Positions 1 through 64,000 of a stretch of DNA of 64,000 bases are shown here, one piece after another. The stretch comes from Xenorhabdus griffiniae (lineage in GTDB: Bacteria > Pseudomonadota > Gammaproteobacteria > Enterobacterales > Enterobacteriaceae): assembly GCF_037265215.1 (NCBI RefSeq), contig NZ_CP147737.1:2698001-2762000 (forward strand). Direction: 5' to 3'. Below the pieces are notes generated by a model. That model saw nothing but the letters and a program-made list of their open reading frames with translations. It was not told the origin of the DNA and did not search any database. The position numbers were made by a program, and so were the translations under genes. Positions within the stretch are counted from its first letter, which is position 1; the number at the start of each line of letters is the position of its first letter.

Positions 1-724
1 GCGCACCCGTGGCAGTTTCCAGTACGTCCCAAACATCGCGGGTCTTGTGTGCATGCAGCTCATCGACAATGCCACAGTGAATATTGAGACCGTCGAGGTT
101 ATTAGCATCGCTGGACAACGGTTCAAACTTGGATGCGGATTGTTCCTGATAAATTGCCAGCTTGTTAAATTCAAACAACCTGCCTAATGTCGGTTTGGCC
201 TGCTTGATCATGTTTTTCGCATCTTCAAACACAATGCGCGCCTGATCACGGGTGGTGGCCGCCGAATAGACTTCCGCCCCGCCCTCACTGTCGGCGCCCG
301 TCATATACAACCCGATACCGGACGACAGTGTGGATTTGGCATTTTTACGCGCCACTTCGTTATAGGCGGTACGAAAACGGCGAACCATCACCGGCCGGCC
401 ACTGCCGTCATTGCGCAGCACCACTTCCCCAGTCGCTTCATCCACTAACGGACGCACAAAGCCAAACAGGTTAATCAGAATAAAGACATGCCAGTCCATC
501 AGTTCAATGGGTTTGCCTGCCAGTGCGCCTTTGACGTGTGGCACGAATTTGTAAAAGTTCAGGATATGCTGGGCGCGGGCTTCACTGAATATGATGTCTC
601 GTGCTTCGCCTGTTTTCAGGTCATTTAGGAACCGCTGACAGGCAAGCTTCACCAGCTCACCGGATACAATCTCATCCGCCACGACCCGTTCGGCGTAGCG
701 AATGCCATCGGCGACTTTTGCCAT
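1..724 (-). CDS. Phage terminase large subunit (5' part, runs off window)
   Basis: Motor ATPase that cuts and pumps phage DNA into proheads. Translating the minus strand from ATG at 724 gives 241 residues with no stop before the window edge. A Walker-A-like ARKNAKST lies at about residues 125-132 and a Walker-B-like CGIVDELH at about 217-224, the layout of the HK97-type TerL ATPase domain; the C-terminal nuclease domain lies outside. GAGAGAT precedes the ATG. The start lies one base after the stop of the small-subunit gene, so the two are translationally coupled. Family assignment is strong; the protein is partial only because of the window boundary. Confidence 0.9.
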   Translation of the reverse strand, partial: MAKVADGIRYAERVVADEIVSGELVKLACQRFLNDLKTGEARDIIFSEARAQHILNFYKFVPHVKGALAGKPIELMDWHVFILINLFGFVRPLVDEATGEVVLRNDGSGRPVMVRRFRTAYNEVARKNAKSTLSSGIGLYMTGADSEGGAEVYSAATTRDQARIVFEDAKNMIKQAKPTLGRLFEFNKLAIYQEQSASKFEPLSSDANNLDGLNIHCGIVDELHAHKTRDVWDVLETATGA

Positions 725-725
725 G

Positions 726-1187
726 TTAATCTCTCATTTGTAACAGTTCCGCCAGCGGATCGGCCTTGTCTTCCCCTGCCATATTGACCTTTGTCCGACT
801 GGAGGGCGACATGCCGAATGCACTGAGCATAGTGTGAATGCGTTTCCACGCATCGGCTTTCATGCCTGCGGCGGGATGCGCTTTAATCAACCCCTGATCG
901 GTTCGGTAGGTGTAACCCTCGTTCTCCAATGTCTCGCAATGCGTCCGGTATTCGACGTAGGCCTCGATCAGCAACTCAAGCGCTTTGGCGTCAAGGCTGG
1001 TGAGTACGCCGACTTTATCCAGTTCCTGTGCGATCCGTTCATGCCAATACCGCCCCATTTTCCCAAAATGCTTAGGAACATTAGGCACCCCTTTTTCCGG
1101 CATCGGTTCATGGGCGTTAATTGGCCGTTTTGATGGGTTACCCCTCACCAAACGCAGGTGAGTCGGGGTTAGCGGTCGTCCTGCCAT
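726..1187 (-). CDS. Phage terminase small subunit (P27 family)
   Basis: DNA-recognition subunit of the packaging terminase. The 153-residue product opens MAGRPLTPTHLRLVRGNPSK, the usual start of P27-family TerS proteins. The start at 1187 is chosen because AGGAGA stands just upstream; the frame stays open to 1241, but those codons match nothing expected. It directly precedes terL. A 227-base spacer without a recognisable gene separates it from the HNH gene upstream. Confidence 0.88.
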   Translation of the reverse strand: MAGRPLTPTHLRLVRGNPSKRPINAHEPMPEKGVPNVPKHFGKMGRYWHERIAQELDKVGVLTSLDAKALELLIEAYVEYRTHCETLENEGYTYRTDQGLIKAHPAAGMKADAWKRIHTMLSAFGMSPSSRTKVNMAGEDKADPLAELLQMRD

Positions 1188-1414
1188 GTGATTTCTCCTG
1201 TAAACTGGTGCAGTTGGGGCACCCCAAAAAAAGGTTTGCATTTCGCGGCGATCTGAAAAGAGGTAAGGCGGCGGTCCTTAAGGGTGAAAGTGGTAGCTAT
1301 TTGACCTCCCCTCCCCTGATGTGACCATGACGTCAGCAATGATTTCGATCGAAAATTAAATCATCGCAGCATTAATCAGCCTGTGACTGCTGATGTGATA
1401 ATGATGCATTGCAA

Positions 1415-2086
1415 CTAAATGTGAAGTTGATCACTGTATGCTTTTAGTTTTCTTCTGCTGGACGGTCCGCTCTTGCCTATTCTTGGGCTAAATACTTTCT
1501 CTATTGGCCAGCCCCTATCTAACCTCCACTGCAAACTTGCAAATGATAAGCCTAGGTATCCAGCCCATTCATTTAAACACATCGTTTTACCATGAGCAGT
1601 GTATCGCCTGTGTGAGCGTAGCCGCATAGCACGCGCTGTCTTATGATGCCCTCTTTTTTGGTTACAGGTCGGACAACTGGCTACGAGATTTTCTGGGCTA
1701 TTATTTGTTTTGCAATCATCAAGATGATCCACATGCATATCATCCCATGTCACAACAGACTCACACCAATGGCAGCGAAATGGACCATCACCATGATGCT
1801 GATAGTAAACAGCGCGGTGCTCGTAAATCCTGCAACTTTTTCTCTTCAGCGGATGATCAGGAGCATAAATCAATAAATAACCACCTGAGTGCTTCAGTTT
1901 GCCCTGCTTTAATGTTGAGCGTTTTTCTGTAGAGCCGTGTAGACGCATTCTCATGTAGTGTTTTTCACAATAAGGACTATTGCGAGAACGCACTTTTAAG
2001 TCACAACCTTCAACCTGACAAATATTCATCACAGGTTTATTACAGACGTGTAAGCGCTCTGCATCAATTGATCCAGTCACATTCAC
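1415..2086 (-). CDS. HNH endonuclease, homing-type
   Basis: A 223-residue HNH nuclease. An N-terminal Cys/His cluster (CQVEGC, then CEKHY) precedes an HNH core with EHRAVYYQHHGDGPFRCHWC, VDHLDDCKTNNSPENL and CPTCNQKRGH. The C-terminal segment resembles a short DNA-binding module (LNEWAGYLGLSFASLQWRL). The layout resembles free-standing phage homing endonucleases. It sits between terS and a second, shorter HNH gene that is the usual terminase neighbour, so it may be an intruder in the packaging operon. GAGAGG stands before the ATG at 2086. Confidence 0.8.
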   Translation of the reverse strand: MNVTGSIDAERLHVCNKPVMNICQVEGCDLKVRSRNSPYCEKHYMRMRLHGSTEKRSTLKQGKLKHSGGYLLIYAPDHPLKRKSCRIYEHRAVYYQHHGDGPFRCHWCESVVTWDDMHVDHLDDCKTNNSPENLVASCPTCNQKRGHHKTARAMRLRSHRRYTAHGKTMCLNEWAGYLGLSFASLQWRLDRGWPIEKVFSPRIGKSGPSSRRKLKAYSDQLHI

Positions 2087-2096
2087 CTCTCATTAT

Positions 2097-2453
2097 TTAG
2101 AATCGCTTTAGACGTTCGTGGGCTGTTTTGAATTTATGGCAGCTATGGCAAATCGAAGATAGATTGCTATCTGTATCAGTTCCCCCATGTGCCTTGGGGA
2201 TAATATGGTCAACGGTCTTGGCTTCTACCGCCCGACCACTTCGTAAGCACGTCTGACACAGATATTTATCTCGCCTAAGAATCCTTTCCCGTAACTTGTC
2301 CCATTTGCTACCATAGCCGCGCTGGTGACGGCTCTTGCCCTGTTGGTGAGATTGCCAGCCAGTGTGCAGATGGTCAGGACAGTAGCCGCTGCGGTCGGTA
2401 GTGGTCTTGGGACAGCCACGCTTACGGCAGGCTCTCGGAATACGAGGAGGCAT
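2097..2453 (-). CDS. Phage HNH endonuclease (packaging-associated)
   Basis: Small HNH nuclease of the type found next to terminase genes in HK97-like phages, where it is needed for specific terminase cleavage (family knowledge). The product has 118 residues from ATG 2453, which has GAGGTGG upstream. Visible motifs are CRKRGCPKTT, the GYGSKWDKLRERIL linker, CQTCLRSG, VDHIIPKAHGGTD and LSSICHSCHKFKT, covering the HNH residues and two zinc-type Cys pairs. Confidence 0.85.
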   Translation of the reverse strand: MPPRIPRACRKRGCPKTTTDRSGYCPDHLHTGWQSHQQGKSRHQRGYGSKWDKLRERILRRDKYLCQTCLRSGRAVEAKTVDHIIPKAHGGTDTDSNLSSICHSCHKFKTAHERLKRF

Positions 2454-2457
2454 AGTG

Positions 2458-2748
2458 TCACCACCTCGAAAACAATCCGCCGCGCTCGCTCTCACGGACA
2501 ACGAACTGGCGTATCTCTTCGCGCACTATCTGGCGGAGGTGGTTGTCATGGGCTTGATTTATCTTTGCGGGGTCAGTGGCTGACTTCACAAAAATCTTGC
2601 CTGCAAAACCGACTAACTTTTCCACCTCATTGTCATTCCGCCCCTGAATACGCTCCATCAGTTCAGCGATATGTTCTAGCTGTGACTCCAATTGGTTTAA
2701 TGACTCAGTGTTGTATTTGATATCGATAGTGAGTGTACTCTGTGACAT
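2458..2748 (-). CDS. Hypothetical phage protein, coiled-coil
   Basis: A 96-residue protein not recognised by name. The first half reads as an amphipathic coiled coil (NQLESQLEHIAELMERIQGR); the second half is charged. The ATG at 2748 is preferred because GGGGAA lies six bases before it; the frame opens at 2760. It sits four bases upstream of the HNH start in the same direction. Structural or chaperone roles are possible but unproven. Confidence 0.55.
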   Translation of the reverse strand: MSQSTLTIDIKYNTESLNQLESQLEHIAELMERIQGRNDNEVEKLVGFAGKIFVKSATDPAKINQAHDNHLRQIVREEIRQFVVRESERGGLFSRW

Positions 2749-2998
2749 TGTGTTCCCCATAAATCAGAATAAATAACTAGCAGGGTTGATATAACCCCGA
2801 CAAATTTTGAGACCACACCAGCCAGAAACCTATACAAAATTCTATCAAGCACCTGAAAACGGGTGATTTGCAGTATTTTGTATAATTGAGATGAGCGAAA
2901 TATTTCGCCGATTGGAACTGAGCGAAAATAATTGCTGAGTGGTGCGCCAAAGTGCCGGCCTCGGTAATATCAATTAAAGTGCTTTTTCACACTTTGGC

Positions 2999-3766
2999 TT
3001 AATGCCTGACCGCTGAATAGCTGAATTCCCGCTCTACCGGTAAGATCAACATACCTTGCTCGCCTGATTTGCCAAATGACTGAACGCAGCGTGCCTCAAA
3101 GTCTTTGTAATCCACGCAGCCGTTGGCCAATATCGTGACCGCTTTCAGTTGCTCTTGTACCAGTTTCTTAGCTTCTGGCTTAAGATATTGATGGATCTTG
3201 TCTCCACTACCTTTGGCTGCTTCTCTTGCCTCTACATATACCGAGTCAGGCAACACCACCTGATACACCCATTTGGATGTAATCATGCCAAATAAGGATG
3301 GCGTACCACCGACATGACCGTGATAGGGCAATCCTGACATACGACTGAGCGCCTGATAGAAAGGCTGCTGAAACTGCTTTTCCCATGTAACAGGCTTATC
3401 AAGAAGAAAGAGGGCATTGATACGCTGGTCAGTGAATGTAGGTTGGCTGCCATGGATCAAGGTATCTATTTGTTCATCACACCAGATAGCAAAATCAATT
3501 GATAACCAGCGGGCAAAAAGGACAGCTAATTTGGGATGAAGCCATGTCCCACCTCCTCTATCTTTTCTTGCACGACTGGTTTTTACATACGGGATTTTCC
3601 CGTATCTACGCTCAAGTGCTTGAATATAAGCGATGGTTTCAGGCAGGCGAACCCACTCGTTCGGGATCTTACCAAACTTAGCTGCCACGTCCGTGGCATT
3701 GATCCATCCCTCTTCATTAAACCAAATAGGGTGACCGTCATACTCCAATGGAATGATGTTACTCAT
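2999..3766 (-). CDS. KilA-N / P63C-type phage antirepressor-like protein
   Basis: A 255-residue protein with an N-terminal KilA-N DNA-binding domain (YDGHPIWFNEEGWINATDVA, then GGTWLHPKLAVLFARWLS and FAIWCDEQI) and a C-terminal region resembling the P63C domain (about residues 115-215). Such proteins are found as phage antirepressors or regulators; no enzymatic residues are seen. It is a single gene between non-coding stretches in the lysis/packaging interval, so it may be an accessory gene with its own promoter. The ATG at 3766 has only a weak ribosome site. Confidence 0.75.
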   Translation of the reverse strand: MSNIIPLEYDGHPIWFNEEGWINATDVAAKFGKIPNEWVRLPETIAYIQALERRYGKIPYVKTSRARKDRGGGTWLHPKLAVLFARWLSIDFAIWCDEQIDTLIHGSQPTFTDQRINALFLLDKPVTWEKQFQQPFYQALSRMSGLPYHGHVGGTPSLFGMITSKWVYQVVLPDSVYVEAREAAKGSGDKIHQYLKPEAKKLVQEQLKAVTILANGCVDYKDFEARCVQSFGKSGEQGMLILPVEREFSYSAVRH

Positions 3767-4078
3767 AACGTATTACCTACATTTGAAATGAACCCTCGTT
3801 CACATAGGAAATCAGCCCGTCGAAGCTCGCCAGCTATAACTGACTTCCTCGAAGGCTCATATCAAAGTGATTGGATTCGACGTTGAAAGAATGGCGCTGT
3901 GAGTGCGCAGTGAAAACAAAAAATGCCGCCAGCCCGTATGCGTTGGGTACGCGGTGGGAACGGGTGGCAGCATGGGTTATTTCTGTAGCCACTCAGTGAA
4001 TGGGGACGGGAATAAAAAAGCCCCTAATTACTCAGAGGCTCACTAAATGCGTCCTAACATACTCCCACCACCCCAGTA
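3767..4078. other. Non-coding interval holding a dispersed repeat and a terminator
   Basis: No credible gene. Bases 3907-4008 recur almost unchanged in inverted orientation at 48934-49034 (see that entry). At about 4013-4042 an AGCCTCT/AGGGGCT hairpin followed by a T run on the minus strand is a probable terminator for the lysis operon that ends at 4079. Confidence 0.6.
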
Positions 4079-4402
4079 TCATTTGTTCTGAAGTGGCAAT
4101 GCATCCTGAGCAAGAGAGTCTACCTCTGGATGCGGCGAATTATCCTGCCAGTGATTTTCTATCGCTTCACTCATGCGGCGCATCCAATCAGCCAGTTTTA
4201 GTGCCGCCTCTTTCTCTGATTTCAGTTTAGGAAAATCAGCAAATTCCATTCTTGCGATATATCGACCGAATTCGTCTTTGTTGATGAAAAGTATTTGGTC
4301 AAGAACTGTTTCTAAGTTGTTGTGTGATACATAGTATTTACTGAGTTGAGTTCGCTCTTCCCGATCTTTCTCAAAGTAAATCAAGTCAACGACCGTTCTC
4401 AT
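4079..4402 (-). CDS. Hypothetical phage protein after Rz
   Basis: A 107-residue soluble protein with no recognised domain, rich in charged residues (FEKDREERTQLSKYY near the N-terminus, LKSEKEAALKLADWMRRMSE in the second half). Its start overlaps the Rz stop by four bases, so it is the last gene of the lysis operon; a terminator follows. No lytic motif or membrane segment is seen. Confidence 0.6.
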   Translation of the reverse strand: MRTVVDLIYFEKDREERTQLSKYYVSHNNLETVLDQILFINKDEFGRYIARMEFADFPKLKSEKEAALKLADWMRRMSEAIENHWQDNSPHPEVDSLAQDALPLQNK

Positions 4403-4872
4403 TTCGTCACCTTATAACATTCAGTTTTAATGTAATCCTGCAAATAGCTCAGTTTTGCCCGGTCGCTGATAATGCCTTCTCGGATATCGAGAACAGTTGA
4501 TCCAGTTTCTCCAGTGAGTTCGACGGCGGTTGTAGCGCCCACGCTGCTGGAGGTAACGGTTTCAGACACGGGGCAGGCGGCTTTGATGCGCAACTTGCGA
4601 CGACCAGCGGCAACATCAGCGCGCAAAGTATCGATTTCAGTCTTGGCATGGGCGAGTTCCTGAGTGTGTTTGGTGTCCAGCTCGTGGAGTTGCTGGATTC
4701 GCGCTTGCTGGGTGGCGTTGATGGCGAGTTGTTCAGATAGTTTGGTGGTCAGTGATTCATTTTCACTCACCAGCCGACCGTTTTCTGCATATACCGAATA
4801 GACGGAGTGTGCAGCATAACCAATCAGCGCGATACCTATAATCACAGCGCCAAATTTCAATTGCCATTTCAT
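4399..4872 (-). CDS. Rz-like i-spanin
   Basis: Inner-membrane spanin subunit that, with Rz1, disrupts the outer membrane at lysis. The 157 residues show one N-terminal membrane anchor (about 7-24, FGAVIIGIALIGYAAHSVYS) and then a long periplasmic coiled coil (SENESLTTKLSEQLAINATQ onward). A smaller frame inside it encodes Rz1, the classic nested arrangement. The start at 4872 overlaps the stop of the small membrane-protein gene upstream. Confidence 0.88.
   Translation of the reverse strand: MKWQLKFGAVIIGIALIGYAAHSVYSVYAENGRLVSENESLTTKLSEQLAINATQQARIQQLHELDTKHTQELAHAKTEIDTLRADVAAGRRKLRIKAACPVSETVTSSSVGATTAVELTGETGSTVLDIREGIISDRAKLSYLQDYIKTECYKVTK
4449..4649 (-). CDS. Rz1-like o-spanin lipoprotein, nested in Rz
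   Basis: Outer-membrane spanin lipoprotein, read in a different frame wholly within the Rz gene. The 66 residues begin with a signal peptide ending in a lipobox (LVVASC, Cys20), followed by a proline-rich mature region (KPPAPCLKPLPPAAW) that is a hallmark of Rz1. Its position inside Rz supports the assignment of both genes. Confidence 0.87.
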   Translation of the reverse strand: MPRLKSILCALMLPLVVASCASKPPAPCLKPLPPAAWALQPPSNSLEKLDQLFSISEKALSATGQN

Positions 4873-5090
4873 GACTGCCTACCAACAAATTGGTTATATT
4901 TCTCACCTAATAAATAGAGTCCAAAAACAATCGGTGTCAAAATAACCCCTATCGGCCACAGAAATGAAAACAACAAAATGAATCCAAACGATTCTGGATT
5001 GCCATTTCGTTTTCCTATCAATGCAAAAATAATGAATGCCGCAATAACACCGATAAAATAAATTACGGGAACCAGAATAATTATGTTCAT
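4869..5090 (-). CDS. Small phage membrane protein in lysis cassette
   Basis: A 73-residue protein with two hydrophobic segments (about 3-24 and 35-62) and a short basic loop, KRNGNPES, between them. It lies between the endolysin and Rz, coupled to Rz by a 4-base overlap. It could be a second holin or antiholin; nothing in the sequence decides this. Confidence 0.65.
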   Translation of the reverse strand: MNIIILVPVIYFIGVIAAFIIFALIGKRNGNPESFGFILLFSFLWPIGVILTPIVFGLYLLGEKYNQFVGRQS

Positions 5091-5101
5091 CGCTCAATCC
5101 C

Positions 5102-5503
5102 TCATAACATCTCAAACGCCCGTGTAAAAACATCATCGGAATAAGGCTGTTGGCCGTTCTCGTGCCGAATAATAGACTTGGACAAAGCAATCAGCGTGGA
5201 TTTATTGACTTCAATCTTGTCGAACGGATCAACATTAAGCGCCTTAGCAACACCATTAATGTAAGCCGTAGTATTGTTCTCATTGGAAGGTGCCCAGCGA
5301 TTGATAATCTTGGATACGCTGTTATGTCCACCTTTGTGATAATTACACAACAACTTCATCAGTGCTCGGATGCCATATTCTGGCGACTCGAACCGACAGA
5401 ACCGAGATTCAATCTTAGGGTCATGGGATAATAGACCTTGCCACTTATTCGCTTTGTTGTAGTCAATGTTGCCGGGATTGTTGTTACGAATGCCTCTCGT
5501 CAT
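5102..5503 (-). CDS. Phage endolysin-like muramidase (P5-type)
   Basis: A 133-residue protein opening MTRGIRNNNPGNIDYNKANK. The RGIRNNNPGN signature is typical of phage P5-like lytic transglycosylases that cleave the peptidoglycan glycan strand. The text continues with FESPEYGIRALMKLLCNY, also characteristic. No signal peptide is present, so export through the holin is expected. The start overlaps the preceding stop (TAATG), indicating coupling in the lysis cassette. Confidence 0.82.
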   Translation of the reverse strand: MTRGIRNNNPGNIDYNKANKWQGLLSHDPKIESRFCRFESPEYGIRALMKLLCNYHKGGHNSVSKIINRWAPSNENNTTAYINGVAKALNVDPFDKIEVNKSTLIALSKSIIRHENGQQPYSDDVFTRAFEML

Positions 5504-5730
5504 TAGATAATCCCTCTTTTTTGGTTGGTTCTTATAAATAACTTAAGAAGTCGATAACTTCTTTCAAAGCTGAATTCATCACTTAACCTCTTGGAATAAC
5601 GGACTTGCTTACGAACATATTGATCTGAATGCCAATATTTCCGCCATACACGCAGCACCCACCAACGGCGAATTTGATAAAACATTACAACCAGCGGAAA
5701 TATCTTCACACCGTATATTTCCTTAATCAT
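5503..5730 (-). CDS. Small basic protein between holin and endolysin
   Basis: A 75-residue protein rich in Arg, Lys and Trp (QIRRWWVLRVWRKYW), beginning with an aliphatic stretch. The ATG at 5730 overlaps the holin stop (ATGA), and its own stop overlaps the endolysin start, so it is embedded in the cassette. The frame is open to 5907, but the upstream part only shadows the holin. Function unknown; a membrane-associated lysis accessory is plausible. Confidence 0.5.
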   Translation of the reverse strand: MIKEIYGVKIFPLVVMFYQIRRWWVLRVWRKYWHSDQYVRKQVRYSKRLSDEFSFERSYRLLKLFIRTNQKRGII

Positions 5731-6029
5731 CTGTGAGCACCTGTCAGTCGGTTCCAGAAATACGTGAGGGCGATACTGCCCATTGCCCCGCACATACCTG
5801 CACTGGCGAATGTCATGTATAAGCTCAGCCCCGCCTCCAAACTGATAAAGCCCCCTATCAGTCCGGTAAATCCTGAAACAATGACCTGAGCAAATGCCCC
5901 AAACCAACTCCAGCGGGCGTTGCTGGTTTTTATATCAATGATGTAGCGGACTATCCCGCCCCATGCAGAAAGCAGCAAAAGTATCAGCCATTGAGATAGC
6001 TCAAAGCTGCTTGGGTCTTTATTTGGCAT
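5727..6029 (-). CDS. Phage holin-like protein
   Basis: About 100 residues with three hydrophobic segments (WLILLLLSAWGGIVRYII; FGAFAQVIVSGFTGLIGGFI; LYMTFASAGMCGAMGSIALT) and a short charged tail. It is first in an operon followed by the endolysin and Rz/Rz1, the expected holin position; holins make the membrane holes that release endolysin. Several starts are possible (6047, 6035, 6029); 6029 gives the best spacing from GGGGTGG. Confidence 0.8.
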   Translation of the reverse strand: MPNKDPSSFELSQWLILLLLSAWGGIVRYIIDIKTSNARWSWFGAFAQVIVSGFTGLIGGFISLEAGLSLYMTFASAGMCGAMGSIALTYFWNRLTGAHR

Positions 6030-6354
6030 ACGCATATTCCACCCCATTAGAACAATGGGCGTCCGTGGGGTGAACGATGGTTACCCCTGTGAGTTGTTGT
6101 GAATAGAGTGCCCCCAGAATTGAGGGCTGTAGATACGTAATGCGTACTGGTAGCAGGTATAACTCTGCATGATTTCAGATGTTAAATTGTGATCCTGCCT
6201 ATGTGAACGTTTGCGGTCGGCTGGAATATGTAAAATCCGCAACGCACCCAACACTCTGGTAGTTGGCGACCAAAAAATTAAAAAGGCCACACCATGCGCA
6301 GCCTTAACTGTATGAATTTATTACGTTATGTAATTTCCCATCCCGGGATTTGAA
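6030..6354. other. Non-coding interval before the lysis cassette
   Basis: No supported gene; the only frame here has no ribosome site and no family look. At 6278-6305 a GGCTGCGCAT...GGCC hairpin followed by T-rich sequence on the minus strand is a likely terminator of the gene at 6355-6684. A promoter for the lysis genes may lie in the rest. Confidence 0.4.
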
Positions 6355-6684
6355 CTAATCGGAATTACCGTAATACCAGTCACCTTCTGCCAGCTGGCAT
6401 TCGAGTGAAAAGATTTCATCTTGGTAGTTTGTAATAACTTGTTTTATAGCTTGCTGCTGCTCAGACGTTAAAGAGCCCCAAATTTCAATAATAGGTCCAT
6501 CGTGGTGTGACCATTCTCTACCTATTGGACATTCATTGGTAGCAGAAGTATTAACGTTCTGTTTTTCTGCGCTAATATCCAATACCTGATTTGACTTTGA
6601 AGGAACGCATGAAAGATCACCTATTATCACTTTTGGCGTGCCAGTGCTGTCGTGAATAATAATCTTCTTATGATGTAGTTCCAT
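6355..6684 (-). CDS. Hypothetical phage protein
   Basis: A 109-residue protein from ATG 6684, chosen because GGGGGA precedes it; the frame opens at 6696. No family recognised. The N-terminus is strand-like (HHKKIIIHDSTGTPKVIIGD) and the C-terminus is acidic with a helix (LTSEQQQAIKQVITNYQDE). It is divergent from the plus-strand moron at 6708 with only 23 bases between them. Confidence 0.5.
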   Translation of the reverse strand: MELHHKKIIIHDSTGTPKVIIGDLSCVPSKSNQVLDISAEKQNVNTSATNECPIGREWSHHDGPIIEIWGSLTSEQQQAIKQVITNYQDEIFSLECQLAEGDWYYGNSD

Positions 6685-6707
6685 ACATTCCCCCATGAGG
6701 ACTCTTT

Positions 6708-7265
6708 ATGAATATAGCTATATTTAAACGGCTTTTTGCGCAAAATGATGATACATCCCAGTCAATAATGACAATATGTGAGAACAGCACGCCGTTAGTG
6801 ACGGTTTTAACATTGCATTTAACATGTGAAAGTTTCTTAGAAGCCTACATTTGCGCTCACTTAGGTATTGAAGATCTGTTTGCCGAAAAACCCGACAATA
6901 CAGAGAATGTTAAATTTAGAATGTCATTTGAGCATAAATCCAGACTCGCTCAGAGGCTAGGGCTTCCACGTAAAGCATATGACGCATTCGAGCAACTCAA
7001 CCAAATAAGGAATCAATTTGCGCATAAGTTGTTACAATCTGATATCCCTGATAAACAGTTAACAACTATTACGAATCTAATCAAGAGCATCCCCGATTAT
7101 CAAGCGGGGATAAATTTAGAAGAAGAAGGCATAAAATTCTATGGCTCAGAAAACGCAAAGCCATTCACCTTTAAATTTCAAGATCCAGCAATCCCTAAAC
7201 AAATGAAACTGGTTATTGCTTATTTTTCGCTAATTAGACGCGTTTCCCCGCCAGTAGAAAATTAA
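6708..7265 (+). CDS. HEPN/MtlR-like protein, phage moron
   Basis: A 185-residue all-helical protein coded against the direction of the surrounding late genes. Residues 70-110 read KFRMSFEHKSRLAQRLGLPR...LNQIRNQFAHKL, resembling the MtlR/HEPN-like helical core. RNQFAH (R101, H106) fits the RX4-6H motif of HEPN ribonucleases. HEPN proteins in mobile elements often act as RNases in toxin or abortive-infection systems, but MtlR-type members lack proven nuclease activity, so the role is open. Opposite orientation and its own flanks fit a lysogen-expressed moron. Confidence 0.6.
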   Translation: MNIAIFKRLFAQNDDTSQSIMTICENSTPLVTVLTLHLTCESFLEAYICAHLGIEDLFAEKPDNTENVKFRMSFEHKSRLAQRLGLPRKAYDAFEQLNQIRNQFAHKLLQSDIPDKQLTTITNLIKSIPDYQAGINLEEEGIKFYGSENAKPFTFKFQDPAIPKQMKLVIAYFSLIRRVSPPVEN

Positions 7266-7821
7266 CTTCTTAACAACTGACCACCACGATGCACCTTATC
7301 AAGGTGGTTAGTTACAAATTAAAAAAAGGCTATGCGCAGCCTTGAATTTATAACCGATTGAATTTGTTCCGATGCCGGAATTCCGATATCGGGGTTTGAA
7401 CTACTGCAAATTCTTCAGGAGTTGAGTTGTAAACTCTAAATTAACTGCTGGTTGTGGAGGTCGGCACTGATCTCCGACATGAGGCACCAAGTCATACCAT
7501 CCCGCACACGATAAGTGAATATAGGTCAGTCTTTCAGGTAGCAGTTAAGCACACAGTATCTAAGCAGCCAATCAGCCTTGGCATTCTCCACAAGGGTTAA
7601 GATGCCTTCTCCATGCCAAGCAAGGATAACAAGTGTTATCAAAAGGCACCTTACCGTTGTAGATAGCAAAAAACCCCGCCAATAGGCAGGGTTCATTTGG
7701 TATTCAATAGGTGCAGTAAGCTTGTCATTGCCGTTTTCCGCACCTAGCTTCCATCACGGAAGTCTTACAAGTCCCATAAGGGTTCATGGGTATTATCGAA
7801 CAATAACGCCAGAATGTCAAT
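7266..7821. other. Non-coding late-leader interval with two terminators
   Basis: No supported gene in 556 bases. On the minus strand a hairpin followed by T residues sits at 7668-7694 (AACCCTGCC...GGCGGGGTT) and another at about 7320-7345 (GGCTGCGCATAGCC then T run). The interval lies downstream of Q and ahead of the late genes on the minus strand, where lambdoid phages keep the Q-dependent leader, so terminators here fit an antitermination target. That role is inferred from position. Confidence 0.45.
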
Positions 7822-8223
7822 TTATTTCACCAGATGAGACATTCCTATCCCATGAAGGACGGCGTTCTTTATTTGTCCCATCTCATCGTTAGATAGCCGC
7901 GGATCTATGTAATTTCGTCCTTGCCATGTTCGTACCTTGATTCTATCAAGCCTTTCCGTGGATACGGTCATAATCATATCGCATTTTACCCAACACCTAA
8001 TCTGTTCATTTTCTGGAATAGGGTTTTCTGATAACTCATAGTGATAATCAAATACCGGCATAGGCTCGGTTGTGCTTACTGGCACGACGGTAACTAGTTT
8101 ATTGTTTCGCCTATGCCTGGCTATCACAACAACTGGCCTTATTTTCACAATTTCAGGAACAATTAATCCCTTAAAATCACACATAAGAACAGAACCTACC
8201 TTCGGTTGATATTTTAATCCCAT
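7822..8223 (-). CDS. PemK/MazF-like type II toxin, no partner seen
   Basis: A 133-residue protein with the PemK/MazF beta-barrel signature: PKVGSVLMCDFKG near the N-terminus, EIVKIRPVVVIA, then VTVVPVSTTEP, and CWVKCDMIMTVSTERLDR. MazF-type enzymes cleave mRNA. No antitoxin-like gene lies directly upstream or downstream; the neighbours are non-coding DNA and antiterminator Q. It may act with an unlinked antitoxin, be regulated by Q-dependent expression, or serve a phage role. Confidence 0.75.
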   Translation of the reverse strand: MGLKYQPKVGSVLMCDFKGLIVPEIVKIRPVVVIARHRRNNKLVTVVPVSTTEPMPVFDYHYELSENPIPENEQIRCWVKCDMIMTVSTERLDRIKVRTWQGRNYIDPRLSNDEMGQIKNAVLHGIGMSHLVK

Positions 8224-8347
8224 TGCTCATATCTGGTTAGTCAACAATAGGGTGATATTACATCAAACATTGTATGTTTTCACGTCTAAACGGTAGGTTG
8301 CGTTATTCGGTCTTTCCGGTGGGTTGGATTCACTGCCCCCAGAAAAC

Positions 8348-8371
8348 AAAAAACCCCGCGAGTGCGAGGTC
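8348..8371 (-). terminator. Rho-independent terminator
   Basis: On the minus strand ACCTCGC and GCGGGGT arms (one mismatch) with a short loop are followed by TTTTTTG. It lies between antiterminator Q (ending at 8447) and the PemK-like gene, so it probably ends the early transcript. Confidence 0.6.
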
Positions 8372-8446
8372 TGAAAATTCAATAAGCGGTGTGACATTGC
8401 TATCACTCTTATCACAATAGCGTGTAAATTTCGTTACGAAAAGTCT

Positions 8447-8851
8447 TTATGCTACTTTTTCTGTTGGTGTCACTTTATGTGTCCAAGCGTCCATTTCCAG
8501 AGTAACGCCAGCCATAATTAAACAGGCTTCCACAAAAGTTTCTGCGACCATCAGATTTTGCCGTATCTTTCCTTCAGAACATTTTTTCTTTCTGGCTATG
8601 TCTGACTTAGAAATGTCGTGAATGTAATGCAATTCAATTAACTCGAATTCATCTGTCCGACCTGATTTTCTTAATTGACCTACAGCGCTATCTACAGCAA
8701 TACCGTCATTATCACAGCAAGAAGGTCTTGATTTTGATGTGTAAGGCAATAAGCCTTTGAAGCCTGCCGCGATAGGTGAATAATTAATGCTGCTATTTCC
8801 GCTTGCTGCCCATCCACCCCAGCGTTCCAATACCATCTGAATATCACGCAT
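8447..8851 (-). CDS. Phage antitermination protein Q
   Basis: A 134-residue Q-type late-gene antiterminator. The start MRDIQMVLERWGGWAASG is the standard N-terminus of the 82/933W-type Q family; ALLPY-like and LIELHYIHDISKSDIARKK helices follow. It binds RNA polymerase at the late promoter so that it reads through terminators into lysis and packaging genes. The start overlaps the primase stop by one base. Its position at the end of the replication operon is typical. Confidence 0.88.
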   Translation of the reverse strand: MRDIQMVLERWGGWAASGNSSINYSPIAAGFKGLLPYTSKSRPSCCDNDGIAVDSAVGQLRKSGRTDEFELIELHYIHDISKSDIARKKKCSEGKIRQNLMVAETFVEACLIMAGVTLEMDAWTHKVTPTEKVA

Positions 8852-9828
8852 TATGCTGTCTCCGCTGTCTTTCTTATAAATTCCAACTCTCTGGCCTGAT
8901 CCCCGTTCTGGAGCAGGTCATTAAAATCCCCGGCGTCCGGCCAACGAACGCTGACTTTTTCAACGTCGTTATTCGCCTGTAAATTCTTGCGGGCGCACTC
9001 CATCGCGGCAGCATGACCTGTGGCGCTCCAGTCGTTATCTGCAAAAACAATGAGGTGTTTCACGCCCTGTGGAGCAATAAATTTCGCCATATATCCGGCG
9101 TTCATGGTTGACCATGTGTTTACGCCGTAAATTTGCTTACAGGAAAGCGCGGTCTCGATGCCTTCGGCAATCCCCAGTGTCGAATCCACCGGAAACAGAC
9201 GAATAGCCACTGATTGGGCATGGGCTAAATAGCTCTCTTCTTGCAGTGAGTTCATTTTTTTCGTCACCTCTAGCGCGGCTTTCCGATCCCCATCTAAATA
9301 CGTCCGGTGCAGATAACACGCCAGCCCTTTTGAATCGGTAGCCAGTGCCCATATCGCTTGCAGTGTTCCGTTACGGACAGGCTGTTCAGCGCAATATTTC
9401 ACGTTATCAGCAGGCAGAACATGAATACCCCGGTTACGCAAATAAGCCTCACCCTGTGTGCCTCTGAGATGGGATAAATTGGCATAACAGGCTGTGACTC
9501 TGTTTCTGAATCCGGTGATATTGGTCTCTTTTTTCGCTGTGCTGCGTTTGTCCGATTGGATACCCAGCAGCAGATCAATCTCGTCCGCCAGTGTCTTGTA
9601 GTCTTTCCCCTGCGTCAGTGTGAGTAGCTTCCAGCCATCCCCGGCATTGCAGGTACAAATGAACGTCCCTCTGCCCTCCCTGTCATCAATCCGAAAGCTG
9701 CCTTTCCGCTCACATATCGGGCAATTCCCTTTAAAATGACGCTTGCCGGTTACAGGCGGTAATTGGTAGTAGGTAAAGATTTCAGGCCAGCGACCTATCA
9801 CGGCATCAGCAGTTTTGATTCGGTTCAT
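8851..9828 (-). CDS. Phage DNA primase with zinc-binding and Toprim domains
   Basis: A 325-residue primase-like protein. The N-terminus has a zinc-binding ribbon (CPIC at 36-39, then CTC at 58-60). A Toprim domain follows, with GIAEGIETALS (catalytic Glu) and VFADND (acidic pair). It has the make-up of P4/DnaG-type primases without a helicase domain; the separate helicase gene upstream supplies unwinding. Start and stop overlap its neighbours by a few bases, giving one replication operon with helicase and Q. Confidence 0.87.
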   Translation of the reverse strand: MNRIKTADAVIGRWPEIFTYYQLPPVTGKRHFKGNCPICERKGSFRIDDREGRGTFICTCNAGDGWKLLTLTQGKDYKTLADEIDLLLGIQSDKRSTAKKETNITGFRNRVTACYANLSHLRGTQGEAYLRNRGIHVLPADNVKYCAEQPVRNGTLQAIWALATDSKGLACYLHRTYLDGDRKAALEVTKKMNSLQEESYLAHAQSVAIRLFPVDSTLGIAEGIETALSCKQIYGVNTWSTMNAGYMAKFIAPQGVKHLIVFADNDWSATGHAAAMECARKNLQANNDVEKVSVRWPDAGDFNDLLQNGDQARELEFIRKTAETA

Positions 9829-11444
9829 TGTGTTTCTCCCTGTGGCAGACCAAAGCGCTCTCGGATATCGCTGAGACGGTGCTGGATCACGTCAGGTTCG
9901 AGTGAGAGCTGTTCTTTAACCGGTGCTTGCTCGGCTTTCTTGCGGGACTTCGCCCACGCAATTTGCTTATGCTTGATAAAGTTGTTCACTTCGGGAGTCA
10001 GTTCCTGTGGGGTATCATGAAAACCGCGAGGCCAGACACCGAACTTTTCCTTAAACGTATTGGCTACCCAGCCATCACTGAACGTCTTACCCTGTGAAGC
10101 CCGTTGGTTCTGGTAATACTTCAATTGCGAGTAGAAACTCTGCTTTTCCGCCTGGGTGTAAACACGCTCTTTCTTGCTGAGTTTTTGGATGGTACGACTG
10201 GTATCGACCTCAATATCCTCACCTGACAATGGCTTAAAGTCGCATTTCGGGCAGGCATAAACGCCCGCGGGTTTCATGTAATGACAGGAGGGGCATTCTT
10301 TAGCTAACTTCTCGCGTTTCTCCTGCTCACGGTAGCTATCACGGGTTTTCATGCCATCGTTTTTATTGGGTAGCTCGTCATACTCGATATCATCGGGGTA
10401 ACCGAGGCGATGAACCGTGCCGGAGTGATCAAGAATGATGCACCTGTCCTTACCTTTGGCAGTACGCAGGCCTCTGCCGATTGTTTGGAGCCAGCGAATT
10501 TCTGACTTGGTAGGTCGGGCGTAGATAATGCACCGCACATCACTGTCAAAACCCGCCACCAGCACACCCACATTGACGATGATTTTCGTTGCACCCTGCT
10601 CAAACCGATGGACAATCAGATCTCGTTCTTCGTGCGGCGTACTGGCGGTCATGACTTCCGCGTTAACACCAGCGCGATTGAATTCGACCGTGATAAAATT
10701 GGCATGGCTGACATTGACACAAAAGCAAATCGTGGGCTGGTTCTCACCCAGCTTAAGCCAGCTACTGACCACATCCCCCACCAAATCAGCCCCGCACATG
10801 ATTTCGGCGATCTCATCTTCCCTGTAGTCACTGCCGTGCTCAGCACTTTGAGTGGATTTCACCCCGGTTAAATCCGGTTTTGTCGGGGCATAAAACTCAT
10901 AACGACTCAGATCACCCCGCTGGATTAACTCTTTTATCGTGGTCGGCTTAATCAGCCGCTGGTAGTAAAACCCAAGGAATGGCGAGAACGGCGTGCCCGA
11001 TAATCCGATAACCTTACAGTCCGTTTCGCTAGTCAGCCGCGTAATTGCGTCCAGTATCTTCTTGCGTTTCAGGTGCGCTTCATCAATCACCAGCAGATCG
11101 ATATCTTCGGGAAACTCACGGCGAATTAGCGTGTCTGCTGACGCAATTTGAATTAGCTTAGACGAATCTTGATTGGGGTGATCACGCCAGATGTAAGCGA
11201 TTTCATCTTCCGGTAACCCATACTCGATAAAGCGCTGGGCAGTCTGGTTTATCAGGATGGTAAATGGACAGATCATCATGACCTTCATCCCTTTTGATAC
11301 AAAACCCTGTGTGATAAATGCGGATAATCCAGTCTTACCTGCGCCTGTGGGTGCGTAGACCATGAAAGAGTTAAAGCTTTTCCAGTCCTGACGCAGCATG
11401 TGTAAAGCGCGTTCCTGTGCAAAGTTAGGGGTAATGTTCAGCAT
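9825..11444 (-). CDS. DEAD/DEAH-box superfamily 2 helicase
   Basis: A 539-residue SF2 helicase for phage replication. Walker A is APTGAGKT (31-38), the DEAH motif is VIDEAH, motif III is GLSGTP, and motif VI is QTIGRGLR. A CPSC...CPKC zinc-binding pair lies in the C-terminal part. ATG 11444 has GGGGTAAC upstream and starts directly before the expected Q-motif region. The frame is open to 11654, with another plausible start at 11603 (TGAGGGT), so a longer form is possible. Confidence 0.88.
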   Translation of the reverse strand: MLNITPNFAQERALHMLRQDWKSFNSFMVYAPTGAGKTGLSAFITQGFVSKGMKVMMICPFTILINQTAQRFIEYGLPEDEIAYIWRDHPNQDSSKLIQIASADTLIRREFPEDIDLLVIDEAHLKRKKILDAITRLTSETDCKVIGLSGTPFSPFLGFYYQRLIKPTTIKELIQRGDLSRYEFYAPTKPDLTGVKSTQSAEHGSDYREDEIAEIMCGADLVGDVVSSWLKLGENQPTICFCVNVSHANFITVEFNRAGVNAEVMTASTPHEERDLIVHRFEQGATKIIVNVGVLVAGFDSDVRCIIYARPTKSEIRWLQTIGRGLRTAKGKDRCIILDHSGTVHRLGYPDDIEYDELPNKNDGMKTRDSYREQEKREKLAKECPSCHYMKPAGVYACPKCDFKPLSGEDIEVDTSRTIQKLSKKERVYTQAEKQSFYSQLKYYQNQRASQGKTFSDGWVANTFKEKFGVWPRGFHDTPQELTPEVNNFIKHKQIAWAKSRKKAEQAPVKEQLSLEPDVIQHRLSDIRERFGLPQGETQ

Positions 11445-11673
11445 AATGTTACCCCTTTGTTTATTTTCCCCGGTTCCCATGCGATAATTTGTGCAGGTAA
11501 TCGCATCTGTATTACCGACCGCAAGAACCTGAACAGTTGTACTCGCCAAAGGTTGGCTGTTCGGTTTCTTGCATCCCTCTGCATTTCCATTCTGATTTAA
11601 CATTGATACCCTCACTTGAATAATGTCCACTGCCAGAGCACAACCTTTCCTCACTTCTGCGGCTTCTCAGCCC

Positions 11674-12051
11674 TTACTGATCCCTGAACGGGGTAGCACG
11701 GATCACATCAACGCCGTTCACGCGATAACGCAAAGGTTGCTTGCCATCTTTGAGCAGCGCGAAGCCGGATACACCAACGGGCAGCTCGCTCAATTTCAAC
11801 AGTGAACGCTGACGAGGAGAGCGATTGTCCGCCTCGATAGCGCATTTTTCACCCGCTCGCGTGGTCACCATGTAATCGACTCGCCCATTACGCCCATCGC
11901 TTAATCCGGTTACGGTGAAGTTCTTTTGCAGGAACCAACCGCGTTCACGGATCTTTGCGGTGAGTACCGCTTCAAAGTTCTGCATGTCGGTAGTGGTGAA
12001 AAATTGCTCTTCCAGTAAGGTGATTAATTTTGCTTTCAGCTCAATGCTCAT
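11674..12051 (-). CDS. Putative restriction-fold nuclease, phage
   Basis: A 125-residue protein from ATG 12051, which has GGAGGA upstream. The middle (GRVDYMVTTRAGEKCAIEAD) resembles a PD-(D/E)XK nuclease core: an Asp after a strand, then Glu-x-Asp where Lys is usual. The helix NRSPRQRSLLKLSELP follows. It lies just upstream of the helicase gene in the same operon. Nuclease activity is inferred from this weak motif only. Confidence 0.5.
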   Translation of the reverse strand: MSIELKAKLITLLEEQFFTTTDMQNFEAVLTAKIRERGWFLQKNFTVTGLSDGRNGRVDYMVTTRAGEKCAIEADNRSPRQRSLLKLSELPVGVSGFALLKDGKQPLRYRVNGVDVIRATPFRDQ

Positions 12052-12281
12052 TTTTGTTTCCTCCGGTTGTATCACTTCGGTAGTACGGTGATTTTTTCTG
12101 ATATGCCCTTAAGATCGAGATCTACTTAACCTATGTACTCTTAATAAGTTCTATTTAATCTATTACTCACTTGGCTGTGCTTTACCTGTCTCAGCTCTCC
12201 AAACCTCCCCCCTTACCCCCCTCCTGGTTCTCTTCTCTATTGATGTACTAGTTAAGTGATACATGTAAACTCCAAAATTAA

Positions 12282-12569
12282 TTACTGGTTAACCACCTTC
12301 AACGGCTTCTCGGTATAACCCTGTGCGGCTCGCTCATACTTCGTGACAAATTCCCTGAGCCGGATATTGGCCGCCCGTCGTGCTGTGTTATCTTTGCGGT
12401 ATGGCATCGGTTCGTTATCCCACTCCGCCTGATACACTGCTGAATATTTGGCGGTTATCTTCGCCCGTGTACTCACTCGTAATTTCCCTAACATCTCCTG
12501 TATCCATGCGCCATCGTCAGGGTAAAAATGCGATGGCATGGTCACTTTGGTGTAATCAGGAAACATCAT
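12282..12569 (-). CDS. Hypothetical phage replication-region protein
   Basis: A 95-residue basic protein (KLRVSTRAKITAKYSAVYQA, RKDNTARRAANIRLREFV) of the sort found beside replication genes in lambdoid phages; I cannot name the family with certainty. AGAGGGA stands before ATG-ATG at 12569. Its start overlaps the Cro-like gene by four bases, placing it second in the early rightward operon. Confidence 0.6.
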   Translation of the reverse strand: MMFPDYTKVTMPSHFYPDDGAWIQEMLGKLRVSTRAKITAKYSAVYQAEWDNEPMPYRKDNTARRAANIRLREFVTKYERAAQGYTEKPLKVVNQ

Positions 12570-12799
12570 TCCCTCTCAGGTGGCGGGAAGACTTTAGGCA
12601 GATCAGGGCGTAGCTCATGGGCTTGAACTGCGCCGTTAGTTGCCTCGACAATAAGCACCACATTCTCTGGTGATATTTTCTTTAACCCATTCACCCATTT
12701 CCAAACAGCACCCTGTGTAACTCCAATTTTTCTAGCTAGCCCAGATTGGCTACCAAATAAAGAAACAGCTTTTCTTACTGCTCCAAGTCCTATAGTCAT
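12566..12799 (-). CDS. Cro/YdaS-like regulator
   Basis: About 77 residues with a helix-turn-helix: AVSLFGSQSGLARKIGVTQGAVWKWVNGLK, where FGSQSGLARKIGVTQGAVWK is the HTH. It resembles the YdaS/Cro-like regulators that oppose the prophage repressor. It is divergent from the S24 repressor across an operator-rich 150-base region, which supports the Cro role. ATG at 12799 sits six bases after AAGGTGA; 12805 is an alternative. Confidence 0.82.
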   Translation of the reverse strand: MTIGLGAVRKAVSLFGSQSGLARKIGVTQGAVWKWVNGLKKISPENVVLIVEATNGAVQAHELRPDLPKVFPPPERE

Positions 12800-12805
12800 T
12801 CTCAT

Positions 12806-12950
12806 TCACCTTCTTTTTTAATACCATAGTAAATATTAAAACCAAAGTAAATATTAAAACCTAGGCATTTTTTATTCAAGCTCTAAGTTTGTTGATGTTT
12901 TAATCACTTGGTATTAAAATGATTTTAATAATTACTATGGGGAGGAGGAT
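12806..12950. promoter_or_regulatory. Repressor/Cro operator region of prophage 1
   Basis: Divergent control region. AGTAAATATTAAAACC occurs twice as a direct repeat (12828-12843 and 12846-12861, period 18), and CCTAGG follows. Nearer the repressor gene stands CTTGGTATTAAAATGA, a related sequence. The same CCWWGGTAAT-type text recurs at the leftward promoter (13721 and 13750). These are the best candidates for CI/Cro operators. GGGGAGGAGG just before ATG 12951 is the repressor ribosome site. Confidence 0.65.
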
Positions 12951-13664
12951 ATGACTACAGACACCCTAGCTAAGAGACTGCAATTAGCGATATCGCGAGC
13001 AGGAGTAACTCAAGCTGAATTAGCAAAACAAGCCAATTTATCTCAAGGGGCAATTAATAAATTGGTCTCAGGGAAAGCGAAATCAAGCAAGGGATTACTA
13101 GCAATAGCCCTGTCACTTGATGTTGACCCTAAATGGCTTCAGTGGGGTGCCGGTGAAATGACTCCAGATCCCAGCACCGTGGAAGAGAGAGAGAAGCAAG
13201 CTATTGAGCATGAGCGCAAGATAGAAAGACAAAGAAACATGAAATACCACGATGTTGAAGTTCCATTTCTTAACGGAATTGAATTCGTCAATGGTGATGG
13301 TAGTTATACTGGAGTAAACGAAGATGAGCCATTCAAGATAATGCCAAAGTCATTATTTGATGAGGCTAAACTATACCCTGGAAGTGTTAATTTGATATGT
13401 TTTCCATTCCGTGGAGACTCTATGTCTCCAGCCATAAAAGATGGCTCACTGGTTACAATTAACACTCGTAAAAAAATAATTTATGATGGAAGTATGTACG
13501 CAATAAATCAAGATGGCTGGAAGAGAATCAGAGTTCTTGATAGGATAAGCCCCTCAAAAATAAGGATTAGAAGTTATCAGCCTGACAAATATCCTGATGA
13601 AGAAGCCGAACTAGAGAGCGTGGAAATTTTAGGCAGTATATTTATTGTTACTTCTATTTATTAA
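12951..13664 (+). CDS. CI-type repressor with S24 peptidase domain
   Basis: A 237-residue lysogeny repressor. The N-terminal helix-turn-helix (VTQAELAKQANLSQGAINKL, about 19-38) is joined to a C-terminal LexA/S24 domain with catalytic Ser157 (GDSMSP) and likely Lys191 (WKRI). The usual Ala-Gly cleavage site is replaced by Asn114-Gly115 in FVNGDGS, which may alter RecA-dependent self-cleavage. It is divergent from the Cro-like gene and followed by a strong terminator. Confidence 0.9.
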   Translation: MTTDTLAKRLQLAISRAGVTQAELAKQANLSQGAINKLVSGKAKSSKGLLAIALSLDVDPKWLQWGAGEMTPDPSTVEEREKQAIEHERKIERQRNMKYHDVEVPFLNGIEFVNGDGSYTGVNEDEPFKIMPKSLFDEAKLYPGSVNLICFPFRGDSMSPAIKDGSLVTINTRKKIIYDGSMYAINQDGWKRIRVLDRISPSKIRIRSYQPDKYPDEEAELESVEILGSIFIVTSIY

Positions 13665-13668
13665 TGCG

Positions 13669-13694
13669 AAGCCCAGATATCTCTGGGCTTTTTT
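13669..13694 (+). terminator. Terminator of the repressor gene
   Basis: The hairpin AGCCCAGATATCTCTGGGCT is followed by a T run, immediately after the CI stop codon. It isolates the repressor from the early operon. Confidence 0.85.
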
Positions 13695-13720
13695 ATGCCC
13701 TGAGTTATTTCCTTGGTAAT

Positions 13721-13763
13721 TTTAAAAAATTTCATTGACACGCTTAAATACCTAGGTAATATT
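13721..13763 (+). promoter_or_regulatory. Leftward early promoter of prophage 1 (pL-like) with operators
   Basis: TTGACA at 13735-13740 and AATATT at 13758-13763, spaced 17 bases, form a plausible sigma-70 promoter for the plus-strand early operon. CCTTGGTAATTTTAA (13721) and CCTAGGTAATATTAA (13750) flank or overlap it and resemble the operators beside the repressor gene. Confidence 0.6.
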
Positions 13764-13810
13764 AACCGCAGAACGCATTATGACCTAATCCATAAATCAA
13801 GGATTGCAAA

Positions 13811-14002
13811 ATGACCAGAATATGCACTAACACAAAGCTTTATTTATTCGCTGCAATTGAGCGAGCCAACACAGAGCAAACACGCCCTATATGCGTTAAA
13901 GCTCAAGCGCGCGATGAACAAGAAGCAAAAAGGTTGTTAGCCCCCGTATATGTCATTTACGGATGGATGGGACAAATAGTTAATTGTAACCAAGATAAAT
14001 AA
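13811..14002 (+). CDS. Icd/Ash-like host-division inhibitor family protein
   Basis: A 63-residue protein. LYLFAAIERANTEQTRPICV, then VKAQARDEQEAKRLLAP and YVIYGWMGQI, fits the short Ash/Icd-like family found in early operons of P4- and P1-type elements, some members of which inhibit host cell division. The assignment is by pattern and moderate. It is the first gene after the leftward early promoter. Confidence 0.5.
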   Translation: MTRICTNTKLYLFAAIERANTEQTRPICVKAQARDEQEAKRLLAPVYVIYGWMGQIVNCNQDK

Positions 14003-14024
14003 TATTAATTTTGAGGGTATAAAA

Positions 14025-14489
14025 ATGAAAAAATCAGTAACTAATATCAATAATACTTTGGTGACTGAGATAAACAATAACCAAATTAAAGGGCAGCAAT
14101 CGCTACCCTGTGGCGATAAGCCTTTTATTTATGCTGCTAACTTAAATCTTTATGAACTTATTGCGTGGCTTCAAAATGAAATTAATGCACTTAATCGCCG
14201 TGAAAGAGCACTTTGCATTATATCGAAAACAGTCGATTCATTGGAGCTTGAAATTAATTCTCTTGTGACTCATCAGCCTTTTTCAGAGTCTGTTCACCTG
14301 AGCCAAGAATCCAATTTATTTTTAGATTCCAATCAATGCCAGATGCGTCTTTGTTCAGCTTTAAACTATTTACGTAGTTTTGGGCTTTCTGAGGTAGATT
14401 TTCCGGGACAAGGTCTTTCAGAAGAGCAAAGACAATCCATTCGAGCGGATTGGTTTCCAGTTCCCGAAGAGAAACTTGATACCGAGTAA
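14025..14489 (+). CDS. Hypothetical early phage protein
   Basis: A 154-residue protein with no recognised family. The middle is helical (LYELIAWLQNEINALNRRER) with further coiled regions. GAGGGT stands six bases before ATG 14025. The last 236 bases overlap, on the opposite strand, a second credible gene (14254-14715), so the C-terminal third could be wrong or this may be a true convergent overlap. Confidence 0.5.
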   Translation: MKKSVTNINNTLVTEINNNQIKGQQSLPCGDKPFIYAANLNLYELIAWLQNEINALNRRERALCIISKTVDSLELEINSLVTHQPFSESVHLSQESNLFLDSNQCQMRLCSALNYLRSFGLSEVDFPGQGLSEEQRQSIRADWFPVPEEKLDTE

Positions 14490-14715
14490 ACAGTAAATGT
14501 TTAAGAGCCTTATCACCTCTTAGCGGCTCAAATATTGTTGCATGCTGTTTTCGGTATTCATAGCTAACTATTTCAAGCAATAAAATTAAATAAGAATGTA
14601 TTCTGGCGCTATCAGGATCACCTTTGGAAATTATGTTTTGGCTGGTGTAGCTGGCGCCATACGAAGGGAAAATAGCTTTTTGAATCTCTATAAATAAGTT
14701 CGAATAAACAGACAT
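14254..14715 (-). CDS. ECs1072-like phage-associated protein (tentative)
   Basis: A 153-residue protein on the opposite strand to the early operon. The opening MSVYSNLFIEIQKA and the block EPLRGDKALKHLLFTRYQVS with LVPENLPQKAQNYVNSL recall the ECs1072-type prophage proteins of unknown role; the match is from memory and not firm. AGAAGG precedes the ATG at 14715. As an antisense gene inside an early operon it may be expressed in the lysogen. Confidence 0.5.
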   Translation of the reverse strand: MSVYSNLFIEIQKAIFPSYGASYTSQNIISKGDPDSARIHSYLILLLEIVSYEYRKQHATIFEPLRGDKALKHLLFTRYQVSLRELETNPLEWIVFALLKDLVPENLPQKAQNYVNSLKLNKDASGIDWNLKINWILGSGEQTLKKADESQEN

Positions 14716-14817
14716 AAATAAATACCTTCTTGGTTGTTGTAGGGGCTACCAAGAGTACCACCACCCAAAAGGTAAAATAAAAAGGTGAATCAGCATAATT
14801 TGATCAAGGAGACAAAA

Positions 14818-14997
14818 ATGTTAATTCTAACCCGTCGCCGACAAGAGAAAATCATCATAGGTGATGATATCGAAGTTGTAATATTAGGCATCAACGGTAA
14901 TCAAATTAAAATAGGTGTTAAAGCACCAAAAGATACTCCTGTACACCGTGAGGAAATATATCAACGTATTCAGCAAGAATATAATGAGACAGAATGA
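14818..14997 (+). CDS. csrA: CsrA/RsmA homologue, phage-encoded
   Basis: A 59-residue RNA-binding translational regulator. [20 protein letters not shown] and [11 protein letters not shown] keep the residues by which CsrA contacts GGA motifs (Leu4, Arg6, Arg44 region), and the length matches the host family. ATG 14818 follows AAGGAGA. CsrA proteins repress or stabilise mRNAs and are titrated by CsrB-type RNAs. The gene is in the early operon of the prophage, next to small unknown genes. Only the RRQEKIII stretch and the tail differ clearly from chromosomal CsrA, so function is likely retained. Confidence 0.92.
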
Positions 14998-14998
14998 T

Positions 14999-15208
14999 AT
15001 GAAAACAAAAATATCAGTTGGTGATAAATCTTATTTAGAGAATGCATTGGAAATTAATGAAGAAATGCAGGCTTTATTAGCACCATTATTAAAATTATCT
15101 GAGGAAGATATAGATACCGATGTTCTTTTAAAGTTACGAGCCACGCATAGATTGTCAATGTGTCAGTATCGTGACCTGAATGCATTAAACAATAACTTCA
15201 ATAAATAA
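14999..15208 (+). CDS. Small hypothetical early protein after csrA
   Basis: A 69-residue acidic protein (EINEEMQALLAPLLKLSEED) starting one base after the csrA stop, so probably coupled to it. The frame is open further upstream, but that part overlaps csrA. Its text (ATHRLSMCQYRDLNALNN) resembles part of the next gene (GVHRQTCDLAQRLRDINK), suggesting a duplicated pair. Confidence 0.6.
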   Translation: MKTKISVGDKSYLENALEINEEMQALLAPLLKLSEEDIDTDVLLKLRATHRLSMCQYRDLNALNNNFNK

Positions 15209-15220
15209 TCAGGGTGGAAT

Positions 15221-15589
15221 ATGTCAAACAGCCTACAAGCAGCCGTCGAAATTGCAGAAGAAATTGAGGCGTCAATAGTTCCAGTAATGACTGCAACTCA
15301 AAATGAAGCGGAACCGGATACTTATTTAATGTGCCGTGGTGTGCATCGTCAGACTTGTGATTTAGCTCAGCGGTTAAGAGACATTAATAAAGATTATATC
15401 ATGTCAGATAATCAGGCATTCAATGAATTGGAAGGTGTTGCGAGTGAAATAGAAAATCTAAGAACGTATGTTTCTTTATTAATTGATACGGATAAAAGTC
15501 TGACCGGTGCACAATTACTTAGTATTGCATTGATTGCGGTCTGTAATATAGACAAAGAAATAGCACGAGTCAGAGGAGTAGAATATTAA
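15221..15589 (+). CDS. Hypothetical helical early phage protein
   Basis: A 122-residue, mostly helical acidic protein: SLQAAVEIAEEIEASIVPVM at the N-terminus, then CRGVHRQTCDLAQRLRDINK. No family recognised. It shares pattern with the preceding 69-residue protein. GGGTGG stands before the ATG at 15221. Confidence 0.6.
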   Translation: MSNSLQAAVEIAEEIEASIVPVMTATQNEAEPDTYLMCRGVHRQTCDLAQRLRDINKDYIMSDNQAFNELEGVASEIENLRTYVSLLIDTDKSLTGAQLLSIALIAVCNIDKEIARVRGVEY

Positions 15590-15645
15590 TAAATAATATC
15601 CGTTTCTGTAATTAACACAATTATAAATTATAAGGAAAATAACCA

Positions 15646-16056
15646 ATGACAACCCTAAAACCTATCGAAGTCGCAACAGACCAAGATATTACTATTGAAA
15701 CACGTGAAGTCTATGTCGTTCGTGGTGCTAACAAAGCCTATCTGACTGAGAGCGGTGCATTGAATAAATTAGCTTATGTTCGTGCGCAAGAACAGTTTGA
15801 TGATGAATGCAGACAAAGCAACTATCCTTTAAAAGAGGTTAAGCAGGAAGACGGAACGACTAAACTGATGTTTGGCAAAATGCGTCCTGAGTTTATAGTA
15901 CGTCACGCTCAGGTACTGGAAGAACTGAAAGCCGATGTCAGGCGAGAACGGGAAAGAATAGCCCTACAGAAAAAGTATTCAAAAGCAATAAATGAAATTA
16001 ACTCATTACATGAAAAGATATCTGAGTTAGAAATACAAATAGCCGAATTAGAATAA
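15646..16056 (+). CDS. Hypothetical early phage protein with coiled-coil tail
   Basis: A 136-residue protein. A strand-rich N-terminus (ETREVYVVRGANKAYLTESG) is followed by a C-terminal coiled coil (INSLHEKISELEIQIAELE). No family recognised. AAGGAAAAT precedes the ATG, and a 56-base gap without another gene separates it from the upstream gene. Confidence 0.6.
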   Translation: MTTLKPIEVATDQDITIETREVYVVRGANKAYLTESGALNKLAYVRAQEQFDDECRQSNYPLKEVKQEDGTTKLMFGKMRPEFIVRHAQVLEELKADVRRERERIALQKKYSKAINEINSLHEKISELEIQIAELE

Positions 16057-16130
16057 TAAAAACAACAAACCAAATTTAATTACAGTGCCATCGCTGGGGA
16101 ATCGCTTACTCCAAAAACGGAGAATATAGA

Positions 16131-16457
16131 ATGACAGGATTAACTTTGCTTGAAAGAAAGCGAAAAGCATTTATTAACGCCAAACTCGGCGCATTACAAA
16201 AGAAACACGGTTGCCATTCTGTCATAGTTAAAGTGAATGGAACTAATTGTAGGCTGGACTTAGATGAGGAAATATTGACTCTCGCTTTAATTAAGTTCTT
16301 TGAAGATGAACTGGACGAACACCAACATAAATTACATGAACTTATAAATACATATGACAGCTTTTACAACAAGCACGGAAATTTAACCGCAGAAGGCAAT
16401 GGGTTTATGAATGAAATTCTAAAACTGATCGCTAAGAAAACGGAGCCAATAACATGA
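16131..16457 (+). CDS. Hypothetical early phage protein
   Basis: A 108-residue protein with a basic start (LLERKRKAFINAKLGALQKK), then an acidic helical part (IKFFEDELDEHQHKLHELIN). No family recognised. Its stop overlaps the start of the ANR-like gene by four bases (coupling). Confidence 0.6.
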   Translation: MTGLTLLERKRKAFINAKLGALQKKHGCHSVIVKVNGTNCRLDLDEEILTLALIKFFEDELDEHQHKLHELINTYDSFYNKHGNLTAEGNGFMNEILKLIAKKTEPIT

Positions 16458-16735
16458 CAAAGAAAACCTATTTATATTTTGCTGATACAGCTATTCAGAT
16501 GGAAAAAGAAGAAAAGTACGATCTGGCAGCCGAATATTGGGGAAAGGCAAGGTATTTAGCCACCAATTTAAAGAACCAATTATGGGCTGAATATCGCCAA
16601 GAGAATAATGAAAAAAGACATTCATTACATCATAGTCATAGCGCTGCATTAAGAAGCCAAAAAGAAAACCGGCGCATGGCCGCGGCATTAAAACGGCACA
16701 TGAAAAAACAGGTGGTGAATAATGACTGCATATGA
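16454..16735 (+). CDS. ANR-family-like regulator
   Basis: A 93-residue protein. YFADTAIQMEKEEKYDLAAE, then YWGKARYLATNLKNQLWAEY matches the conserved layout of ANR proteins (Tyr-x-A, A-x-x-x-E, A-x-x-W-x-x-A, N-x-x-W-x-E), which bind AraC-type virulence regulators such as Rns/AggR and block them. A basic tail follows. Coupled to genes on both sides. The family call is by motif; host targets are unknown. Confidence 0.65.
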   Translation: MTKKTYLYFADTAIQMEKEEKYDLAAEYWGKARYLATNLKNQLWAEYRQENNEKRHSLHHSHSAALRSQKENRRMAAALKRHMKKQVVNNDCI

Positions 16736-16910
16736 ACAGGCAAAAGAATTAGCACGGAGTTTGGAATTGAAAGGTTTGTTTCGCCGCGCTGCCAATAAAT
16801 GGGGTAATGCACTTTCATTATCTCAAGACAAAAAACAAGAACAGGAATGTATCAAAAATAATCTGCGCTGTGTTCGGAAAGCGCAAATCAAAATACAGGA
16901 GGGGTTGTAA
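16722..16910 (+). CDS. PerC-like regulator
   Basis: A 62-residue protein. AKELARSLELKGLFRRAANKW followed by a basic tail fits the PerC family pattern, in which LE-x-x-G-L-x-R-R-A-A-x-x-W is conserved. PerC proteins act as activators of virulence genes in enteric pathogens, and phage-borne copies are known. Overlaps the ANR-like gene by 14 bases and the next gene by one, so expressed in one operon. Confidence 0.65.
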   Translation: MTAYEQAKELARSLELKGLFRRAANKWGNALSLSQDKKQEQECIKNNLRCVRKAQIKIQEGL

Positions 16911-17770
16911 TGACTAAGAAAAATGAATTAGTACCAGTGTCAGCTAAAGAATTACAGATTGTTGAGTATCGCGGCCAGCGTGTTGTGACTACTGAACAGT
17001 TAGCGGCGGGTTATGGTGTTGATGTTAACAATATCAAGGTTAACTATCATCGAAATCAAGATCGCTTCATTGAAGGTAAACACTACTTTGATATCGAAGG
17101 TGATGAACTTCGAGACATGAAGAACTGGGTATCTTTAAGTAACTCAGTTGGTAAACGTGCGCGTAGTCTCAGGTTGTGGACAGAACGCGGCGCAGCGAAC
17201 CACTCCAAGATGTTAGAAACAGACCAAGCATGGAACTACTTTGACGATCTGACTGAGTTCTACTTCACTCGTCGCGACAGTATCACAACGGAAGCTGAGC
17301 TACTCAGTAATCCCGCGAAGCTACGTTCAATGCTGTCTGTGTATGCCGAAAACGTCGAGCGCCTTGAGGGTGAAAATAAAACCCTGAGTGCCACCGTGGA
17401 CAGTCTGGAAAAGCACTTTACCAAAGGCATGACCATTCCCGCTTTCTGTAAGGGTTTGAATGGTGTGAATACCACCAAAATCATGTGGTGGGCAATGGAG
17501 CGCAACTGGCTCTACAACGAACAAAAAGACCCGGAGAAAAAGCCGCGCTGGCGTGTCGCTTCATACGCCCGTGATCGCTATCTCACCGAAGACGAAAACG
17601 AAATAAAGCCTCATGGACAAGATCCCTTTATCACCCGCACCGCTGTGTTGCTGGAGAAAGGTTGCCATCGCCTGTATGCCCTGTACATGAAAGGCGAACT
17701 TCCCATGAAGAAGAGCTGGAACGGCGAATACCAACACGATAAAGCAGTTTATACACCGGAGGGCAAGTAA
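16910..17770 (+). CDS. Phage antirepressor, ORF6N + KilAC domains
   Basis: A 286-residue protein. An ORF6N domain occupies about residues 12-115 (VEYRGQRVVTTEQLAAGYGV, then LWTERGAANHSKML), and a KilAC/ANT C-terminal domain about 160-275 (FTKGMTIPAFCKGLNGVNTT, then LEKGCHRLYALYMKGELPM). Such proteins oppose the phage repressor or regulate late development. The start overlaps the PerC-like stop by one base, and the stop overlaps the next gene. Confidence 0.85.
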   Translation: MTKKNELVPVSAKELQIVEYRGQRVVTTEQLAAGYGVDVNNIKVNYHRNQDRFIEGKHYFDIEGDELRDMKNWVSLSNSVGKRARSLRLWTERGAANHSKMLETDQAWNYFDDLTEFYFTRRDSITTEAELLSNPAKLRSMLSVYAENVERLEGENKTLSATVDSLEKHFTKGMTIPAFCKGLNGVNTTKIMWWAMERNWLYNEQKDPEKKPRWRVASYARDRYLTEDENEIKPHGQDPFITRTAVLLEKGCHRLYALYMKGELPMKKSWNGEYQHDKAVYTPEGK

Positions 17771-18366
17771 TGAGCAAACACACTAAAACAGCATTTGATT
17801 ACGGCAAGTATGGCGTGATTGTCATCACTGAGGCGGCGAATACTGAAATCGTAGGTTATGTAGAGGCACTGAAATCATTAGACGCGGGTCAGTATGACCG
17901 CGATTTATTGCTGGGTTTTGATTTGGTACTAGCGATTTCTCATGGCTGGAAAGCAGGCTTTTATAAGCCCACCAGCGAACAGAGTGTGATGCTATGGCGG
18001 TGGATTGTCTCAGCCTCATTTATCCGGGAGCAAATAGACAGAAACGGCACCCGTGAGGTTGATAACGGTCAGGGCGGCACTGATACCGCCGCTATTTATA
18101 TTAATGGTGTATCCGCAATCACGGTATACCCACTAGCAGAGCGCCTGATGCTGGCAACCCATGTTGAGGGGTTCGCCTTTGAGCAGTTCGGTAACGAAGA
18201 GGGGGCGGACATAGCGGTAAAAATGTACATGGATTTCGTTAATAAGCAGCCAGAGGAAGGTAACTGGTTATCCGAGAAAGGGCGTGAGGGACTTTCTATC
18301 CTGCACGATAGCTTAATCGAAGCGGTCGAGTCTGGTGAGTTTGACTCTATGCCGATCTTTCATTGA
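17770..18366 (+). CDS. Hypothetical early phage protein
   Basis: A 198-residue soluble protein with no recognised family. It is strand- and helix-rich (DYGKYGVIVITEAANTEIVG near the start) and ends acidic. Coupled to the antirepressor by a one-base overlap. Confidence 0.6.
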   Translation: MSKHTKTAFDYGKYGVIVITEAANTEIVGYVEALKSLDAGQYDRDLLLGFDLVLAISHGWKAGFYKPTSEQSVMLWRWIVSASFIREQIDRNGTREVDNGQGGTDTAAIYINGVSAITVYPLAERLMLATHVEGFAFEQFGNEEGADIAVKMYMDFVNKQPEEGNWLSEKGREGLSILHDSLIEAVESGEFDSMPIFH

Positions 18367-18378
18367 GAGGAGGCTCAC

Positions 18379-18723
18379 ATGATAACGAAAAACTTTCGCC
18401 TCAACGCATTCGCGAATACTTACGCAGCCGCTATCTATCACGATGTAACGACCCGTAACGGCGGCGATCACTTCACGATGCAAGTTGGAAAAACAGAAAT
18501 CAATGTCGCTATTGTCGATGGAATAAAAGGCATTCGTGAACTGGTGGATAGTTACGCACTGGAAGCGCTACAGCAGAATTACCCAGCATGGGAAGTCATC
18601 GCTATTAACCTGATGGAAAAATGTGTAGTCAATGGCTGTCTGACAGGTTACGGGCGTGAAATATGGCAAAGCATGATCAATGACATGGGCGACACGCTGG
18701 CAGCCAAGGGGATGTTTCAATGA
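18379..18723 (+). CDS. Hypothetical early phage protein
   Basis: A 114-residue protein without a recognised family. AGAGGAGG stands before ATG 18379. The stop overlaps the next start by four bases, so it belongs to the same operon. Confidence 0.6.
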   Translation: MITKNFRLNAFANTYAAAIYHDVTTRNGGDHFTMQVGKTEINVAIVDGIKGIRELVDSYALEALQQNYPAWEVIAINLMEKCVVNGCLTGYGREIWQSMINDMGDTLAAKGMFQ

Positions 18724-18944
18724 AAATCAAGTATCAGGACAAAGGCAGCACAGCGCAAATCATTATTGCCAGTTTTATTACTGAACGCCGCAAGCACCAT
18801 CGTTGCGTTGATGCTGCCCTGTTAGCTACGCCTGTTCGTGCGTTTTCTGTTGGCTTCCTTTTCAGAAAGACCACGATCACAGGTAAAGCAAACCACATGA
18901 TGCGTGCTTACAAAATCATTTGCAAGGAGGCAGGTCGTGACTAA
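18720..18944 (+). CDS. Small basic early phage protein
   Basis: A 74-residue basic protein (SFITERRKHHRCVDAALLAT). It resembles short lambdoid early proteins but is not firmly identifiable. Starts in a four-base overlap with the gene before it, and overlaps the GTG start of the gene after it. Confidence 0.55.
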   Translation: MKIKYQDKGSTAQIIIASFITERRKHHRCVDAALLATPVRAFSVGFLFRKTTITGKANHMMRAYKIICKEAGRD

Positions 18945-19155
18945 GGAACACCGCCAGATGGTGGACATTAACGACGAACTGGTCAGAACGGTAGTCTACA
19001 TCGACGACGGCAGGGATCACACCAAGCGGCATACCCACCGCATGAGACGTAACCAACATATTCACGAGGGCATTTGCCCTCCTCTGCCACCCGCACCCAA
19101 AGTGGCAGACGTGAAGATAACGCCGAAGAAAAACAAAAGGGGGAAGAGAAAATAA
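18937..19155 (+). CDS. Small basic early phage protein
   Basis: A 72-residue protein from GTG 18937, which has AGGAGG upstream; the frame opens at 18904 with a worse site. VVYIDDGRDHTKRHTHRM is followed by a Lys/Pro-rich tail. The motif DDGxDHT is shared with the protein at 25630-26061 in the other prophage. Function unknown. Confidence 0.5.
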   Translation: MTKEHRQMVDINDELVRTVVYIDDGRDHTKRHTHRMRRNQHIHEGICPPLPPAPKVADVKITPKKNKRGKRK

Positions 19156-19742
19156 TGAAAAGCAAATTATTACCTGTGGTTGTTGGTGTCGAGATTCCTC
19201 TTGATGAGTTCGGGCGCTACAACCTGAATACATTACATAAGGCCAGTGGCGAGAACGAAAATAAAGCACCTAACCAATGGTTGAGAACCAAGTACGCAAA
19301 AGAGCTTATCGCAGAACTGGAAGCTAAGTTATTGAAAAACAATCAGACGGCATATTTGCAGTCTGGTCAAAAAGCAGTCGATATAAATAATGGTGGCTCT
19401 TCACCGGGCACTTACGCACATGAGCTGATAGCCGTCTCTTATGCAGGGTGGATTCGACCGGATTTTCAGCTTGACGTGAACCAGGCATTTATCGATTTCA
19501 AATCGGGAAAATCAAACATCGGGATTAATGCCCTGCCGTCTCTCGATCACATGGTTGGAAGATTTGATGAGTTACGCCACCAGCTCGCACGGGATGAAAG
19601 GAACGAAGCTGAGTTACTTTCTGTGTGCAGCCAAATCATGAACGCACGAAAAAAGACCAAAGGGAAGCGCCAGAAAATGATTAGCGCACTGGAAGAAGCG
19701 GGCCAAATGGCTATCGACCTAGATAACGGAGAAGAACAATGA
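19155..19742 (+). CDS. KilA-N domain protein
   Basis: A 195-residue protein from ATG 19155, inside the stop of the gene before it. The KilA-N domain occupies the first two-thirds: VEIPLDEFGRYNLNTLHKAS, NQWLRTKYAKELIAELEAKL, GTYAHELIAVSYAGWIRPDF and LDVNQAFIDFKSG. It is a paralogue of the protein at 24803-25564 in the neighbouring prophage, but lacks that protein's C-terminal KilAC domain. Probable early regulator of phage development. Confidence 0.8.
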   Translation: MKSKLLPVVVGVEIPLDEFGRYNLNTLHKASGENENKAPNQWLRTKYAKELIAELEAKLLKNNQTAYLQSGQKAVDINNGGSSPGTYAHELIAVSYAGWIRPDFQLDVNQAFIDFKSGKSNIGINALPSLDHMVGRFDELRHQLARDERNEAELLSVCSQIMNARKKTKGKRQKMISALEEAGQMAIDLDNGEEQ

Positions 19743-20077
19743 TCAGCATCGATAACGCACAGAATGAAATGGGTTTATCCGGTCACATTGACGACGGACG
19801 CGAGTGGGCAGATTGGCTGTTGAAGAAGGCGGATGAAAGTAAGAAAGCCCAAGGAGGGATCCCTTGGGTCAGCGTTCAGGACAGAATGCCAGAAGATGAT
19901 AACGGATGGAGATGGACTCGCCCCTGTCTCGTTTATGTTTCTTTTGGTTCCATGTCCAGGGGAGGCTATGACTATTGGGATACCGAAACGAAACAATGGG
20001 AAGAACACGAAAATCATGAAGTCACACACTGGTGCTATATGGATGATGTTCCCGCTCCGGTAACAGAGGAGAACTGA
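19739..20077 (+). CDS. DUF551 domain protein
   Basis: A 112-residue protein. IPWVSVQDRMPEDDNGW, YDYWDTETKQWEEHENHEVT and THWCYMDDVP match the DUF551 pattern common in phage early operons; function unknown. Start overlaps the preceding stop by four bases. Confidence 0.75.
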   Translation: MISIDNAQNEMGLSGHIDDGREWADWLLKKADESKKAQGGIPWVSVQDRMPEDDNGWRWTRPCLVYVSFGSMSRGGYDYWDTETKQWEEHENHEVTHWCYMDDVPAPVTEEN

Positions 20078-20078
20078 C

Positions 20079-20447
20079 ATGAAAATCAAAACGAGTGAGC
20101 TGACAGGTAAGGCGTTGGATTGGGCTGTATGTTTGGCTATTGACGGTACTGTCAACGAAGGTAATACAGAGGTTGTAGCACCTAACAGCGGGTATTACTT
20201 GCTAAGTAATGGGCGCGGGAATTTCACCCCGTCTTCTGACTGGTCTATTTGTGGGCAGTTGATTGAGGCGTTCAAAATTAAATCACAACACAGTGTGCAT
20301 ATTTGGTATGCAAGCTGCAAAAGAGGAATGCTAGCTTTAGGCAGAACACCACAAATCGCCATATGCCGCGCTGTCGTCGCTGCTCAGTTAGGCGACGAGG
20401 TTGAGATACCGGATGAGCTGATGGAGGAAAACAATCATGACCAATAA
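20079..20447 (+). CDS. NinX/DUF2591-like protein
   Basis: A 122-residue protein. MKIKTSELTGKALDWAVCLA and PSSDWSICGQLIEA match the NinX/DUF2591 family of lambdoid phages, as does ICRAVVAAQLGDEVEIPDEL near the C-terminus. Role unknown. One base after the DUF551 stop. Confidence 0.8.
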   Translation: MKIKTSELTGKALDWAVCLAIDGTVNEGNTEVVAPNSGYYLLSNGRGNFTPSSDWSICGQLIEAFKIKSQHSVHIWYASCKRGMLALGRTPQIAICRAVVAAQLGDEVEIPDELMEENNHDQ

Positions 20448-20754
20448 CTCATTCCACCTCACCCAAATCATCGCCTCAGTCTGGGGCGATCCGGCTGATA
20501 TCACCGATGCAGTATGGCAAGCAGGATACCGTAAGCCAGAACGAGGAGAAAAGGAAATCGCTGAACTGATTATTGACATCATGAACGGGGTGCCCGATGA
20601 GGTGCCCTACTCTGAAAGACCAAGGAATTTGGACGATATCCTCACTACGGAGCTGTATACCATCATTTTTGAAGGGACACTTAGTGTTATGGCAACACCT
20701 GCAATGGTAGCAACGATGATTTTGTGGAACGGGTATCAAAAAGGAGTTGAGTGA
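20437..20754 (+). CDS. Hypothetical early phage protein
   Basis: A 105-residue acidic protein with no recognised family. Its text (SVWGDPADITDAVWQAGYRK, then EIAELIIDIMNG) is mostly helical. It starts 11 bases inside the previous gene and overlaps the excisionase start by one base. Confidence 0.55.
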   Translation: MTNNSFHLTQIIASVWGDPADITDAVWQAGYRKPERGEKEIAELIIDIMNGVPDEVPYSERPRNLDDILTTELYTIIFEGTLSVMATPAMVATMILWNGYQKGVE

Positions 20755-20948
20755 TGGCAGAGCACCCCTATTTCAAAACCTCGGAACTGGCAACGCGATA
20801 TGGTGTAAAACCACACACAATAAGGTTATGGTGCGGCAATGGGAAGCAAAAACGAGAAGGCTTCCCAAAGCCCAGGTTTAAATCTGATCAGCTTAACTTT
20901 CTACGGCAGGACATTTTTGATTGGAAGACGGGAAACAATTTTAGTTAG
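20754..20948 (+). CDS. Excisionase-like small DNA-binding protein
   Basis: A 64-residue winged-helix protein. YFKTSELATRYGVKPHTIRLWC is a MerR-type or AlpA-like helix-turn-helix, and DFDWK-like text closes the fold. It lies end-to-end with the integrase gene on the opposite strand, overlapping by 48 bases, as expected of a prophage recombination directionality factor. Confidence 0.7.
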   Translation: MAEHPYFKTSELATRYGVKPHTIRLWCGNGKQKREGFPKPRFKSDQLNFLRQDIFDWKTGNNFS

Positions 20949-22157
20949 TTTTTCCCACCAGCGCTCGTATGCCTCTCTCTGCTCATTCAGGTAGGTGTGC
21001 TTATCGTACACCTGCCACACGCCCGGTAATTTATGTCCAATCATAATTTCGGCCACGTGGGGCGGGGTTAATTCAGACACTCCTGTGCGCATGGTTCGGC
21101 GCAGGTCGTGGATTGACCAAGGAATATAGGAATCGTCAAAATATTCAGCCATTTTTTTATTGAGAGTCAAAACTATGTAAGAATAACTTCTCTTTGTAAA
21201 TGGCTCTCCACGGCGCACAGTAAATAGGTATTCACTTCCATAATTCAATGTTTTTGCTTGTTCAATTAACTCATAAGCCGATGGAGTAATTGGCCTAATA
21301 ATGGGTTTTTTAGATCTTCTGCCTGTCTTGTGATTTTTAGGAGGAACAACCCAAACATCTTTTTCATAATCAAAATCGCTAACTTTAGCTTTCAGTAATT
21401 CACCAATGCGACACCCAAATAACAAGCACAATTTTATTATTAGAGCATTGCGTGGATTATATTTAGGGGCATCGATAAGTCGGAAAAGTACTGTTAACTC
21501 TTCTTCGCTTAATGTTCTTTCGCCAATTTCAGAATCGAGATCATCAATATTATCACTCATATTTTTGTTACTTACATCACTTCTTTCTACATCAGATAAT
21601 GGAGTGAGATTGGTTATCCCTCGCCGAACAGCCCACTTATGCGCTTTCTTGGAGTACGTTAATATGCGGTTACCAATTGATGGAACTTCTTTGACAACGC
21701 CTTCAATTAAGGAAAGCCAAACATGAAGCGTTACCTCATCATGGGGCAACTTACCAATTTTAGGGAAAACATGAATCTCAAAAGAACGCAAAATCTCATC
21801 GGCTTTCACCTTCGAGCCTTGCATCGTTGTTTTCCACCAATCCCGTATAAGACTTTCAACGGTTACAGCGCTTAGTGCGGACTCCTTGCGAACACGCTTA
21901 ACTATTTTAGGGTTGCGGTATTGCTCCAGCTCCCCACGGTAAAAAGTTACAGCGTCACGAGCATCTTTTAAACCAGTCGCAGGATAGGTTCCTATGTCGA
22001 TTCGATCCCCTTTGCCATTCCAGCGATATCTAAACTGGAAGACAATTTTCCCTTTAGGGGTGACACGAGCGGATAAGCCATCCCTATCGGATTTGGTAAT
22101 CATTTTTTCTTGGGGTTTGCCATTGATGGAACGCAGCCATGAATCAGTAATCGCCAT
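20901..22157 (-). CDS. P4-type tyrosine integrase
   Basis: A 418-residue site-specific recombinase. The N-terminal DUF4102-type domain (ARVTPKGKIVFQFRYRWNGK) precedes an arm-binding helical domain and the catalytic domain, with Arg in FGCRIGELL, HDLRR (His and Arg), IGHKLPG (His), and Tyr in YDKHTYL. It catalyses insertion and excision of prophage 1. It transcribes away from a 200-base AT-rich spacer likely to hold the attachment site, and overlaps the convergent excisionase gene by 48 bases. Confidence 0.92.
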   Translation of the reverse strand: MAITDSWLRSINGKPQEKMITKSDRDGLSARVTPKGKIVFQFRYRWNGKGDRIDIGTYPATGLKDARDAVTFYRGELEQYRNPKIVKRVRKESALSAVTVESLIRDWWKTTMQGSKVKADEILRSFEIHVFPKIGKLPHDEVTLHVWLSLIEGVVKEVPSIGNRILTYSKKAHKWAVRRGITNLTPLSDVERSDVSNKNMSDNIDDLDSEIGERTLSEEELTVLFRLIDAPKYNPRNALIIKLCLLFGCRIGELLKAKVSDFDYEKDVWVVPPKNHKTGRRSKKPIIRPITPSAYELIEQAKTLNYGSEYLFTVRRGEPFTKRSYSYIVLTLNKKMAEYFDDSYIPWSIHDLRRTMRTGVSELTPPHVAEIMIGHKLPGVWQVYDKHTYLNEQREAYERWWEKLTKIVSRLPIKNVLP

Positions 22158-22365
22158 ATCACTTTCCTCAAAAAAATAATACAGCTTTTAATGTAGTTTA
22201 TGTACGCACTCGTGTACATTTTTTTCATGACACTAAGTGAATATATGTGACTATTAATGATTATGTAAAACAATAAATAAAAAAATTATAATTAAAATCA
22301 TGATGTTAATTAAAAATCATGATTGTGTGTGACTGTTAATGATAAGGTATGACTAAGTAAATACA

Positions 22366-22455
22366 TTTCACTTTGAAATGCAGGTAGTCTCTGGCCGCTG
22401 GGGTAGCCGGTTTCAGCGTGTCGTCGGAAATTTTGATAAAACTATGCTGCGCCAT
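22366..22455 (-). pseudogene. 5' fragment of a DUF1367-family phage gene
   Basis: Minus-strand ATG 22455 encodes about 30 residues (MAQHSFIKISDDTL..., then RDYLHFKVK) that match the start of the DUF1367/YfdN family, after which the frame runs into unrelated AT-rich sequence and stops. Family proteins are far longer, so only the N-terminus remains. The break coincides with the DNA upstream of the integrase, consistent with insertion of prophage 1 into a gene of prophage 2. The adjacent DNA (22158-22365) carries GTGACTRTTAATGAT repeats but no clear gene. Confidence 0.6.
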
Positions 22456-22548
22456 TCTTGATCCTTTGAGGTCATGGCACAACAGCTTCGGTTTAGGTTC
22501 GGGTGTTCAGGCCGATGGAATAATTTTAGCGGGTTACAATCCGTTATG

Positions 22549-22830
22549 CTACCGACATTTCTGCAAGCGGGACGTATCCAGATTTTGCTTAATATGCCAG
22601 ATATCATAGGCATTCTGCATTCCCAGCCACACATGCGGGGCACTGCCGATAACCACAGAAAGACGAACCGCCATTTCTGGGGAAACATGCGACTGACAGC
22701 TAATCAGCCGTTGTACCGTAGAAGGGGCAACCTCCAGTGCCTTCGCTAATGCCCTGGCACTCATGTTTAAGGTTTCCATCGTTTCTTTGATTAGCTCGCC
22801 CGGATGGGGCGGATTATACATCGTACTCAT
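22549..22830 (-). CDS. HigA-family antitoxin, no toxin partner seen
   Basis: A 93-residue protein opening MSTMYNPPHPGELIKETME, the usual HigA start, followed by the helix-turn-helix LNMSARALAKALEVAPSTVQ and ending WLGMQNAYDIWHIKQNLD. HigA binds HigB and represses the operon. No HigB-like gene is seen directly upstream, so it is orphan or has lost its partner at the prophage junction. Confidence 0.75.
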   Translation of the reverse strand: MSTMYNPPHPGELIKETMETLNMSARALAKALEVAPSTVQRLISCQSHVSPEMAVRLSVVIGSAPHVWLGMQNAYDIWHIKQNLDTSRLQKCR

Positions 22831-22880
22831 CAGTGATGATCCTCAAGAATCAACAAACCATGTGTCTACTACGAGTAAAA

Positions 22881-23456
22881 CTAAATAATAAACTTGTAAG
22901 CATCCAGCGCCTTGACCGTCATTGGTAACCCTTGTTTTAGCAACATATCTAAGAATTCACTTGTCGACATCGGTGGATTTTTTAGTGCTATGCGTTGTTG
23001 TCTGACAGCTTCCAGCGCAATGGCGTGATTTAAGTCAAAAAGGTCTGAAATAAATTCGTCCGGATGAAGTGCTTCGACATTGAATTCCTTTAAAATATCG
23101 GCAGGAAAATCTTTCAGGTTCATAGTAACGATGACTTCTGCATTTGCACATATGGCCGTTGCCAATACATGGCGATCGTCTTTATCAGGGAGTCTTAATC
23201 CTTCAATTAATGACTCAAAACCTGTGACATTGGCATCTGGCAAGGCTTTATTCATTAGCGCTGTTGTGTGTTCCAGCATTTCAGGCTTGATATCAGGGCG
23301 CTGTTTCAGTAAATTTCTCTTCCATTCTCCCTGAATAGTGGCTGACCATTTTGGTTGATACAGGCCAGCCAGACCTAAATGCATCAGTAAGTCACGCAAT
23401 CTTGCCGGATACAGAACACAGGCATCAAGTACCACAGGATAAGGAGAATATTTCAT
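22881..23456 (-). CDS. PIN-domain type II toxin
   Basis: A 191-residue PIN-domain ribonuclease-like protein. Acidic residues appear in order: VVLDACVLYPARL (Asp11), IQGEWKRNLL, LPDKDDRHVLATAI and TMNLKDFP, the PIN layout. PIN toxins (VapC-like) cleave RNA. The stop of the upstream antitoxin gene lies three bases before the start. The C-terminus (PPMSTSEFLDMLLKQGLP) is an additional helical region. Confidence 0.75.
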   Translation of the reverse strand: MKYSPYPVVLDACVLYPARLRDLLMHLGLAGLYQPKWSATIQGEWKRNLLKQRPDIKPEMLEHTTALMNKALPDANVTGFESLIEGLRLPDKDDRHVLATAICANAEVIVTMNLKDFPADILKEFNVEALHPDEFISDLFDLNHAIALEAVRQQRIALKNPPMSTSEFLDMLLKQGLPMTVKALDAYKFII

Positions 23457-23459
23457 CCT

Positions 23460-23924
23460 TTAATAACCTAGTTCAAGTTTTTGTGCCTGAGCTGCAAGTT
23501 CTTGCATCGCAGCCAAACTGTCAGCATCACGTTGCTTTTTGTATTTCATCAAATCAGAAAATAACACTCGACGATGTCTTCCCGTTTTATGGTGAGGTAA
23601 TTTCCCTTCTTCCAATAGCTTCACCAAATGAGGGCGAGATACATTCAGTATATTTGCCGCTTCTTGTGTCGTCAGTTCAGCGTGCACCGGTACAATTTGC
23701 ACAGCATTACCTACTGCTAATTCACCCAGTATATTCATCAACATGGTTAATGCTGAGGTCGGTAATTCAATTGAGTGAAATGTGTTATCTGCACCTTTGA
23801 TAGTGATCTGTTGAGTTTCTAATTGGGTGGAAAGAAACGCAGCCAGCTCTCGTTGGCTGCGCATTGCGATTTCAATCTCATGCTTTGCCGGAAGATTCAA
23901 GCCGGCTAAGGTTGCATTACTCAT
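23460..23924 (-). CDS. HTH antitoxin partner of the PIN toxin
   Basis: A 154-residue protein. A C-terminal excisionase-type helix-turn-helix (LTTQEAANILNVSRPHLVKLLEEGKLPHH spans about 85-113) is followed by a basic tail. Its stop is three bases from the PIN gene start, and its promoter faces a 100-base AT-rich spacer. The order antitoxin-toxin is that of a type II toxin-antitoxin module. Confidence 0.7.
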   Translation of the reverse strand: MSNATLAGLNLPAKHEIEIAMRSQRELAAFLSTQLETQQITIKGADNTFHSIELPTSALTMLMNILGELAVGNAVQIVPVHAELTTQEAANILNVSRPHLVKLLEEGKLPHHKTGRHRRVLFSDLMKYKKQRDADSLAAMQELAAQAQKLELGY

Positions 23925-24029
23925 ATGTGTATACCTGGTATGTTAGTCATTATAACGAGTGTAATCGAAACAAACGAAAATCGCAATAAACGAAACAGAT
24001 AACCGCGTCTTGTACCCATTAACAACTCT

Positions 24030-24368
24030 TTATAGTGTTAATTTCAGTTCATGCCAGCCCAATGTATTCCAACACGCGGCTTCACCCGAAAAACAGCATT
24101 CAGCCACCGGTAAAGACTCACCACATTTTCCACAGCATTGTTCCTGTAGCTCGGCCACCTGCTGTTTTAATGAACGGTCATCCATTCGAATTAACATCGT
24201 GAGGTATTCATTGACGTCGTAAGGCTCCCTGCCCGGTCTGCGCAGTGCACAATTGCGCTTCAGCATCGCCAATTCCTGATTATCAAGGAGCAATTCTATT
24301 TTGGTAACGCCAGCCTCCTGCTGGCGCTGACGTTGGGCGGCTTTACGTTCTGCGGGGGATTTAGCCAT
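24030..24368 (-). CDS. Phage protein with C-terminal zinc-like Cys cluster
   Basis: A 112-residue protein. The first part is basic (AERKAAQRQRQQEAGVTKIE) and the C-terminus carries four or five Cys, including CCGKCGESLPVAECCF, likely to bind zinc. ATG 24368 is chosen because the frame upstream overlaps the preceding gene; the overlap is eight bases. No family recognised. Confidence 0.55.
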   Translation of the reverse strand: MAKSPAERKAAQRQRQQEAGVTKIELLLDNQELAMLKRNCALRRPGREPYDVNEYLTMLIRMDDRSLKQQVAELQEQCCGKCGESLPVAECCFSGEAACWNTLGWHELKLTL

Positions 24369-24606
24369 GATTGGATTTCCTGAGCTTATAAACCGAATTG
24401 CGGGTACGGATAAAGCCATCAGCATTAAAGGAATGAATATTCTTAACCAATGACGTAATGATTTCAGTGCCATCAGACCAGCGTTGATTAACATCATGGT
24501 AAATGCGCCCACTTGCCCGAAGATCAGCGTTACCGTAGAGAATAAACCCTGTCAGCTCGATTTCCGCCGTGTATACCTTGCTTTCCGTGTTTAATTGCTT
24601 ATCCAT
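24361..24606 (-). CDS. Hypothetical phage protein
   Basis: An 81-residue protein with strand-rich text (YTAEIELTGFILYGNADLRA). Not recognised. It sits in a row of minus-strand prophage 2 genes, two bases after the membrane-protein gene. Confidence 0.5.
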   Translation of the reverse strand: MDKQLNTESKVYTAEIELTGFILYGNADLRASGRIYHDVNQRWSDGTEIITSLVKNIHSFNADGFIRTRNSVYKLRKSNHG

Positions 24607-24608
24607 CG

Positions 24609-24788
24609 TTATTCTCCCAGCCAGTCGTAAACAAACCGGATCAACGCCATCACCGGCAGTGAAACCGGAAAGGTCAGCAGCAGGAACAAGGCGAGCATAT
24701 GGAGCCAGAATTCTTCATCGGTCAGAATTTCCCAGTAACCGATCACTTCGTCTTTTAGGTAATGCAAAAAGTTGTTTGATGTTTTCAT
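24609..24788 (-). CDS. Small phage membrane protein
   Basis: A 59-residue protein with one long hydrophobic segment (LHMLALFLLLTFPVSLPVMA) after a charged N-terminus. ATG 24788 is preceded by GAGGCAAGACCA, the shared prophage 2 start element. The frame extends upstream, but without a better site. Function unknown. Confidence 0.55.
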   Translation of the reverse strand: MKTSNNFLHYLKDEVIGYWEILTDEEFWLHMLALFLLLTFPVSLPVMALIRFVYDWLGE

Positions 24789-24802
24789 TGGTCTTGCCTC
24801 TC

Positions 24803-25564
24803 TCAGTGAGTCTGATTTCTCAATGTCCAAAGTTTTTGTAATTTAATTAATCCCTTGCCCGTCACCAGTGACGTGATACATTCCTGAATGCCGCGTTCCG
24901 GGTGTTCCCAACGACCTAATTTCACATCCATCAAGCCTGCTTGTATTTTTTCCTGATACGGTTCATTGCGACGGGTGACCCAGCCGATTTGTCGCAGGAA
25001 CGCAAACAAACGGGTTCGACCTGTACCTAAAACCTTAGCAACCTGCGCAATGCTGAGGGAACCATGTGACGCAGAGACTTTGTCATGAAATTCAACTTTC
25101 GGCGCATCTTCAAAGATCTGGTGCTCTAACTGGTTCACCGCCAGCGAAAGCCGCTCTTTCTCCTCTTCAGCCTGAATGACCATCAGCGCCAGTTGCTTAG
25201 CATTGGGTAAAACCGATTGTGGTGTTGTCAGCCTGCCTGAGTGGTAGTCAATAAAGGTTTGGTTAACCTGCAGACGGAATTTTGGGGAAATCCAGCCAGC
25301 ATATTCGATAGCTAAAAGTTCGTGAGCGAAAGTCCCCCCCGTGCGCCCTGCTTTTTTAACTACCGTGATCTCGGTAGTTTGGTTTTGCAATTCTGAAATT
25401 AATTGGATAGTTCCCTCAAGTGCTAGCCAATAACTTGGGCCATGTTTCTTTTCCCTGCCACTTGCCTTATGTAGCGCATTCAGATTAAAACGTCCTTTGG
25501 CATCGGTGGTGATTTCAACGCCTGCGATTACGGGCAAGGTTTTCTTATCGATAACATTTAACAT
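24803..25564 (-). CDS. KilA-N + KilAC phage antirepressor
   Basis: A 253-residue protein: KilA-N domain in residues 10-110 (VEITTDAKGRFNLNALHKAS, then GTFAHELLAIEYAGWISPKF) and a KilAC/ANT domain at the C-terminus (SLSIAQVAKVLGTGRTRLFA, RWEHPERGIQE). Paralogous over the first domain to 19155-19742 of prophage 1. Likely an antirepressor or developmental regulator of prophage 2. Confidence 0.82.
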   Translation of the reverse strand: MLNVIDKKTLPVIAGVEITTDAKGRFNLNALHKASGREKKHGPSYWLALEGTIQLISELQNQTTEITVVKKAGRTGGTFAHELLAIEYAGWISPKFRLQVNQTFIDYHSGRLTTPQSVLPNAKQLALMVIQAEEEKERLSLAVNQLEHQIFEDAPKVEFHDKVSASHGSLSIAQVAKVLGTGRTRLFAFLRQIGWVTRRNEPYQEKIQAGLMDVKLGRWEHPERGIQECITSLVTGKGLIKLQKLWTLRNQTH

Positions 25565-25629
25565 ACGGGTTCCTTTGTTGAGTCTTACATCACATCACGC
25601 CAGTCATTCAGGCATGTTTAAAAAAACGG

Positions 25630-26061
25630 CTATTCCCTCGATTCCGCTGAAAGTCGCTTGATAACTTCTTTTTCAATCGGTTTAGGTGCTGTCATCACCT
25701 GTTTGTAGACTGTCTTTTGAACGGGCGTTTTACGTAATAACACCCGCTGGACATCGCCCAGTGGCATACGGAGCAAAATGGCGATGTACTCTGCTGTTCT
25801 GCCGAGCCGAGTGAGTTCATACATGCCCCGGACAATATTCTGGCCATAGTTAAATCGCTTCCCAATGTTGATGCTGGGTTCCGCTGCTGTCACAGGTTTT
25901 GCCACTGGAATGAGTTTCGGCTTAGGCTGGTAAGGCTGGCGACTACGTGCCCGTGCTGCTTGATTTAAATCATCAAGAATACGGTCAGTGTGATCGCAGC
26001 CATCATCAACAATATGACGGTTATCCAGGATCAGTTTGTTGACATCGTTTTCGTTGTTCAT
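25630..26061 (-). CDS. Hypothetical phage protein, prophage 2 replication operon
   Basis: A 143-residue protein: an acidic start with DDGCDHTDRILDDL, a proline-rich linker, then a C-terminal helical part resembling a helix-turn-helix (LGRTAEYIAILLRMPLGDVQ). GAGGCAAGACCCC precedes the ATG at 26061. It lies downstream of the replication gene, 52 bases away. Confidence 0.55.
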   Translation of the reverse strand: MNNENDVNKLILDNRHIVDDGCDHTDRILDDLNQAARARSRQPYQPKPKLIPVAKPVTAAEPSINIGKRFNYGQNIVRGMYELTRLGRTAEYIAILLRMPLGDVQRVLLRKTPVQKTVYKQVMTAPKPIEKEVIKRLSAESRE

Positions 26062-26112
26062 GGGGTCTTGCCTCGTGTTTGTTTATCCGCTTTTGGTCAG
26101 AAAGTGTTTTAG

Positions 26113-27171
26113 TTACTGGTCAGAACACGGCTCTTTCGCCGCCTGTTCCGCGGCCTGTTTCCAGATCCCACGCCAGGCAGCCAATGCCGGTACCTCACTC
26201 ATCCGTCCTAAACCCGCTTTACGCGCAAGTTGCGCTGCCAGTTCCTGAATACGGTTCGTCGGTGTCCAGCCGGTTGAAAACAGTTGTTGGAACGTGGCAT
26301 CGCGCTCCACAGTATCGATGGTGATGGCGGTTTCTCCGGCTTTCAGCCAGCGACCATTGACACAGGCAGGACGCCCCGCTTTGTCCCACTTGCATGCTTT
26401 ATCAAAATACTCCGTGCAATTCTCCGGGCCAAACAGGGTCTTCGGGCGCAGGAAATCACGCATCTTGCCATCTTCTCGCCACTTGGTCGTCAGGTAGTCG
26501 GTGATCAGTTTCAGGTCATCTACCGAATAGCCGTCACCCAAACGAGCACGAATATAGCCCATCGTGGTTTTGCCGTTGCGATAGTTCGAATCCGTGACCT
26601 GATTGAAATAAATCAGAACTTGCCGGGCCAGGTCGTCGGGTTCGGCGAGAACCTGACAAGATTCTGTTGTACTCTCTGTAGTAATCTCTGTTGTAGTCTC
26701 TGTAAGATCAGGCCAATTTGACCCATTCAGAACGGCGCATTCTGACCCGTTGGAATGTGCCAAATTGCCCCTGTCGATAAGGTCATTTTGACCCGCTCGA
26801 TGGTCTTTGTTTGCGTTGTTCGATGGGGTCATTTTGACCTTATCGGCTAACAATGGGTGTTCATAATTGATTGCGTAATAATTCGTCCGGTCATGGCTGG
26901 ATTTATTAATTTGCTCAATCCGCAACACCCCCAGCTTTTTCAAATTTGCCAACGCTCGTTTAATGGTGGATTCGGAAAAAAACGGGAATTGCGCTTGCCA
27001 TTTTTCGACCGTGTTGTAGATCCAGCGGCAGCCATTGACCTCAATACCCGACGACGTTTCTGTCAGCCAGTATTGGATCTGCTGCAAAATAATGGCCTCA
27101 TTCAATCCCAGGCGCATGGCCAACTCAGGGATAACCACTAGTGGGCGGCTTTTTAACAATAACAAATTCAT
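26113..27171 (-). CDS. Phage replication protein (conserved C-terminal domain)
   Basis: A 352-residue protein of the O/DnaT-like kind. The N-terminal winged-helix part (VVIPELAMRLGLNEAIILQQ, then STIKRALANLKKLGVLRIEQ) precedes a linker and a conserved phage C-terminal domain (VLIYFNQVTDSNYRNGKTTM, then FLRPKTLFGPENCTEYFD). Such proteins recognise the phage origin and load helicase. It has a Thr/Glu-rich low-complexity linker with several near-repeats of TTES. Confidence 0.82.
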   Translation of the reverse strand: MNLLLLKSRPLVVIPELAMRLGLNEAIILQQIQYWLTETSSGIEVNGCRWIYNTVEKWQAQFPFFSESTIKRALANLKKLGVLRIEQINKSSHDRTNYYAINYEHPLLADKVKMTPSNNANKDHRAGQNDLIDRGNLAHSNGSECAVLNGSNWPDLTETTTEITTESTTESCQVLAEPDDLARQVLIYFNQVTDSNYRNGKTTMGYIRARLGDGYSVDDLKLITDYLTTKWREDGKMRDFLRPKTLFGPENCTEYFDKACKWDKAGRPACVNGRWLKAGETAITIDTVERDATFQQLFSTGWTPTNRIQELAAQLARKAGLGRMSEVPALAAWRGIWKQAAEQAAKEPCSDQ

Positions 27172-27180
27172 ATCACGCCC

Positions 27181-27348
27181 TTACTTATTTTTGGCTCTGC
27201 CATTTTTCTGTCTTTTGCCCTGTTCCCAAGCTGTCAGCGCCGCTTCCCTGCGGCCTTCATAAATTTCTGACACTTCCTCAAAAGTGGCAGGCTTATCGTT
27301 CCGGCGAAAGCCATTGCGATAAGTGATCTTATCGATGGGTTTCATCAT
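27181..27348 (-). CDS. Small basic phage protein
   Basis: A 55-residue ORF too short for most callers. It starts MMKPIDKITYRNGFRRNDKP and ends in a Lys/Arg/Asn-rich tail. GAGGCAAGACCA stands directly before the ATG, the same element used by other prophage 2 genes, and the stop lies nine bases before the replication gene start, so it fits as a real operon member. No function assigned. Confidence 0.6.
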   Translation of the reverse strand: MMKPIDKITYRNGFRRNDKPATFEEVSEIYEGRREAALTAWEQGKRQKNGRAKNK

Positions 27349-27363
27349 TGGTCTTGCCTCTCG

Positions 27364-27825
27364 TTAATGCACGTTGGTCAAACGGGGTTCAATGGCATTT
27401 AACGCAGATACCGCGATGGCTATACGGTGTGACATGTCACGCCCTCCAAGCAGGGTTTCACTTATGGCGGCAGCAAATTCCCTGATCGCAACAGACGCGA
27501 GATAATTCAGGCTCTCTTCGTTCATTAACTTCGCCCGCCGTTCTGCCGGCAATGCCGCTTCAATGGCCGGTAACAGTTCCGTGATCTTGCGTTGTGCTGC
27601 GTTCGAATCACTGCGCAACCAGCGAAAAATTTGTTGCCGGTTATTGTTTATCGCTTTCCAGTCAGCATTTCCTGTTGCGTCCTCAATCTGACGTAACCGA
27701 TGGTGAGAACAACCCGCACCTAGCAGGAAATACATACGACTGACTTCAATGGCTACATGCTCCTGCCCTCGCTCCATGGCCCAAGCCTCAACTTCGGCTC
27801 TGAGCGTATTGATATCTTGCTCCAC
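27364..27825 (-). CDS. YdaT-like phage regulator
   Basis: About 153 residues. LRAEVEAWAMERGQEHVAIE, then VSRMYFLLGAGC, NNRQQIFRWLR and LLPAIEAALPAERRAK fit the YdaT-type family found just after Cro-like genes in Rac-type prophages. Start set at GTG 27825, with GGAG eight bases upstream; the frame is open to 27846 from a TTG. Probably part of the immunity or replication switch; toxic in some relatives. Confidence 0.7.
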   Translation of the reverse strand: MEQDINTLRAEVEAWAMERGQEHVAIEVSRMYFLLGAGCSHHRLRQIEDATGNADWKAINNNRQQIFRWLRSDSNAAQRKITELLPAIEAALPAERRAKLMNEESLNYLASVAIREFAAAISETLLGGRDMSHRIAIAVSALNAIEPRLTNVH

Positions 27826-27862
27826 GATTTGCGTCTCCTGTCGCAATGTTGATTATTGAAAA

Positions 27863-28111
27863 TCAGATTTCTACAGACTGTGTTGATAAGCTACGTCTTA
27901 TCGAACGTTCTCCAGGAGGGAAAATATCATCAAGAGAAAATTCACCACCTAGTTCATTTAGTGCTAACACAATTTTCCGGCATGAGTCTAAATCAGGTTT
28001 TCTAATACCAGATTCATAGTTGCCAATTCTAGATTGTGACCACTTAAGTTTTTTAGCTAATGCAAATTGAGTAGCTCCGACTTGTCGTCTAGCGTCCGCA
28101 ATTTTGTTCAT
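27863..28111 (-). CDS. Cro-like regulator of prophage 2
   Basis: An 82-residue helix-turn-helix protein (VGATQFALAKKLKWSQSRIG, about 10-30). It starts from ATG 28111 with GGAGA upstream. Divergent from the CI-like gene at 28211 across three operators. The HTH resembles that of the CI-like neighbour (SQSRIGNYESG in both), fitting recognition of the same sites. Confidence 0.82.
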   Translation of the reverse strand: MNKIADARRQVGATQFALAKKLKWSQSRIGNYESGIRKPDLDSCRKIVLALNELGGEFSLDDIFPPGERSIRRSLSTQSVEI

Positions 28112-28145
28112 GTTTGTCTCCACTTACTTAATTTAAAATCAGTTA

Positions 28146-28205
28146 AACACAAATCGTGTTATTTGTAAACACAAATCGTGAAAGCGGAATAACACGGTAT
28201 GTGTT
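28146..28205. promoter_or_regulatory. Three repressor operators of prophage 2
   Basis: Three 15-bp palindromes stand between the divergent Cro-like and CI-like genes: AACACAAATCGTGTT (28146-28160), AACACAAATCGTGAA (28168-28182) and AACACGGTATGTGTT (28191-28205). They follow AACAC-N5-GTGTT. Matching sites flank the other promoter at 28913-28951. Confidence 0.8.
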
Positions 28206-28210
28206 AAATA

Positions 28211-28627
28211 ATGATCATGAAAATGAGTAATCAAATTGGTGCGCGTATCAAGCGCTTTAGAGAGCAATTGGGATTGAGTCAAGCAGCCCTGGCAGAACGC
28301 TGTGGTTGGTCATCCCAATCTAGGATAGGTAATTATGAGTCAGGCTCACGCAACGTCAGCGCTGACGATGCAGTGATCCTGGCAAATGCCTTAAATGTAA
28401 CTCCAGCCGAGTTAATGTTCGGTCCAACTGATTGTGCGAACTTGCCCATGTCTTGTACAACAGAAGAAACCAAACTCACTCCGCGACAAAAAATACTCTT
28501 AGAGTTATTTGATGAGCTACCGGATAGTGAAGCTGATCAGCTCTTAAAAAATCTTGAGGAGAAAAAACAACATTATAATCAGCTACTAGAAGAATTATTA
28601 CATAAAAGAAACCAAAAGAAAGCATAG
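28211..28627 (+). CDS. CI-like repressor of prophage 2 (short form)
   Basis: A 138-residue repressor. The HTH lies at about 14-45 (LGLSQAALAERCGWSSQSRI), followed by GNYESGSRNVSADDAVILAN and an acidic/helical tail with no S24 peptidase. Lack of a self-cleavage domain means induction probably needs an antirepressor, and KilAC-type genes are present nearby. The initiation codon is not certain: ATGs at 28211, 28217 and 28223 are all weakly preceded. Confidence 0.85.
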   Translation: MIMKMSNQIGARIKRFREQLGLSQAALAERCGWSSQSRIGNYESGSRNVSADDAVILANALNVTPAELMFGPTDCANLPMSCTTEETKLTPRQKILLELFDELPDSEADQLLKNLEEKKQHYNQLLEELLHKRNQKKA

Positions 28628-28796
28628 CACATATCGTTTGCTTGATTATCAATCTATTAAATTATATAAATTTTAAATAATTTCAATAAATGGAAAATCA
28701 AAATTTATTTTTTCTGAAAATTTTAGCGTTAACTGATGTGACTATGGCTTTCGCAAGGATTACTTTCTAAAAGAAGGTCATTATTAACCACAACAC

Positions 28797-28820
28797 ACCA
28801 CCCGCTAGGGTGGTTTTATT
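28797..28820 (+). terminator. Terminator after the CI-like gene
   Basis: ACCACCCGCTAGGGTGGT hairpin followed by TTTATT. It is the clearest hairpin in the 170 bases after the repressor stop. Confidence 0.75.
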
Positions 28821-28912
28821 CATTATTTCATAAATCCAATTCGATTTTTATCCACCTTCCAAATTTAAAATAAATAGCTTAATCATGTACATAGATAATC
28901 ATAACAAGAAAA

Positions 28913-28954
28913 ATCACATTTCGTGTTGACAACAAAAACACGTTATGTGATTAT
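28913..28954 (+). promoter_or_regulatory. Leftward early promoter of prophage 2 with two operators
   Basis: TTGACA (28926-28931) and GATTAT (28949-28954), spaced 17 bases, form a good sigma-70 promoter. ATCACATTTCGTGTT (28913-28927) and AACACGTTATGTGAT (28937-28951) overlap it and match the operators at 28146-28205, so CI/Cro binding here would block initiation. Confidence 0.8.
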
Positions 28955-29525
28955 GATTACATCAACAGCAAACAGGCAGGACGCCCACGAAGTAGCCGCT
29001 ACCGGCATATGAAGAGGTAGATGATTTGCTCAGACAATACGGCACAGCAGCCGTTTAGGTTAAGTGTTCAAGACCAAATTTGCAGTTTCAGTTGTCATGG
29101 AGGAGGAGAACCGCAGCACTCATCGCGACCTGCCATGATTACCACTCGATGACAACTGACTTTTATCTCAACACCAGGGGATACAGTCAGAAAGAGACCA
29201 ATCACCATTAGCGTGATGCACCAAAGAGGCAACTAAACCGGTCGTCAGCCTTGACCAGGGTAAAGCGACGCTGGATAGCGTAACCAGCACCTTTTAGTTC
29301 GGAGACCATCGTCATCTACATGATGATACGTAAGAGGCAATCAATAACCTGACAGCCCGGAAAGACGGGCAACTTATTACAGACGTAAAAAAACCCACCG
29401 AAGTGGGTTCTTTTACCCCGGGTCGCCGACCAAAGCTACCGGGTTTCTTAGAGCGGAGACCAATCCGCTCAAAGAGGCAAGACCAATGATAACTCATCGA
29501 TCCACGACAATATATAGGAGTTGCT
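28955..29525 (+). other. Structured leader of the prophage 2 early operon
   Basis: About 570 bases between the promoter and the first gene, with no credible coding frame. CAGTTGTCAT (29089-29098) and ATGACAACTG (29149-29158) are perfect 10-base arms of a hairpin with an internal AGGAGGAGAA. Further hairpins: GCCCG...CGGGC at about 29354-29369 and AACCCACCGAAGTGGGTT at 29392-29409, the last followed by a short T run. The layout suggests leader attenuation or an antitermination site. Confidence 0.5.
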
Positions 29526-29858
29526 ATGAAAGCACAACCCAAGACTCTCAAAATTACCCTCTATGTGTATGCCAAAGAAGGTTTTGACCGACAGATTGAG
29601 TTCACCACGTTCACCAATGAACCTGTGAACACTACCTTTTGGGGGGCATTAGTTTCTCAGCATGACGTGGAAATCACGCTCCCGTCAGTTAATAAGTCTG
29701 ATCTCATCCAGGCGCAGATCAACGCACTTAAGGCTGAAAAAGAAAAAGTACTGTCCCATGCGCAGGTAGAAGTGAACCGGATTGAAGACCACATCCAGTC
29801 GCTCTTATGCATTGAAGGTAAACCGGTTTCTGCTTCCGATATGGAGCTTCCTTATTAA
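29526..29858 (+). CDS. Hypothetical early phage protein
   Basis: A 110-residue protein: strand-rich N-terminus (LKITLYVYAKEGFDRQIEFT), coiled-coil helix (QINALKAEKEKVLSHAQVEV). AGGAG stands before ATG 29526. An upstream GAGGCAAGACCA-ATG at 29474-29488 starts a short frame that overlaps it, perhaps a leader peptide. Confidence 0.55.
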   Translation: MKAQPKTLKITLYVYAKEGFDRQIEFTTFTNEPVNTTFWGALVSQHDVEITLPSVNKSDLIQAQINALKAEKEKVLSHAQVEVNRIEDHIQSLLCIEGKPVSASDMELPY

Positions 29859-29871
29859 ACCCGGGTGAATT

Positions 29872-30120
29872 ATGCAAGACATCAATGACGTGATTGAAAT
29901 GATTCTGGATGCAGGCTTAGCGGCTGTTGAGCATGAAAATAACTGTGATTCCGTGAAAGGGGTAACCCATATTTCCATTCTTGGTGGAAAGCGGCGGGTG
30001 GAGTATTACCCGACAACGGGGATGGTTTACTCAAATCCTGTCAAGGATCTTTATTCCGCTGTTCGGCTTCCCAAAGCCGGCATTCGAAAAGCCATCAGAC
30101 TGGCTAAAACAGGCAATTAA
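29872..30120 (+). CDS. Hypothetical early phage protein
   Basis: An 82-residue protein (VIEMILDAGLAAVEHENNCD at the start). The C-terminus resembles a short conserved phage block (YPTTGMVYSNPVKDLYS). No function known. Followed 15 bases later by the annealing-protein gene. Confidence 0.55.
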   Translation: MQDINDVIEMILDAGLAAVEHENNCDSVKGVTHISILGGKRRVEYYPTTGMVYSNPVKDLYSAVRLPKAGIRKAIRLAKTGN

Positions 30121-30135
30121 CAAGAGGCAAGACCC

Positions 30136-31965
30136 ATGACAACTTATGTTTGTGTATTTGAGCCGACTCCAGCGGCTCAACAGGGCGGTGCGATATCTTT
30201 AGCCATCGCGCTTGAAGCCAACTCCATCAAAATGGCGAAAGCCATGGCCATTGTGAATTTAGGTGAATTCTATCCTGATGATATGGATAAATTTAACACC
30301 GATAATCCCATTATTTGTGAAGATCGGGTCGGCTCCCCTCGCCCACCCGTGGGTAAATTTGATGAGAAGTTTGCGACTGAATATGAATTCAATGGCACAA
30401 CCTGGCAGGCTAAAAGCCTCGAACCGGCTCAAACCCCAGCCATTAACAAACGTGATTTTGTTCATACTTATGCCACCCTGGATTTAGAAATCGCGCTGGC
30501 ATTACTGGACGGGGATTTTCATTGCTGGGCGGTTATGTCACACAGTTTGACGGCCGCTAAACAACTCATTGCAGATAACGATAAAACATGGCGTTGGTGG
30601 TCTATGGCGTTTCGTATCAGAACGGATGCTTTATCTATCCCACGCGAAACAATTTTCAAGATAGTTCGCGAAGGTAAACGGCGCCCTGAGTTTTTGAGAA
30701 GCTTTAACAACATGAAGGCATTTTTGAACCACGCCTTAAGTGATACCCGCATCGCTGAATTACAGGATGCGCCTGACGAGCCGGCATCAATACCAGAAAC
30801 CTCAGCAGAGAACGGCACTGTCAGTGAAGTTGAAACCCAGACAACGCCCGAAATGAAAGCGGAAAAAAGCGAAACTAAACCCCGTAAAACCAGAAAGACC
30901 AAACCAGCCAAAAAGGAGACTGTACCGGAAACCGAAGAAGTAGCGCCAGAAACTGAGAAAGCCGCACCAGAAATCGAGGAAGCTGCACCAGAAACTGAGA
31001 AAGCGGCACCAAAAACCGAGGAAACCGCACCCAAAACGGCGGCCAATGATGAAATCACTCCATTATTGCCAGTCAGTGGCCAGAACGCCAGTAATGATAA
31101 TTTCCAGCACCGTGCCGATCTGCTCGAAGAAACCATCAAGGCACAGGGTAATCAACAGCAGGCCAATCTGCGTATCTGGAAAGCGGTTCAGCGTACCGAT
31201 CCGCGTTTTACCAAGCCACTGGAAGGGATGGGTTATAGCGGCACCAGCATCAACAGTAACTATATGCTGATGCGAGCCACTGAAATATTTGGCCCAATTG
31301 GTAAAGGCTGGGGCTATGACATTCTGGAAGAAAAATCTATCGACGGCATTCCCATGACTGAACCCGTTCTGGATGAGCGTAATAAACAAATAGCCACCCG
31401 TTTTTTGCGTGATGGTGATGGCTCATTAATTTTTACCCAGAACCATTCTATCAAGATTTTATTCTGGTACGCAGATGAATATGGCGAACGTGCATCATTC
31501 ATCAGTTATGGCGCGACACCCTATCGTTACCAATCAAATTATGGACCAAAAGCAGACGGGGAAGTGCTTAAGAAATCCCTGACAGACGCCATCAAAAAAG
31601 CCTTATCCATGCTTGGGTTTAGCGCCGATGTCTTTATGGGGATGCACGATAACCCAGAATACTTGGCTGAAAACAAAATTGAATTCGGTATCAAAGCCGC
31701 CAGTGATAAAGCCGAAGATCTCACCCGTTTACGTAAGGAGCTGGACGAGAAGTTTGCACGCAACACCGAAACCATGAAAACGGCGATCACTAAAAATGAG
31801 CTGAGGGGCATTGCATCCACACTGACCCGTGAAATCGACGTGCATCTCAAGAACGCGAAGTCACTCGGTGACAAAGAGTATGAACGCTATCTATCAGGCC
31901 GCTTACGCCGTTTAACTGAAATCGAAAAAGACTGTTTATCTAAACTCGAAGAGGCAGACTCATGA
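30136..31965 (+). CDS. Putative phage annealing protein with RecE-like N-terminal part (tentative)
   Basis: A 609-residue composite. Residues 1-200 form a domain that I cannot name firmly; they open FEPTPAAQQGGAISL. A linker at about 230-330 is made of acidic repeats (APETE, APEIEEAAPETEKAAP). Residues 350-500 (RTDPRFTKPLEGMGY, INSNYMLMRATEIFGPIGKG, FISYGATPYRYQSN) resemble Rad52-like single-strand annealing proteins of phages. The neighbours Gp157 and HNH fit a recombination operon. GAGGCAAGACCC precedes the ATG. Annealing activity is inference. Confidence 0.6.
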   Translation: MTTYVCVFEPTPAAQQGGAISLAIALEANSIKMAKAMAIVNLGEFYPDDMDKFNTDNPIICEDRVGSPRPPVGKFDEKFATEYEFNGTTWQAKSLEPAQTPAINKRDFVHTYATLDLEIALALLDGDFHCWAVMSHSLTAAKQLIADNDKTWRWWSMAFRIRTDALSIPRETIFKIVREGKRRPEFLRSFNNMKAFLNHALSDTRIAELQDAPDEPASIPETSAENGTVSEVETQTTPEMKAEKSETKPRKTRKTKPAKKETVPETEEVAPETEKAAPEIEEAAPETEKAAPKTEETAPKTAANDEITPLLPVSGQNASNDNFQHRADLLEETIKAQGNQQQANLRIWKAVQRTDPRFTKPLEGMGYSGTSINSNYMLMRATEIFGPIGKGWGYDILEEKSIDGIPMTEPVLDERNKQIATRFLRDGDGSLIFTQNHSIKILFWYADEYGERASFISYGATPYRYQSNYGPKADGEVLKKSLTDAIKKALSMLGFSADVFMGMHDNPEYLAENKIEFGIKAASDKAEDLTRLRKELDEKFARNTETMKTAITKNELRGIASTLTREIDVHLKNAKSLGDKEYERYLSGRLRRLTEIEKDCLSKLEEADS

Positions 31966-32456
31966 CCACTGCGATTGCATTAGCCGCCGACTATGATCAG
32001 TTGCAAAAATTGATAGCAGCCGGTGAATTTTCACCGGAAGCCATCGCCGATACCCTTGAAGGTCTTGAGGGTGAGTTAGGTGACAAACTGGATACCATCA
32101 TGATCCATGTCCGCAATCTTGAAGGGCAGGCCCGAACGCTGGACGATGAGGCCAGGCGACTGACTGAGCGCAAAAAATCCTTTGAAAGTCAGGTTAAACA
32201 CCTCAAGAAATATGTGCTGGATTGCTTGCTCAAAGCCGAACTGAACAGCCTGAGAACCACGAAAAATACCTTCAGTGCGCGTCAGGGTATCGCCAGAGTC
32301 ATTATCGATAATGAGATGTTATTGCCCGATGAATTAGTGGATGTGCAGACCATCACCGCACCGGACAAAAAAGCGATTAAGGCGGCTATCGAACGCGGTG
32401 AAACCATACCGGGCGCACATCTCGAAATTGGGGAAATAAGTTTGCAGGTTCGTTAA
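31962..32456 (+). CDS. Siphovirus Gp157-family protein
   Basis: A 164-residue coiled-coil protein matching the phage Gp157 family: LAADYDQLQKLIAAGEFSPE, then GELGDKLDTIMIHVRNLEGQ, RKKSFESQVKHLKKYVL and the C-terminal LPDELVDVQTITAPDKKAIK. Members of this family lie next to recombination genes; their biochemical role is not settled. Starts in a four-base overlap with the annealing-type gene. Confidence 0.85.
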   Translation: MTTAIALAADYDQLQKLIAAGEFSPEAIADTLEGLEGELGDKLDTIMIHVRNLEGQARTLDDEARRLTERKKSFESQVKHLKKYVLDCLLKAELNSLRTTKNTFSARQGIARVIIDNEMLLPDELVDVQTITAPDKKAIKAAIERGETIPGAHLEIGEISLQVR

Positions 32457-32499
32457 CCATCAATTTATGCCCGATGATTCGGGCATTGAGGAGCACATA

Positions 32500-32679
32500 A
32501 TGGCAGCAAGACTTGAAGTCAGTATCTTTTATAACGAAGAAATCGGGCAGTGCGAAGTGACCTGGTCGGCGGACAGAACCGAAGATTTTGCCCCCATGGA
32601 AAAGGCCGCCCTGGAACAACTGAAAACGGCCTTGGTAGGCCAACTGAATTCCGTCCACCGTCATGGTCAATTACATTGA
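32500..32679 (+). CDS. Small hypothetical phage protein
   Basis: A 59-residue protein from ATG 32500, eight bases after GGAG. ARLEVSIFYNEEIGQCEVTW at the start is strand-rich. No function seen. Confidence 0.5.
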   Translation: MAARLEVSIFYNEEIGQCEVTWSADRTEDFAPMEKAALEQLKTALVGQLNSVHRHGQLH

Positions 32680-32692
32680 GAGGGACAGTACG

Positions 32693-32920
32693 ATGAAAAA
32701 TAATCTGGAAGATCTGCATAATCATCTGTTTGCACAGTTAGAACGCCTTTCTGATGAAGCACTGAAAGGTGAAGAACTCGAAAGCGAAATTGCCCGTTCA
32801 AAGGCGGTTTCGGCGGTCGCCAACCAAATTGTGGAAAACGGCAAACTGGCACTTACGGTGCAAAAGATGTTGGGTGATAACGAAATTCAGTCCGCGCCCA
32901 AATATCTGGAGGTGAAATAA
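32693..32920 (+). CDS. Small helical phage protein
   Basis: A 75-residue acidic, helical protein (LHNHLFAQLERLSDEALKGE). GAGGG lies upstream of ATG 32693; the frame is open from 32663. Its stop overlaps the next ATG (TAATG). Confidence 0.55.
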   Translation: MKNNLEDLHNHLFAQLERLSDEALKGEELESEIARSKAVSAVANQIVENGKLALTVQKMLGDNEIQSAPKYLEVK

Positions 32921-33510
32921 TGGCGAATTTTGTCTATACCCCGGCAATGGAAGCCTGGATGCGGCAACATTATCTATTACGGCTGGGTAATCTCACCGTC
33001 GCCTTTAACCGGCAATTTAATGTGATTCGTTCCCCTGATGCCATTAATGCACTGCGAAAGCGATTGGGATTAAAAACAGGCCGCAGCGGTTGTTTTGTGA
33101 AAGGTCACACTCCGGCCAACAAAGGCGCAAAAGGGTTAACCGGTTCAAATTCAGGATCATTTAAGAAAAATAACCGTCCCCATAACTCTCTGGTTATTGG
33201 CAGTGAAGCCGTGACCAAGGACGGTTATATCAAAATAAAAGTGGCTGAACCCAATAAATGGAAACTGAAACATCGGGTAGTTTGGGAACAACATCATGGC
33301 CAGATCCCCAAAGGCGGCGTGATTAAATTTATCAATGACGATAAACAAAACTGTGCGATTGAAAACCTGATGCTGATATCGCAACAAGAGAACGCGGTCA
33401 TTAACCGGTACTATGCAAATGCCCCCGCTGAATACAAACCGACCACTGTTCAGCTCGCACGGATAAAGATGGCCATTAGAGAGAAAACAAGAGGCAAGAC
33501 CCATGCTTAA
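32920..33510 (+). CDS. Phage HNH endonuclease with N-terminal HTH
   Basis: A 196-residue protein. An N-terminal helix-turn-helix-like region (RLGNLTVAFNRQFNVIRSPD) precedes an HNH core (KLKHRVVWEQHHGQIPKGG, then NDDKQNCAIENLMLISQQEN). The second His of the classical HNH motif is replaced in VIKFINDD, which is frequent in phage members. Could be a free-standing nuclease acting in recombination or homing. The next gene begins inside its 3' end. Confidence 0.75.
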   Translation: MANFVYTPAMEAWMRQHYLLRLGNLTVAFNRQFNVIRSPDAINALRKRLGLKTGRSGCFVKGHTPANKGAKGLTGSNSGSFKKNNRPHNSLVIGSEAVTKDGYIKIKVAEPNKWKLKHRVVWEQHHGQIPKGGVIKFINDDKQNCAIENLMLISQQENAVINRYYANAPAEYKPTTVQLARIKMAIREKTRGKTHA

Positions 33511-33694
33511 ACATCAACATAAACGTTACCAGCCCATCAGACTTACCCTGCCTGATGGAACCAGCGGCCAAGTCATCACTGACCGCCGCTGCGCCGTCTT
33601 CTACGACTTCCCGCCCGAAGTCAAAATCGAGCCGGTTGACAACCACCAGAAGGCAGAGGCCGACAGTTTATTCCTCACCCGTAAACCTGATTAA
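33503..33694 (+). CDS. Small hypothetical phage protein
   Basis: A 63-residue protein (QPIRLTLPDGTSGQVITDRR). GAGGCAAGACCC precedes the ATG; overlaps the HNH gene by eight bases. Function unknown. Confidence 0.5.
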   Translation: MLKHQHKRYQPIRLTLPDGTSGQVITDRRCAVFYDFPPEVKIEPVDNHQKAEADSLFLTRKPD

Positions 33695-33760
33695 GCCTAA
33701 TCAGAAATCTGGTCACGTAATGCATAGCATGATGGGACATCCACCGAACGGAGCACCATC

Positions 33761-33952
33761 ATGCAACCCTGGCAACCGGGACAACAACTATTAACTGACT
33801 TCGATATCAAACTGGGACGATTAGCCGCCAGCATCAAAAATGCGCCCTGTGATCAGGCAGAGATTACCCGCGCTTGTGACACCGCTGATCTGCTCATTTT
33901 ATCAATGATGAGGCAAGACCATGAAAAACCACTGCGACATTATCACCGATGA
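33761..33952 (+). CDS. Small hypothetical phage protein
   Basis: A 63-residue protein (FDIKLGRLAASIKNAPCDQA). GGAG stands before the ATG. The last 32 bases overlap the DUF4224 gene start. A genuine gene is likely but not certain. Confidence 0.4.
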   Translation: MQPWQPGQQLLTDFDIKLGRLAASIKNAPCDQAEITRACDTADLLILSMMRQDHEKPLRHYHR

Positions 33953-34139
33953 AGAAATGGAAGAATTGACTGGGTATCAAGTTCCCTCCAAACAATGCGA
34001 GGCACTGGCCAAACATGGCATTTTCTTTATTACGCGCCAAGACGGTAAACCCCGAACAACCTGGAAGCATTTTAACCACCCCATGATTGCCACCCGTTAC
34101 TCTAAGCCTGCCGAAGAGCCCGATTTCGAGAACATGTAA
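33921..34139 (+). CDS. DUF4224-family protein, excisionase-like partner
   Basis: A 72-residue protein: DIITDEEMEELTGYQVPSKQ, LAKHGIFFITRQDGKP, then TTWKHFNHP. It has the DUF4224 pattern. These genes sit directly before a phage integrase, as here (two bases before), and are thought to act as directionality factors. GAGGCAAGACC stands directly before the ATG. Confidence 0.75.
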   Translation: MKNHCDIITDEEMEELTGYQVPSKQCEALAKHGIFFITRQDGKPRTTWKHFNHPMIATRYSKPAEEPDFENM

Positions 34140-34141
34140 TT

Positions 34142-35164
34142 ATGGCCAGAACAAGGAAGAACGCCGCCGATGCCAAGTTACCCAAACGGGTCTATCGGGG
34201 AAAAACCAAATTTGAATTTCATCCAGCCAGAGGGGGATCGATTTCCCTTTGCCCTCTGGACGCCCCGCTTTCAGTTATCTGGGCGGAGTATGAAAAAATT
34301 ATCTGTGACATGTCACGCGAGGAAAACACCGTGTCAAAATTAATCAAACAATTCCTGGCTTCAGCCACGTTTCAGGATCTGGCGACAGACACCAAAAAAG
34401 ACTATCGGAAATATGCCAACAAGCTGATCCCTGTTTTTGGGAGAATGGCACCGGACAATGTGAAACCTGAGCATGTCAGAAAGTATATGGACAAACGCGG
34501 GCTGAAGAGCAGGACACAGGCCAACCGCGAAAAAACTTTCTTGTCCCGGGTCTACAAGTGGGGCTATGAGCGTGGAATGGTCAAAGGTAATCCGTGTAAA
34601 GGCGTGCAGCAATACAAGGAAAAAGCGCGGGAACGGTATATCACGGATGCGGAATATCATGCACTTTATTCCGTTGCCCCTACTGTCGTTAAAGTAGCGA
34701 TGGAGCTGGCTTACTTGTGCTGTGCGCGGCAAGCCGATGTTCTGTCACTCACCCGCGCCCAGCTAATGGAAAACGGGATCTTTATTCGCCAGGGTAAAAC
34801 CGGCAAAAAACAAATTAAAGCCTGGACGAAACGCTTAGAAAATGTGGTGAAGCTGAGTAACACACTCATAACTGATCCCGGTATTGTCAGCCTGTATGTA
34901 ATTTGTCAGGCCAAAGGCCATAAATATACCCGCGATGGTTTTAACAGCCGCTGGAAAAAAGCCAGAGCCGCCGCAAAAGAGGCATTTCCTCATCTGGATT
35001 TTAATTTCACTTTTCACGACTTAAAGGCAAAAGGCATCTCCGATCTGGAAGGTACGCTGGCCGAAAAACAGGTAATTTCGGGTCATAAAAACATTACCCA
35101 GACCGCAAGATACAACAGAAAAATTGAAGTGGTTCCGGTTGTTGGCGGCCAACACACGGGATAA
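34142..35164 (+). CDS. Tyrosine integrase of prophage 2
   Basis: A 340-residue phage integrase. Catalytic parts: CCARQADVL (Arg), QGKTGKK (Lys), HDLKAKG (His with Lys in place of the usual second Arg), ISGHKNITQTARYNR (His and Tyr). The FHDLKAKG form occurs in one branch of phage integrases. The gene ends 115 bases from the tRNA-Leu 3' end, so leuZ or the DNA between is the likely attachment site. Confidence 0.9.
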   Translation: MARTRKNAADAKLPKRVYRGKTKFEFHPARGGSISLCPLDAPLSVIWAEYEKIICDMSREENTVSKLIKQFLASATFQDLATDTKKDYRKYANKLIPVFGRMAPDNVKPEHVRKYMDKRGLKSRTQANREKTFLSRVYKWGYERGMVKGNPCKGVQQYKEKARERYITDAEYHALYSVAPTVVKVAMELAYLCCARQADVLSLTRAQLMENGIFIRQGKTGKKQIKAWTKRLENVVKLSNTLITDPGIVSLYVICQAKGHKYTRDGFNSRWKKARAAAKEAFPHLDFNFTFHDLKAKGISDLEGTLAEKQVISGHKNITQTARYNRKIEVVPVVGGQHTG

Positions 35165-35165
35165 T

Positions 35166-35197
35166 ATTAGGAAAGGATATTAGGAATTTATTAGGAA
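35166..35197. repeat. Three direct repeats ATTAGGAA after the integrase
   Basis: ATTAGGAA occurs at 35166-35173, 35179-35186 and 35190-35197, with periods of 13 and 11 bases, directly after the integrase stop. This spacing near one helical turn resembles integrase arm-type binding sites. Confidence 0.5.
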
Positions 35198-35213
35198 TGT
35201 GATTTGTGTCATG

Positions 35214-35241
35214 AAAAAAGCCACCGCGAAGGTGGCTTTTT
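35214..35241. terminator. Bidirectional terminator between integrase and tRNA genes
   Basis: GCCACCGCGAAGGTGGC arms with A residues before and T residues after; works on either strand. On the minus strand it would end the glyW-cysT-leuZ transcript, on the plus strand the integrase transcript. Confidence 0.8.
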
Positions 35242-35278
35242 CTAACCCTAACTCAATGTTTTACATCAAGTTTTTATT

Positions 35279-35365
35279 TGGTGCCCAGGGCGGGACTTGA
35301 ACCCGCACAGCCTTACAGCCGAGGGATTTTAAATCCCTTGTGTCTACCGATTTCACCACCTGGGC
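35279..35365 (-). tRNA. leuZ: tRNA-Leu (TAA)
   Basis: Reads GCCCAGGTGGTGAAATCG at the 5' end, an anticodon loop with TAA (GGGATTTAAAATCCC), a long variable arm typical of Leu tRNAs, a GTTCAAGT T-loop and encoded CCA. Last of a three-tRNA operon with Cys and Gly. Confidence 0.95.
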
Positions 35366-35371
35366 TAAATT

Positions 35372-35445
35372 TGGAGGCGCGTCCCGGAGTCGAACCGAGG
35401 TTGACGGATTTGCAATCCGCTGCATGGCCACTCTGCCAACGCGCC
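35372..35445 (-). tRNA. cysT: tRNA-Cys (GCA)
   Basis: A 74-base cloverleaf: GGCGCGTT acceptor start, anticodon loop with GCA (GGATTGCAAATCC), GGTTCGACTCC T-arm, encoded CCA. Middle gene of the tRNA operon. Confidence 0.95.
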
Positions 35446-35450
35446 TTTCT

Positions 35451-35526
<76 letters not shown>

Positions 35527-35668
35527 CTTTCCGAACCGCTTGATTTACTTAACTTGTTTCGTAAATCTCATGTGCCGTTCGATGCGTTGCATTCTACTTA
35601 CTTCACGAAATGAGTCAACACAATTATTTATAAAACTCGTTCGTTCGATGGTTTTTGCGTCACTTGGA

Positions 35669-36217
35669 TCAACTTTCACGCAAATCCTTCCATGCAGCGC
35701 TCAAATATTGAAACATTGACCAGAACGTCAGGACCGCAGCAGCGTATAATAGGATGAATCCCCCTACTTCAAGTTCAATGCAAGGACGCCATAATAAGGC
35801 AACCAATGCCGCCATTTGTGCTGTAGTTTTTATTTTTCCCATCCAAGAAACAGCTACACTACTGCGTTTACCCAATTCCGCCATCCACTCACGCAGAGAA
35901 GATATGATAATCTCACGAGCAATCATCGTCGCAGCAGGTAACGTAATCCACCACGTATGGTAATGTTCTGCAATCAGTACCAACGCAATAGCCACCATCA
36001 CTTTATCCGCCACCGGATCAAGAAATGCGCCAAAACGTGTCGTCTGCTTCCACAAACGGGCAAGAAAACCGTCAAACCAATCGGTTGCAGCAGCGATAAT
36101 AAAGATAATGGCACATAACATCGGTGCCCATTGGAATGGCAAGTAAAATGCCAAAACAAAGAATGGAATTAAGGCAATACGAAATAGGGTAAGCCATGTT
36201 GGAATATTTAATTGCAT
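35669..36217 (-). CDS. pgsA: Phosphatidylglycerophosphate synthase
   Basis: A 182-residue membrane enzyme that joins CDP-diacylglycerol to glycerol-3-phosphate, committing phospholipid to phosphatidylglycerol and cardiolipin. The CDP-alcohol phosphotransferase motif D49-G-x2-A-R-x8-G63-x3-D67-x3-D71 is complete (DWFDGFLAR, then GAFLDPVAD). Several hydrophobic segments span the length, which is the usual size for the family. It follows uvrC as in related enterics. Confidence 0.96.
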
Positions 36218-36273
36218 AATGCTTAGTAACTATCTGGCCAAGTTAAGTTTATCAGTATGGTGCATCAATACTT

Positions 36274-38106
36274 CTAGTGTTTCAACGCATTATAGATTTT
36301 TTCTGCCAGTGCATAAGAAATAGAAGGCACTTTTGCGATCTCTTCTACACTTGCATTGCGTAAAGGCTGTAATCCACCCATATATTTAAGTAACATTTGT
36401 CTACGTTTTGGCCCAATACCATCAATCGACTCCAATGTACTGGTCTTTTTCACTTTTTCCCGACGCTGACGATGCCCTGTAATGGCATGGTTGTGAGATT
36501 CATCACGAATATGCTGAATAACGTGTAATGCAGGTGAATCCGGAGGAAGTGCGATCCCTTCTCCTTCCGCTTCAAAAAATAGGGTTTCTAACCCAGCCTT
36601 ACGATCACTGCCTTTCGCAACGCCAATTAGCTTCGGATACTTTTTATTCCATTCAACCTCCAAAGAATCGAAAACTTCAATCGCACGCGCAAGCTGCCCT
36701 TTTCCACCGTCAATAAAAATAATATCCGGGATTTTTGTCTGATCGATAGCTTTGCTATATCGACGACGCAAAACTTGATTCATCGCAGCATAATCATCCC
36801 CTGGAGTAATACCTGTAATATTATAGCGTCGGTATTCTGCACGAACCGGACCATTAGCATCAAAAACGACACATGATGCGACAGTTTGTTCTCCCATCGT
36901 GTGACTGATGTCAAAACACTCCATACGGTGGATTTTTTCAGATCCAACAAATGTAGCCAATGACGCTAATCTCTGATGAATTGTCGATTGTTGGGAGAGT
37001 TTGGTCATCAAAGCTGTAGCGGCATTAGTGCGTGCTAATTTTAAATAGCGCGCTCTATCACCTCTTGGCCGTGCCTGGATATAGATTTTTCTGCCCGATA
37101 TTTCAGCAAGTGATTTTTCCAATAGTGCTTTCTCAGGTAATGCAAAATCCAACAAAATTTCTATTGGCAACGTCCTGTTTTGGCTTCCTTGGAGATAGAA
37201 TTGACCAAGGAAAGTTTGCACTACTTCATCTAATTTCGTATCAGCTGGAATTTTGGGATAATAACTTCGGCTACCTAATATCTTACCCTGGCGGATAAAT
37301 AAGACATGGACACAGGCCATTCCTGCCTCAAAAGCGACACTAATAACATCAAGATCATCGCCTTCTCCGGAAACAAATTGTCGTTCCGTAACTTGCCGTA
37401 CTGCTTGGATCTGATCGCGATAACGAGCAGCCTCTTCAAATTTAAGCTGTTGACTCGCTTTTTCCATTTTTGCAACCAGCTCATCCAATACTTGCTGATC
37501 TTTCCCTGCCAAAAACAAGCGGACGTATTCAACTTGCTGCTGATATTCTTCATCTGTTACAACCCCCTTAACACAAGGGGCCAAACAGCGCCCAATCTGA
37601 TATTGCAAACAAGGTCTTGAACGATTGCGGTACACATTGTCTTCACATTGGCGAATAGGAAATAGTTTCTGCAATAAAGCCAAAGTATCGCGTATTGCAT
37701 GAGAGTTGGGGAATGGGCCGAAGTATTCTCCTTTCGTATGTCTGGCGCCACGATATAAGGTTAAACGAGGGTGGATATCACTACTCAAGAAAATATAAGG
37801 ATAAGATTTATCATCTCTTAGTAATACATTATAGCGAGGCTGATACAACTTGATGTAGTTATGTTCAAGCAGAAGCGCCTCTGTCTCTGTGTGGGTAACG
37901 GTAACGTCTATCTGGACGATATTTTTCACTAATGACTCTGTTTTACGGCTACTAACTTGTACCCTAAAATAGCTAGATAAGCGTTTTTTTAGATCCTTAG
38001 CTTTACCAACATAGATCACTGTGCCAGTGATATCATACATGCGGTAGACACCCGGCTGACTGGTAACTGTTTTTAAAAATGCCTTTGAATTAAATAGTTC
38101 CGCCAT
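36274..38106 (-). CDS. uvrC: UvrABC excinuclease subunit C
   Basis: A 610-residue nucleotide-excision-repair nuclease that makes the two incisions around a lesion. The N-terminal GIY-YIG domain (PGVYRMYD, then [14 protein letters not shown]) and a UVR domain (about 205-240, [20 protein letters not shown]) precede the RNase-H-like nuclease domain and helix-hairpin-helix repeats at the C-terminus ([16 protein letters not shown]). Length and order fit E. coli UvrC. It follows uvrY closely (23 bases), as in the uvrY-uvrC operon. Confidence 0.97.
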
Positions 38107-38129
38107 GACTGATCACCCATCAAATCTTA

Positions 38130-38789
38130 TTACCCACCGTGAGTTACTATATTCTGCGCATCAAGCAATCCACAGCGTATTGCCATATGGGTCAATTCTA
38201 CATCACCTTTGATATTTAGTTTACTGAACATCCTATAACGGTAACTATTCACTGTTTTTGGACTCAGATTAAGCAACTCAGAAATCTCATTAACTTTGCG
38301 CCCCTGAGTTATCATTGTCATGATCTGCAATTCCCGCTCCGAAAGTTCATCCAACGGATTTTCTTTTGCAGGTGATAGTTGGTTGAGTGCCATCTGCTGG
38401 GCAATATCTGGTGAAATGTAACGCTGGCCTGCATAAACAGTCCGAATTGCATTGATCATATCCTGAGGAGCGGCAGCCTTGCTCAAATATCCCCTAACCC
38501 CTGCTTGCATCACTTTTGTGGGCAAAGAACTTTCAGTATGAATAGTCAGCATAATCACTCGTGTATCAGGTGAATAACGGATGATTTTTTTAGCCGCCTC
38601 CAACCCTCCTATACCGGGCATTCCCATATCCATCATGACAATATCCGTGCTGTTTGATCTACACCATCTGACCGCATCTTCTCCATTACTGGCTTCTCCT
38701 ACGACTTTTATCCCTTTTATATCATCAAGGACGCCTTTCACACCAATGCGCACCAGTTCATGGTCATCAACTAATAAAACATTAATCAA
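38130..38789 (-). CDS. uvrY: UvrY/SirA/GacA response regulator
   Basis: A 219-residue LuxR-type response regulator of the BarA/UvrY system. The receiver has the DD pair at 8-9 and phospho-acceptor Asp54 (MMDMGMPG), with Lys at about 104. A LuxR helix-turn-helix closes the protein (LSERELQIMTMITQGRKVNE). It activates transcription of the CsrB/C small RNAs, which sequester CsrA. The start is TTG 38789, with GGAG eight bases upstream; UvrY in relatives also begins MINVLLVDD. Confidence 0.96.
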   Translation of the reverse strand: MINVLLVDDHELVRIGVKGVLDDIKGIKVVGEASNGEDAVRWCRSNSTDIVMMDMGMPGIGGLEAAKKIIRYSPDTRVIMLTIHTESSLPTKVMQAGVRGYLSKAAAPQDMINAIRTVYAGQRYISPDIAQQMALNQLSPAKENPLDELSERELQIMTMITQGRKVNEISELLNLSPKTVNSYRYRMFSKLNIKGDVELTHMAIRCGLLDAQNIVTHGG

Positions 38790-39129
38790 ACAACATCTCC
38801 ACTAACATAATATCCACAATAATGATAAAATTAATAAACTCCAAAACAAAATGGACACGCTGAGTTTATCTTTATGATTTTCATAAGATAAATTGACAAA
38901 AAATAACATCCTCTCTCGAGTGAGAGAGAAACCTTTTGGATGAGATAACGGATTATACTAACATTAGGGCAAAACAGAAAGAAAATTGTCACATGTCAAT
39001 GAAATGAAATAAACATATAGCCAATTGATTTCACTTGATATTTTGTTAATAACATATCTCTATATTATTTATAGCAATCCATTTTAATCCAAAAAAATAT
39101 GGGGTGATACCTCCCCCATATTGCAATGA
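38790..39129. other. uvrY upstream region and GFA terminator
   Basis: AT-rich, no gene. At 39091-39124 the minus strand shows ATATGGGG...CCCCATAT followed by seven T residues, a terminator for the gene at 39130. The uvrY promoter should lie in the remaining 300 bases; no clear -35/-10 pair was resolved. Confidence 0.5.
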
Positions 39130-39531
39130 TCATTTAAATAAATTAAGGACGTCTGCTTTAGTCAGCATAGAGGTTTTTTCAACAAAGTTATAATATGCTG
39201 GCTTACTGTCCACATAAATTTGGCGAACTAATTTACCTGAATGACTATTCTCAAACAAAGCAACTGGGACATAATAAGCACTTGGCTGATGCAAGTGGTA
39301 AAAAAGGTGTGTTCCGCATCTGTTACAAAAAGCGCGTTCTGCCCATTCTGATGACGGATATGTTGAAATATTTTCAGCTCCCTCTATTTTTAGATCATCC
39401 TTACAGTCCACAGATAAAAATGGACCTCCATTCCATTTTTGACACGTTTCACAGTGGCATACGTTAATATCTTCAATGCGTTGATTGGTTTTCACACTCA
39501 CCGCACCGCATAAACAATGACCTTTATTCAT
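39130..39531 (-). CDS. GFA-family zinc protein
   Basis: A 133-residue member of the glutathione-dependent formaldehyde-activating enzyme (GFA) family. Zinc-binding Cys motifs: HCLCGAV at the N-terminus, CHCETCQKW and FCNRCGTHLFY. Only some members act on S-hydroxymethylglutathione; the substrate here is not known. Start at ATG 39531; GTG 39534 is an alternative. A single gene with its own terminator. Confidence 0.82.
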   Translation of the reverse strand: MNKGHCLCGAVSVKTNQRIEDINVCHCETCQKWNGGPFLSVDCKDDLKIEGAENISTYPSSEWAERAFCNRCGTHLFYHLHQPSAYYVPVALFENSHSGKLVRQIYVDSKPAYYNFVEKTSMLTKADVLNLFK

Positions 39532-39559
39532 CACTTAACTCTCTGTTAATAAGTTTATA

Positions 39560-39730
39560 CGCATTAAACTTCAAGTTGTAATTTACAACATTATAAATAG
39601 GTTTTCATAATACTGAGAGTATCAGATGTTGGAGTTCCTTACCCCGCGCGGCGCGCGGGGTAAGGAATACTCCTATCATTTTGAAACACTATTTATGACA
39701 CCTGATTTCTCCCCGCTTTGCGGGGAAATT
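39560..39730. repeat. Nested palindromic repeats
   Basis: A long imperfect palindrome occupies 39593-39698: ATAAATAGG...CCCCGCGC and GGCGCGCGGGG...CTATTTATG arms. Bases 39593-39650 recur exactly at 63919-63976. The flanks (ATTAAACTTCAAGTTGTAAT before, GATTTCTCCCCGCTTTGCGG after) match the two halves of another repeat at 45026-45118, so this palindrome appears inserted inside a copy of that one. No gene. Confidence 0.75.
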
Positions 39731-39874
39731 TTTATATCTCAGATCGCATAAATCTACCACTATATTTCATCAAAAATACCCTATTCACGACAATAAATCT
39801 CTAATTTTTAGCCATACAAATAAATTCTGGAAATTTCAAATTATGGTTTGATAGCTAGCGGGAAAATAAGTTAT

Positions 39875-40237
39875 TTATTTTTTCACATCTTCGTTATCTT
39901 CTTCATCATCAATGTGCCAGCTGTGCAGTATTCGGTGGACAAAAGGCGTCACCACCATTCCCACTGCGATAAAAAAGATAGCCTGAAGGAATAGTCCATA
40001 AATGGCAGCAAAATATTTTCCCAGTGTACTGACGGGTTCAATATGCAAGTTTTGTGTTCCAATCATTGAAACTGAATTTAGTATTGCATCAGAAATAGCA
40101 TGACTTTCAATCAAGAAAAAACCCAGGACACCAGGAATAATACCGATCAGAAAGATAATGAATGCATGTAAAAGAAAGCGCAGTATCCGTAAAAGAAATC
40201 GGTCAAAGCTAATTAATTTATCAGTAAATTTTTCCAT
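39875..40237 (-). CDS. Two-TM membrane protein, degenerate ion-channel-like
   Basis: A 120-residue inner-membrane protein: TM1 at about 21-43 (LLHAFIIFLIGIIPGVLGFF), a loop with a pore-like segment (NSVSMIGTQNLHIEP) and TM2 at about 75-102 (FAAIYGLFLQAIFFIAVGMV), then an acidic His-containing tail. The layout resembles the two-TM ion-channel domain, but the TVGYGD filter is not present (IGTQN). Role unknown. No operon partner. Confidence 0.6.
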   Translation of the reverse strand: MEKFTDKLISFDRFLLRILRFLLHAFIIFLIGIIPGVLGFFLIESHAISDAILNSVSMIGTQNLHIEPVSTLGKYFAAIYGLFLQAIFFIAVGMVVTPFVHRILHSWHIDDEEDNEDVKK

Positions 40238-40280
40238 ATCAGATCTCCACTAATAAATTAGTTACCATGGTGATTGTATG

Positions 40281-41207
40281 TTAGTTTTTATTTTTATCAA
40301 CGTTCATGAGCCGAACATTACTCAATATTCCCTGCCCCAAGAGCACTCCTACAATAGTGACAACAACGCCAATTATCTGTGGCAAGCTGGGGATATTTCC
40401 CATTATTAGCTGTATCATAAGTGCAAACATGGGAACCAAGTTAAAAAATATTGCCGTTTTTCCTGCTCCACGAATAGCAACTCCCATATTCCAAAAAAGA
40501 TAGGCAATAGTAGAACCACCAATACCTATATAGAAACAGGCCAAATGGCTTTCAAATGTTCCTGAAGATAATGCAGCTATTGGCGATTCCACAAAAATCG
40601 CAATAAACACTAATATGATCGCACCAAAAAGTATTGTCCAGCTCGTAGTCGCCAAAGGCGTCGCATCTTTGACAAATACCCGTATTCCCACTGTGTAAAT
40701 TGACCAACCGAGACTTCCCATAAAAATGATTATATCGCCGGCTACTATCTGAGAGACACCGCCCAACATCAATTCACCGTTGGTAATAACTAAAGTAACT
40801 CCCAACAAACTGATTGCCATACCAATAACTCTCATCAATCCAGGTAACCGACGATTTATAATCGCTTCCAGAATGTTGGCAGAGATAGGCGTCGTTGCCA
40901 CAATCAAAGCTGCCGTGACGGGGTTGGAACTTTGGAGACCAACAAAAAATGCCCCATTAAATCCCGCCACACCAATCGCCCCAAGAACAATAAATGCCCA
41001 CCAGTTTTGCTTCAAAACTTTACCGTGAATCCCCTCTTTCCATGCAAAAAAAATAAAAATACCGATAACTGCATAGAAAAAACGCTCAACAGAAGCTGTC
41101 CACGGTGGCAAACTCGTCAGTGCAAATTTTGTTACCTGAAAATTGGATCCCCAAAAGAATGTTGCAATTAGCGTTAGCACTATCGCTAACTGTGGAGTTG
41201 TTTTCAT
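40281..41207 (-). CDS. EamA/DMT-family exporter
   Basis: A 308-residue inner-membrane transporter with about ten hydrophobic segments and two EamA repeats (LTLIATFFWGSNFQVTKFAL at the start, IIIFMGSLGWSIYTVGIRVF in the second half). The family exports metabolites or amino acids; the substrate cannot be predicted. Divergent from a LysR-type gene 124 bases away, likely its regulator. ATG at 41207 sits eight bases from TAGGT; 41213 is possible. Confidence 0.85.
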   Translation of the reverse strand: MKTTPQLAIVLTLIATFFWGSNFQVTKFALTSLPPWTASVERFFYAVIGIFIFFAWKEGIHGKVLKQNWWAFIVLGAIGVAGFNGAFFVGLQSSNPVTAALIVATTPISANILEAIINRRLPGLMRVIGMAISLLGVTLVITNGELMLGGVSQIVAGDIIIFMGSLGWSIYTVGIRVFVKDATPLATTSWTILFGAIILVFIAIFVESPIAALSSGTFESHLACFYIGIGGSTIAYLFWNMGVAIRGAGKTAIFFNLVPMFALMIQLIMGNIPSLPQIIGVVVTIVGVLLGQGILSNVRLMNVDKNKN

Positions 41208-41331
41208 ATTCATTACCTATCTTGATTAATCTTAAATAAAATAATTCTTGGTAAAATCATTGTGGCATCTTTTAAAATTGAAATATTTAGGCAAAATTGG
41301 TAATCAAATTTTCAGAAACGGAAAATAAATC

Positions 41332-42243
41332 GTGCAATCACTTATTTGGGACGATATTCGAATATTCTTGGCAATAGCGCGAGCAGGAACTATCAGTAAA
41401 GCGGCTGAGCTTCTTGGTATTGGTGTGGCAACGGTATCGAGAAAAATAGAACGCCTGGAAAATACTTTCGGAATGCCATTATTTTTGCGGCATCAAACAG
41501 GTTATCAACTAACAGAAGATGGCGCAGAACTGTTGGAAAAAGCCAAAGCCATGGAAATGACAGCAAATTCATTTCTGTTTGAAGCCGATCTACGAGCAAC
41601 TATTGCCGGCAATATACGCCTTGCAACACTTGAAACACTCTCCAATTATTTAATTATGCCAAACTTGCCGACCTTACAAAAAAATCATCCAAATCTGACA
41701 TTAGAAATCACAACGGATAATTACACAGTAAACCTTCACCGTCGTGATGCTGATTTAGCACTTCGTATCATCAGACCGGAGCAAGGCCATGTCAATGTCC
41801 GACAACTAGGAATGCTGGGGTTTGGCCTTTATGGAAGCGAAGCCTATTTAGCCACCTGCACTTCCGATATATTTAGAGGTGAATACAACGACGCTCATTT
41901 TATTGGCTGGACAAGTGAATACTCACAACTTCCTTCCGTTAACTGGCTTAAGCAAACCTTACAAGGGCGTTCTCTTTCAGTCGCAACAACTTCGATTTGT
42001 TCTCAAATTGCAGCAGCAACTGCGGGCCTGGGATTAGCCGTGCTGCCTCATATTGCAGCCAATAACGCTGGGCTTACGTGTATTTCGCCTGATTTAGGCA
42101 TAGATAAACCCATCTGGCTTGTTATTCAATCTGATTTGGCCCATTCTCCCAGGATCCGGAAAGTGGCAGATTTTTTAGCAGATATAGTTTTTCAAAATCA
42201 GGATAAACTGTCAGGACGGTCACACCAATCGGGCATACTATAA
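41332..42243 (+). CDS. LysR-type transcriptional regulator
   Basis: A 303-residue LysR regulator. N-terminal winged helix: WDDIRIFLAIARAGTISKAA, ELLGIGVATVSRKIERLE, LFLRHQTGYQLTEDG. The rest is the substrate-binding fold. GTG 41332 is the start. It probably controls the divergent EamA exporter from the shared 124-base spacer; inducer unknown. Confidence 0.9.
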   Translation: MQSLIWDDIRIFLAIARAGTISKAAELLGIGVATVSRKIERLENTFGMPLFLRHQTGYQLTEDGAELLEKAKAMEMTANSFLFEADLRATIAGNIRLATLETLSNYLIMPNLPTLQKNHPNLTLEITTDNYTVNLHRRDADLALRIIRPEQGHVNVRQLGMLGFGLYGSEAYLATCTSDIFRGEYNDAHFIGWTSEYSQLPSVNWLKQTLQGRSLSVATTSICSQIAAATAGLGLAVLPHIAANNAGLTCISPDLGIDKPIWLVIQSDLAHSPRIRKVADFLADIVFQNQDKLSGRSHQSGIL

Positions 42244-42706
42244 CATTCCGCATAACCAACAGCGGCACACTTGATTGGATAAGCGATAAGATAGCCATCT
42301 AATTTTAATCTGGACTTCTGTCTAATCAATTATTATCGGCCAGGCTTCCGTTTAAGCTTATATTAAGATGTTAAAGATGAATAAATCTTTCCCATCCGAT
42401 GATATTCGGATAAAAAATAATTTTTATCCGATCTTACATACATATTATTTACAATTCATTTATTCACGTTATGATGTTGTTGTGATATTGTGTATTGCAG
42501 CATCATTATCTCATTGAACCAATTTATTAAAGAATAAACTTAAAAATTTGTTAAAACATAATTCAGTAAGACGCTATTTCCACTATTGGAGCAACTAAGT
42601 GATTTCTCTAAAATTGGTATATATTCTTTATTATCATTAATATATCGCCATACTCATATATAGAAAAACGGGGAAATACTTTATCTTTTTTAATCATGAG
42701 GTTACT
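42244..42706. other. AT-rich upstream region of the IS-disrupted gene
   Basis: No gene. Around 42446-42510 the sequence TATTTACAATTCATTTATTCACG is closely matched upstream of the small peptide gene (44751-44810), suggesting a shared promoter module. ATGAGG at 42696-42701 is the ribosome site for the ATG at 42707. Confidence 0.5.
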
Positions 42707-42712
42707 ATGTTA

Positions 42713-43592
42713 GGGCGTGTTGACGTTTCGTGGAGGGAAGTTTGAACAGCATGATGATCTGGTATCATTGTCTTCGCGAAAAAACCATTACCCCAGCTCA
42801 TCATGCCAAGAACAATGTTATCAAAATCTTTATGGAATACGCTAGCTGTATTAATGCAACAACATGGATGTATTTACCACAAAGACGCGCATTACCTGAC
42901 TTTCGAAGGGATCCTTTATCGAATGAGAACGGGATGTCCGTGGCGGGATTTACCCGATGAATTTGGCAAATGGAATACGCTTTTTAAGCGCTTTAACGCC
43001 TGGTCAAAGAAAGGTGTTTTTGAATTATTATTCAAATTGTTATCTGAAAATACAGACACCGAATGGTTATTCATTGATGGGAGTATTATCCGCGCTCATC
43101 AACATAGCTCAGGGGCAGCTTCAACAGAAGATGAAGCCATCGGTAAAAGTCGAGGTGGACGTTCGACTAAAATTCATTTGGCCGTAGACAGTTATGGTTT
43201 GCCTGTCCATTTTGAGCTGTCAGGGGGTCAAACGCACGACATTGTACATGCAGAAAGTTTGGTCACCCATTCACCCGCATCCGATTTTGTGATCGCGGAT
43301 AAAGGTTACGATAGCGGTACTTTCAGAGATTTCGTTGAAAAACAAGGTTCAAAAACGGTCATTCCCTATCGAAAAAATAGCCGAAAACCCGATAAAAGTA
43401 TTGATGAAGTTTTATACTGTTATCGGCATTTGGTCGAAAATGCGTTTGCCAGAATAAAACATTTTCGAGCTATTGCGACAAGATACGATAAATTGGCGCG
43501 AAATTACGCCAGTATGTTGGCACTGGCGTTTGTCATTATATGGTTACCGATGTGGGTTGAGTAAATGGTGAACTCAAAACGTCAACAGCCCC
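42713..43592 (+). mobile_element. IS5-family element (IS427-like), 880 bp
   Basis: Ends are inverted repeats: GGGCGTGTTGACGTTT on the left and AAACGTCAACAGCCCC on the right, imperfect by two bases. It is flanked by TA on both sides (42711-42712 and 43593-43594), the TA duplication of IS427-type elements. One full transposase gene fills it. It landed exactly between codons 1-2 of the M29-like gene. Confidence 0.9.
42803..43564 (+). CDS. IS5-family transposase
   Basis: A 253-residue DDE transposase. D92 (LFIDGS), D166 (IADKGYDS) and E212 (YRHLVENAF) form the triad, with the family Y...R...K signature near E (FARIKHFRAIATRYDK). It starts MPRTMLSKSLWNTLAVLMQQ, a complete N-terminus for this group, so no frameshift is needed. 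A second frame at 42730 overlaps it and is a shadow. Confidence 0.92.
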   Translation: MPRTMLSKSLWNTLAVLMQQHGCIYHKDAHYLTFEGILYRMRTGCPWRDLPDEFGKWNTLFKRFNAWSKKGVFELLFKLLSENTDTEWLFIDGSIIRAHQHSSGAASTEDEAIGKSRGGRSTKIHLAVDSYGLPVHFELSGGQTHDIVHAESLVTHSPASDFVIADKGYDSGTFRDFVEKQGSKTVIPYRKNSRKPDKSIDEVLYCYRHLVENAFARIKHFRAIATRYDKLARNYASMLALAFVIIWLPMWVE

Positions 43593-44581
43593 TAATCATT
43601 GATGAAAAAAACAAAAGCATAAAAAACATGTTTTCTAACTTGTTTCATCACCCTTCAGTCAATAAAAAGAGAGAAAATAGCGAGGTTATTAACTTATTAA
43701 TTGGATGGGATGAGAGACATAAAAATATTATTGAAAATATTTCAAGTGCCTCGACAGAATTCCCTTTGCTGGAAACTTGCTTACTGCCTCTCGATTCTAC
43801 TCCTTCATCAATATTAATTGAACAAATTGAAAAATGTGATGTTTTCATGTTTCTTTATCTTTCATCAACATTAAAACCTTTTACATCATCAGGGCCTCAG
43901 TTTTTGTCCCCCATAAGGAAAGTTATGCAAGAAAATTGGCGAAAATCAATTATCTTCAAGGATTATGGTGAGCATTTTTATGAAGCTTTCTCTGAGCAAA
44001 TAGAAATAATAAGTAATAGAAACCAATCAATCATAAATCTTGCCATGGTAAGTAAACAAATTATCTTTGAACAAGAACATGATAGCATTCTGACCGCAAC
44101 GATTAACGAAAAACAATCATGGACATCAATAGACGGTAAAAATAGTTATGATATCACTCCTGGTGAAATAGCAACAAAACTACACAATCTAGAAGGATGT
44201 ATTACTTTTAGTGGTACTTTTCTCAGTACTATCCCTTTTGCTATTAAATATGGAGTTGTAAAAGATTTTTTCAAAATAAAAGTAAAAAATAGCCAGATCA
44301 TTGACTTTACATGCCGAGATCCTATTTTCTCCCAAGATTTTGACAAATATCTATCCGCAAATCCAAGCAATAGTGTGATTGAAGAATTTGGTATTGGGAC
44401 AAACTATGGCGTTAAAAGGCTGTACGGTTTAAATGCTGGTTTTGAAGAACGGCACCCTGGCCTGCATCTTGGATTAGGTGGCGGTGCGATGGGTAGCCAC
44501 CATTTGGATCTTATTTTTGAAGGCGGAAAACTATTCTTTGATAAGAAAAACTTTTTTCATAATAAATTATTTAATATTTAG
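43565..44581 (+). CDS. M29-metallopeptidase-like protein, start replaced by IS
   Basis: A 338-residue frame whose C-terminus resembles the M29/aminopeptidase-T fold: EEFGIGTN (Glu273/274), AGFEERHPGLHLGLGGG (Glu294/295, His301) and GSHHLDL (His312/313, Asp315) as possible metal ligands. The present start (ATG 43565) lies inside the IS; without the IS the gene read ATG-TTA-ATC at 42707. It overlaps the transposase stop (TAAATG), so may be translated by coupling. Peptidase activity, or a hydrolase/dioxygenase role as in NicX-type relatives, is inference. Confidence 0.6.
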   Translation: MVNSKRQQPLIIDEKNKSIKNMFSNLFHHPSVNKKRENSEVINLLIGWDERHKNIIENISSASTEFPLLETCLLPLDSTPSSILIEQIEKCDVFMFLYLSSTLKPFTSSGPQFLSPIRKVMQENWRKSIIFKDYGEHFYEAFSEQIEIISNRNQSIINLAMVSKQIIFEQEHDSILTATINEKQSWTSIDGKNSYDITPGEIATKLHNLEGCITFSGTFLSTIPFAIKYGVVKDFFKIKVKNSQIIDFTCRDPIFSQDFDKYLSANPSNSVIEEFGIGTNYGVKRLYGLNAGFEERHPGLHLGLGGGAMGSHHLDLIFEGGKLFFDKKNFFHNKLFNI

Positions 44582-44865
44582 ATTAACGATACATTCATAA
44601 AATTCAATTTGATATATGGTTGCTAATCAAGAAAATAATACAACCACTTCAAAGTTTAAAAAATCAACTAAACAGCAAATTTTTATGAAAAACTAATATA
44701 ATCGTACCATTATACCAGACAAAATAATTTTTGTTTTTTTACAATATATTTATTTACAATCCATTTTCATTCACTATCATACAATATTGTTATCTGCAAC
44801 ATATCATAGATAAATTATTTATCATACAGTTTAATCATCATAAACTTAGTAAAGTTGAGGTTAAT

Positions 44866-44985
44866 ATGGAAAATACCACTATCGAATTAAACGAATGGTT
44901 TGAAGAAGAAACTTTTGAAGAAGCTGTTGAAATTATGCAAGAAAAAGCCGTTGTTCCCGTTGGAACAGCCATGTGGCCCATTTAA
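44866..44985 (+). CDS. 39-residue acidic peptide, candidate RiPP precursor
   Basis: A short gene with TTGAGGTTAAT before the ATG. It has a strongly acidic leader (NEWFEEETFEEAVEIM), then a hydrophobic tail VVPVGTAMWPI. The acidic leader plus conserved-looking core is typical of ribosomally made, modified peptides. No modifying enzyme is adjacent except the M29-like gene 284 bases upstream; the upstream DNA is shared with that gene. Function is inferred, not shown. Confidence 0.5.
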   Translation: MENTTIELNEWFEEETFEEAVEIMQEKAVVPVGTAMWPI

Positions 44986-45025
44986 AAGAATATATATTCT
45001 TCGCATTAGTATATTAATGATTATA

Positions 45026-45118
45026 CCAATCTAACTTCAAGATGCGTGTGATTTCTCCCCGCTTCGCGGGGAGAAATCACGTTTCATAAAGTGTTGTAAA
45101 TTGCAACTTGAAGTTTAA
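45026..45118. repeat. Palindromic repeat with perfect 15-bp stem
   Basis: GTGATTTCTCCCCGC-TTC-GCGGGGAGAAATCAC (45048-45080) is a perfect stem with a three-base loop. It is flanked by TAACTTCAAG on the left and CAACTTGAAG on the right. Matching halves occur around the palindrome at 39560-39730. Intergenic repeat family; probable terminator for the peptide gene as well. Confidence 0.7.
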
Positions 45119-45228
45119 TGTATATATAAAACGGAGAAATACTTCTTCATTTTCATATTTCAAGTTTTTTGCAAAATTCCTTTTGCCAAAGGTTAATTTA
45201 TTATTTACTCCTATACCCTCTAAAAGCA

Positions 45229-45732
45229 TCATGCAAATCGACTATTGATTAAAGCCATCCCCATCACATCACAATATTGACCATTTCTAAACGACTGCAT
45301 ACGCCGTATACCTTCGGCTTCAAAACCAAATTTTTTATACAGAGCAATCGCTTTTTCATTATCAGTAAAAACTTCAAGTTCAATTATGATGCAGCCTAAC
45401 CAGTTGAATGCATAGTCAATAATAAAAGCCATCAACTTTGAACCAACACCTTTACCAAAATAAGCCGCATCAACACCGATACCAATCGCCACGGCGTGTC
45501 TACGTCTCGGATTAGCATAGGTAAATAACGCTATTGTACCCACAACTTTGCCATCTATTTCAGCCACAAAATCAATATGCCCTTGTGTTTTATTTAATTT
45601 TAAACGTTCACACCACATTTCATGCGAAGGACATGGGCGTTGTAATGTATTGAAGTAAACATCAGGATGGCCAAAAATTCGTTGATAATGCTCAGCATCC
45701 TCAGGCTCAGTTGCCCTTATTATAATTTCCAT
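45229..45732 (-). CDS. GNAT N-acetyltransferase
   Basis: A 167-residue GNAT enzyme, reminiscent of L-amino-acid acetyltransferases of the YhhY type. The acetyl-CoA loop is GIGVDAAYFGKGVGSKLM (V/I-x-x-x-x-Q/G-x-G-x-G/A) and the C-terminal block is NEKAIALYKKFGFEAEGI. Start at ATG 45732, with AGAGGTG upstream; the frame opens at 45738. No operon partner; substrate not determined. Confidence 0.78.
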   Translation of the reverse strand: MEIIIRATEPEDAEHYQRIFGHPDVYFNTLQRPCPSHEMWCERLKLNKTQGHIDFVAEIDGKVVGTIALFTYANPRRRHAVAIGIGVDAAYFGKGVGSKLMAFIIDYAFNWLGCIIIELEVFTDNEKAIALYKKFGFEAEGIRRMQSFRNGQYCDVMGMALINSRFA

Positions 45733-45872
45733 ACACACCTCTTTTTAACTTGTTCTCTTTATAACTACCTGATAAAAAAACAAATGTAAATAGCATATTA
45801 AATGTTTACTTAAAGTAATAATTCAACCTTCTACTGAAGTTATTTCATACCCATTTATTTTTTGGAGTTCAT

Positions 45873-46255
45873 ATGATTCAGGAAAATGTAGCTATTTTTG
45901 AATTACTCAAAAATTTTGAAGTAAGCCTTCACGGTAAAAAGAGAAATAATGCCGATTGGTTAAATATAGTATTACACGATAATTTTCTAGAAATTAGTAA
46001 GTCAGGTTATGTTTATACTAAAAAAGATGTGTTTGATGCATTAACTACAGAAAAAAAACTAATTTTCAGCTTTTCTCAAAAAACTTTTCTATAAACCTTC
46101 TTGATAAAAATATTGTATTATTAACTTATCAATCTTACGAAATGGATCTAACTGGCAACCTTTTCAATCAAGCACTTCGTTCATCAATTTGGCAATTATC
46201 TTCAACTGGTAAATGGCAGCTTAGATTCCATCAAGGTACGATCATACCTGTTTAA
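45873..46255 (+). pseudogene. DUF4440 gene broken by a frameshift at a poly-A tract
   Basis: N-terminal part in one frame (VSLHGKKRNNADWLNIVLHD...NFLEISKSGYVYTKKDVF), C-terminal part in another (LLDKNIVLLTYQSYEMDL...ALRSSIWQLSSTGKWQLRFHQ), together one SnoaL-like DUF4440 protein. The frames rejoin if one A is added to the eight-A run at 46051-46058. As it stands the first frame stops at 46094. This may be a true mutation, a slipped-strand phase-variable tract, or a sequencing error. Confidence 0.75.
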
Positions 46256-46284
46256 GAGAAAAAATGGCCCAATATTTGGGCCAT
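46256..46284 (-). terminator. cycA terminator
   Basis: On the minus strand ATGGCCCAAATATTGGGCCAT is followed by TTTTTTC, 30 bases after the cycA stop. Confidence 0.85.
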
Positions 46285-46314
46285 CCAGATTAATCAGCAG
46301 GATTCTTCTTTTGC

Positions 46315-47721
46315 TCAATGAGCAAGGCGAATTTTACGCTTTTTCACAATCTGAAACCCGATCATTAAAATAATAAACCAGATTGGTGTGGCTAATAACG
46401 CCAGGCGAGTATCTGGCTGCAAAGAAAGCAATACCAAAACAAAAGCAAAGAAAACCAAGCATACCCAAGACATGACAATACCAAATGGCATTTTATACAC
46501 CGAAGCCTGGTGTAATTCTGGGCGACGCTTTCTATAAACCAGATAGGAACACAAGATCATGCTCCAAATAAACATAAACAGGATCGCAGAAACGGTTGTC
46601 ACTAGAGTAAAAACCCGCATCACATCGGGGATAAAATAGATCAAAATGACTCCAAATGAGAGACATAGACAAGTAAAGACCAACCCTGATGCCGGAACCG
46701 AACGGCGGGAAAGACGGCTAAACTGCTTTGGTGCATCTCCTTCTTTCGCCAGACCGAACAACATCCTGCTAGTGGAGAAAACCCCACTATTTGCCGAAGA
46801 TGCCGCAGAAGTCAAAACCACAAAGTTAACGATGCTGGCAGCAGCGGGTAATCCGATCAAAACGAACAATTCCACAAAAGGACTTTTATCCGCGCTAACA
46901 GCTCGCCACGGTGTGACTGACATAATGACAATCAAAGCCAATACATAAAACGTGATAATACGGATAGGAATAGCATTGATCGCTTTTGGTAAAGATTTCA
47001 TTGGGTTTTTAGTTTCTGCTGCGGCAGTTCCCACCAACTCAATACCAACAAAAGCAAATATCGCGATCTGGAACCCGGCAAAAAATCCGCTTAACCCCAT
47101 AGGGAACATACCACCATCATTCCAGACATTAGAAAGTGCTGCAACATGTCCTGCTGGTGATTTAAAATTGATGCCAACCAAAATGCCTCCTGTCACAATC
47201 AAGGCAATAATGGCAATAATTTTGATCATGGCAAACCAAAACTCCAGTTCACCAAACAGCTTAACTGTCGCGAGATTCAGAGTTAGCAATACCAGAACAC
47301 ACAAAAGCGAAGTTCCCCATTCTGGAAAACCAGGTACCCAATATCCAACATAAGCAGTGATGGCAACAATATCGGCTATACCAGTAATTACCCAGCAGAA
47401 CCAATAAGTCCAGCCGACAAAAAAACCGGCCCACGGCCCTAGTAAATCTGCGGAGAAATCGCTAAACGACTTATAGTGCAAATTAGAAAGTAATAACTCT
47501 CCCATTGCCCGCATAACAAAAAACAGCATAAAGCCTATGATCATATAAACAAAAATAATCGATGGCCCAGCAAGAGAGATAGTTTTGCCTGATCCCATAA
47601 ACAGACCAGTACCGATGGCACCACCAATTGCAATTAACTGTATATGTCGGTTGGTAAGACTTCGCTGCAAGTGCGAACTTCCAGTTTCAGTAGTGTGAGT
47701 GGGTTGTATTTTTTCTTCCAT
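46315..47721 (-). CDS. cycA: D-serine/D-alanine/glycine permease
   Basis: A 468-residue amino-acid/proton symporter of the APC family with about twelve TM segments. NRHIQLIAIGGAIGTGLFMG near the N-terminus is the APC signature, and TYWFCWVITGIADIVAITAY with the FFAGFQIAIFAFVGIELVGT segment matches CycA. ATG 47721 is preferred over the track start (26 residues upstream) because MEEKIQPTH resembles a normal N-terminus. Substrate assignment rests on family resemblance. Confidence 0.88.
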   Translation of the reverse strand: MEEKIQPTHTTETGSSHLQRSLTNRHIQLIAIGGAIGTGLFMGSGKTISLAGPSIIFVYMIIGFMLFFVMRAMGELLLSNLHYKSFSDFSADLLGPWAGFFVGWTYWFCWVITGIADIVAITAYVGYWVPGFPEWGTSLLCVLVLLTLNLATVKLFGELEFWFAMIKIIAIIALIVTGGILVGINFKSPAGHVAALSNVWNDGGMFPMGLSGFFAGFQIAIFAFVGIELVGTAAAETKNPMKSLPKAINAIPIRIITFYVLALIVIMSVTPWRAVSADKSPFVELFVLIGLPAAASIVNFVVLTSAASSANSGVFSTSRMLFGLAKEGDAPKQFSRLSRRSVPASGLVFTCLCLSFGVILIYFIPDVMRVFTLVTTVSAILFMFIWSMILCSYLVYRKRRPELHQASVYKMPFGIVMSWVCLVFFAFVLVLLSLQPDTRLALLATPIWFIILMIGFQIVKKRKIRLAH

Positions 47722-47954
47722 AGTTGTATCCAATTTATTCTCACAGCATGGCCTTAATACCCTCAAGCTGTGTTTAATAGAACATTTTGACATAGACAAC
47801 CGCGCTATTAACAGAAGGATTTCACATGAAAAACAGAATGGTTATAATTAAACCGATTTGTTAAGCGTTTACTGTGCGTATTTCATTCAATTAGTAAAAA
47901 AATGGATATAGTCCATTGACGCCAAGTTGGCATTGGAGAATAATTAATCTTGAT

Positions 47955-48030
47955 GGGTCGTTAGCTCAGTTGGTAGAGCCGTTGACTCTTAATCAATTGG
48001 TCGGGAGTTCGAGCCTCCCACGACCCACCA
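47955..48030 (+). tRNA. tRNA-Lys (CTT)
   Basis: A 76-base cloverleaf: GGGTCGTTAGCTCAGTTGG, anticodon loop CTCTTAA giving CTT, GGGAGTTCGAGCCTCCC T-arm, encoded CCA. The CTT form is the less common Lys isoacceptor in enterics. The DNA after it is a decayed prophage scar, as is frequent for tRNA insertion sites. Confidence 0.93.
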
Positions 48031-48347
48031 ACATTATCAAGGACTTGCGTTAATATCGTGAGTCTTTTTTATTTTCAAGGATACCGATAGGATACCTTTT
48101 CGAAGTAGTAGAAAGTATAACGAGTTAATTTAATTCGTATATAAAATCATCAATACATAAAAACAAAAAAGCCATGAGTTCTAAAAATGGCTTAGTAGAT
48201 GTACCATTTCAGCCTCAAGGCTTCATCTCAAAAATTACGCTTTTCACAAAATAAATAACAATGAGTGAACAATTATTATTCTGGTTTATTTCTAACCTTC
48301 CGCTCAATAAGCTGCCCACGCTGATCAAAATAGCGACTAGGCCATAA
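48031..48347. other. Degraded interval after tRNA-Lys
   Basis: No complete gene. A GCCATGAGTTCTAAAAATGGCT hairpin with an A run before it lies at about 48162-48193. The rest is AT-rich, apparently decayed mobile DNA between tRNA-Lys and a lysozyme fragment. Confidence 0.4.
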
Positions 48348-48458
48348 GAGGGAAACCGATTATCGGCGTATCGGGACGCTGGCGGAGTCTGGACTATCTG
48401 TCGTGGTATCACGCGGATACACAAACCGGAAATTACCAAATTGATATGCGTTGGTTGA
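48348..48458 (+). pseudogene. Fragment of a phage lysozyme (GH24)
   Basis: One frame reads EGNRLSAYRDAGGVWTICRG, the diagnostic YEG-x-RL-x-AYRD...GVWT-x-C-x-G-x-T of R-type phage endolysins, then breaks at a stop at 48456. A stop precedes the Glu, and the rest of the enzyme is missing. A second overlapping frame (to about 48620) is open but unrecognised. This is a remnant of a former prophage lysis cassette downstream of tRNA-Lys. Confidence 0.65.
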
Positions 48459-48627
48459 ACGAAGGTCGCACTGATTTACCAAAAGGGCATCATGTGCTGG
48501 GTTCGTGTCGTGGCTCAACCAACGACATTCTAATTGCCACCTCAGAGCAAATGATGCTGGGATGGCGGGCTAAATACAGTATCATGACGAGAGGACGGCG
48601 GGAATACTACCACCCTACTTGATTTTA

Positions 48628-48801
48628 TTATAAACACAATACGTAATTCCACACCCCTGGATGCACTTTTGTACACTGAGCTAAACAGCTTGCCCATGCT
48701 GAACTGGCTGGAGGAAACATTGAGCAAGTCATGGCATACGTCTGTATTGAAGCTAAAAGAGTAGAGCCTGCCAACAGGCAAAGAATAATGAACTTTTTCA
48801 T
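48628..48801 (-). CDS. Small secreted four-cysteine peptide (candidate)
   Basis: A 57-residue protein: MKKFIILCLLAGSTLLASIQ... is a clear signal peptide, likely cleaved after Ala in TYA. The mature part has four Cys (TCSMFPPASSAWASCLAQC, then the C-terminal NYVLCL). GGGGTGAG stands before ATG 48801 (GTG 48810 is the alternative). It could be a bacteriocin, toxin or secreted effector; no family recognised. It lies between a lysozyme remnant and an IS1 remnant. Confidence 0.5.
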   Translation of the reverse strand: MKKFIILCLLAGSTLLASIQTYAMTCSMFPPASSAWASCLAQCTKVHPGVWNYVLCL

Positions 48802-48933
48802 TTTACTCACCCCATTTCACTGACAACAACAAAAACCAATTAACCTATTAAACCTATTTTCACCCAACAACAAGTGAATAATGCTTAACAATTAGTTAGC
48901 CTCTGAAACTAAAGTCAATATTTCTTTACCCAT

Positions 48934-49034
48934 TCCCTGAGTGGCTACAGGAATAACCCATGCTGCCACCCGTTCTCATCGCGTACCCAACGCCCACGGG
49001 CTGGTGACATTTTTGTTTTCACCGTACATTCACA
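48934..49034. repeat. Inverted copy of the prophage 1 lysis-region repeat
   Basis: The reverse complement of this stretch matches 3907-4008 over about 100 bases with few mismatches (AGCCCGT..GCGTTGGGTACGCG, AACGGGTGGCAGCATGGGTT, TAGCCACTCAG). Relative to the lysozyme fragment it has the same order and strand as in prophage 1, so the scar preserves part of a related lysis cassette. Confidence 0.75.
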
Positions 49035-49079
49035 GCGCAATTTTTTAAACGTCGAATCCAATCACTTTGATATGAGCTT

Positions 49080-49544
49080 TCGAGAAAGTCAGTTATAAAA
49101 GGACAAGTTGTTGCCCTTACCTTGAATAATTCAGGTATCCGTGATACTGCACGGACATTGCATATCAGCATTAATGCCGTCGTCCGCGTTTAAAAAACTC
49201 AACCCATGGGATGTAACCACACTCCCATTGGATAATCTGGAAATTCAGCATATCTGTGAAGTTGATGAAATCTGGTCATTAATAGTCGGAGTCAGAATAC
49301 TTTGAAAAAACCACGGAAAAAATTATACCGATTTAATGTCGTTTTTTGGTGTACGGATAATTTCAGTGCTTACAACATATTATCGGTAAATAAACACCTC
49401 ATCGGAAAAACTTTTACACAACGTATTGAACGTGAAAATCTCACTCTCCGTACTCGAACTGTAAAAGCACTGGGTTACTCAAAGTCAGTTGCAATGCATG
49501 ATAAAGTCATTGGTACCTTCATTGAACGAAAATATTATATTTAA
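49080..49544 (+). pseudogene. IS1-family transposase remnant
   Basis: Several frames together spell an IS1 transposase: KGQVVALTLNNSGIRDTART..LHISINAVVR, then KKLNPWDVTTLPLDNLEI, and from 49302 NKHLIGKTFTQRIERENLTL..SVAMHDKVIGTFIE. InsA-type N-terminus and InsB-type C-terminus are both present, but with frameshifts and stops, so inactive. No terminal inverted repeats could be placed with confidence. Confidence 0.75.
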
Positions 49545-49574
49545 CCCTAATCGACGGATTGAATACATGACCAA

Positions 49575-49602
49575 CAAATTAGCCCCTGAATAATCAGAGG
49601 CT
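49575..49602. terminator. Terminator between IS1 remnant and putP
   Basis: AGCCCCTGAATAATCAGAGGCT hairpin followed by TTTCTTATTTT on the plus strand; the minus strand has a weaker T tract. It probably ends putP transcription. Confidence 0.6.
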
Positions 49603-49618
49603 TTCTTATTTTATTGGG

Positions 49619-51103
49619 CTATTTGGTCTTATAATGCGCTTCTGCATCAGCAAAACGCTGTTGTGTTGCCTGACTTGGCGCTTTTCCTAGTAAGCTCACC
49701 ACAATAATAGCAATCGTCGCGAAGATAAAGCCTGGAATAATTTCATACAGGGAAAACCAGCGGTACTCCATCCAAACCAGTACAGTGATAGCGCCTACCA
49801 ACATACCAGCCAGCGCACCGTTACGAGTCATACGCTTCCAGAGCACTGACATCAGTACCACAGGGCCAAATGCTGCACCAAATCCTGCCCAGGCATTACT
49901 CGCCAGTGCTAGCACCTTATTATTCGGGTTAGTTGCAATTACAATTGCGATAGCTGCTACCAGCAGTACCATCATACGCCCCACCCATACCAATTCTTTC
50001 TGGCTAGCCTTGGTACGGATAAATGCTTTATACAGATCTTCCGTTAGTGCACTAGAACAAACCAATAGCTGACAACTTAAGGTGCTCATAACCGCAGCCA
50101 ATACAGCAGATAACAATATACCCGTGAGCCATGGATTGAACAAAATGACAGCCAGTTCTATAAAAATGCGCTCACGGTTTTGCGATACAGCAGCAGCCTG
50201 TCCTGGATATAATTCAAAATACGCAATGCCAAAGAAACCCACTGCCACGGTTCCTCCTAAACATAACAGCATCCACGTCATACTAATACGGCGAGCCTTA
50301 TGAATAGTCTGGTGGGAATCTGCCGCCATAAAACGTGCCAAAATATGCGGTTGGCCAAAATAACCGAAACCCCAGCCCAACAAGGAAATAATGGCAATGA
50401 TATTCAGCCCCTTGAACATATCCAAGTAAGCCGGATCTTTGGCTTCAATGATATTGATTGCTGTATCAACACCTCCCACTTTAAGCAAGATCAGCACCGG
50501 CACCAAAATCAAGGCAAAAATCATCAAAGTTGCCTGAACTGTATCCGTCCAACTCACAGCCAAAAAGCCGCCGAGGAAGGTATAGGCAATTGTCGCCAAT
50601 GCTCCTAGCCAGATAGCCTTTTCGTAGCTGATGCCGAACGTGTTTTCAAACAATAATCCACCAGCTACAACCCCCGATGCACAATAAATGGTGAAGAAAA
50701 TCAGAATAACCAGGGCGGAAATAATACGCAGAATTTTACTTCGGTCTTCAAAACGATGGGTAAAATAGTCTGGTAAAGTTAATGCGTTATTATTTATCTC
50801 AGTATGCACACGCAATCTGCCTGCTACCCAACGCCAGTTCAAATATGCACCCAGCAAACAGCCCAATGCGATCCAACTTTCTGAAATACCAGAGAAAAAG
50901 ATCACCCCCGGCAATCCCATCAATAACCAGCCACTCATATCAGAAGCGCCAGCAGATAATGCGGTTACCACACTACCTAATTTCCGTCCACCCAATATGT
51001 AATCATCAAAATTCTTGGTGGAACGATAAGCCGCAAAACCTATCAACAACATCCCTGCGATATAGATAATGAAGGTAATGAGCATTGGTGAATTTACTGT
51101 CAT
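49619..51103 (-). CDS. putP: Proline/sodium symporter PutP
   Basis: A 494-residue SSS-family transporter with about 13 TM segments that imports proline with sodium. Start MTVNSPMLITFIIYIAGMLL and motifs GGRKLGSVVTALSAGASDMS, GVVAGGLLFENTFG, GWGFGYFGQPHILARFMA match PutP. Divergent from putA across a shared regulatory region, as in related enterics. Confidence 0.96.
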   Translation of the reverse strand: MTVNSPMLITFIIYIAGMLLIGFAAYRSTKNFDDYILGGRKLGSVVTALSAGASDMSGWLLMGLPGVIFFSGISESWIALGCLLGAYLNWRWVAGRLRVHTEINNNALTLPDYFTHRFEDRSKILRIISALVILIFFTIYCASGVVAGGLLFENTFGISYEKAIWLGALATIAYTFLGGFLAVSWTDTVQATLMIFALILVPVLILLKVGGVDTAINIIEAKDPAYLDMFKGLNIIAIISLLGWGFGYFGQPHILARFMAADSHQTIHKARRISMTWMLLCLGGTVAVGFFGIAYFELYPGQAAAVSQNRERIFIELAVILFNPWLTGILLSAVLAAVMSTLSCQLLVCSSALTEDLYKAFIRTKASQKELVWVGRMMVLLVAAIAIVIATNPNNKVLALASNAWAGFGAAFGPVVLMSVLWKRMTRNGALAGMLVGAITVLVWMEYRWFSLYEIIPGFIFATIAIIVVSLLGKAPSQATQQRFADAEAHYKTK

Positions 51104-51620
51104 GCAGGTTCTTCTCCATAGTGTTTTTATAAATTATGTCTCTGCAAATGAGTTATTTACGTAAATAATGTCATCTATGCTTGAAGTACCTTTAAGTGAT
51201 ACCTCATCTTCTTTACCAGGCTGTAACAAGTTGTACCTGAAGATGCCATTAGTTTTCATATGTACTATTTATGCTTGTAATTATTCTAAAATTACATTCT
51301 ATCCTAATTTAGCTAAAACATTTTTAACAACTAATTAACTGCATTTTTATAAAAAACGTTTGCTAAATCACATTTATCACTCCAGAAGTTGTACCTGAAA
51401 TTGAATAACTGGTTATACCAAAAACTTGCACGATAAAAATAAAGTTAATAAATATCAATAATATACATAAAAATCAATAATAAGTTTCTCTGAAAAAATA
51501 ATGAAAACACGATTAATTTCACAAATTTAGAATAACCGCTTTTAACAAAGTTGCACAAAGTTGCAACATGAAAGATATTGTTATGTAACTTGTTATAGTC
51601 TTACCTATTAAGGAGTGAAA
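51104..51620. promoter_or_regulatory. put intergenic control region with PutA operators
   Basis: GTTGCA occurs at 51550-51555 and 51560-51565, close to the putA start, and AAGTTGTACCTGAA occurs at 51228-51241 and 51386-51399. PutA represses put genes through GTTGCA-like sites, so these are candidate operators. Promoters of both genes must lie here; no consensus boxes were fixed. Confidence 0.7.
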
Positions 51621-54600
51621 ATGGGTAGTACCACTATGGGTGTAAAGCTCGATGAAGCAACGCGTAATCGAATCAAAGCCGCAGCACAACGAATTGAACG
51701 CACACCACACTGGCTAATTAAGCAAGCCATTTTTAATTATCTTGAACGTCTGGAGAATGAGGGAAAGCTCCCAGAAATATCAGCAGGTCAGGATAACAAA
51801 GAAGAAATGATTTCCGAAGTAGAATCACAGATTGAGGCGCCTTATCAACCATTTCTGGATTTTGCCGAACATATTTTGCCCCAATCGGTGAAACGTTCTG
51901 CAATTACTGCGGCCTATCGCCTCCCCGAAACTCAAGCGGTTCCTATGCTGCTGCAACGCGCACAGCTATCAGAGGAGCAAGCGAAGGCAGCTCATAAACT
52001 CGCCTATTCTATTGCCGAAAAGCTGCGTCAACAAAAACAGGGTATTGGCCGCTCAGGTTTGGTTCAGGGATTACTGCAAGAGTTTTCACTTTCTTCACAA
52101 GAAGGTGTGGCATTGATGTGCCTCGCCGAAGCCTTGTTACGTATCCCCGACAAAGCCACCCGTGATGCCTTGATCCGCGATAAAATCAGCAACGGCAACT
52201 GGCACTCTCATTTAGGCCAAAGCCCCTCCATGTTTGTCAATGCGGCAACGTGGGGGTTGTTGTTCACTGGTAAGCTGGTGTCCACCCATAATGAAGCCAA
52301 GTTATCCAAATCCTTAAACCGTATTATCAGCAAAAGCGGCGAGCCGCTGGTACGCAAGGGTGTGGATATGGCGATGCGCCTGATGGGTGAGCAATTTGTG
52401 ACGGGAGAAACCATTGCCCAAGCTCTTGCTAATGCGCGCAAGTTGGAGGAAAAAGGCTTCCGTTATTCTTATGACATGCTCGGCGAAGCCGCATTAACCG
52501 AAGAAGATGCGCAAGCTTATATGGTTTCCTATCAGCAAGCGATCCACGCCATTGGCAAGGCATCAAATGGCCGTGGTATTTATGAGGGGCCAGGCATTTC
52601 CATCAAACTTTCTGCCCTGCACCCGCGTTACAGCCGTGCTCAATACGAACGTGTTATTGAGGAACTCTATCCTCGTCTGCTTTCCCTAACCTTACAGGCT
52701 CGCCAATACGATATCGGTATCAATATTGATGCTGAGGAAGCCGATCGTCTGGAAATTTCCCTCGATTTGCTGGAAAAATTGTGTTTCGAGCCAAAATTGG
52801 AAGGCTGGAACGGTATTGGTTTTGTCATTCAGGCTTACCAGAAACGCTGTCCTTTCGTCATTGACAGCATTATTGATTTGGCACAACGCAGTCGTCACAG
52901 ATTGATGATCCGGCTGGTGAAAGGGGCTTATTGGGATAGTGAAATTAAACGTGCTCAAATCGATGGTCTGGAAGATTATCCGGTCTATACCCGTAAGGTG
53001 TATACCGACGTTTCTTACCTTGCCTGTGCCCGCAAACTGCTCGCTGTCCCTAATCTGATCTATCCACAATTTGCTACCCATAACGCACATACTTTATCCG
53101 CCATTTATCACCTGGCCGGGCAAAACTATTATCCGGGACAATATGAATTCCAATGTCTGCATGGCATGGGGGAGCCGCTTTATGAGCATGTTGTCGGCAA
53201 AATTTCAGAAGGTAAACTCAATCGTCCATGCCGTATTTACGCTCCTGTAGGCACACACGAAACACTACTGGCTTATTTGGTGCGCCGTTTGCTGGAAAAT
53301 GGGGCTAATACGTCGTTTGTTAATCGCATTGCTGATACGTCACTACCGATTGATGAACTGGTCTCTGATCCGGTAAAAATTGTACAGGAATTAGCCCAAA
53401 ACGAAGGGCAAATCGGCCTGTCGCATCCCAAAATCCCTCTGCCACGTGATTTATACGGCAAAAACCGTGTTAATTCATTGGGATTAGATCTCTCCAATGA
53501 ACATCGTTTAGCTTCTCTTTCCAGCGCCCTGCTCAGTTCTTCAATAGAAACGTGGAACAGCGAACCCTTGTTAGGTGGTGATTACCAACCGACAGGAGAA
53601 CTGCCTGCAACTAAGCCGGTGAATAATCCCGCCATAAATGCCGACATTGTGGGTTATGTTCGTGAAGCCACTGAACAAGAAGTCAGCCACGCGCTGGATG
53701 TGGCTACCGATGCCGGCGCAATTTGGTTTGCCACTCCCCCTTCAGAACGGGCCGCAATTTTAGTGCGTGCAGCGGAGTTGATGGAAAATGACCTGCAATC
53801 TTTACTCGGTATTCTGGTTCGTGAAGCGGGTAAAACATTCAACAATGCAATTGCCGAAGTGCGCGAAGCCGTAGATTTTCTCCATTATTACGCGAGTCAG
53901 GTTCGCCAAGATTTCGCTAATGATACCCACCGCCCACTGGGACCTGTTGTGTGTATCAGCCCGTGGAACTTCCCGCTGGCAATTTTCACCGGCCAAATTG
54001 CCGCTGCATTGGCAGCAGGTAATAGTGTTCTGGCAAAACCCGCAGAGCAAACGCCACTTATTGCCGCCGTTGCGGTAAAAATATTGCACCAAGCGGGCAT
54101 TCCTCGCGATGTGCTGCAACTACTGCCCGGACAAGGGGAAACGGTGGGAGCGCTGCTGGTTGGTGATGAACGTGTACGCGGTGTGATGTTTACCGGCTCT
54201 ACCGCAGTTGCCAGCTTGTTACAACGCAATATTGCTGGCCGTCTTGATGCACAAGGGCGCCCGACACCGTTAATCGCAGAAACCGGTGGTCTGAATGCCA
54301 TGATCGTCGATTCTTCCGCTTTGACCGAGCAAGTTGTTACCGATGTCATTGCTTCTGCTTTTGACAGTGCAGGCCAGCGCTGTTCAGCCTTGCGTATCCT
54401 GTGCGTTCAGGAAGATGTCGCTGAAAGGACTATCGCTATGCTGAAAGGAGCGATGGCTGAATGCCGGATGGGTAATACTGAGCACTTATTCACAGATATT
54501 GGCCCTGTCATTGATGCAGAAGCAAAAGCGGGTATCGAACGTCATATCCAAACCATGCGTAGCAAAGGTCGGACGATTTATCAGGCGGCATATGAAAATG

Positions 54601-55601
54601 CCACCGATAGCCAGGAGTGGTCACAAGGCACTTTCGTCAAACCAACGCTTATCGAGTTGGAAAGCTTCGACGAATTGAAAAAAGAAATTTTCGGGCCAGT
54701 CCTGCATGTTGTCCGTTTTAAACGTAATGAGTTGGATAAACTGCTGGATCAGATCAACGCTACGGGTTATGGCTTGACGCTGGGGATCCACACTCGTATC
54801 GATGAAACCATCGCCCAAGTCACAGGCAAAGCAAAAGTCGGCAACATATATGTCAACCGCAATATGGTTGGTGCCGTCGTTGGCGTGCAGCCATTTGGTG
54901 GCGAAGGTTTATCAGGCACAGGGCCAAAAGCCGGTGGGCCGCTGTATTTGTATCGCTTACTGTCACAACGCCCTCTCAATGCCGCCAGCCAAACCCTGGA
55001 GCGACAGGATACAGAGTATGAACTTGATGCCAAAGCCCGTGTTGATCTGCACACGCCTTTCTACAAACTGGCAGATTGGGCAACCGAACAAAATAATGAA
55101 GCATTATCCCAGGTGATTCAGGAATACAGTTTACTGGCACAAGGTGGAACAATACGCTTATTACCAGGACCAACCGGAGAGCGTAATACTTATACCCTAT
55201 TACCACGTGGTTATGTTCTTTGCCTTGCAGACAACGAACAGGATGCATTGGTGCAATTAGCCGCAGTACTCTCTGTCGGTTGTCAGGCTCTTTGGGAGAA
55301 AGATGAACTGCATCAAGGGCTACAACGCCAGTTACCGAATGAAATTCACCAACATATCCATTGGGTTAATGATTGGCAGCATGAAGAAACAGCGATGGCA
55401 GCGGTTATTTATCATGGCGATTGCGATCAATTGCGCCGAGTATGTGAAGTGATTGCCCAACGTAAAGGGCCGATTATCTCCGTCCAGGGTTTTGCCCGTG
55501 GTGAAACTAATTTGCTGCTAGAGCGCTTACTGCATGAACGTTCATTAAGTGTTAATACGGCGGCAGCAGGCGGTAATGCGAGCTTGATGACAATTGGTTA
55601 A
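51621..55601 (+). CDS. putA: Trifunctional proline utilisation protein PutA
   Basis: A 1326-residue protein: N-terminal ribbon-helix-helix repressor (MGSTTMGVKLDEATRNRIKA, about 1-50), proline dehydrogenase domain (FAD; YDMLGEAALTEEDAQAYM, GPGISIKLSALHPRY, DYPVYTRKVYTDVSYLACA) and delta1-pyrroline-5-carboxylate dehydrogenase domain (NAD; SPWNFPLAIFTGQIAAALAA, GQRCSALRILCVQ, GGEGLSGTGPKAGGPLYL). It turns proline to glutamate at the membrane and, when not membrane-bound, represses put genes. ATG 51621 follows AAGGAG. Confidence 0.97.
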   Translation: MGSTTMGVKLDEATRNRIKAAAQRIERTPHWLIKQAIFNYLERLENEGKLPEISAGQDNKEEMISEVESQIEAPYQPFLDFAEHILPQSVKRSAITAAYRLPETQAVPMLLQRAQLSEEQAKAAHKLAYSIAEKLRQQKQGIGRSGLVQGLLQEFSLSSQEGVALMCLAEALLRIPDKATRDALIRDKISNGNWHSHLGQSPSMFVNAATWGLLFTGKLVSTHNEAKLSKSLNRIISKSGEPLVRKGVDMAMRLMGEQFVTGETIAQALANARKLEEKGFRYSYDMLGEAALTEEDAQAYMVSYQQAIHAIGKASNGRGIYEGPGISIKLSALHPRYSRAQYERVIEELYPRLLSLTLQARQYDIGINIDAEEADRLEISLDLLEKLCFEPKLEGWNGIGFVIQAYQKRCPFVIDSIIDLAQRSRHRLMIRLVKGAYWDSEIKRAQIDGLEDYPVYTRKVYTDVSYLACARKLLAVPNLIYPQFATHNAHTLSAIYHLAGQNYYPGQYEFQCLHGMGEPLYEHVVGKISEGKLNRPCRIYAPVGTHETLLAYLVRRLLENGANTSFVNRIADTSLPIDELVSDPVKIVQELAQNEGQIGLSHPKIPLPRDLYGKNRVNSLGLDLSNEHRLASLSSALLSSSIETWNSEPLLGGDYQPTGELPATKPVNNPAINADIVGYVREATEQEVSHALDVATDAGAIWFATPPSERAAILVRAAELMENDLQSLLGILVREAGKTFNNAIAEVREAVDFLHYYASQVRQDFANDTHRPLGPVVCISPWNFPLAIFTGQIAAALAAGNSVLAKPAEQTPLIAAVAVKILHQAGIPRDVLQLLPGQGETVGALLVGDERVRGVMFTGSTAVASLLQRNIAGRLDAQGRPTPLIAETGGLNAMIVDSSALTEQVVTDVIASAFDSAGQRCSALRILCVQEDVAERTIAMLKGAMAECRMGNTEHLFTDIGPVIDAEAKAGIERHIQTMRSKGRTIYQAAYENATDSQEWSQGTFVKPTLIELESFDELKKEIFGPVLHVVRFKRNELDKLLDQINATGYGLTLGIHTRIDETIAQVTGKAKVGNIYVNRNMVGAVVGVQPFGGEGLSGTGPKAGGPLYLYRLLSQRPLNAASQTLERQDTEYELDAKARVDLHTPFYKLADWATEQNNEALSQVIQEYSLLAQGGTIRLLPGPTGERNTYTLLPRGYVLCLADNEQDALVQLAAVLSVGCQALWEKDELHQGLQRQLPNEIHQHIHWVNDWQHEETAMAAVIYHGDCDQLRRVCEVIAQRKGPIISVQGFARGETNLLLERLLHERSLSVNTAAAGGNASLMTIG

Positions 55602-56045
55602 TATCATTCGGGTAGCGTAATTTTTTTGTTGGAGCATTTATTTAGTACCCCAAATTCTGTTTAAGCCATCACTGGAAAATCCGCTTCTGAGTAGAAAACT
55701 TTCAGTGATGGTTCATTAATACGTTATTTGTGTGCAGCAGATCATCCAGAGAAGATATTTCGTTGGTAAATCTGAAAAAATGCAGGTATGGCAACCAGCG
55801 GAGATTTGGCTATCCAGCCATGACCCCGCTGTTTTTTAAATCAAAATAGTCTCGATGTTCTGGAAAAATAATGAAATTATAAGTCAGGGAAATATTGGGG
55901 AATAGCAATTGGTTACCATTCTTAAAAATTGCACTTATTATATGAATGCAAGATTTATTATAAATACATAGAGGGGAATGCGATTACTACGCATTCCCCT
56001 CTGAAATCGTTTCAATTTGACAACATTATCTATCGGTATAATTAA
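55602..56045. other. Intergenic region putA-fliZ
   Basis: No gene. A perfect 13-base stem (AGAGGGGAATGCG at 55970-55982, CGCATTCCCCTCT at 55990-56002) lies after the fliZ stop on the minus strand and is a probable fliZ terminator, though the T tract is short. Confidence 0.55.
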
Positions 56046-56558
56046 TCAATGACCGTTCTGTTGCCAACTCAGATATTGTTCATATTTACGCAGTGCAATA
56101 TTGTAATTGCTGAAAGCAGATTGGGATAATTTTTCGCTGAGTTTTTCCTGAATTTTTTCTGTGGTAAATTCACTGGTCGGATAATTACTTGAAGTCAGCA
56201 ATTCATCCAAACGCCTTAAACGAACCACATACTCACGCACAGTACTGTGACTCATCTCCGTTTGCTCAAACAGATACTGTTTAAATGACATAATGTCGAA
56301 ATAATCAGTCTGGCTATTGCAATAAATTTCACTACAAAAGCGGCACAACGCCACGAATTTACCCTGCAATTCATTCCAGGTTTTGTCATCCACCAACTCA
56401 GTCATCTCAGAAATCGCTTCTTTATTGATGACCTGACCGTTAAAAACCAGCGAAATACGGTCAAGGGTTTTATGACAGTGCAGACAATGAGTCTGGCTGT
56501 GTTTATAATCTTTGATATAACGGCTAAGAGGCCGTTTCTTTTGTGTTGTAATAGACAT
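56046..56558 (-). CDS. fliZ: FliZ, flagellar regulator
   Basis: A 170-residue regulator of the flagellar cascade, which in Xenorhabdus and Salmonella controls flagellar, haemolysin and virulence genes. It begins MSITTQKKRPLSRYIKDYKH, with Cys-rich pairs THCLHCHK and LCRFCSE, and a C-terminal helical region resembling phage-integrase core folds (SHSTVREYVVRLRRLDELLT). Start at 56558 by comparison with family starts; the frame is open to 56603. It follows fliA by 53 bases. Confidence 0.95.
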   Translation of the reverse strand: MSITTQKKRPLSRYIKDYKHSQTHCLHCHKTLDRISLVFNGQVINKEAISEMTELVDDKTWNELQGKFVALCRFCSEIYCNSQTDYFDIMSFKQYLFEQTEMSHSTVREYVVRLRRLDELLTSSNYPTSEFTTEKIQEKLSEKLSQSAFSNYNIALRKYEQYLSWQQNGH

Positions 56559-56611
56559 AAGAGATAAAGCCCTGTGTATAGTCTTAACAAAAAAAACAAA
56601 CAAGCAAAAAG

Positions 56612-57334
56612 TTACTTCTCTGGATTCAAGCGCGCCCTCAACCTTTTTATTGCCTGGCTGTGAAGCTGACTTACGCGGGATTCTCCCACATTAAGCACCG
56701 CGCCGATCTCTTTAAGATTCAGTTCTTCCTGATAGTACAACGTAAGAACCATCTTTTCCCGTTCAGGTAACGATTCTATGACCTCGATAACCCGCTGACG
56801 AAGATCACCTTCCAGTAATTGTTGCAGAGGGTTTGCCTCATGCTCCTCCTCAATCACTGGTTCACAGCTTTCACCGTGAATTTCGTGCCATTCGTCATAA
56901 GAAAACAGTTGACTGTTATTCGTGTCTAACAGTATTTGCCGATATTCTATCAGATTAATCTTTAATTCTTTAGCAACTTCCTGCTCACTGGCTGGACGGC
57001 CTAACTCTTGCTCAAGTTTACGGATGGTCTGCGTGACTTCACGTGCGTTACGCCGCACACTACGCGGAGCCCAATCACGGCTCCTCAACTCATCCAACAT
57101 TGCACCTCTGATGCGCTGTACCGCATAGGTGGTAAAGGCGGTTCCCTGCATGGAATCAAACCGCTCCACTGCATTCAGTAAGCCTATGCCACCGGCCTGA
57201 AGTAAGTCATCGAGTTCTACGTTGGCAGGCAATCTGACCTGTAGCCTCAATGCTTCATGGCGAACTAGTGGTACATAGCGCTTCCAGAGGCTATTTTTGT
57301 CCATCACGCCTTCGGCGGTATACAAATCGCTCAC
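56612..57334 (-). CDS. fliA: Flagellar sigma factor FliA (sigma-28)
   Basis: A 240-residue sigma-28 factor for class 3 flagellar genes. It begins MSDLYTAEGVMDKNSLWKRY in good agreement with family starts; GTG 57334 is preferred to GTG 57346. Region 2 (LQAGGIGLLNAVERFDSMQG, RIRGAMLDELRSRDW) and region 4 (EREKMVLTLYYQEELNLKEI) are complete. It transcribes the fliC and fliD promoters seen at 58665 and 58799. Confidence 0.97.
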   Translation of the reverse strand: MSDLYTAEGVMDKNSLWKRYVPLVRHEALRLQVRLPANVELDDLLQAGGIGLLNAVERFDSMQGTAFTTYAVQRIRGAMLDELRSRDWAPRSVRRNAREVTQTIRKLEQELGRPASEQEVAKELKINLIEYRQILLDTNNSQLFSYDEWHEIHGESCEPVIEEEHEANPLQQLLEGDLRQRVIEVIESLPEREKMVLTLYYQEELNLKEIGAVLNVGESRVSQLHSQAIKRLRARLNPEK

Positions 57335-57520
57335 AACAACAGACACCTTTGGATAAGAGACTGGATACCATTATCCAATCCCCTAATCGGTACAATCGTT
57401 GGAACAATGAAGTAAAAGCACTTCTTTTTCACCTATGCGAAATTTTTGCTGTCCGCCCAAATGCATAATCAGTTTCAGGCTGTCCTTGACGATCTTGCTA
57501 AAAACACTCACTCAACACTA

Positions 57521-57555
57521 AAAAATAAGGATCGGCGAACCGATCCTTATTTTAT
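57521..57555. terminator. Flagellin terminator
   Basis: AAAATAAGGATCGGCGAACCGATCCTTATTTT is a strong symmetrical hairpin between fliA and the fliC stop; on the minus strand it ends fliC transcription. Confidence 0.9.
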
Positions 57556-57608
57556 AAGCGTTGTTTATGCAGGTTGCCCTGCATAATTGCCTAACGGGTA
57601 AATAAAAA

Positions 57609-58586
57609 TTAACGCAGCAGAGACAGAACGGTTTGTGGAACCTGGTTCGCTTGTGCCAGAACAGAAGTACCCGCCTGTTGCAGGATGTTACCACGGCTCA
57701 TATTGGAAACTTCAGTTGCGTAGTCAGCGTCTTGGATACGACTTCTTGCTGCTTCCAGGTTGTTAACAGTGTTGTTCAGGTTGTTAACAGTGGATTCCAG
57801 ACGGTTTTGAACTGCACCTAAGGAGCTGCGCAGGCTGTCAACTTTAGACAAAGCTTCGTCTATTTTAGTCAATGGCTTTTCTGTAGCTGGTTGCCCTGCT
57901 GCTTGTGCTTTTTCAAGAGATTTTTGTGCTGTATCAAGCTTTCCTTGTGCAGTAGCTTTGTCAGCGGGAGATGCGGCTGCTAATTCTTTCTCAGCGTTTT
58001 TTACTTTTTCTTCTTCTGCCTTTACTGCTGCTTTCTGTGCATCAGTTTGTTCGAGTGCAACTCTAAACTCACCCAGACCTAGTTCTCCTTTATCAATTTT
58101 TTTCAAGTCAATCTTGATAATTTCACCATCATTAGCACCAACCTGAACCTTCATTTCAGTTACTTCGCCACTCAATACCTTCACGCCATTGAACTGAGTT
58201 TGTTCAGATATACGGTCAATTTCCGCCAGACGCTGAGTAACTTCTTCCTGGATGGATTTCTTGTCACTTTCAGAGTTTGTACCATTTGTAGACTGAACAG
58301 TCAGTTCACGGATACGTTGCAGGTTGTTATTGATTTCGTTCAAAGCACCTTCGGTAGTCTGGGCAATGGAGATACCGTCGTTAGCGTTACGGGCAGCTTG
58401 ATTCAGACCTTTAACGTTAGCAGTAAAACGGTTAGCGATCGCTTGACCAGCAGCGTCATCCTTCGCGCTGTTAATACGTAAACCAGAAGACAGACGTTCA
58501 ATAGCAGTACCCAGAGTACCTTTAGATCTGGTCAGGTTATTTTGCGCCAGCAGAGAGGAGTAGTTAGTATTAATGACTGATGCCAT
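57609..58586 (-). CDS. fliC: Flagellin
   Basis: A 325-residue filament protein. N-terminal D0/D1 ([20 protein letters not shown], then [20 protein letters not shown]) and C-terminal D1/D0 ([34 protein letters not shown]) are conserved. The short central domain (about 160-240) is lysine/alanine/glutamate-rich ([29 protein letters not shown]) rather than the usual beta domain. Controlled by a sigma-28 promoter. Confidence 0.97.
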
Positions 58587-58664
58587 AGTAGAGTTCCTTT
58601 TAAAATCAAGTCGATATAATTAGTTTGAGCCTTTTGCTCACGGTGTTCATCACCGCCAACAGTT

Positions 58665-58691
58665 TTATCGGCCCCTTCAAAAGAACCTTTA
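58665..58691 (-). promoter_or_regulatory. Sigma-28 promoter of fliC
   Basis: On the minus strand TAAA, 15 bases, then GCCGATAA match the sigma-28 consensus exactly. It lies about 80 bases before the fliC start. Confidence 0.9.
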
Positions 58692-58798
58692 ATATTTCTT
58701 GAAAAAACTTTTTTATTTTTTTCTCACTTTTCCCCGATAACCCAAATAGCGCCTGTTCTCACCAATTATTCCATCCATCAAAAAAATCATTTTGTCAG

Positions 58799-58825
58799 TA
58801 AACTTTTCGCAAATTAGTCCGATAA
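58799..58825 (+). promoter_or_regulatory. Sigma-28 promoter of fliDST
   Basis: TAAA, 15 bases, then TCCGATAA, one base from the consensus -10. It lies 36 bases before fliD, and AAGGAG follows before the ATG. Confidence 0.88.
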
Positions 58826-58861
58826 CACACCCAGTGATGCTTTTTATTAAAAGGAGTCAAT

Positions 58862-60337
58862 ATGGCTAGCATTTCTTCGATAGGAATCGGATCTGGAATA
58901 GATCCAAAATTACTGGATCAACTTGAAGCAAATGAAAAAAAACGCTTAGAACCACTAACACAGCAACAAACCAGCTATAAAGCTAAACTTACCGGTTTTG
59001 GTACGTTAAAAGGCAGTTTAGAAAAGTTAAAGAGTGCATCTGAAGAACTCAAAAAATTCGATAAACTCAATACCACTAAAACTAGTGAAGATCATAAAAC
59101 ATTTACTCCGAGTACAGATTCCAAAGCTAGCCCAGGTAACTATGTTATTGAAGTGCAACAGCTTGCTAAGGCTCAGTCTTTGCAATCTAAGGCATTTTCT
59201 GATGTAAAAACCCCACAAGGGGAACAAGGTAAAGGTACTCGTACCATTACTATTACGCAACCAGGTGAAAAAAAAGTCGGCGAAGAAAAAGAAAAGCCAA
59301 TACACATTTCCCTGAAAGATAATGAAACTTCTCTGATTGAAATTCGCGATGCGATTAATAAACAAGAAGGCAATGTTAATGCCAGCATTATCAAAGCAGA
59401 AGATGATAAAAACTATTTGATCCTGACTTCGAAAAAAGCCGGCACAAAATCAGTTATGACGATTAAGGTTGAAGGTGATGATACGCTAGGTAAGTATCTG
59501 AACTATACTCCTGGTGTTGTTAACAATGATTCTGATGCAATAAAAGAAACTGTCGCCCCTAAAAATGCAATATTAACGGTTAACGGTATTAAAATTGAAC
59601 GCCAAACCAATGAAATAAAGGACGCGCCAGAAGGTGTTATTCTAAATCTGAAAAAAGTCTCAGAAACAGTCACAGAACAAGTTCCGGGAAAAAATGGTAC
59701 AACCGAAACCAAAGAAGTAGTTAAATCAGAAACACTGGTTGTTTCCCGTGATATCGAACCAATGAAAGAAGCAATCAAAAAATGGGTTGATGCTTATAAT
59801 GATGTACAGGCCACTTTTACCTCACTGACAAAATTTAAGTCCGTAGGAAAAGGTGAAGCAGCTTCGAAAGACAATGGAGTCTTATTGGGTGACGGTACAT
59901 TAAGAGGTATTCAAAGCCAGTTAAGACAACAACTGTTTGCGGCACAACACGTTGATGATATCGCTACCCTGAATAAACTGGGCATCAAACAAAAAGAGGA
60001 TGGCAAGCTGGAAATTAGTAACGAAAAACTGGAAAAAAACCTGAAAGAGAAACCTGCCAATGTTAAGGCTTTTTTTATGGGGGATGGAGAAAAAACCGGT
60101 TTTGCCACCCAGACTTTTAATTTATTGAAAAAAACGCTGGATAGCCATGAAGGGACTATCGATACAGCAACAGAAGGTATCAAGAAGAGTCTGAAAACAC
60201 TAGAAAGACAAGTAGAACAGACTAACAGAAACATTGAAGCCACAATGGCGCGCTATAAAAAACAATTTACCGCCCTGGATAAACTCGCCAGTTCACTGAA
60301 GCAATCAGAGTTATCCTTGTTCCAGCTTTTAAGATAA
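58862..60337 (+). CDS. fliD: Flagellar filament cap FliD
   Basis: A 491-residue cap protein that guides flagellin assembly. MASISSIGIGSGIDPKLLDQ at the N-terminus and the C-terminal coiled coil (ALDKLASSLKQSELSLFQLL) are typical. The central part is long, Lys/Thr-rich and presumably variable. First gene of fliDST, driven by a sigma-28 promoter. Confidence 0.95.
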   Translation: MASISSIGIGSGIDPKLLDQLEANEKKRLEPLTQQQTSYKAKLTGFGTLKGSLEKLKSASEELKKFDKLNTTKTSEDHKTFTPSTDSKASPGNYVIEVQQLAKAQSLQSKAFSDVKTPQGEQGKGTRTITITQPGEKKVGEEKEKPIHISLKDNETSLIEIRDAINKQEGNVNASIIKAEDDKNYLILTSKKAGTKSVMTIKVEGDDTLGKYLNYTPGVVNNDSDAIKETVAPKNAILTVNGIKIERQTNEIKDAPEGVILNLKKVSETVTEQVPGKNGTTETKEVVKSETLVVSRDIEPMKEAIKKWVDAYNDVQATFTSLTKFKSVGKGEAASKDNGVLLGDGTLRGIQSQLRQQLFAAQHVDDIATLNKLGIKQKEDGKLEISNEKLEKNLKEKPANVKAFFMGDGEKTGFATQTFNLLKKTLDSHEGTIDTATEGIKKSLKTLERQVEQTNRNIEATMARYKKQFTALDKLASSLKQSELSLFQLLR

Positions 60338-60349
60338 AAAAGGACACTA

Positions 60350-60760
60350 ATGTATCAACGTTCGGCAAGCCAATTATACGCTCAAGTAGATCTTGAGAGC
60401 GAAATTATGAATGCCTCTCCCTATCAGTTGATTCAGATATTGTTCAACGGGGCGCTCAGCGCCCTGCGTCGTGCAATCATTCTGATGCAACAAGGGAATA
60501 TTCCAGAAAAAGGGATAGCTATTTCAAAGGCGATTAATATCATTGATAATGGTCTCAAAGAGGGATTAGATTTCGAGAAAGGCGGCGAGATTGCCCAGAA
60601 TCTTTTTGCTTTATATGATTATATGGGTCGCCGTTTACTCCATGCCAATTTACGCAATGATGAGAAGGCTATTACCGAAGTGATTGATTTACTTACCGAG
60701 ATTTCAGATGCTTGGCGGCAAATAGGTCCTCATTACAACGCCAGTCAGGATATTGTTTAA
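60350..60760 (+). CDS. fliS: Flagellin chaperone FliS
   Basis: A 136-residue export chaperone for flagellin. It starts MYQRSASQLYAQVDLESEI, with ASPYQLIQILFNGALSALRR and FALYDYMGRRLLHANLRNDE as family marks. It lies 12 bases after fliD, and its stop overlaps the fliT start (TAATG). Confidence 0.95.
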   Translation: MYQRSASQLYAQVDLESEIMNASPYQLIQILFNGALSALRRAIILMQQGNIPEKGIAISKAINIIDNGLKEGLDFEKGGEIAQNLFALYDYMGRRLLHANLRNDEKAITEVIDLLTEISDAWRQIGPHYNASQDIV

Positions 60761-61134
60761 TGAAAAATGATACGGATCTTTTGTCAGCTTATCAGCAGAT
60801 CCTTAGTTTAAGTGAGCAAATGATTGATTTAGCCAGAAATGAAAAGTGGGACGAACTGATTGATATGGAGATCACTTACCTGAAGGCAGTCGAAGTGGTG
60901 ACTTCATTATCAGAAAATTCAGACGCCCCCATTTCATTACAGCAACAATTGACCAAAATTTTGCAAACTGTCTTGGATAATGAAAAAGAAACTAAGAGAT
61001 TGTTGCAAAGAAGGTTAAATGAACTCAGCGACCTGATTAAACAGGAAAGTTGTAAGCAACTCTTACATGATACATACGGACAGTTCCCGACTAATAACTA
61101 TGAAATGGAGTTAATTACGACGGAATCAAAATAG
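60760..61134 (+). CDS. fliT: FliT, FliD chaperone and FlhDC antagonist
   Basis: A 124-residue protein, mostly helical (YQQILSLSEQMIDLARNEKW, then LQQQLTKILQTVLDNEKETK). FliT binds FliD and, when free, inhibits FlhD4C2. Identified mainly from position in fliDST plus length and helical pattern; the start at 60760 is set by overlap with fliS. Confidence 0.88.
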   Translation: MKNDTDLLSAYQQILSLSEQMIDLARNEKWDELIDMEITYLKAVEVVTSLSENSDAPISLQQQLTKILQTVLDNEKETKRLLQRRLNELSDLIKQESCKQLLHDTYGQFPTNNYEMELITTESK

Positions 61135-61510
61135 ATATCACAGAGGCACCAGTGATTCCATTTAACAATAACTCTGATTAATGGTGTCATTTATTTTTTT
61201 ATTTCAGGCGGTGTCAATTCGTCACTATCGTTTTTTTGGTTAATCTAATTCGGCACTTTATTGTATTGATATTTTGCAAACAATCAAGGTATCCTATCTA
61301 TAATTTTTAACAAAAAATTAACCATTAAATGATAGTGGCGATTCTGATTTCGTGAGGCAATTAACAGGCGATATTATCAACAAATATGATTTTTAATTAA
61401 AAGGCGAATAACACAAAAAAACTATATAAATAATATCGTTATCATCATGATATTATCCATTCGAGAAATAGGATTTTCTCAGTATCAATTTTAATTGACA
61501 GCTATCCTCT
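61135..61510. other. AT-rich interval after fliT
   Basis: No gene found. The sequence is mostly AT-rich, with a possible weak hairpin after the fliT stop. No promoter of confidence. Confidence 0.4.
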
Positions 61511-62152
61511 GGAAAAAGGGTACCGATTCATATCAGTCTGGAGAATACCTGCGTTCAGAAAGAATATCGAAAAATCCGCCGGGATCACACTTTCAGCTAC
61601 GGTAATCGGTTTTATCTAATCGACTCTCCGCTCAGGTATTCGATAGCCAACCAGAAAATCGAGATACGAAAACACTATGGTGGTTGCTTTATAGCCTATT
61701 TTGCAGACCGACAATTACAGATCTCTGAAGTGATTGAACCTGCGAAACCCTCGCTGTATGACTTGGAAATCCAAAGAAAACTAGATGCGCTAGCATTAGC
61801 GGATAAGCTGGGTAATGTTGCTGAAGCCGCTCGGCAGAGTGGTTGCTCCCGTGACACGCTCTACCGCTATCGTAAGTTACTCGAAGAAAAAGGACCGGAA
61901 GGCCTCAAACGCACTTTTACTCCCGCATTACATCATAAAAATCGGACCACAAGGGAAATAGAAGAACAGGTGATTGCTTTCTCATTAGAAAATCCCCATC
62001 TGGGTCAGGTACAAGTCTCGGCTCAGATGCGAGAAAAATATCAAATAACCCTTAGTCCGAATGGTGTGAGACACATTTGGCTGCGGGAAAAGATGAATAC
62101 AAGTGCTCTACGAGTTGAGAAAGCCAGAACCTCGCTTGCTATTTTATTATGA
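61511..62152 (+). pseudogene. Decayed transposase/integrase gene
   Basis: An open frame without its own ATG at the left edge: QKEYRKIRRDHTFSYGNRFY, LIDSPLRYSIANQKIEI at first, then KPSLYDLEIQRKLDALALAD and NVAEAARQSGCSRDTLYRYR (a helix-turn-helix) and LEENPHLGQVQVSAQM-like text. The first part resembles the end, the second the start, of IS481/ISNCY-type transposases, so it may be a fused remnant. The catalytic domain is missing after ALRVEKARTSL. Inactive. Confidence 0.6.
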
Positions 62153-62370
62153 CACTCTGCAGTTGAGCAATGAACACGGGAGCAGGTATACTGAAGCGAC
62201 AAAGTCCCTCGGTAATTAGTCCGTCAGTCTCCCTCGGTAATCACACTAGTACAAATAACGACCTTTATTTTTACTTTTTCACCAGAGAAGTAAATGCTCT
62301 TTTCTTTTGTCTAAGAAACTAACGTATGTATAATAATGCGTTTTTATATAACTATTAAATAGTATAACTT

Positions 62371-63912
62371 ATGAACATAATGAATAAAGTCTTATACAAA
62401 TACATTTTGACTATTCTTTCAGCATTTGGGGTGTCTTATCTGCTTAATGTTTTTATCTTTCAAAAAGATTCTAGTATCCCTCATTTGTCAACTTTTGCAC
62501 TAATCTTATCAATTTTTCTGTTAATTAAAAGAAAGAATAAAATTCTGGTCAGTAGTGGTGGAATGTTACTTTTCTTTCTTATTATCCAAATAAATTATTC
62601 TCTTGTGTTTGGTGAAAGAGTGTCAGTATCAGTTCTTGACTCATTCGTTGAGACGAATAAAAAAGAATCATTGTCTATGGCTGGTCATTTATCTTTTATA
62701 CTGATATTACCATCATTAGTGGCAACAATAGTTTTATTTCATTTAATAAGAAAAAAATCAAAAAATATTCAGTATCACATTACATTCAAATCATTACCCG
62801 TATTTTTATTCTTTGTCACATTTTATCTTAGTGCTTCTGTTGTAGACAAAAAACTAATATCAGACTTCAGAGAAGATGATAAAACAGTCGGTAGATTTAT
62901 AAGAGATAGATATCCCGCAGTTATTGGAGATTTTGCTTATTTATATATTTCCAGCAATTCAAATGATAAGTATGCAAACACCAATGAAATAAATGAATTT
63001 AATAAGTCAATAATAGGAAAGCGAAAACCTGATATTAATGCCGTTATTTTAATAGTGGGTGAATCATCATTATCGACTCATTATAGCGCATATGGATACA
63101 AATTAGACACAACACCCAATATGAGTCATATATTTTCTTCTAACGAGGGATGTATAATCAATAACGCACACTCTAGTGCACCAATAACAAGAAACTCTGT
63201 TTCTATGTCACTTGCTTTTCATATACCAGAGAGTGAAGAAAATTTATTTAAAAATAAATCAATAGTAGAAATAGCCAAGTCAAATGGCTATAAAACATAT
63301 TGGTTGGGTTCACAAGATCTAGATGGACTCCACTCATCTAAATATGGATTTATAGCAAAAAAATCTGATGTAATAAAACTCACTAATTTTAAAGATGACA
63401 ATCTAAGCTCTCTGCTAAATGAAGTTATTTTAGATAATTCAGATAGTAAATTTATTGTAATTCATTTACATGGAAGTCATATGCCTTATAATAATTACGA
63501 TAATGCTGATAAAATAGCGCTACCTAATGCTGATAACTATGACTTAACTATCCATCATACAGATAGAGTTATAAAGAATATATATGATGTTATTAATAAA
63601 AAAAACATCAATTACTCATTAATATACACTTCTGACCATGGAGAAATTGTTAATAAAGGGCATGGCTATCAAAAAGGTAGAGAACAATATCTTATACCTT
63701 TAATGTACAAATCAAACAATCATCAATATAACTGTCAATTCATAGAGTCATTCCGAAATAAGGATGGTTATCTTAGTGGATTAATGAATAAGTATATATT
63801 ATCAACTCTCATAGGTTATGATATTGATCCATCAATCCTTGATAAAGAAAGAAATAATGATAGAGTGTTAACAGCAGATGAATCTGTTTTACCATTTTCA
63901 CAAATAGAATAA
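62371..63912 (+). CDS. Phosphoethanolamine-transferase-like membrane sulfatase-fold protein
   Basis: A 513-residue inner-membrane enzyme of the EptA/OpgE type. Several TM segments lie at the N-terminus (about 10-150). Catalytic parts are VGESS (metal-binding Glu), SAPITRNSVSM (Thr nucleophile expected), HLHGSH and YTSDHGE. These enzymes transfer phosphoethanolamine from phospholipid to lipid A, sugars or glycoproteins; the acceptor here is unknown. Base composition is markedly AT-rich compared with neighbours, indicating transfer. A palindromic repeat follows directly. Confidence 0.8.
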   Translation: MNIMNKVLYKYILTILSAFGVSYLLNVFIFQKDSSIPHLSTFALILSIFLLIKRKNKILVSSGGMLLFFLIIQINYSLVFGERVSVSVLDSFVETNKKESLSMAGHLSFILILPSLVATIVLFHLIRKKSKNIQYHITFKSLPVFLFFVTFYLSASVVDKKLISDFREDDKTVGRFIRDRYPAVIGDFAYLYISSNSNDKYANTNEINEFNKSIIGKRKPDINAVILIVGESSLSTHYSAYGYKLDTTPNMSHIFSSNEGCIINNAHSSAPITRNSVSMSLAFHIPESEENLFKNKSIVEIAKSNGYKTYWLGSQDLDGLHSSKYGFIAKKSDVIKLTNFKDDNLSSLLNEVILDNSDSKFIVIHLHGSHMPYNNYDNADKIALPNADNYDLTIHHTDRVIKNIYDVINKKNINYSLIYTSDHGEIVNKGHGYQKGREQYLIPLMYKSNNHQYNCQFIESFRNKDGYLSGLMNKYILSTLIGYDIDPSILDKERNNDRVLTADESVLPFSQIE

Positions 63913-63918
63913 GCTAAC

Positions 63919-63985
63919 ATAAATAGGTTTTCATAATACTGAGAGTATCAGATGTTGGAGTTCCTTACCCCGCGCGCCGCGGGGA
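63919..63985. repeat. Second copy of the palindromic repeat
   Basis: Bases 63919-63976 are identical to 39593-39650 (ATAAATAGGTTTTCATAATA..., ending CCCCGCGCG), after which the copies diverge. This copy is truncated in its right arm, or runs off the window. Confidence 0.8.
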
Positions 63986-64000
63986 TAATACTTTGGGCAT

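Follow-up and report, generated by a model that had tools for sequence, protein, structure and literature searches.

The locus lies within a 64,000-nucleotide stretch of the genome of Xenorhabdus griffiniae (hereafter the window), and comprises the following features:

42448..42475, + strand: predicted sigma-70-like promoter of the CgnB-like gene (TTTACA, 16 nt, TATGAT), in an element matching that of the peptide gene; from consensus match and conservation.
42707..42712, + strand: first two codons, from the ATG, of the CgnB-like gene as it was before interruption, on the left side of the insertion sequence (IS); from the uninterrupted site in strain VH1 and a GAGG upstream.
42713..43592, + strand: IS5-family element interrupting the CgnB-like gene, with TA duplicated; transposase at 42803–43564; from comparison with VH1.
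43593..44581, + strand: remaining part of the CgnB-like gene (M29 fold), whose present open frame runs from 43565 inside the IS; from homologues, fold, and comparison with VH1.
44753..44780, + strand: predicted sigma-70-like promoter of the peptide gene (TTTACA, 16 nt, TATCAT); from consensus match and conservation.
44866..44985, + strand: precursor-like peptide gene, 39 amino acids, acidic N-terminal part and conserved tail AVVPVGTAMWPI; from reading frame, ribosome site, homologues, and dN/dS.
45036..45116, no strand assigned: strong palindrome 3′ of the peptide gene and possible 3′ end; from its fold, its tie to the system being uncertain.

The product encoded by 44866–44985 (MENTTIELNEWFEEETFEEAVEIMQEKAVVPVGTAMWPI) starts with an ATG preceded by a GAGG ribosome site, carries 10 acidic residues versus 1 basic residue, and ends in the hydrophobic tail VVPVGTAMWPI. 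Its acidity, its tail, and the good ribosome site had been pointed out in a preliminary description of this DNA and were all found as described. The X. griffiniae genome contains a single match to the peptide and a single match to the M29-like gene. A chance reading frame was ruled out by conservation and dN/dS (see below), and the 39-codon frame is a genuine gene. An 84-residue version starting from TTG 44731 is disfavored because both the ribosome site and the conservation begin at ATG 44866. The 128-nt stretch 3′ of the peptide gene folds with −40.6 kcal/mol (z −6.3). Whether the palindrome at 45036–45116 is linked to the system is uncertain because similar GC-rich palindromes with a CCCCGC...GCGGGG stem occur elsewhere in the window (at 39642, 39711, and 63968). 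An Rfam search of 41000–47000 gave no match, and folding of the stretch 42476–42607 was not unusual.

Upstream of the peptide gene, the preliminary description had placed an M29-like gene at 43565–44581. Its M29-like character held, whereas its start did not: an IS5-family element sits after the second codon of the gene (start ATG 42707), and the frame at 43565–44581 therefore begins within the IS, immediately following the stop codon of the transposase. In X. griffiniae VH1, to whose counterpart the enzyme is 100% identical, the same site is uninterrupted.

About 60 bases upstream of the two genes (44751–44810 and 42446–42510) had been noted to match. This similarity is well above chance, the two 300-nt upstream stretches aligning with a score of 48 when the maximum in 300 dinucleotide shuffles was 38, and it coincides with the region's only two sigma-70-like sites matching at 10 of 12 positions. 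Taken together, sites of this kind are not enriched over shuffles (15 against an expected 13.6), so that the case for promoters rests on sharing and conservation. The element was present 5′ of both genes, with zero to five mismatches, in all five Xenorhabdus genomes in which the peptide lies downstream of the enzyme; in each of these 10 regions, 0–4 of 200 shuffles equaled the match, and the hexamer pair TTTACA-16-TATNAT was found in 8 of the 10. In the three Xenorhabdus genomes in which the peptide lies upstream, the element was not above chance (7–8 mismatches, 55–159 of 200 shuffles), and it was not found 5′ of the peptide in two Photorhabdus (nine mismatches). In other species, the upstream stretches matched each other less well by local alignment than they do in the window, the score being reached by 205 (G013, where the 300-nt stretch cut the element), 138 (G019), 3 (G017), and 3 (G023) of 300 shuffles; in G022, no shuffle of 300 reached it, but on another stretch. 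The common upstream DNA holds similar predicted sigma-70-like promoters.

Co-occurrence of the two gene families across genomes and conservation of the peptide frame had been proposed as tests of the pairing, and both were borne out. A homologous peptide gene adjoins the CgnB-like gene in 52 of the 57 genomes or records that have the latter: 8 of 9 Xenorhabdus, 36 of 38 Pseudomonadaceae, 2 of 3 Photorhabdus, both other Enterobacterales (among them "Enterobacterales bacterium CwR94"), all three Burkholderia replicons, and the single Piscirickettsia. A further class member holding just a gene fragment (148 codons, G056) has no peptide. The five exceptions are three gene fragments (G056, G907, and G941) and two contig ends (G009 and G1199). 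In the Pseudomonadaceae G907 and G941, a stop-broken enzyme fragment remains and no peptide was found by motif scan, as expected from a joint function of the pair. The contig of Xenorhabdus G009 stops at the 3′ end of the CgnB-like gene; in Photorhabdus G1199, the 166 nt 5′ of the gene are, except for the last stretch, unlike those of other Photorhabdus, and then the contig ends. Among the 36 peptide-bearing Pseudomonadaceae, one (G925) shows a frameshift close to the C-terminal end of the enzyme. Another 260 Pseudomonadaceae genomes do not carry the CgnB-like gene. Across the 30 genomes of the genus Xenorhabdus, the CgnB-like gene is present in 9 and the peptide in 8, all within these 9, and none of the 21 genomes lacking the CgnB-like gene has the peptide. 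A profile search for the peptide yielded 23 proteins with E values no higher than 1.2e-9 and added Chromobacterium, Vibrio aquimaris, and metagenomes; there are indirect signs that several of these peptides are linked to an enzyme gene. No relative was found among phages and viral contigs.

Median dN/dS, taken over the 35 codons ending at the C-terminal Trp, was 0.042 for Xenorhabdus (27 of 28 pairs could be used), 0.041 for Pseudomonas (459 of 465), and 0.133 for Burkholderia (three pairs). The tail, for which conserved residues had also been suggested as a check, is nearly invariant (VVP[FV]GT[AS][ML]W), although the peptides were collected from genomes by scans for tail motifs, which favors conserved tails. 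Because 47 of them had partly been gathered with a motif that fixes several columns, columns were recounted with five later finds included. Among the resulting 52 distinct peptides (31 columns, the last Trp being the anchor and fixed by construction), Trp(−26), Val(−16), Met(−13), and Thr(−3) before the last Trp do not vary, and eight further columns deviate in one to three peptides. In the two other Enterobacterales, the tail reads AVIPFAT[AS]LWA, with Thr and Trp kept and Gly replaced. The last Trp is followed by one or two residues (P, PL, PV, PI, PF, PM, AL, AV, SV, L, or A). Distances between peptides correlate with those between enzymes (Mantel r 0.91, reached in 0 of 9,999 permutations; 25 of 51 pairs used, kinship uncorrected).

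The neighboring protein is most likely of the CgnB/CgnE type rather than a plain M29 peptidase, as judged from PF26231 in its relatives, the fold of its model, and conserved metal ligands. Approximately 54 of the 120 matches listed (151 homologs; counted by eye) carry PF26231.1, and one such record is titled "Crocagin biosynthetic protein CgnE/B domain"; named relatives among the matches listed are mostly "leucyl aminopeptidase." The AlphaFold model (pLDDT 90.1) has the M29/CgnB fold: in a search against solved structures, the only matches at E 1.4e-8 or better were M29 aminopeptidases, NicX, CgnB, and CgnE, with lumazine synthase following at 9.2e-4. VIA-align gave Z scores of 21.6 (NicX), 19.5 (AmpT), 18.4 (PepS), 15.5 (CgnB), and 15.4 (CgnE), with rmsd 4.3–5.7 and the next unrelated row at 7.3. 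Aminopeptidases and NicX thus outscore CgnB by fold, and in a profile comparison, sequence similarity to CgnB (6zsv) was not significant (E 1.2), so that kinship to CgnB rests on the PF26231 labels of homologs together with the fold. The M29 aminopeptidases (AmpT, PepS, and AmpS) share the overall fold but only 9–15% identity in fold alignments; Pfam Peptidase_M29 did not match the window protein at E up to 1, and, in contrast to these enzymes, the window protein has a peptide gene linked to its own. The profile alignment places CgnB Glu252, Glu274, His280, His291, and Asp293 (zinc ligands numbered as in PMC10070186) on E266, E287, H293, H305, and D307. All five are invariant in 23 sequences, and the sixth CgnB ligand, Glu161, probably corresponds to E193. 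Since five of the six CgnB ligands fall on invariant residues, the protein is of the CgnB rather than the CgnE type. It is, as predicted from these ligands, a single-copy protein with an intact dinuclear metal site; at the E limits used, each matching genome had one CgnB-like match and no second CgnB/E copy.

The order of the two genes varies. In five Xenorhabdus genomes, including that of the window, the peptide lies 189–288 nt downstream of the enzyme and both carry the common upstream element, whereas in three other Xenorhabdus and in every examined locus of other genera the peptide lies upstream. The spacer from peptide to enzyme is then 16–203 nt long, mostly 58–95 nt (42 loci, with a crude choice of start). 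In most loci, the layout is operon-like. Where the genes are in tandem in this order, a hairpin lies between them, with z −0.2 to −5.0 versus simple shuffles (17 of 42 spacers folded), so not every hairpin is exceptional alone. An alignment of 10 Pseudomonas spacers supports one hairpin, in which 90.8% of cells are paired (shuffles 81.9%, slid alignments 30–54%). Six of its 12 pairs have changed on both sides with pairing kept (shuffles 3.2; 9 of 500 reach 6; kinship uncorrected), and 14 cells have changed on both sides (0 of 500 shuffles); two pairs are broken, in three sequences each. From this hairpin, the peptide may be made in excess over the enzyme.

In a comparison of neighbors at 27 loci from seven groups (10 of the 36 Pseudomonas among them), no gene besides the pair was common to more than two groups, apart from frames antisense to the enzyme; nor did any gene whose product would hydroxylate or methylate the peptide, remove its leader, or export it accompany the pair across genera. 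A lone modifying enzyme or partners acting in trans must therefore be assumed. Several candidate partners were set aside. An amino acid permease is CycA-like in the window and AroP-like in Pseudomonas, that is, of different subfamilies, and was taken as chance. So was a GNAT gene near the pair in seven of eight Xenorhabdus loci and one other Enterobacterales locus; two of these genes compared were 40% identical, and a broad N-acetyltransferase model matched below cut-off. MFS- and MATE-like genes were seen by eye near some loci and are not common across genera.

The preliminary description had recognized no named system of this composition. There is a related one, namely crocagin from Chondromyces crocatus, for which antiSMASH 7 has a rule (PMC10320115). 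According to the main text of the crocagin study (PMC10070186), CgnB and CgnE bind the precursor CgnA, and CgnC hydroxylates the CgnA core, placing a β-hydroxyl on Tyr; it is proposed there that the metals of CgnB eliminate this new hydroxyl, after which the neighboring Trp attacks. For CgnE, the presumed role is to bring bound CgnA to CgnC without itself acting as a catalyst, and aminopeptidase activity of CgnB/CgnE was not seen (PMC10070186). Judged by the same text, the systems share an M29-fold CgnB-type protein with intact metal site next to a short precursor whose Trp is at or next to the C-terminus. Unlike crocagin, which has two CgnB/CgnE-type copies, one with a broken metal site, the present loci have one copy and no linked hydroxylase, hydrolase, methyltransferase, or carbamoyltransferase common across genera. 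The leader is acidic here and basic in CgnA, the precursor is about 37–45 residues long rather than 21, and the tail is GT[AS][ML]W plus one or two residues rather than IYW with its conserved Tyr-Trp core (PMC10070186).

Lone CgnB/CgnE homologs with candidate precursors predicted by RiPPER were already reported in 2023 (PMC10070186), so the pair is not a new class. With their single copy, intact metal site, and candidate precursor, those homologs may include the present family, although the main text of that paper names no Xenorhabdus, Photorhabdus, Pseudomonas, or Burkholderia. The CgnB/E family and its M29 ancestry are likewise known. The literature searched, in which the crocagin paper was covered by its main text, contained no paper printing the tail motif or describing the pair, and we saw in it neither the precursor family nor its spread through Pseudomonas, Burkholderia, Photorhabdus, and Xenorhabdus, nor the near-invariance of the tail, the occurrence of both gene orders, or the spacer hairpin.

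The linkage, the conservation, the fold, the conserved metal ligands, and the operon-like layout in most loci are observed, and the peptide is probably, though not certainly, a ribosomal precursor with the M29-fold neighbor as its dedicated CgnB-type partner, the two forming a minimal relative of the crocagin family of RiPPs irrespective of which enzyme performs the chemistry. The protein presumably binds the peptide, and the peptide is presumably modified. Against this reading stand, among other points, the leader, which is acidic where that of CgnA is basic, and the interruption of the enzyme gene in this strain. The RiPP-type system suggested in the preliminary description fits with the partner's kinship to the binders of the crocagin precursor (PMC10070186). 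Its further suggestion that a metallopeptidase-like protein trims or modifies the peptide is to be divided: because the partner is CgnB-like, binding or metal-dependent modification is more likely than trimming, for which CgnB and CgnE offer no precedent in aminopeptidase activity (PMC10070186). The pair would then be the smallest version of such a system, one peptide plus one metalloprotein, in which a CgnB-type protein would work without a hydroxylase partner.

In the main reading, the CgnB-like protein would recognize the peptide by its acidic N-terminal portion, with the tail AVVPxGTx[ML]W(Px) positioned at the two-metal site of the protein. As to the chemistry itself, we offer a guess that is unlikely to be right. 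The lone enzyme might dehydrate Thr34 (−18 Da) and Trp37 add to the dehydrated Thr34, which would give a ring, and the product would be set free by a hydrolase whose gene lies elsewhere. A hydroxylase could be dispensed with, as a β-hydroxyl is already present on the invariant Thr34, located three residues before the Trp; use of this ribosomally supplied hydroxyl by a lone enzyme is proposed because no hydroxylase is shared with the pair and the Thr is invariant. Given such conservation of the tail, many bacteria probably make the same product, and near-invariance fits a product directed at one conserved target (a signal or cofactor) better than a toxin undergoing diversification. The boldest extension, to which we give slightly less credence still, is a one-enzyme RiPP class, in which a lone CgnB-like metalloprotein would dehydrate the Thr of GT[AS][ML]W and join it to the Trp, so that a single small cyclic compound, which may be a signal or cofactor common to them, might be made in Xenorhabdus, Photorhabdus, Pseudomonas, Burkholderia, Chromobacterium, and Vibrio.

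The chief alternative to chemistry by the lone enzyme leaves the RiPP assignment intact: the CgnB-like protein would merely bind and present the precursor to a modifying enzyme encoded elsewhere. By itself, it is rather improbable. It has a model in CgnE, the presumed recruiter for CgnC (PMC10070186); against it, the predicted metal site is intact like that of CgnB and unlike that of CgnE, and no third gene is common to more than two groups at the 27 loci. In two Enterobacterales loci, a gene for a protein of 478/479 amino acids directly follows the enzyme gene (L100 7999–9435 and L101 5439–6878), which speaks for a presenter, and extra genes may therefore join in some lineages. The N-terminal part of these proteins is TPR-like (E 6e-9 against a designed TPR protein; a sub-threshold Pfam TPR match in one protein and no such match in the other), and the C-terminal part, judged by a motif, is possibly a glycosyltransferase. 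Glycosyltransferases occur in all crocagin-like clusters except crocagin's own (PMC10070186).

Trimming by a true metallopeptidase, with the short tail released as a signal, is unlikely. CgnB and CgnE showed no aminopeptidase activity in the crocagin study (PMC10070186), the window protein lacks the Peptidase_M29 match, and no exporter gene was common across genera at the 27 loci. Marginally less credible is a peptide that is never modified and acts on the enzyme at the protein level, as inhibitor, chaperone, or regulatory ligand. One-to-one pairing, correlated distances, and conservation along much of the peptide would fit any tight binding pair; the precedent of CgnB, however, is a precursor, an invariant Thr and Trp near the C-terminus are more core-like than inhibitor-like, and the spacer hairpin suggests an excess of peptide, if rightly interpreted.

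NicX, a 2,5-dihydroxypyridine dioxygenase, acts on a small molecule with a single iron, unlike what is proposed here for the window protein, and is not known to have a peptide partner. It is the top row by Z (rmsd 5.4 over 290), and the enzyme could in principle be an M29-fold iron oxygenase that oxidizes the Trp of the peptide; a common fold shows no function, however, and the CgnB ligand set appears to be kept, which is taken to favor two metals, making this reading very unlikely. Least plausible of all is an upstream reading frame that serves as a ribosome-stalling attenuator: the peptide does precede the enzyme at the 42 loci measured and usually ends in W-P plus zero or one residue, followed by the hairpin, but both gene orders occur, and five of eight Xenorhabdus have the peptide downstream with a promoter-like element of its own; in the window, where the next gene after the peptide is convergent, it cannot act in cis on the enzyme, and this reading is largely rejected by gene order.

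Annotation makes the pair easy to miss, the enzyme being labeled "leucyl aminopeptidase" and the peptide "hypothetical protein" or, in some cases, even "mercuric reductase." Two neighboring genes were also noted. In one Xenorhabdus (L038 10898–12403), a gene adjoining that of the enzyme joins BpsA_C (branched-chain polyamine synthase) and S-adenosylmethionine decarboxylase domains. In the window, a DUF4440-like gene at 45873–46255 looks frameshifted, with a frame of 73 amino acids compared with 127 in G013 (L035 11540–11923).
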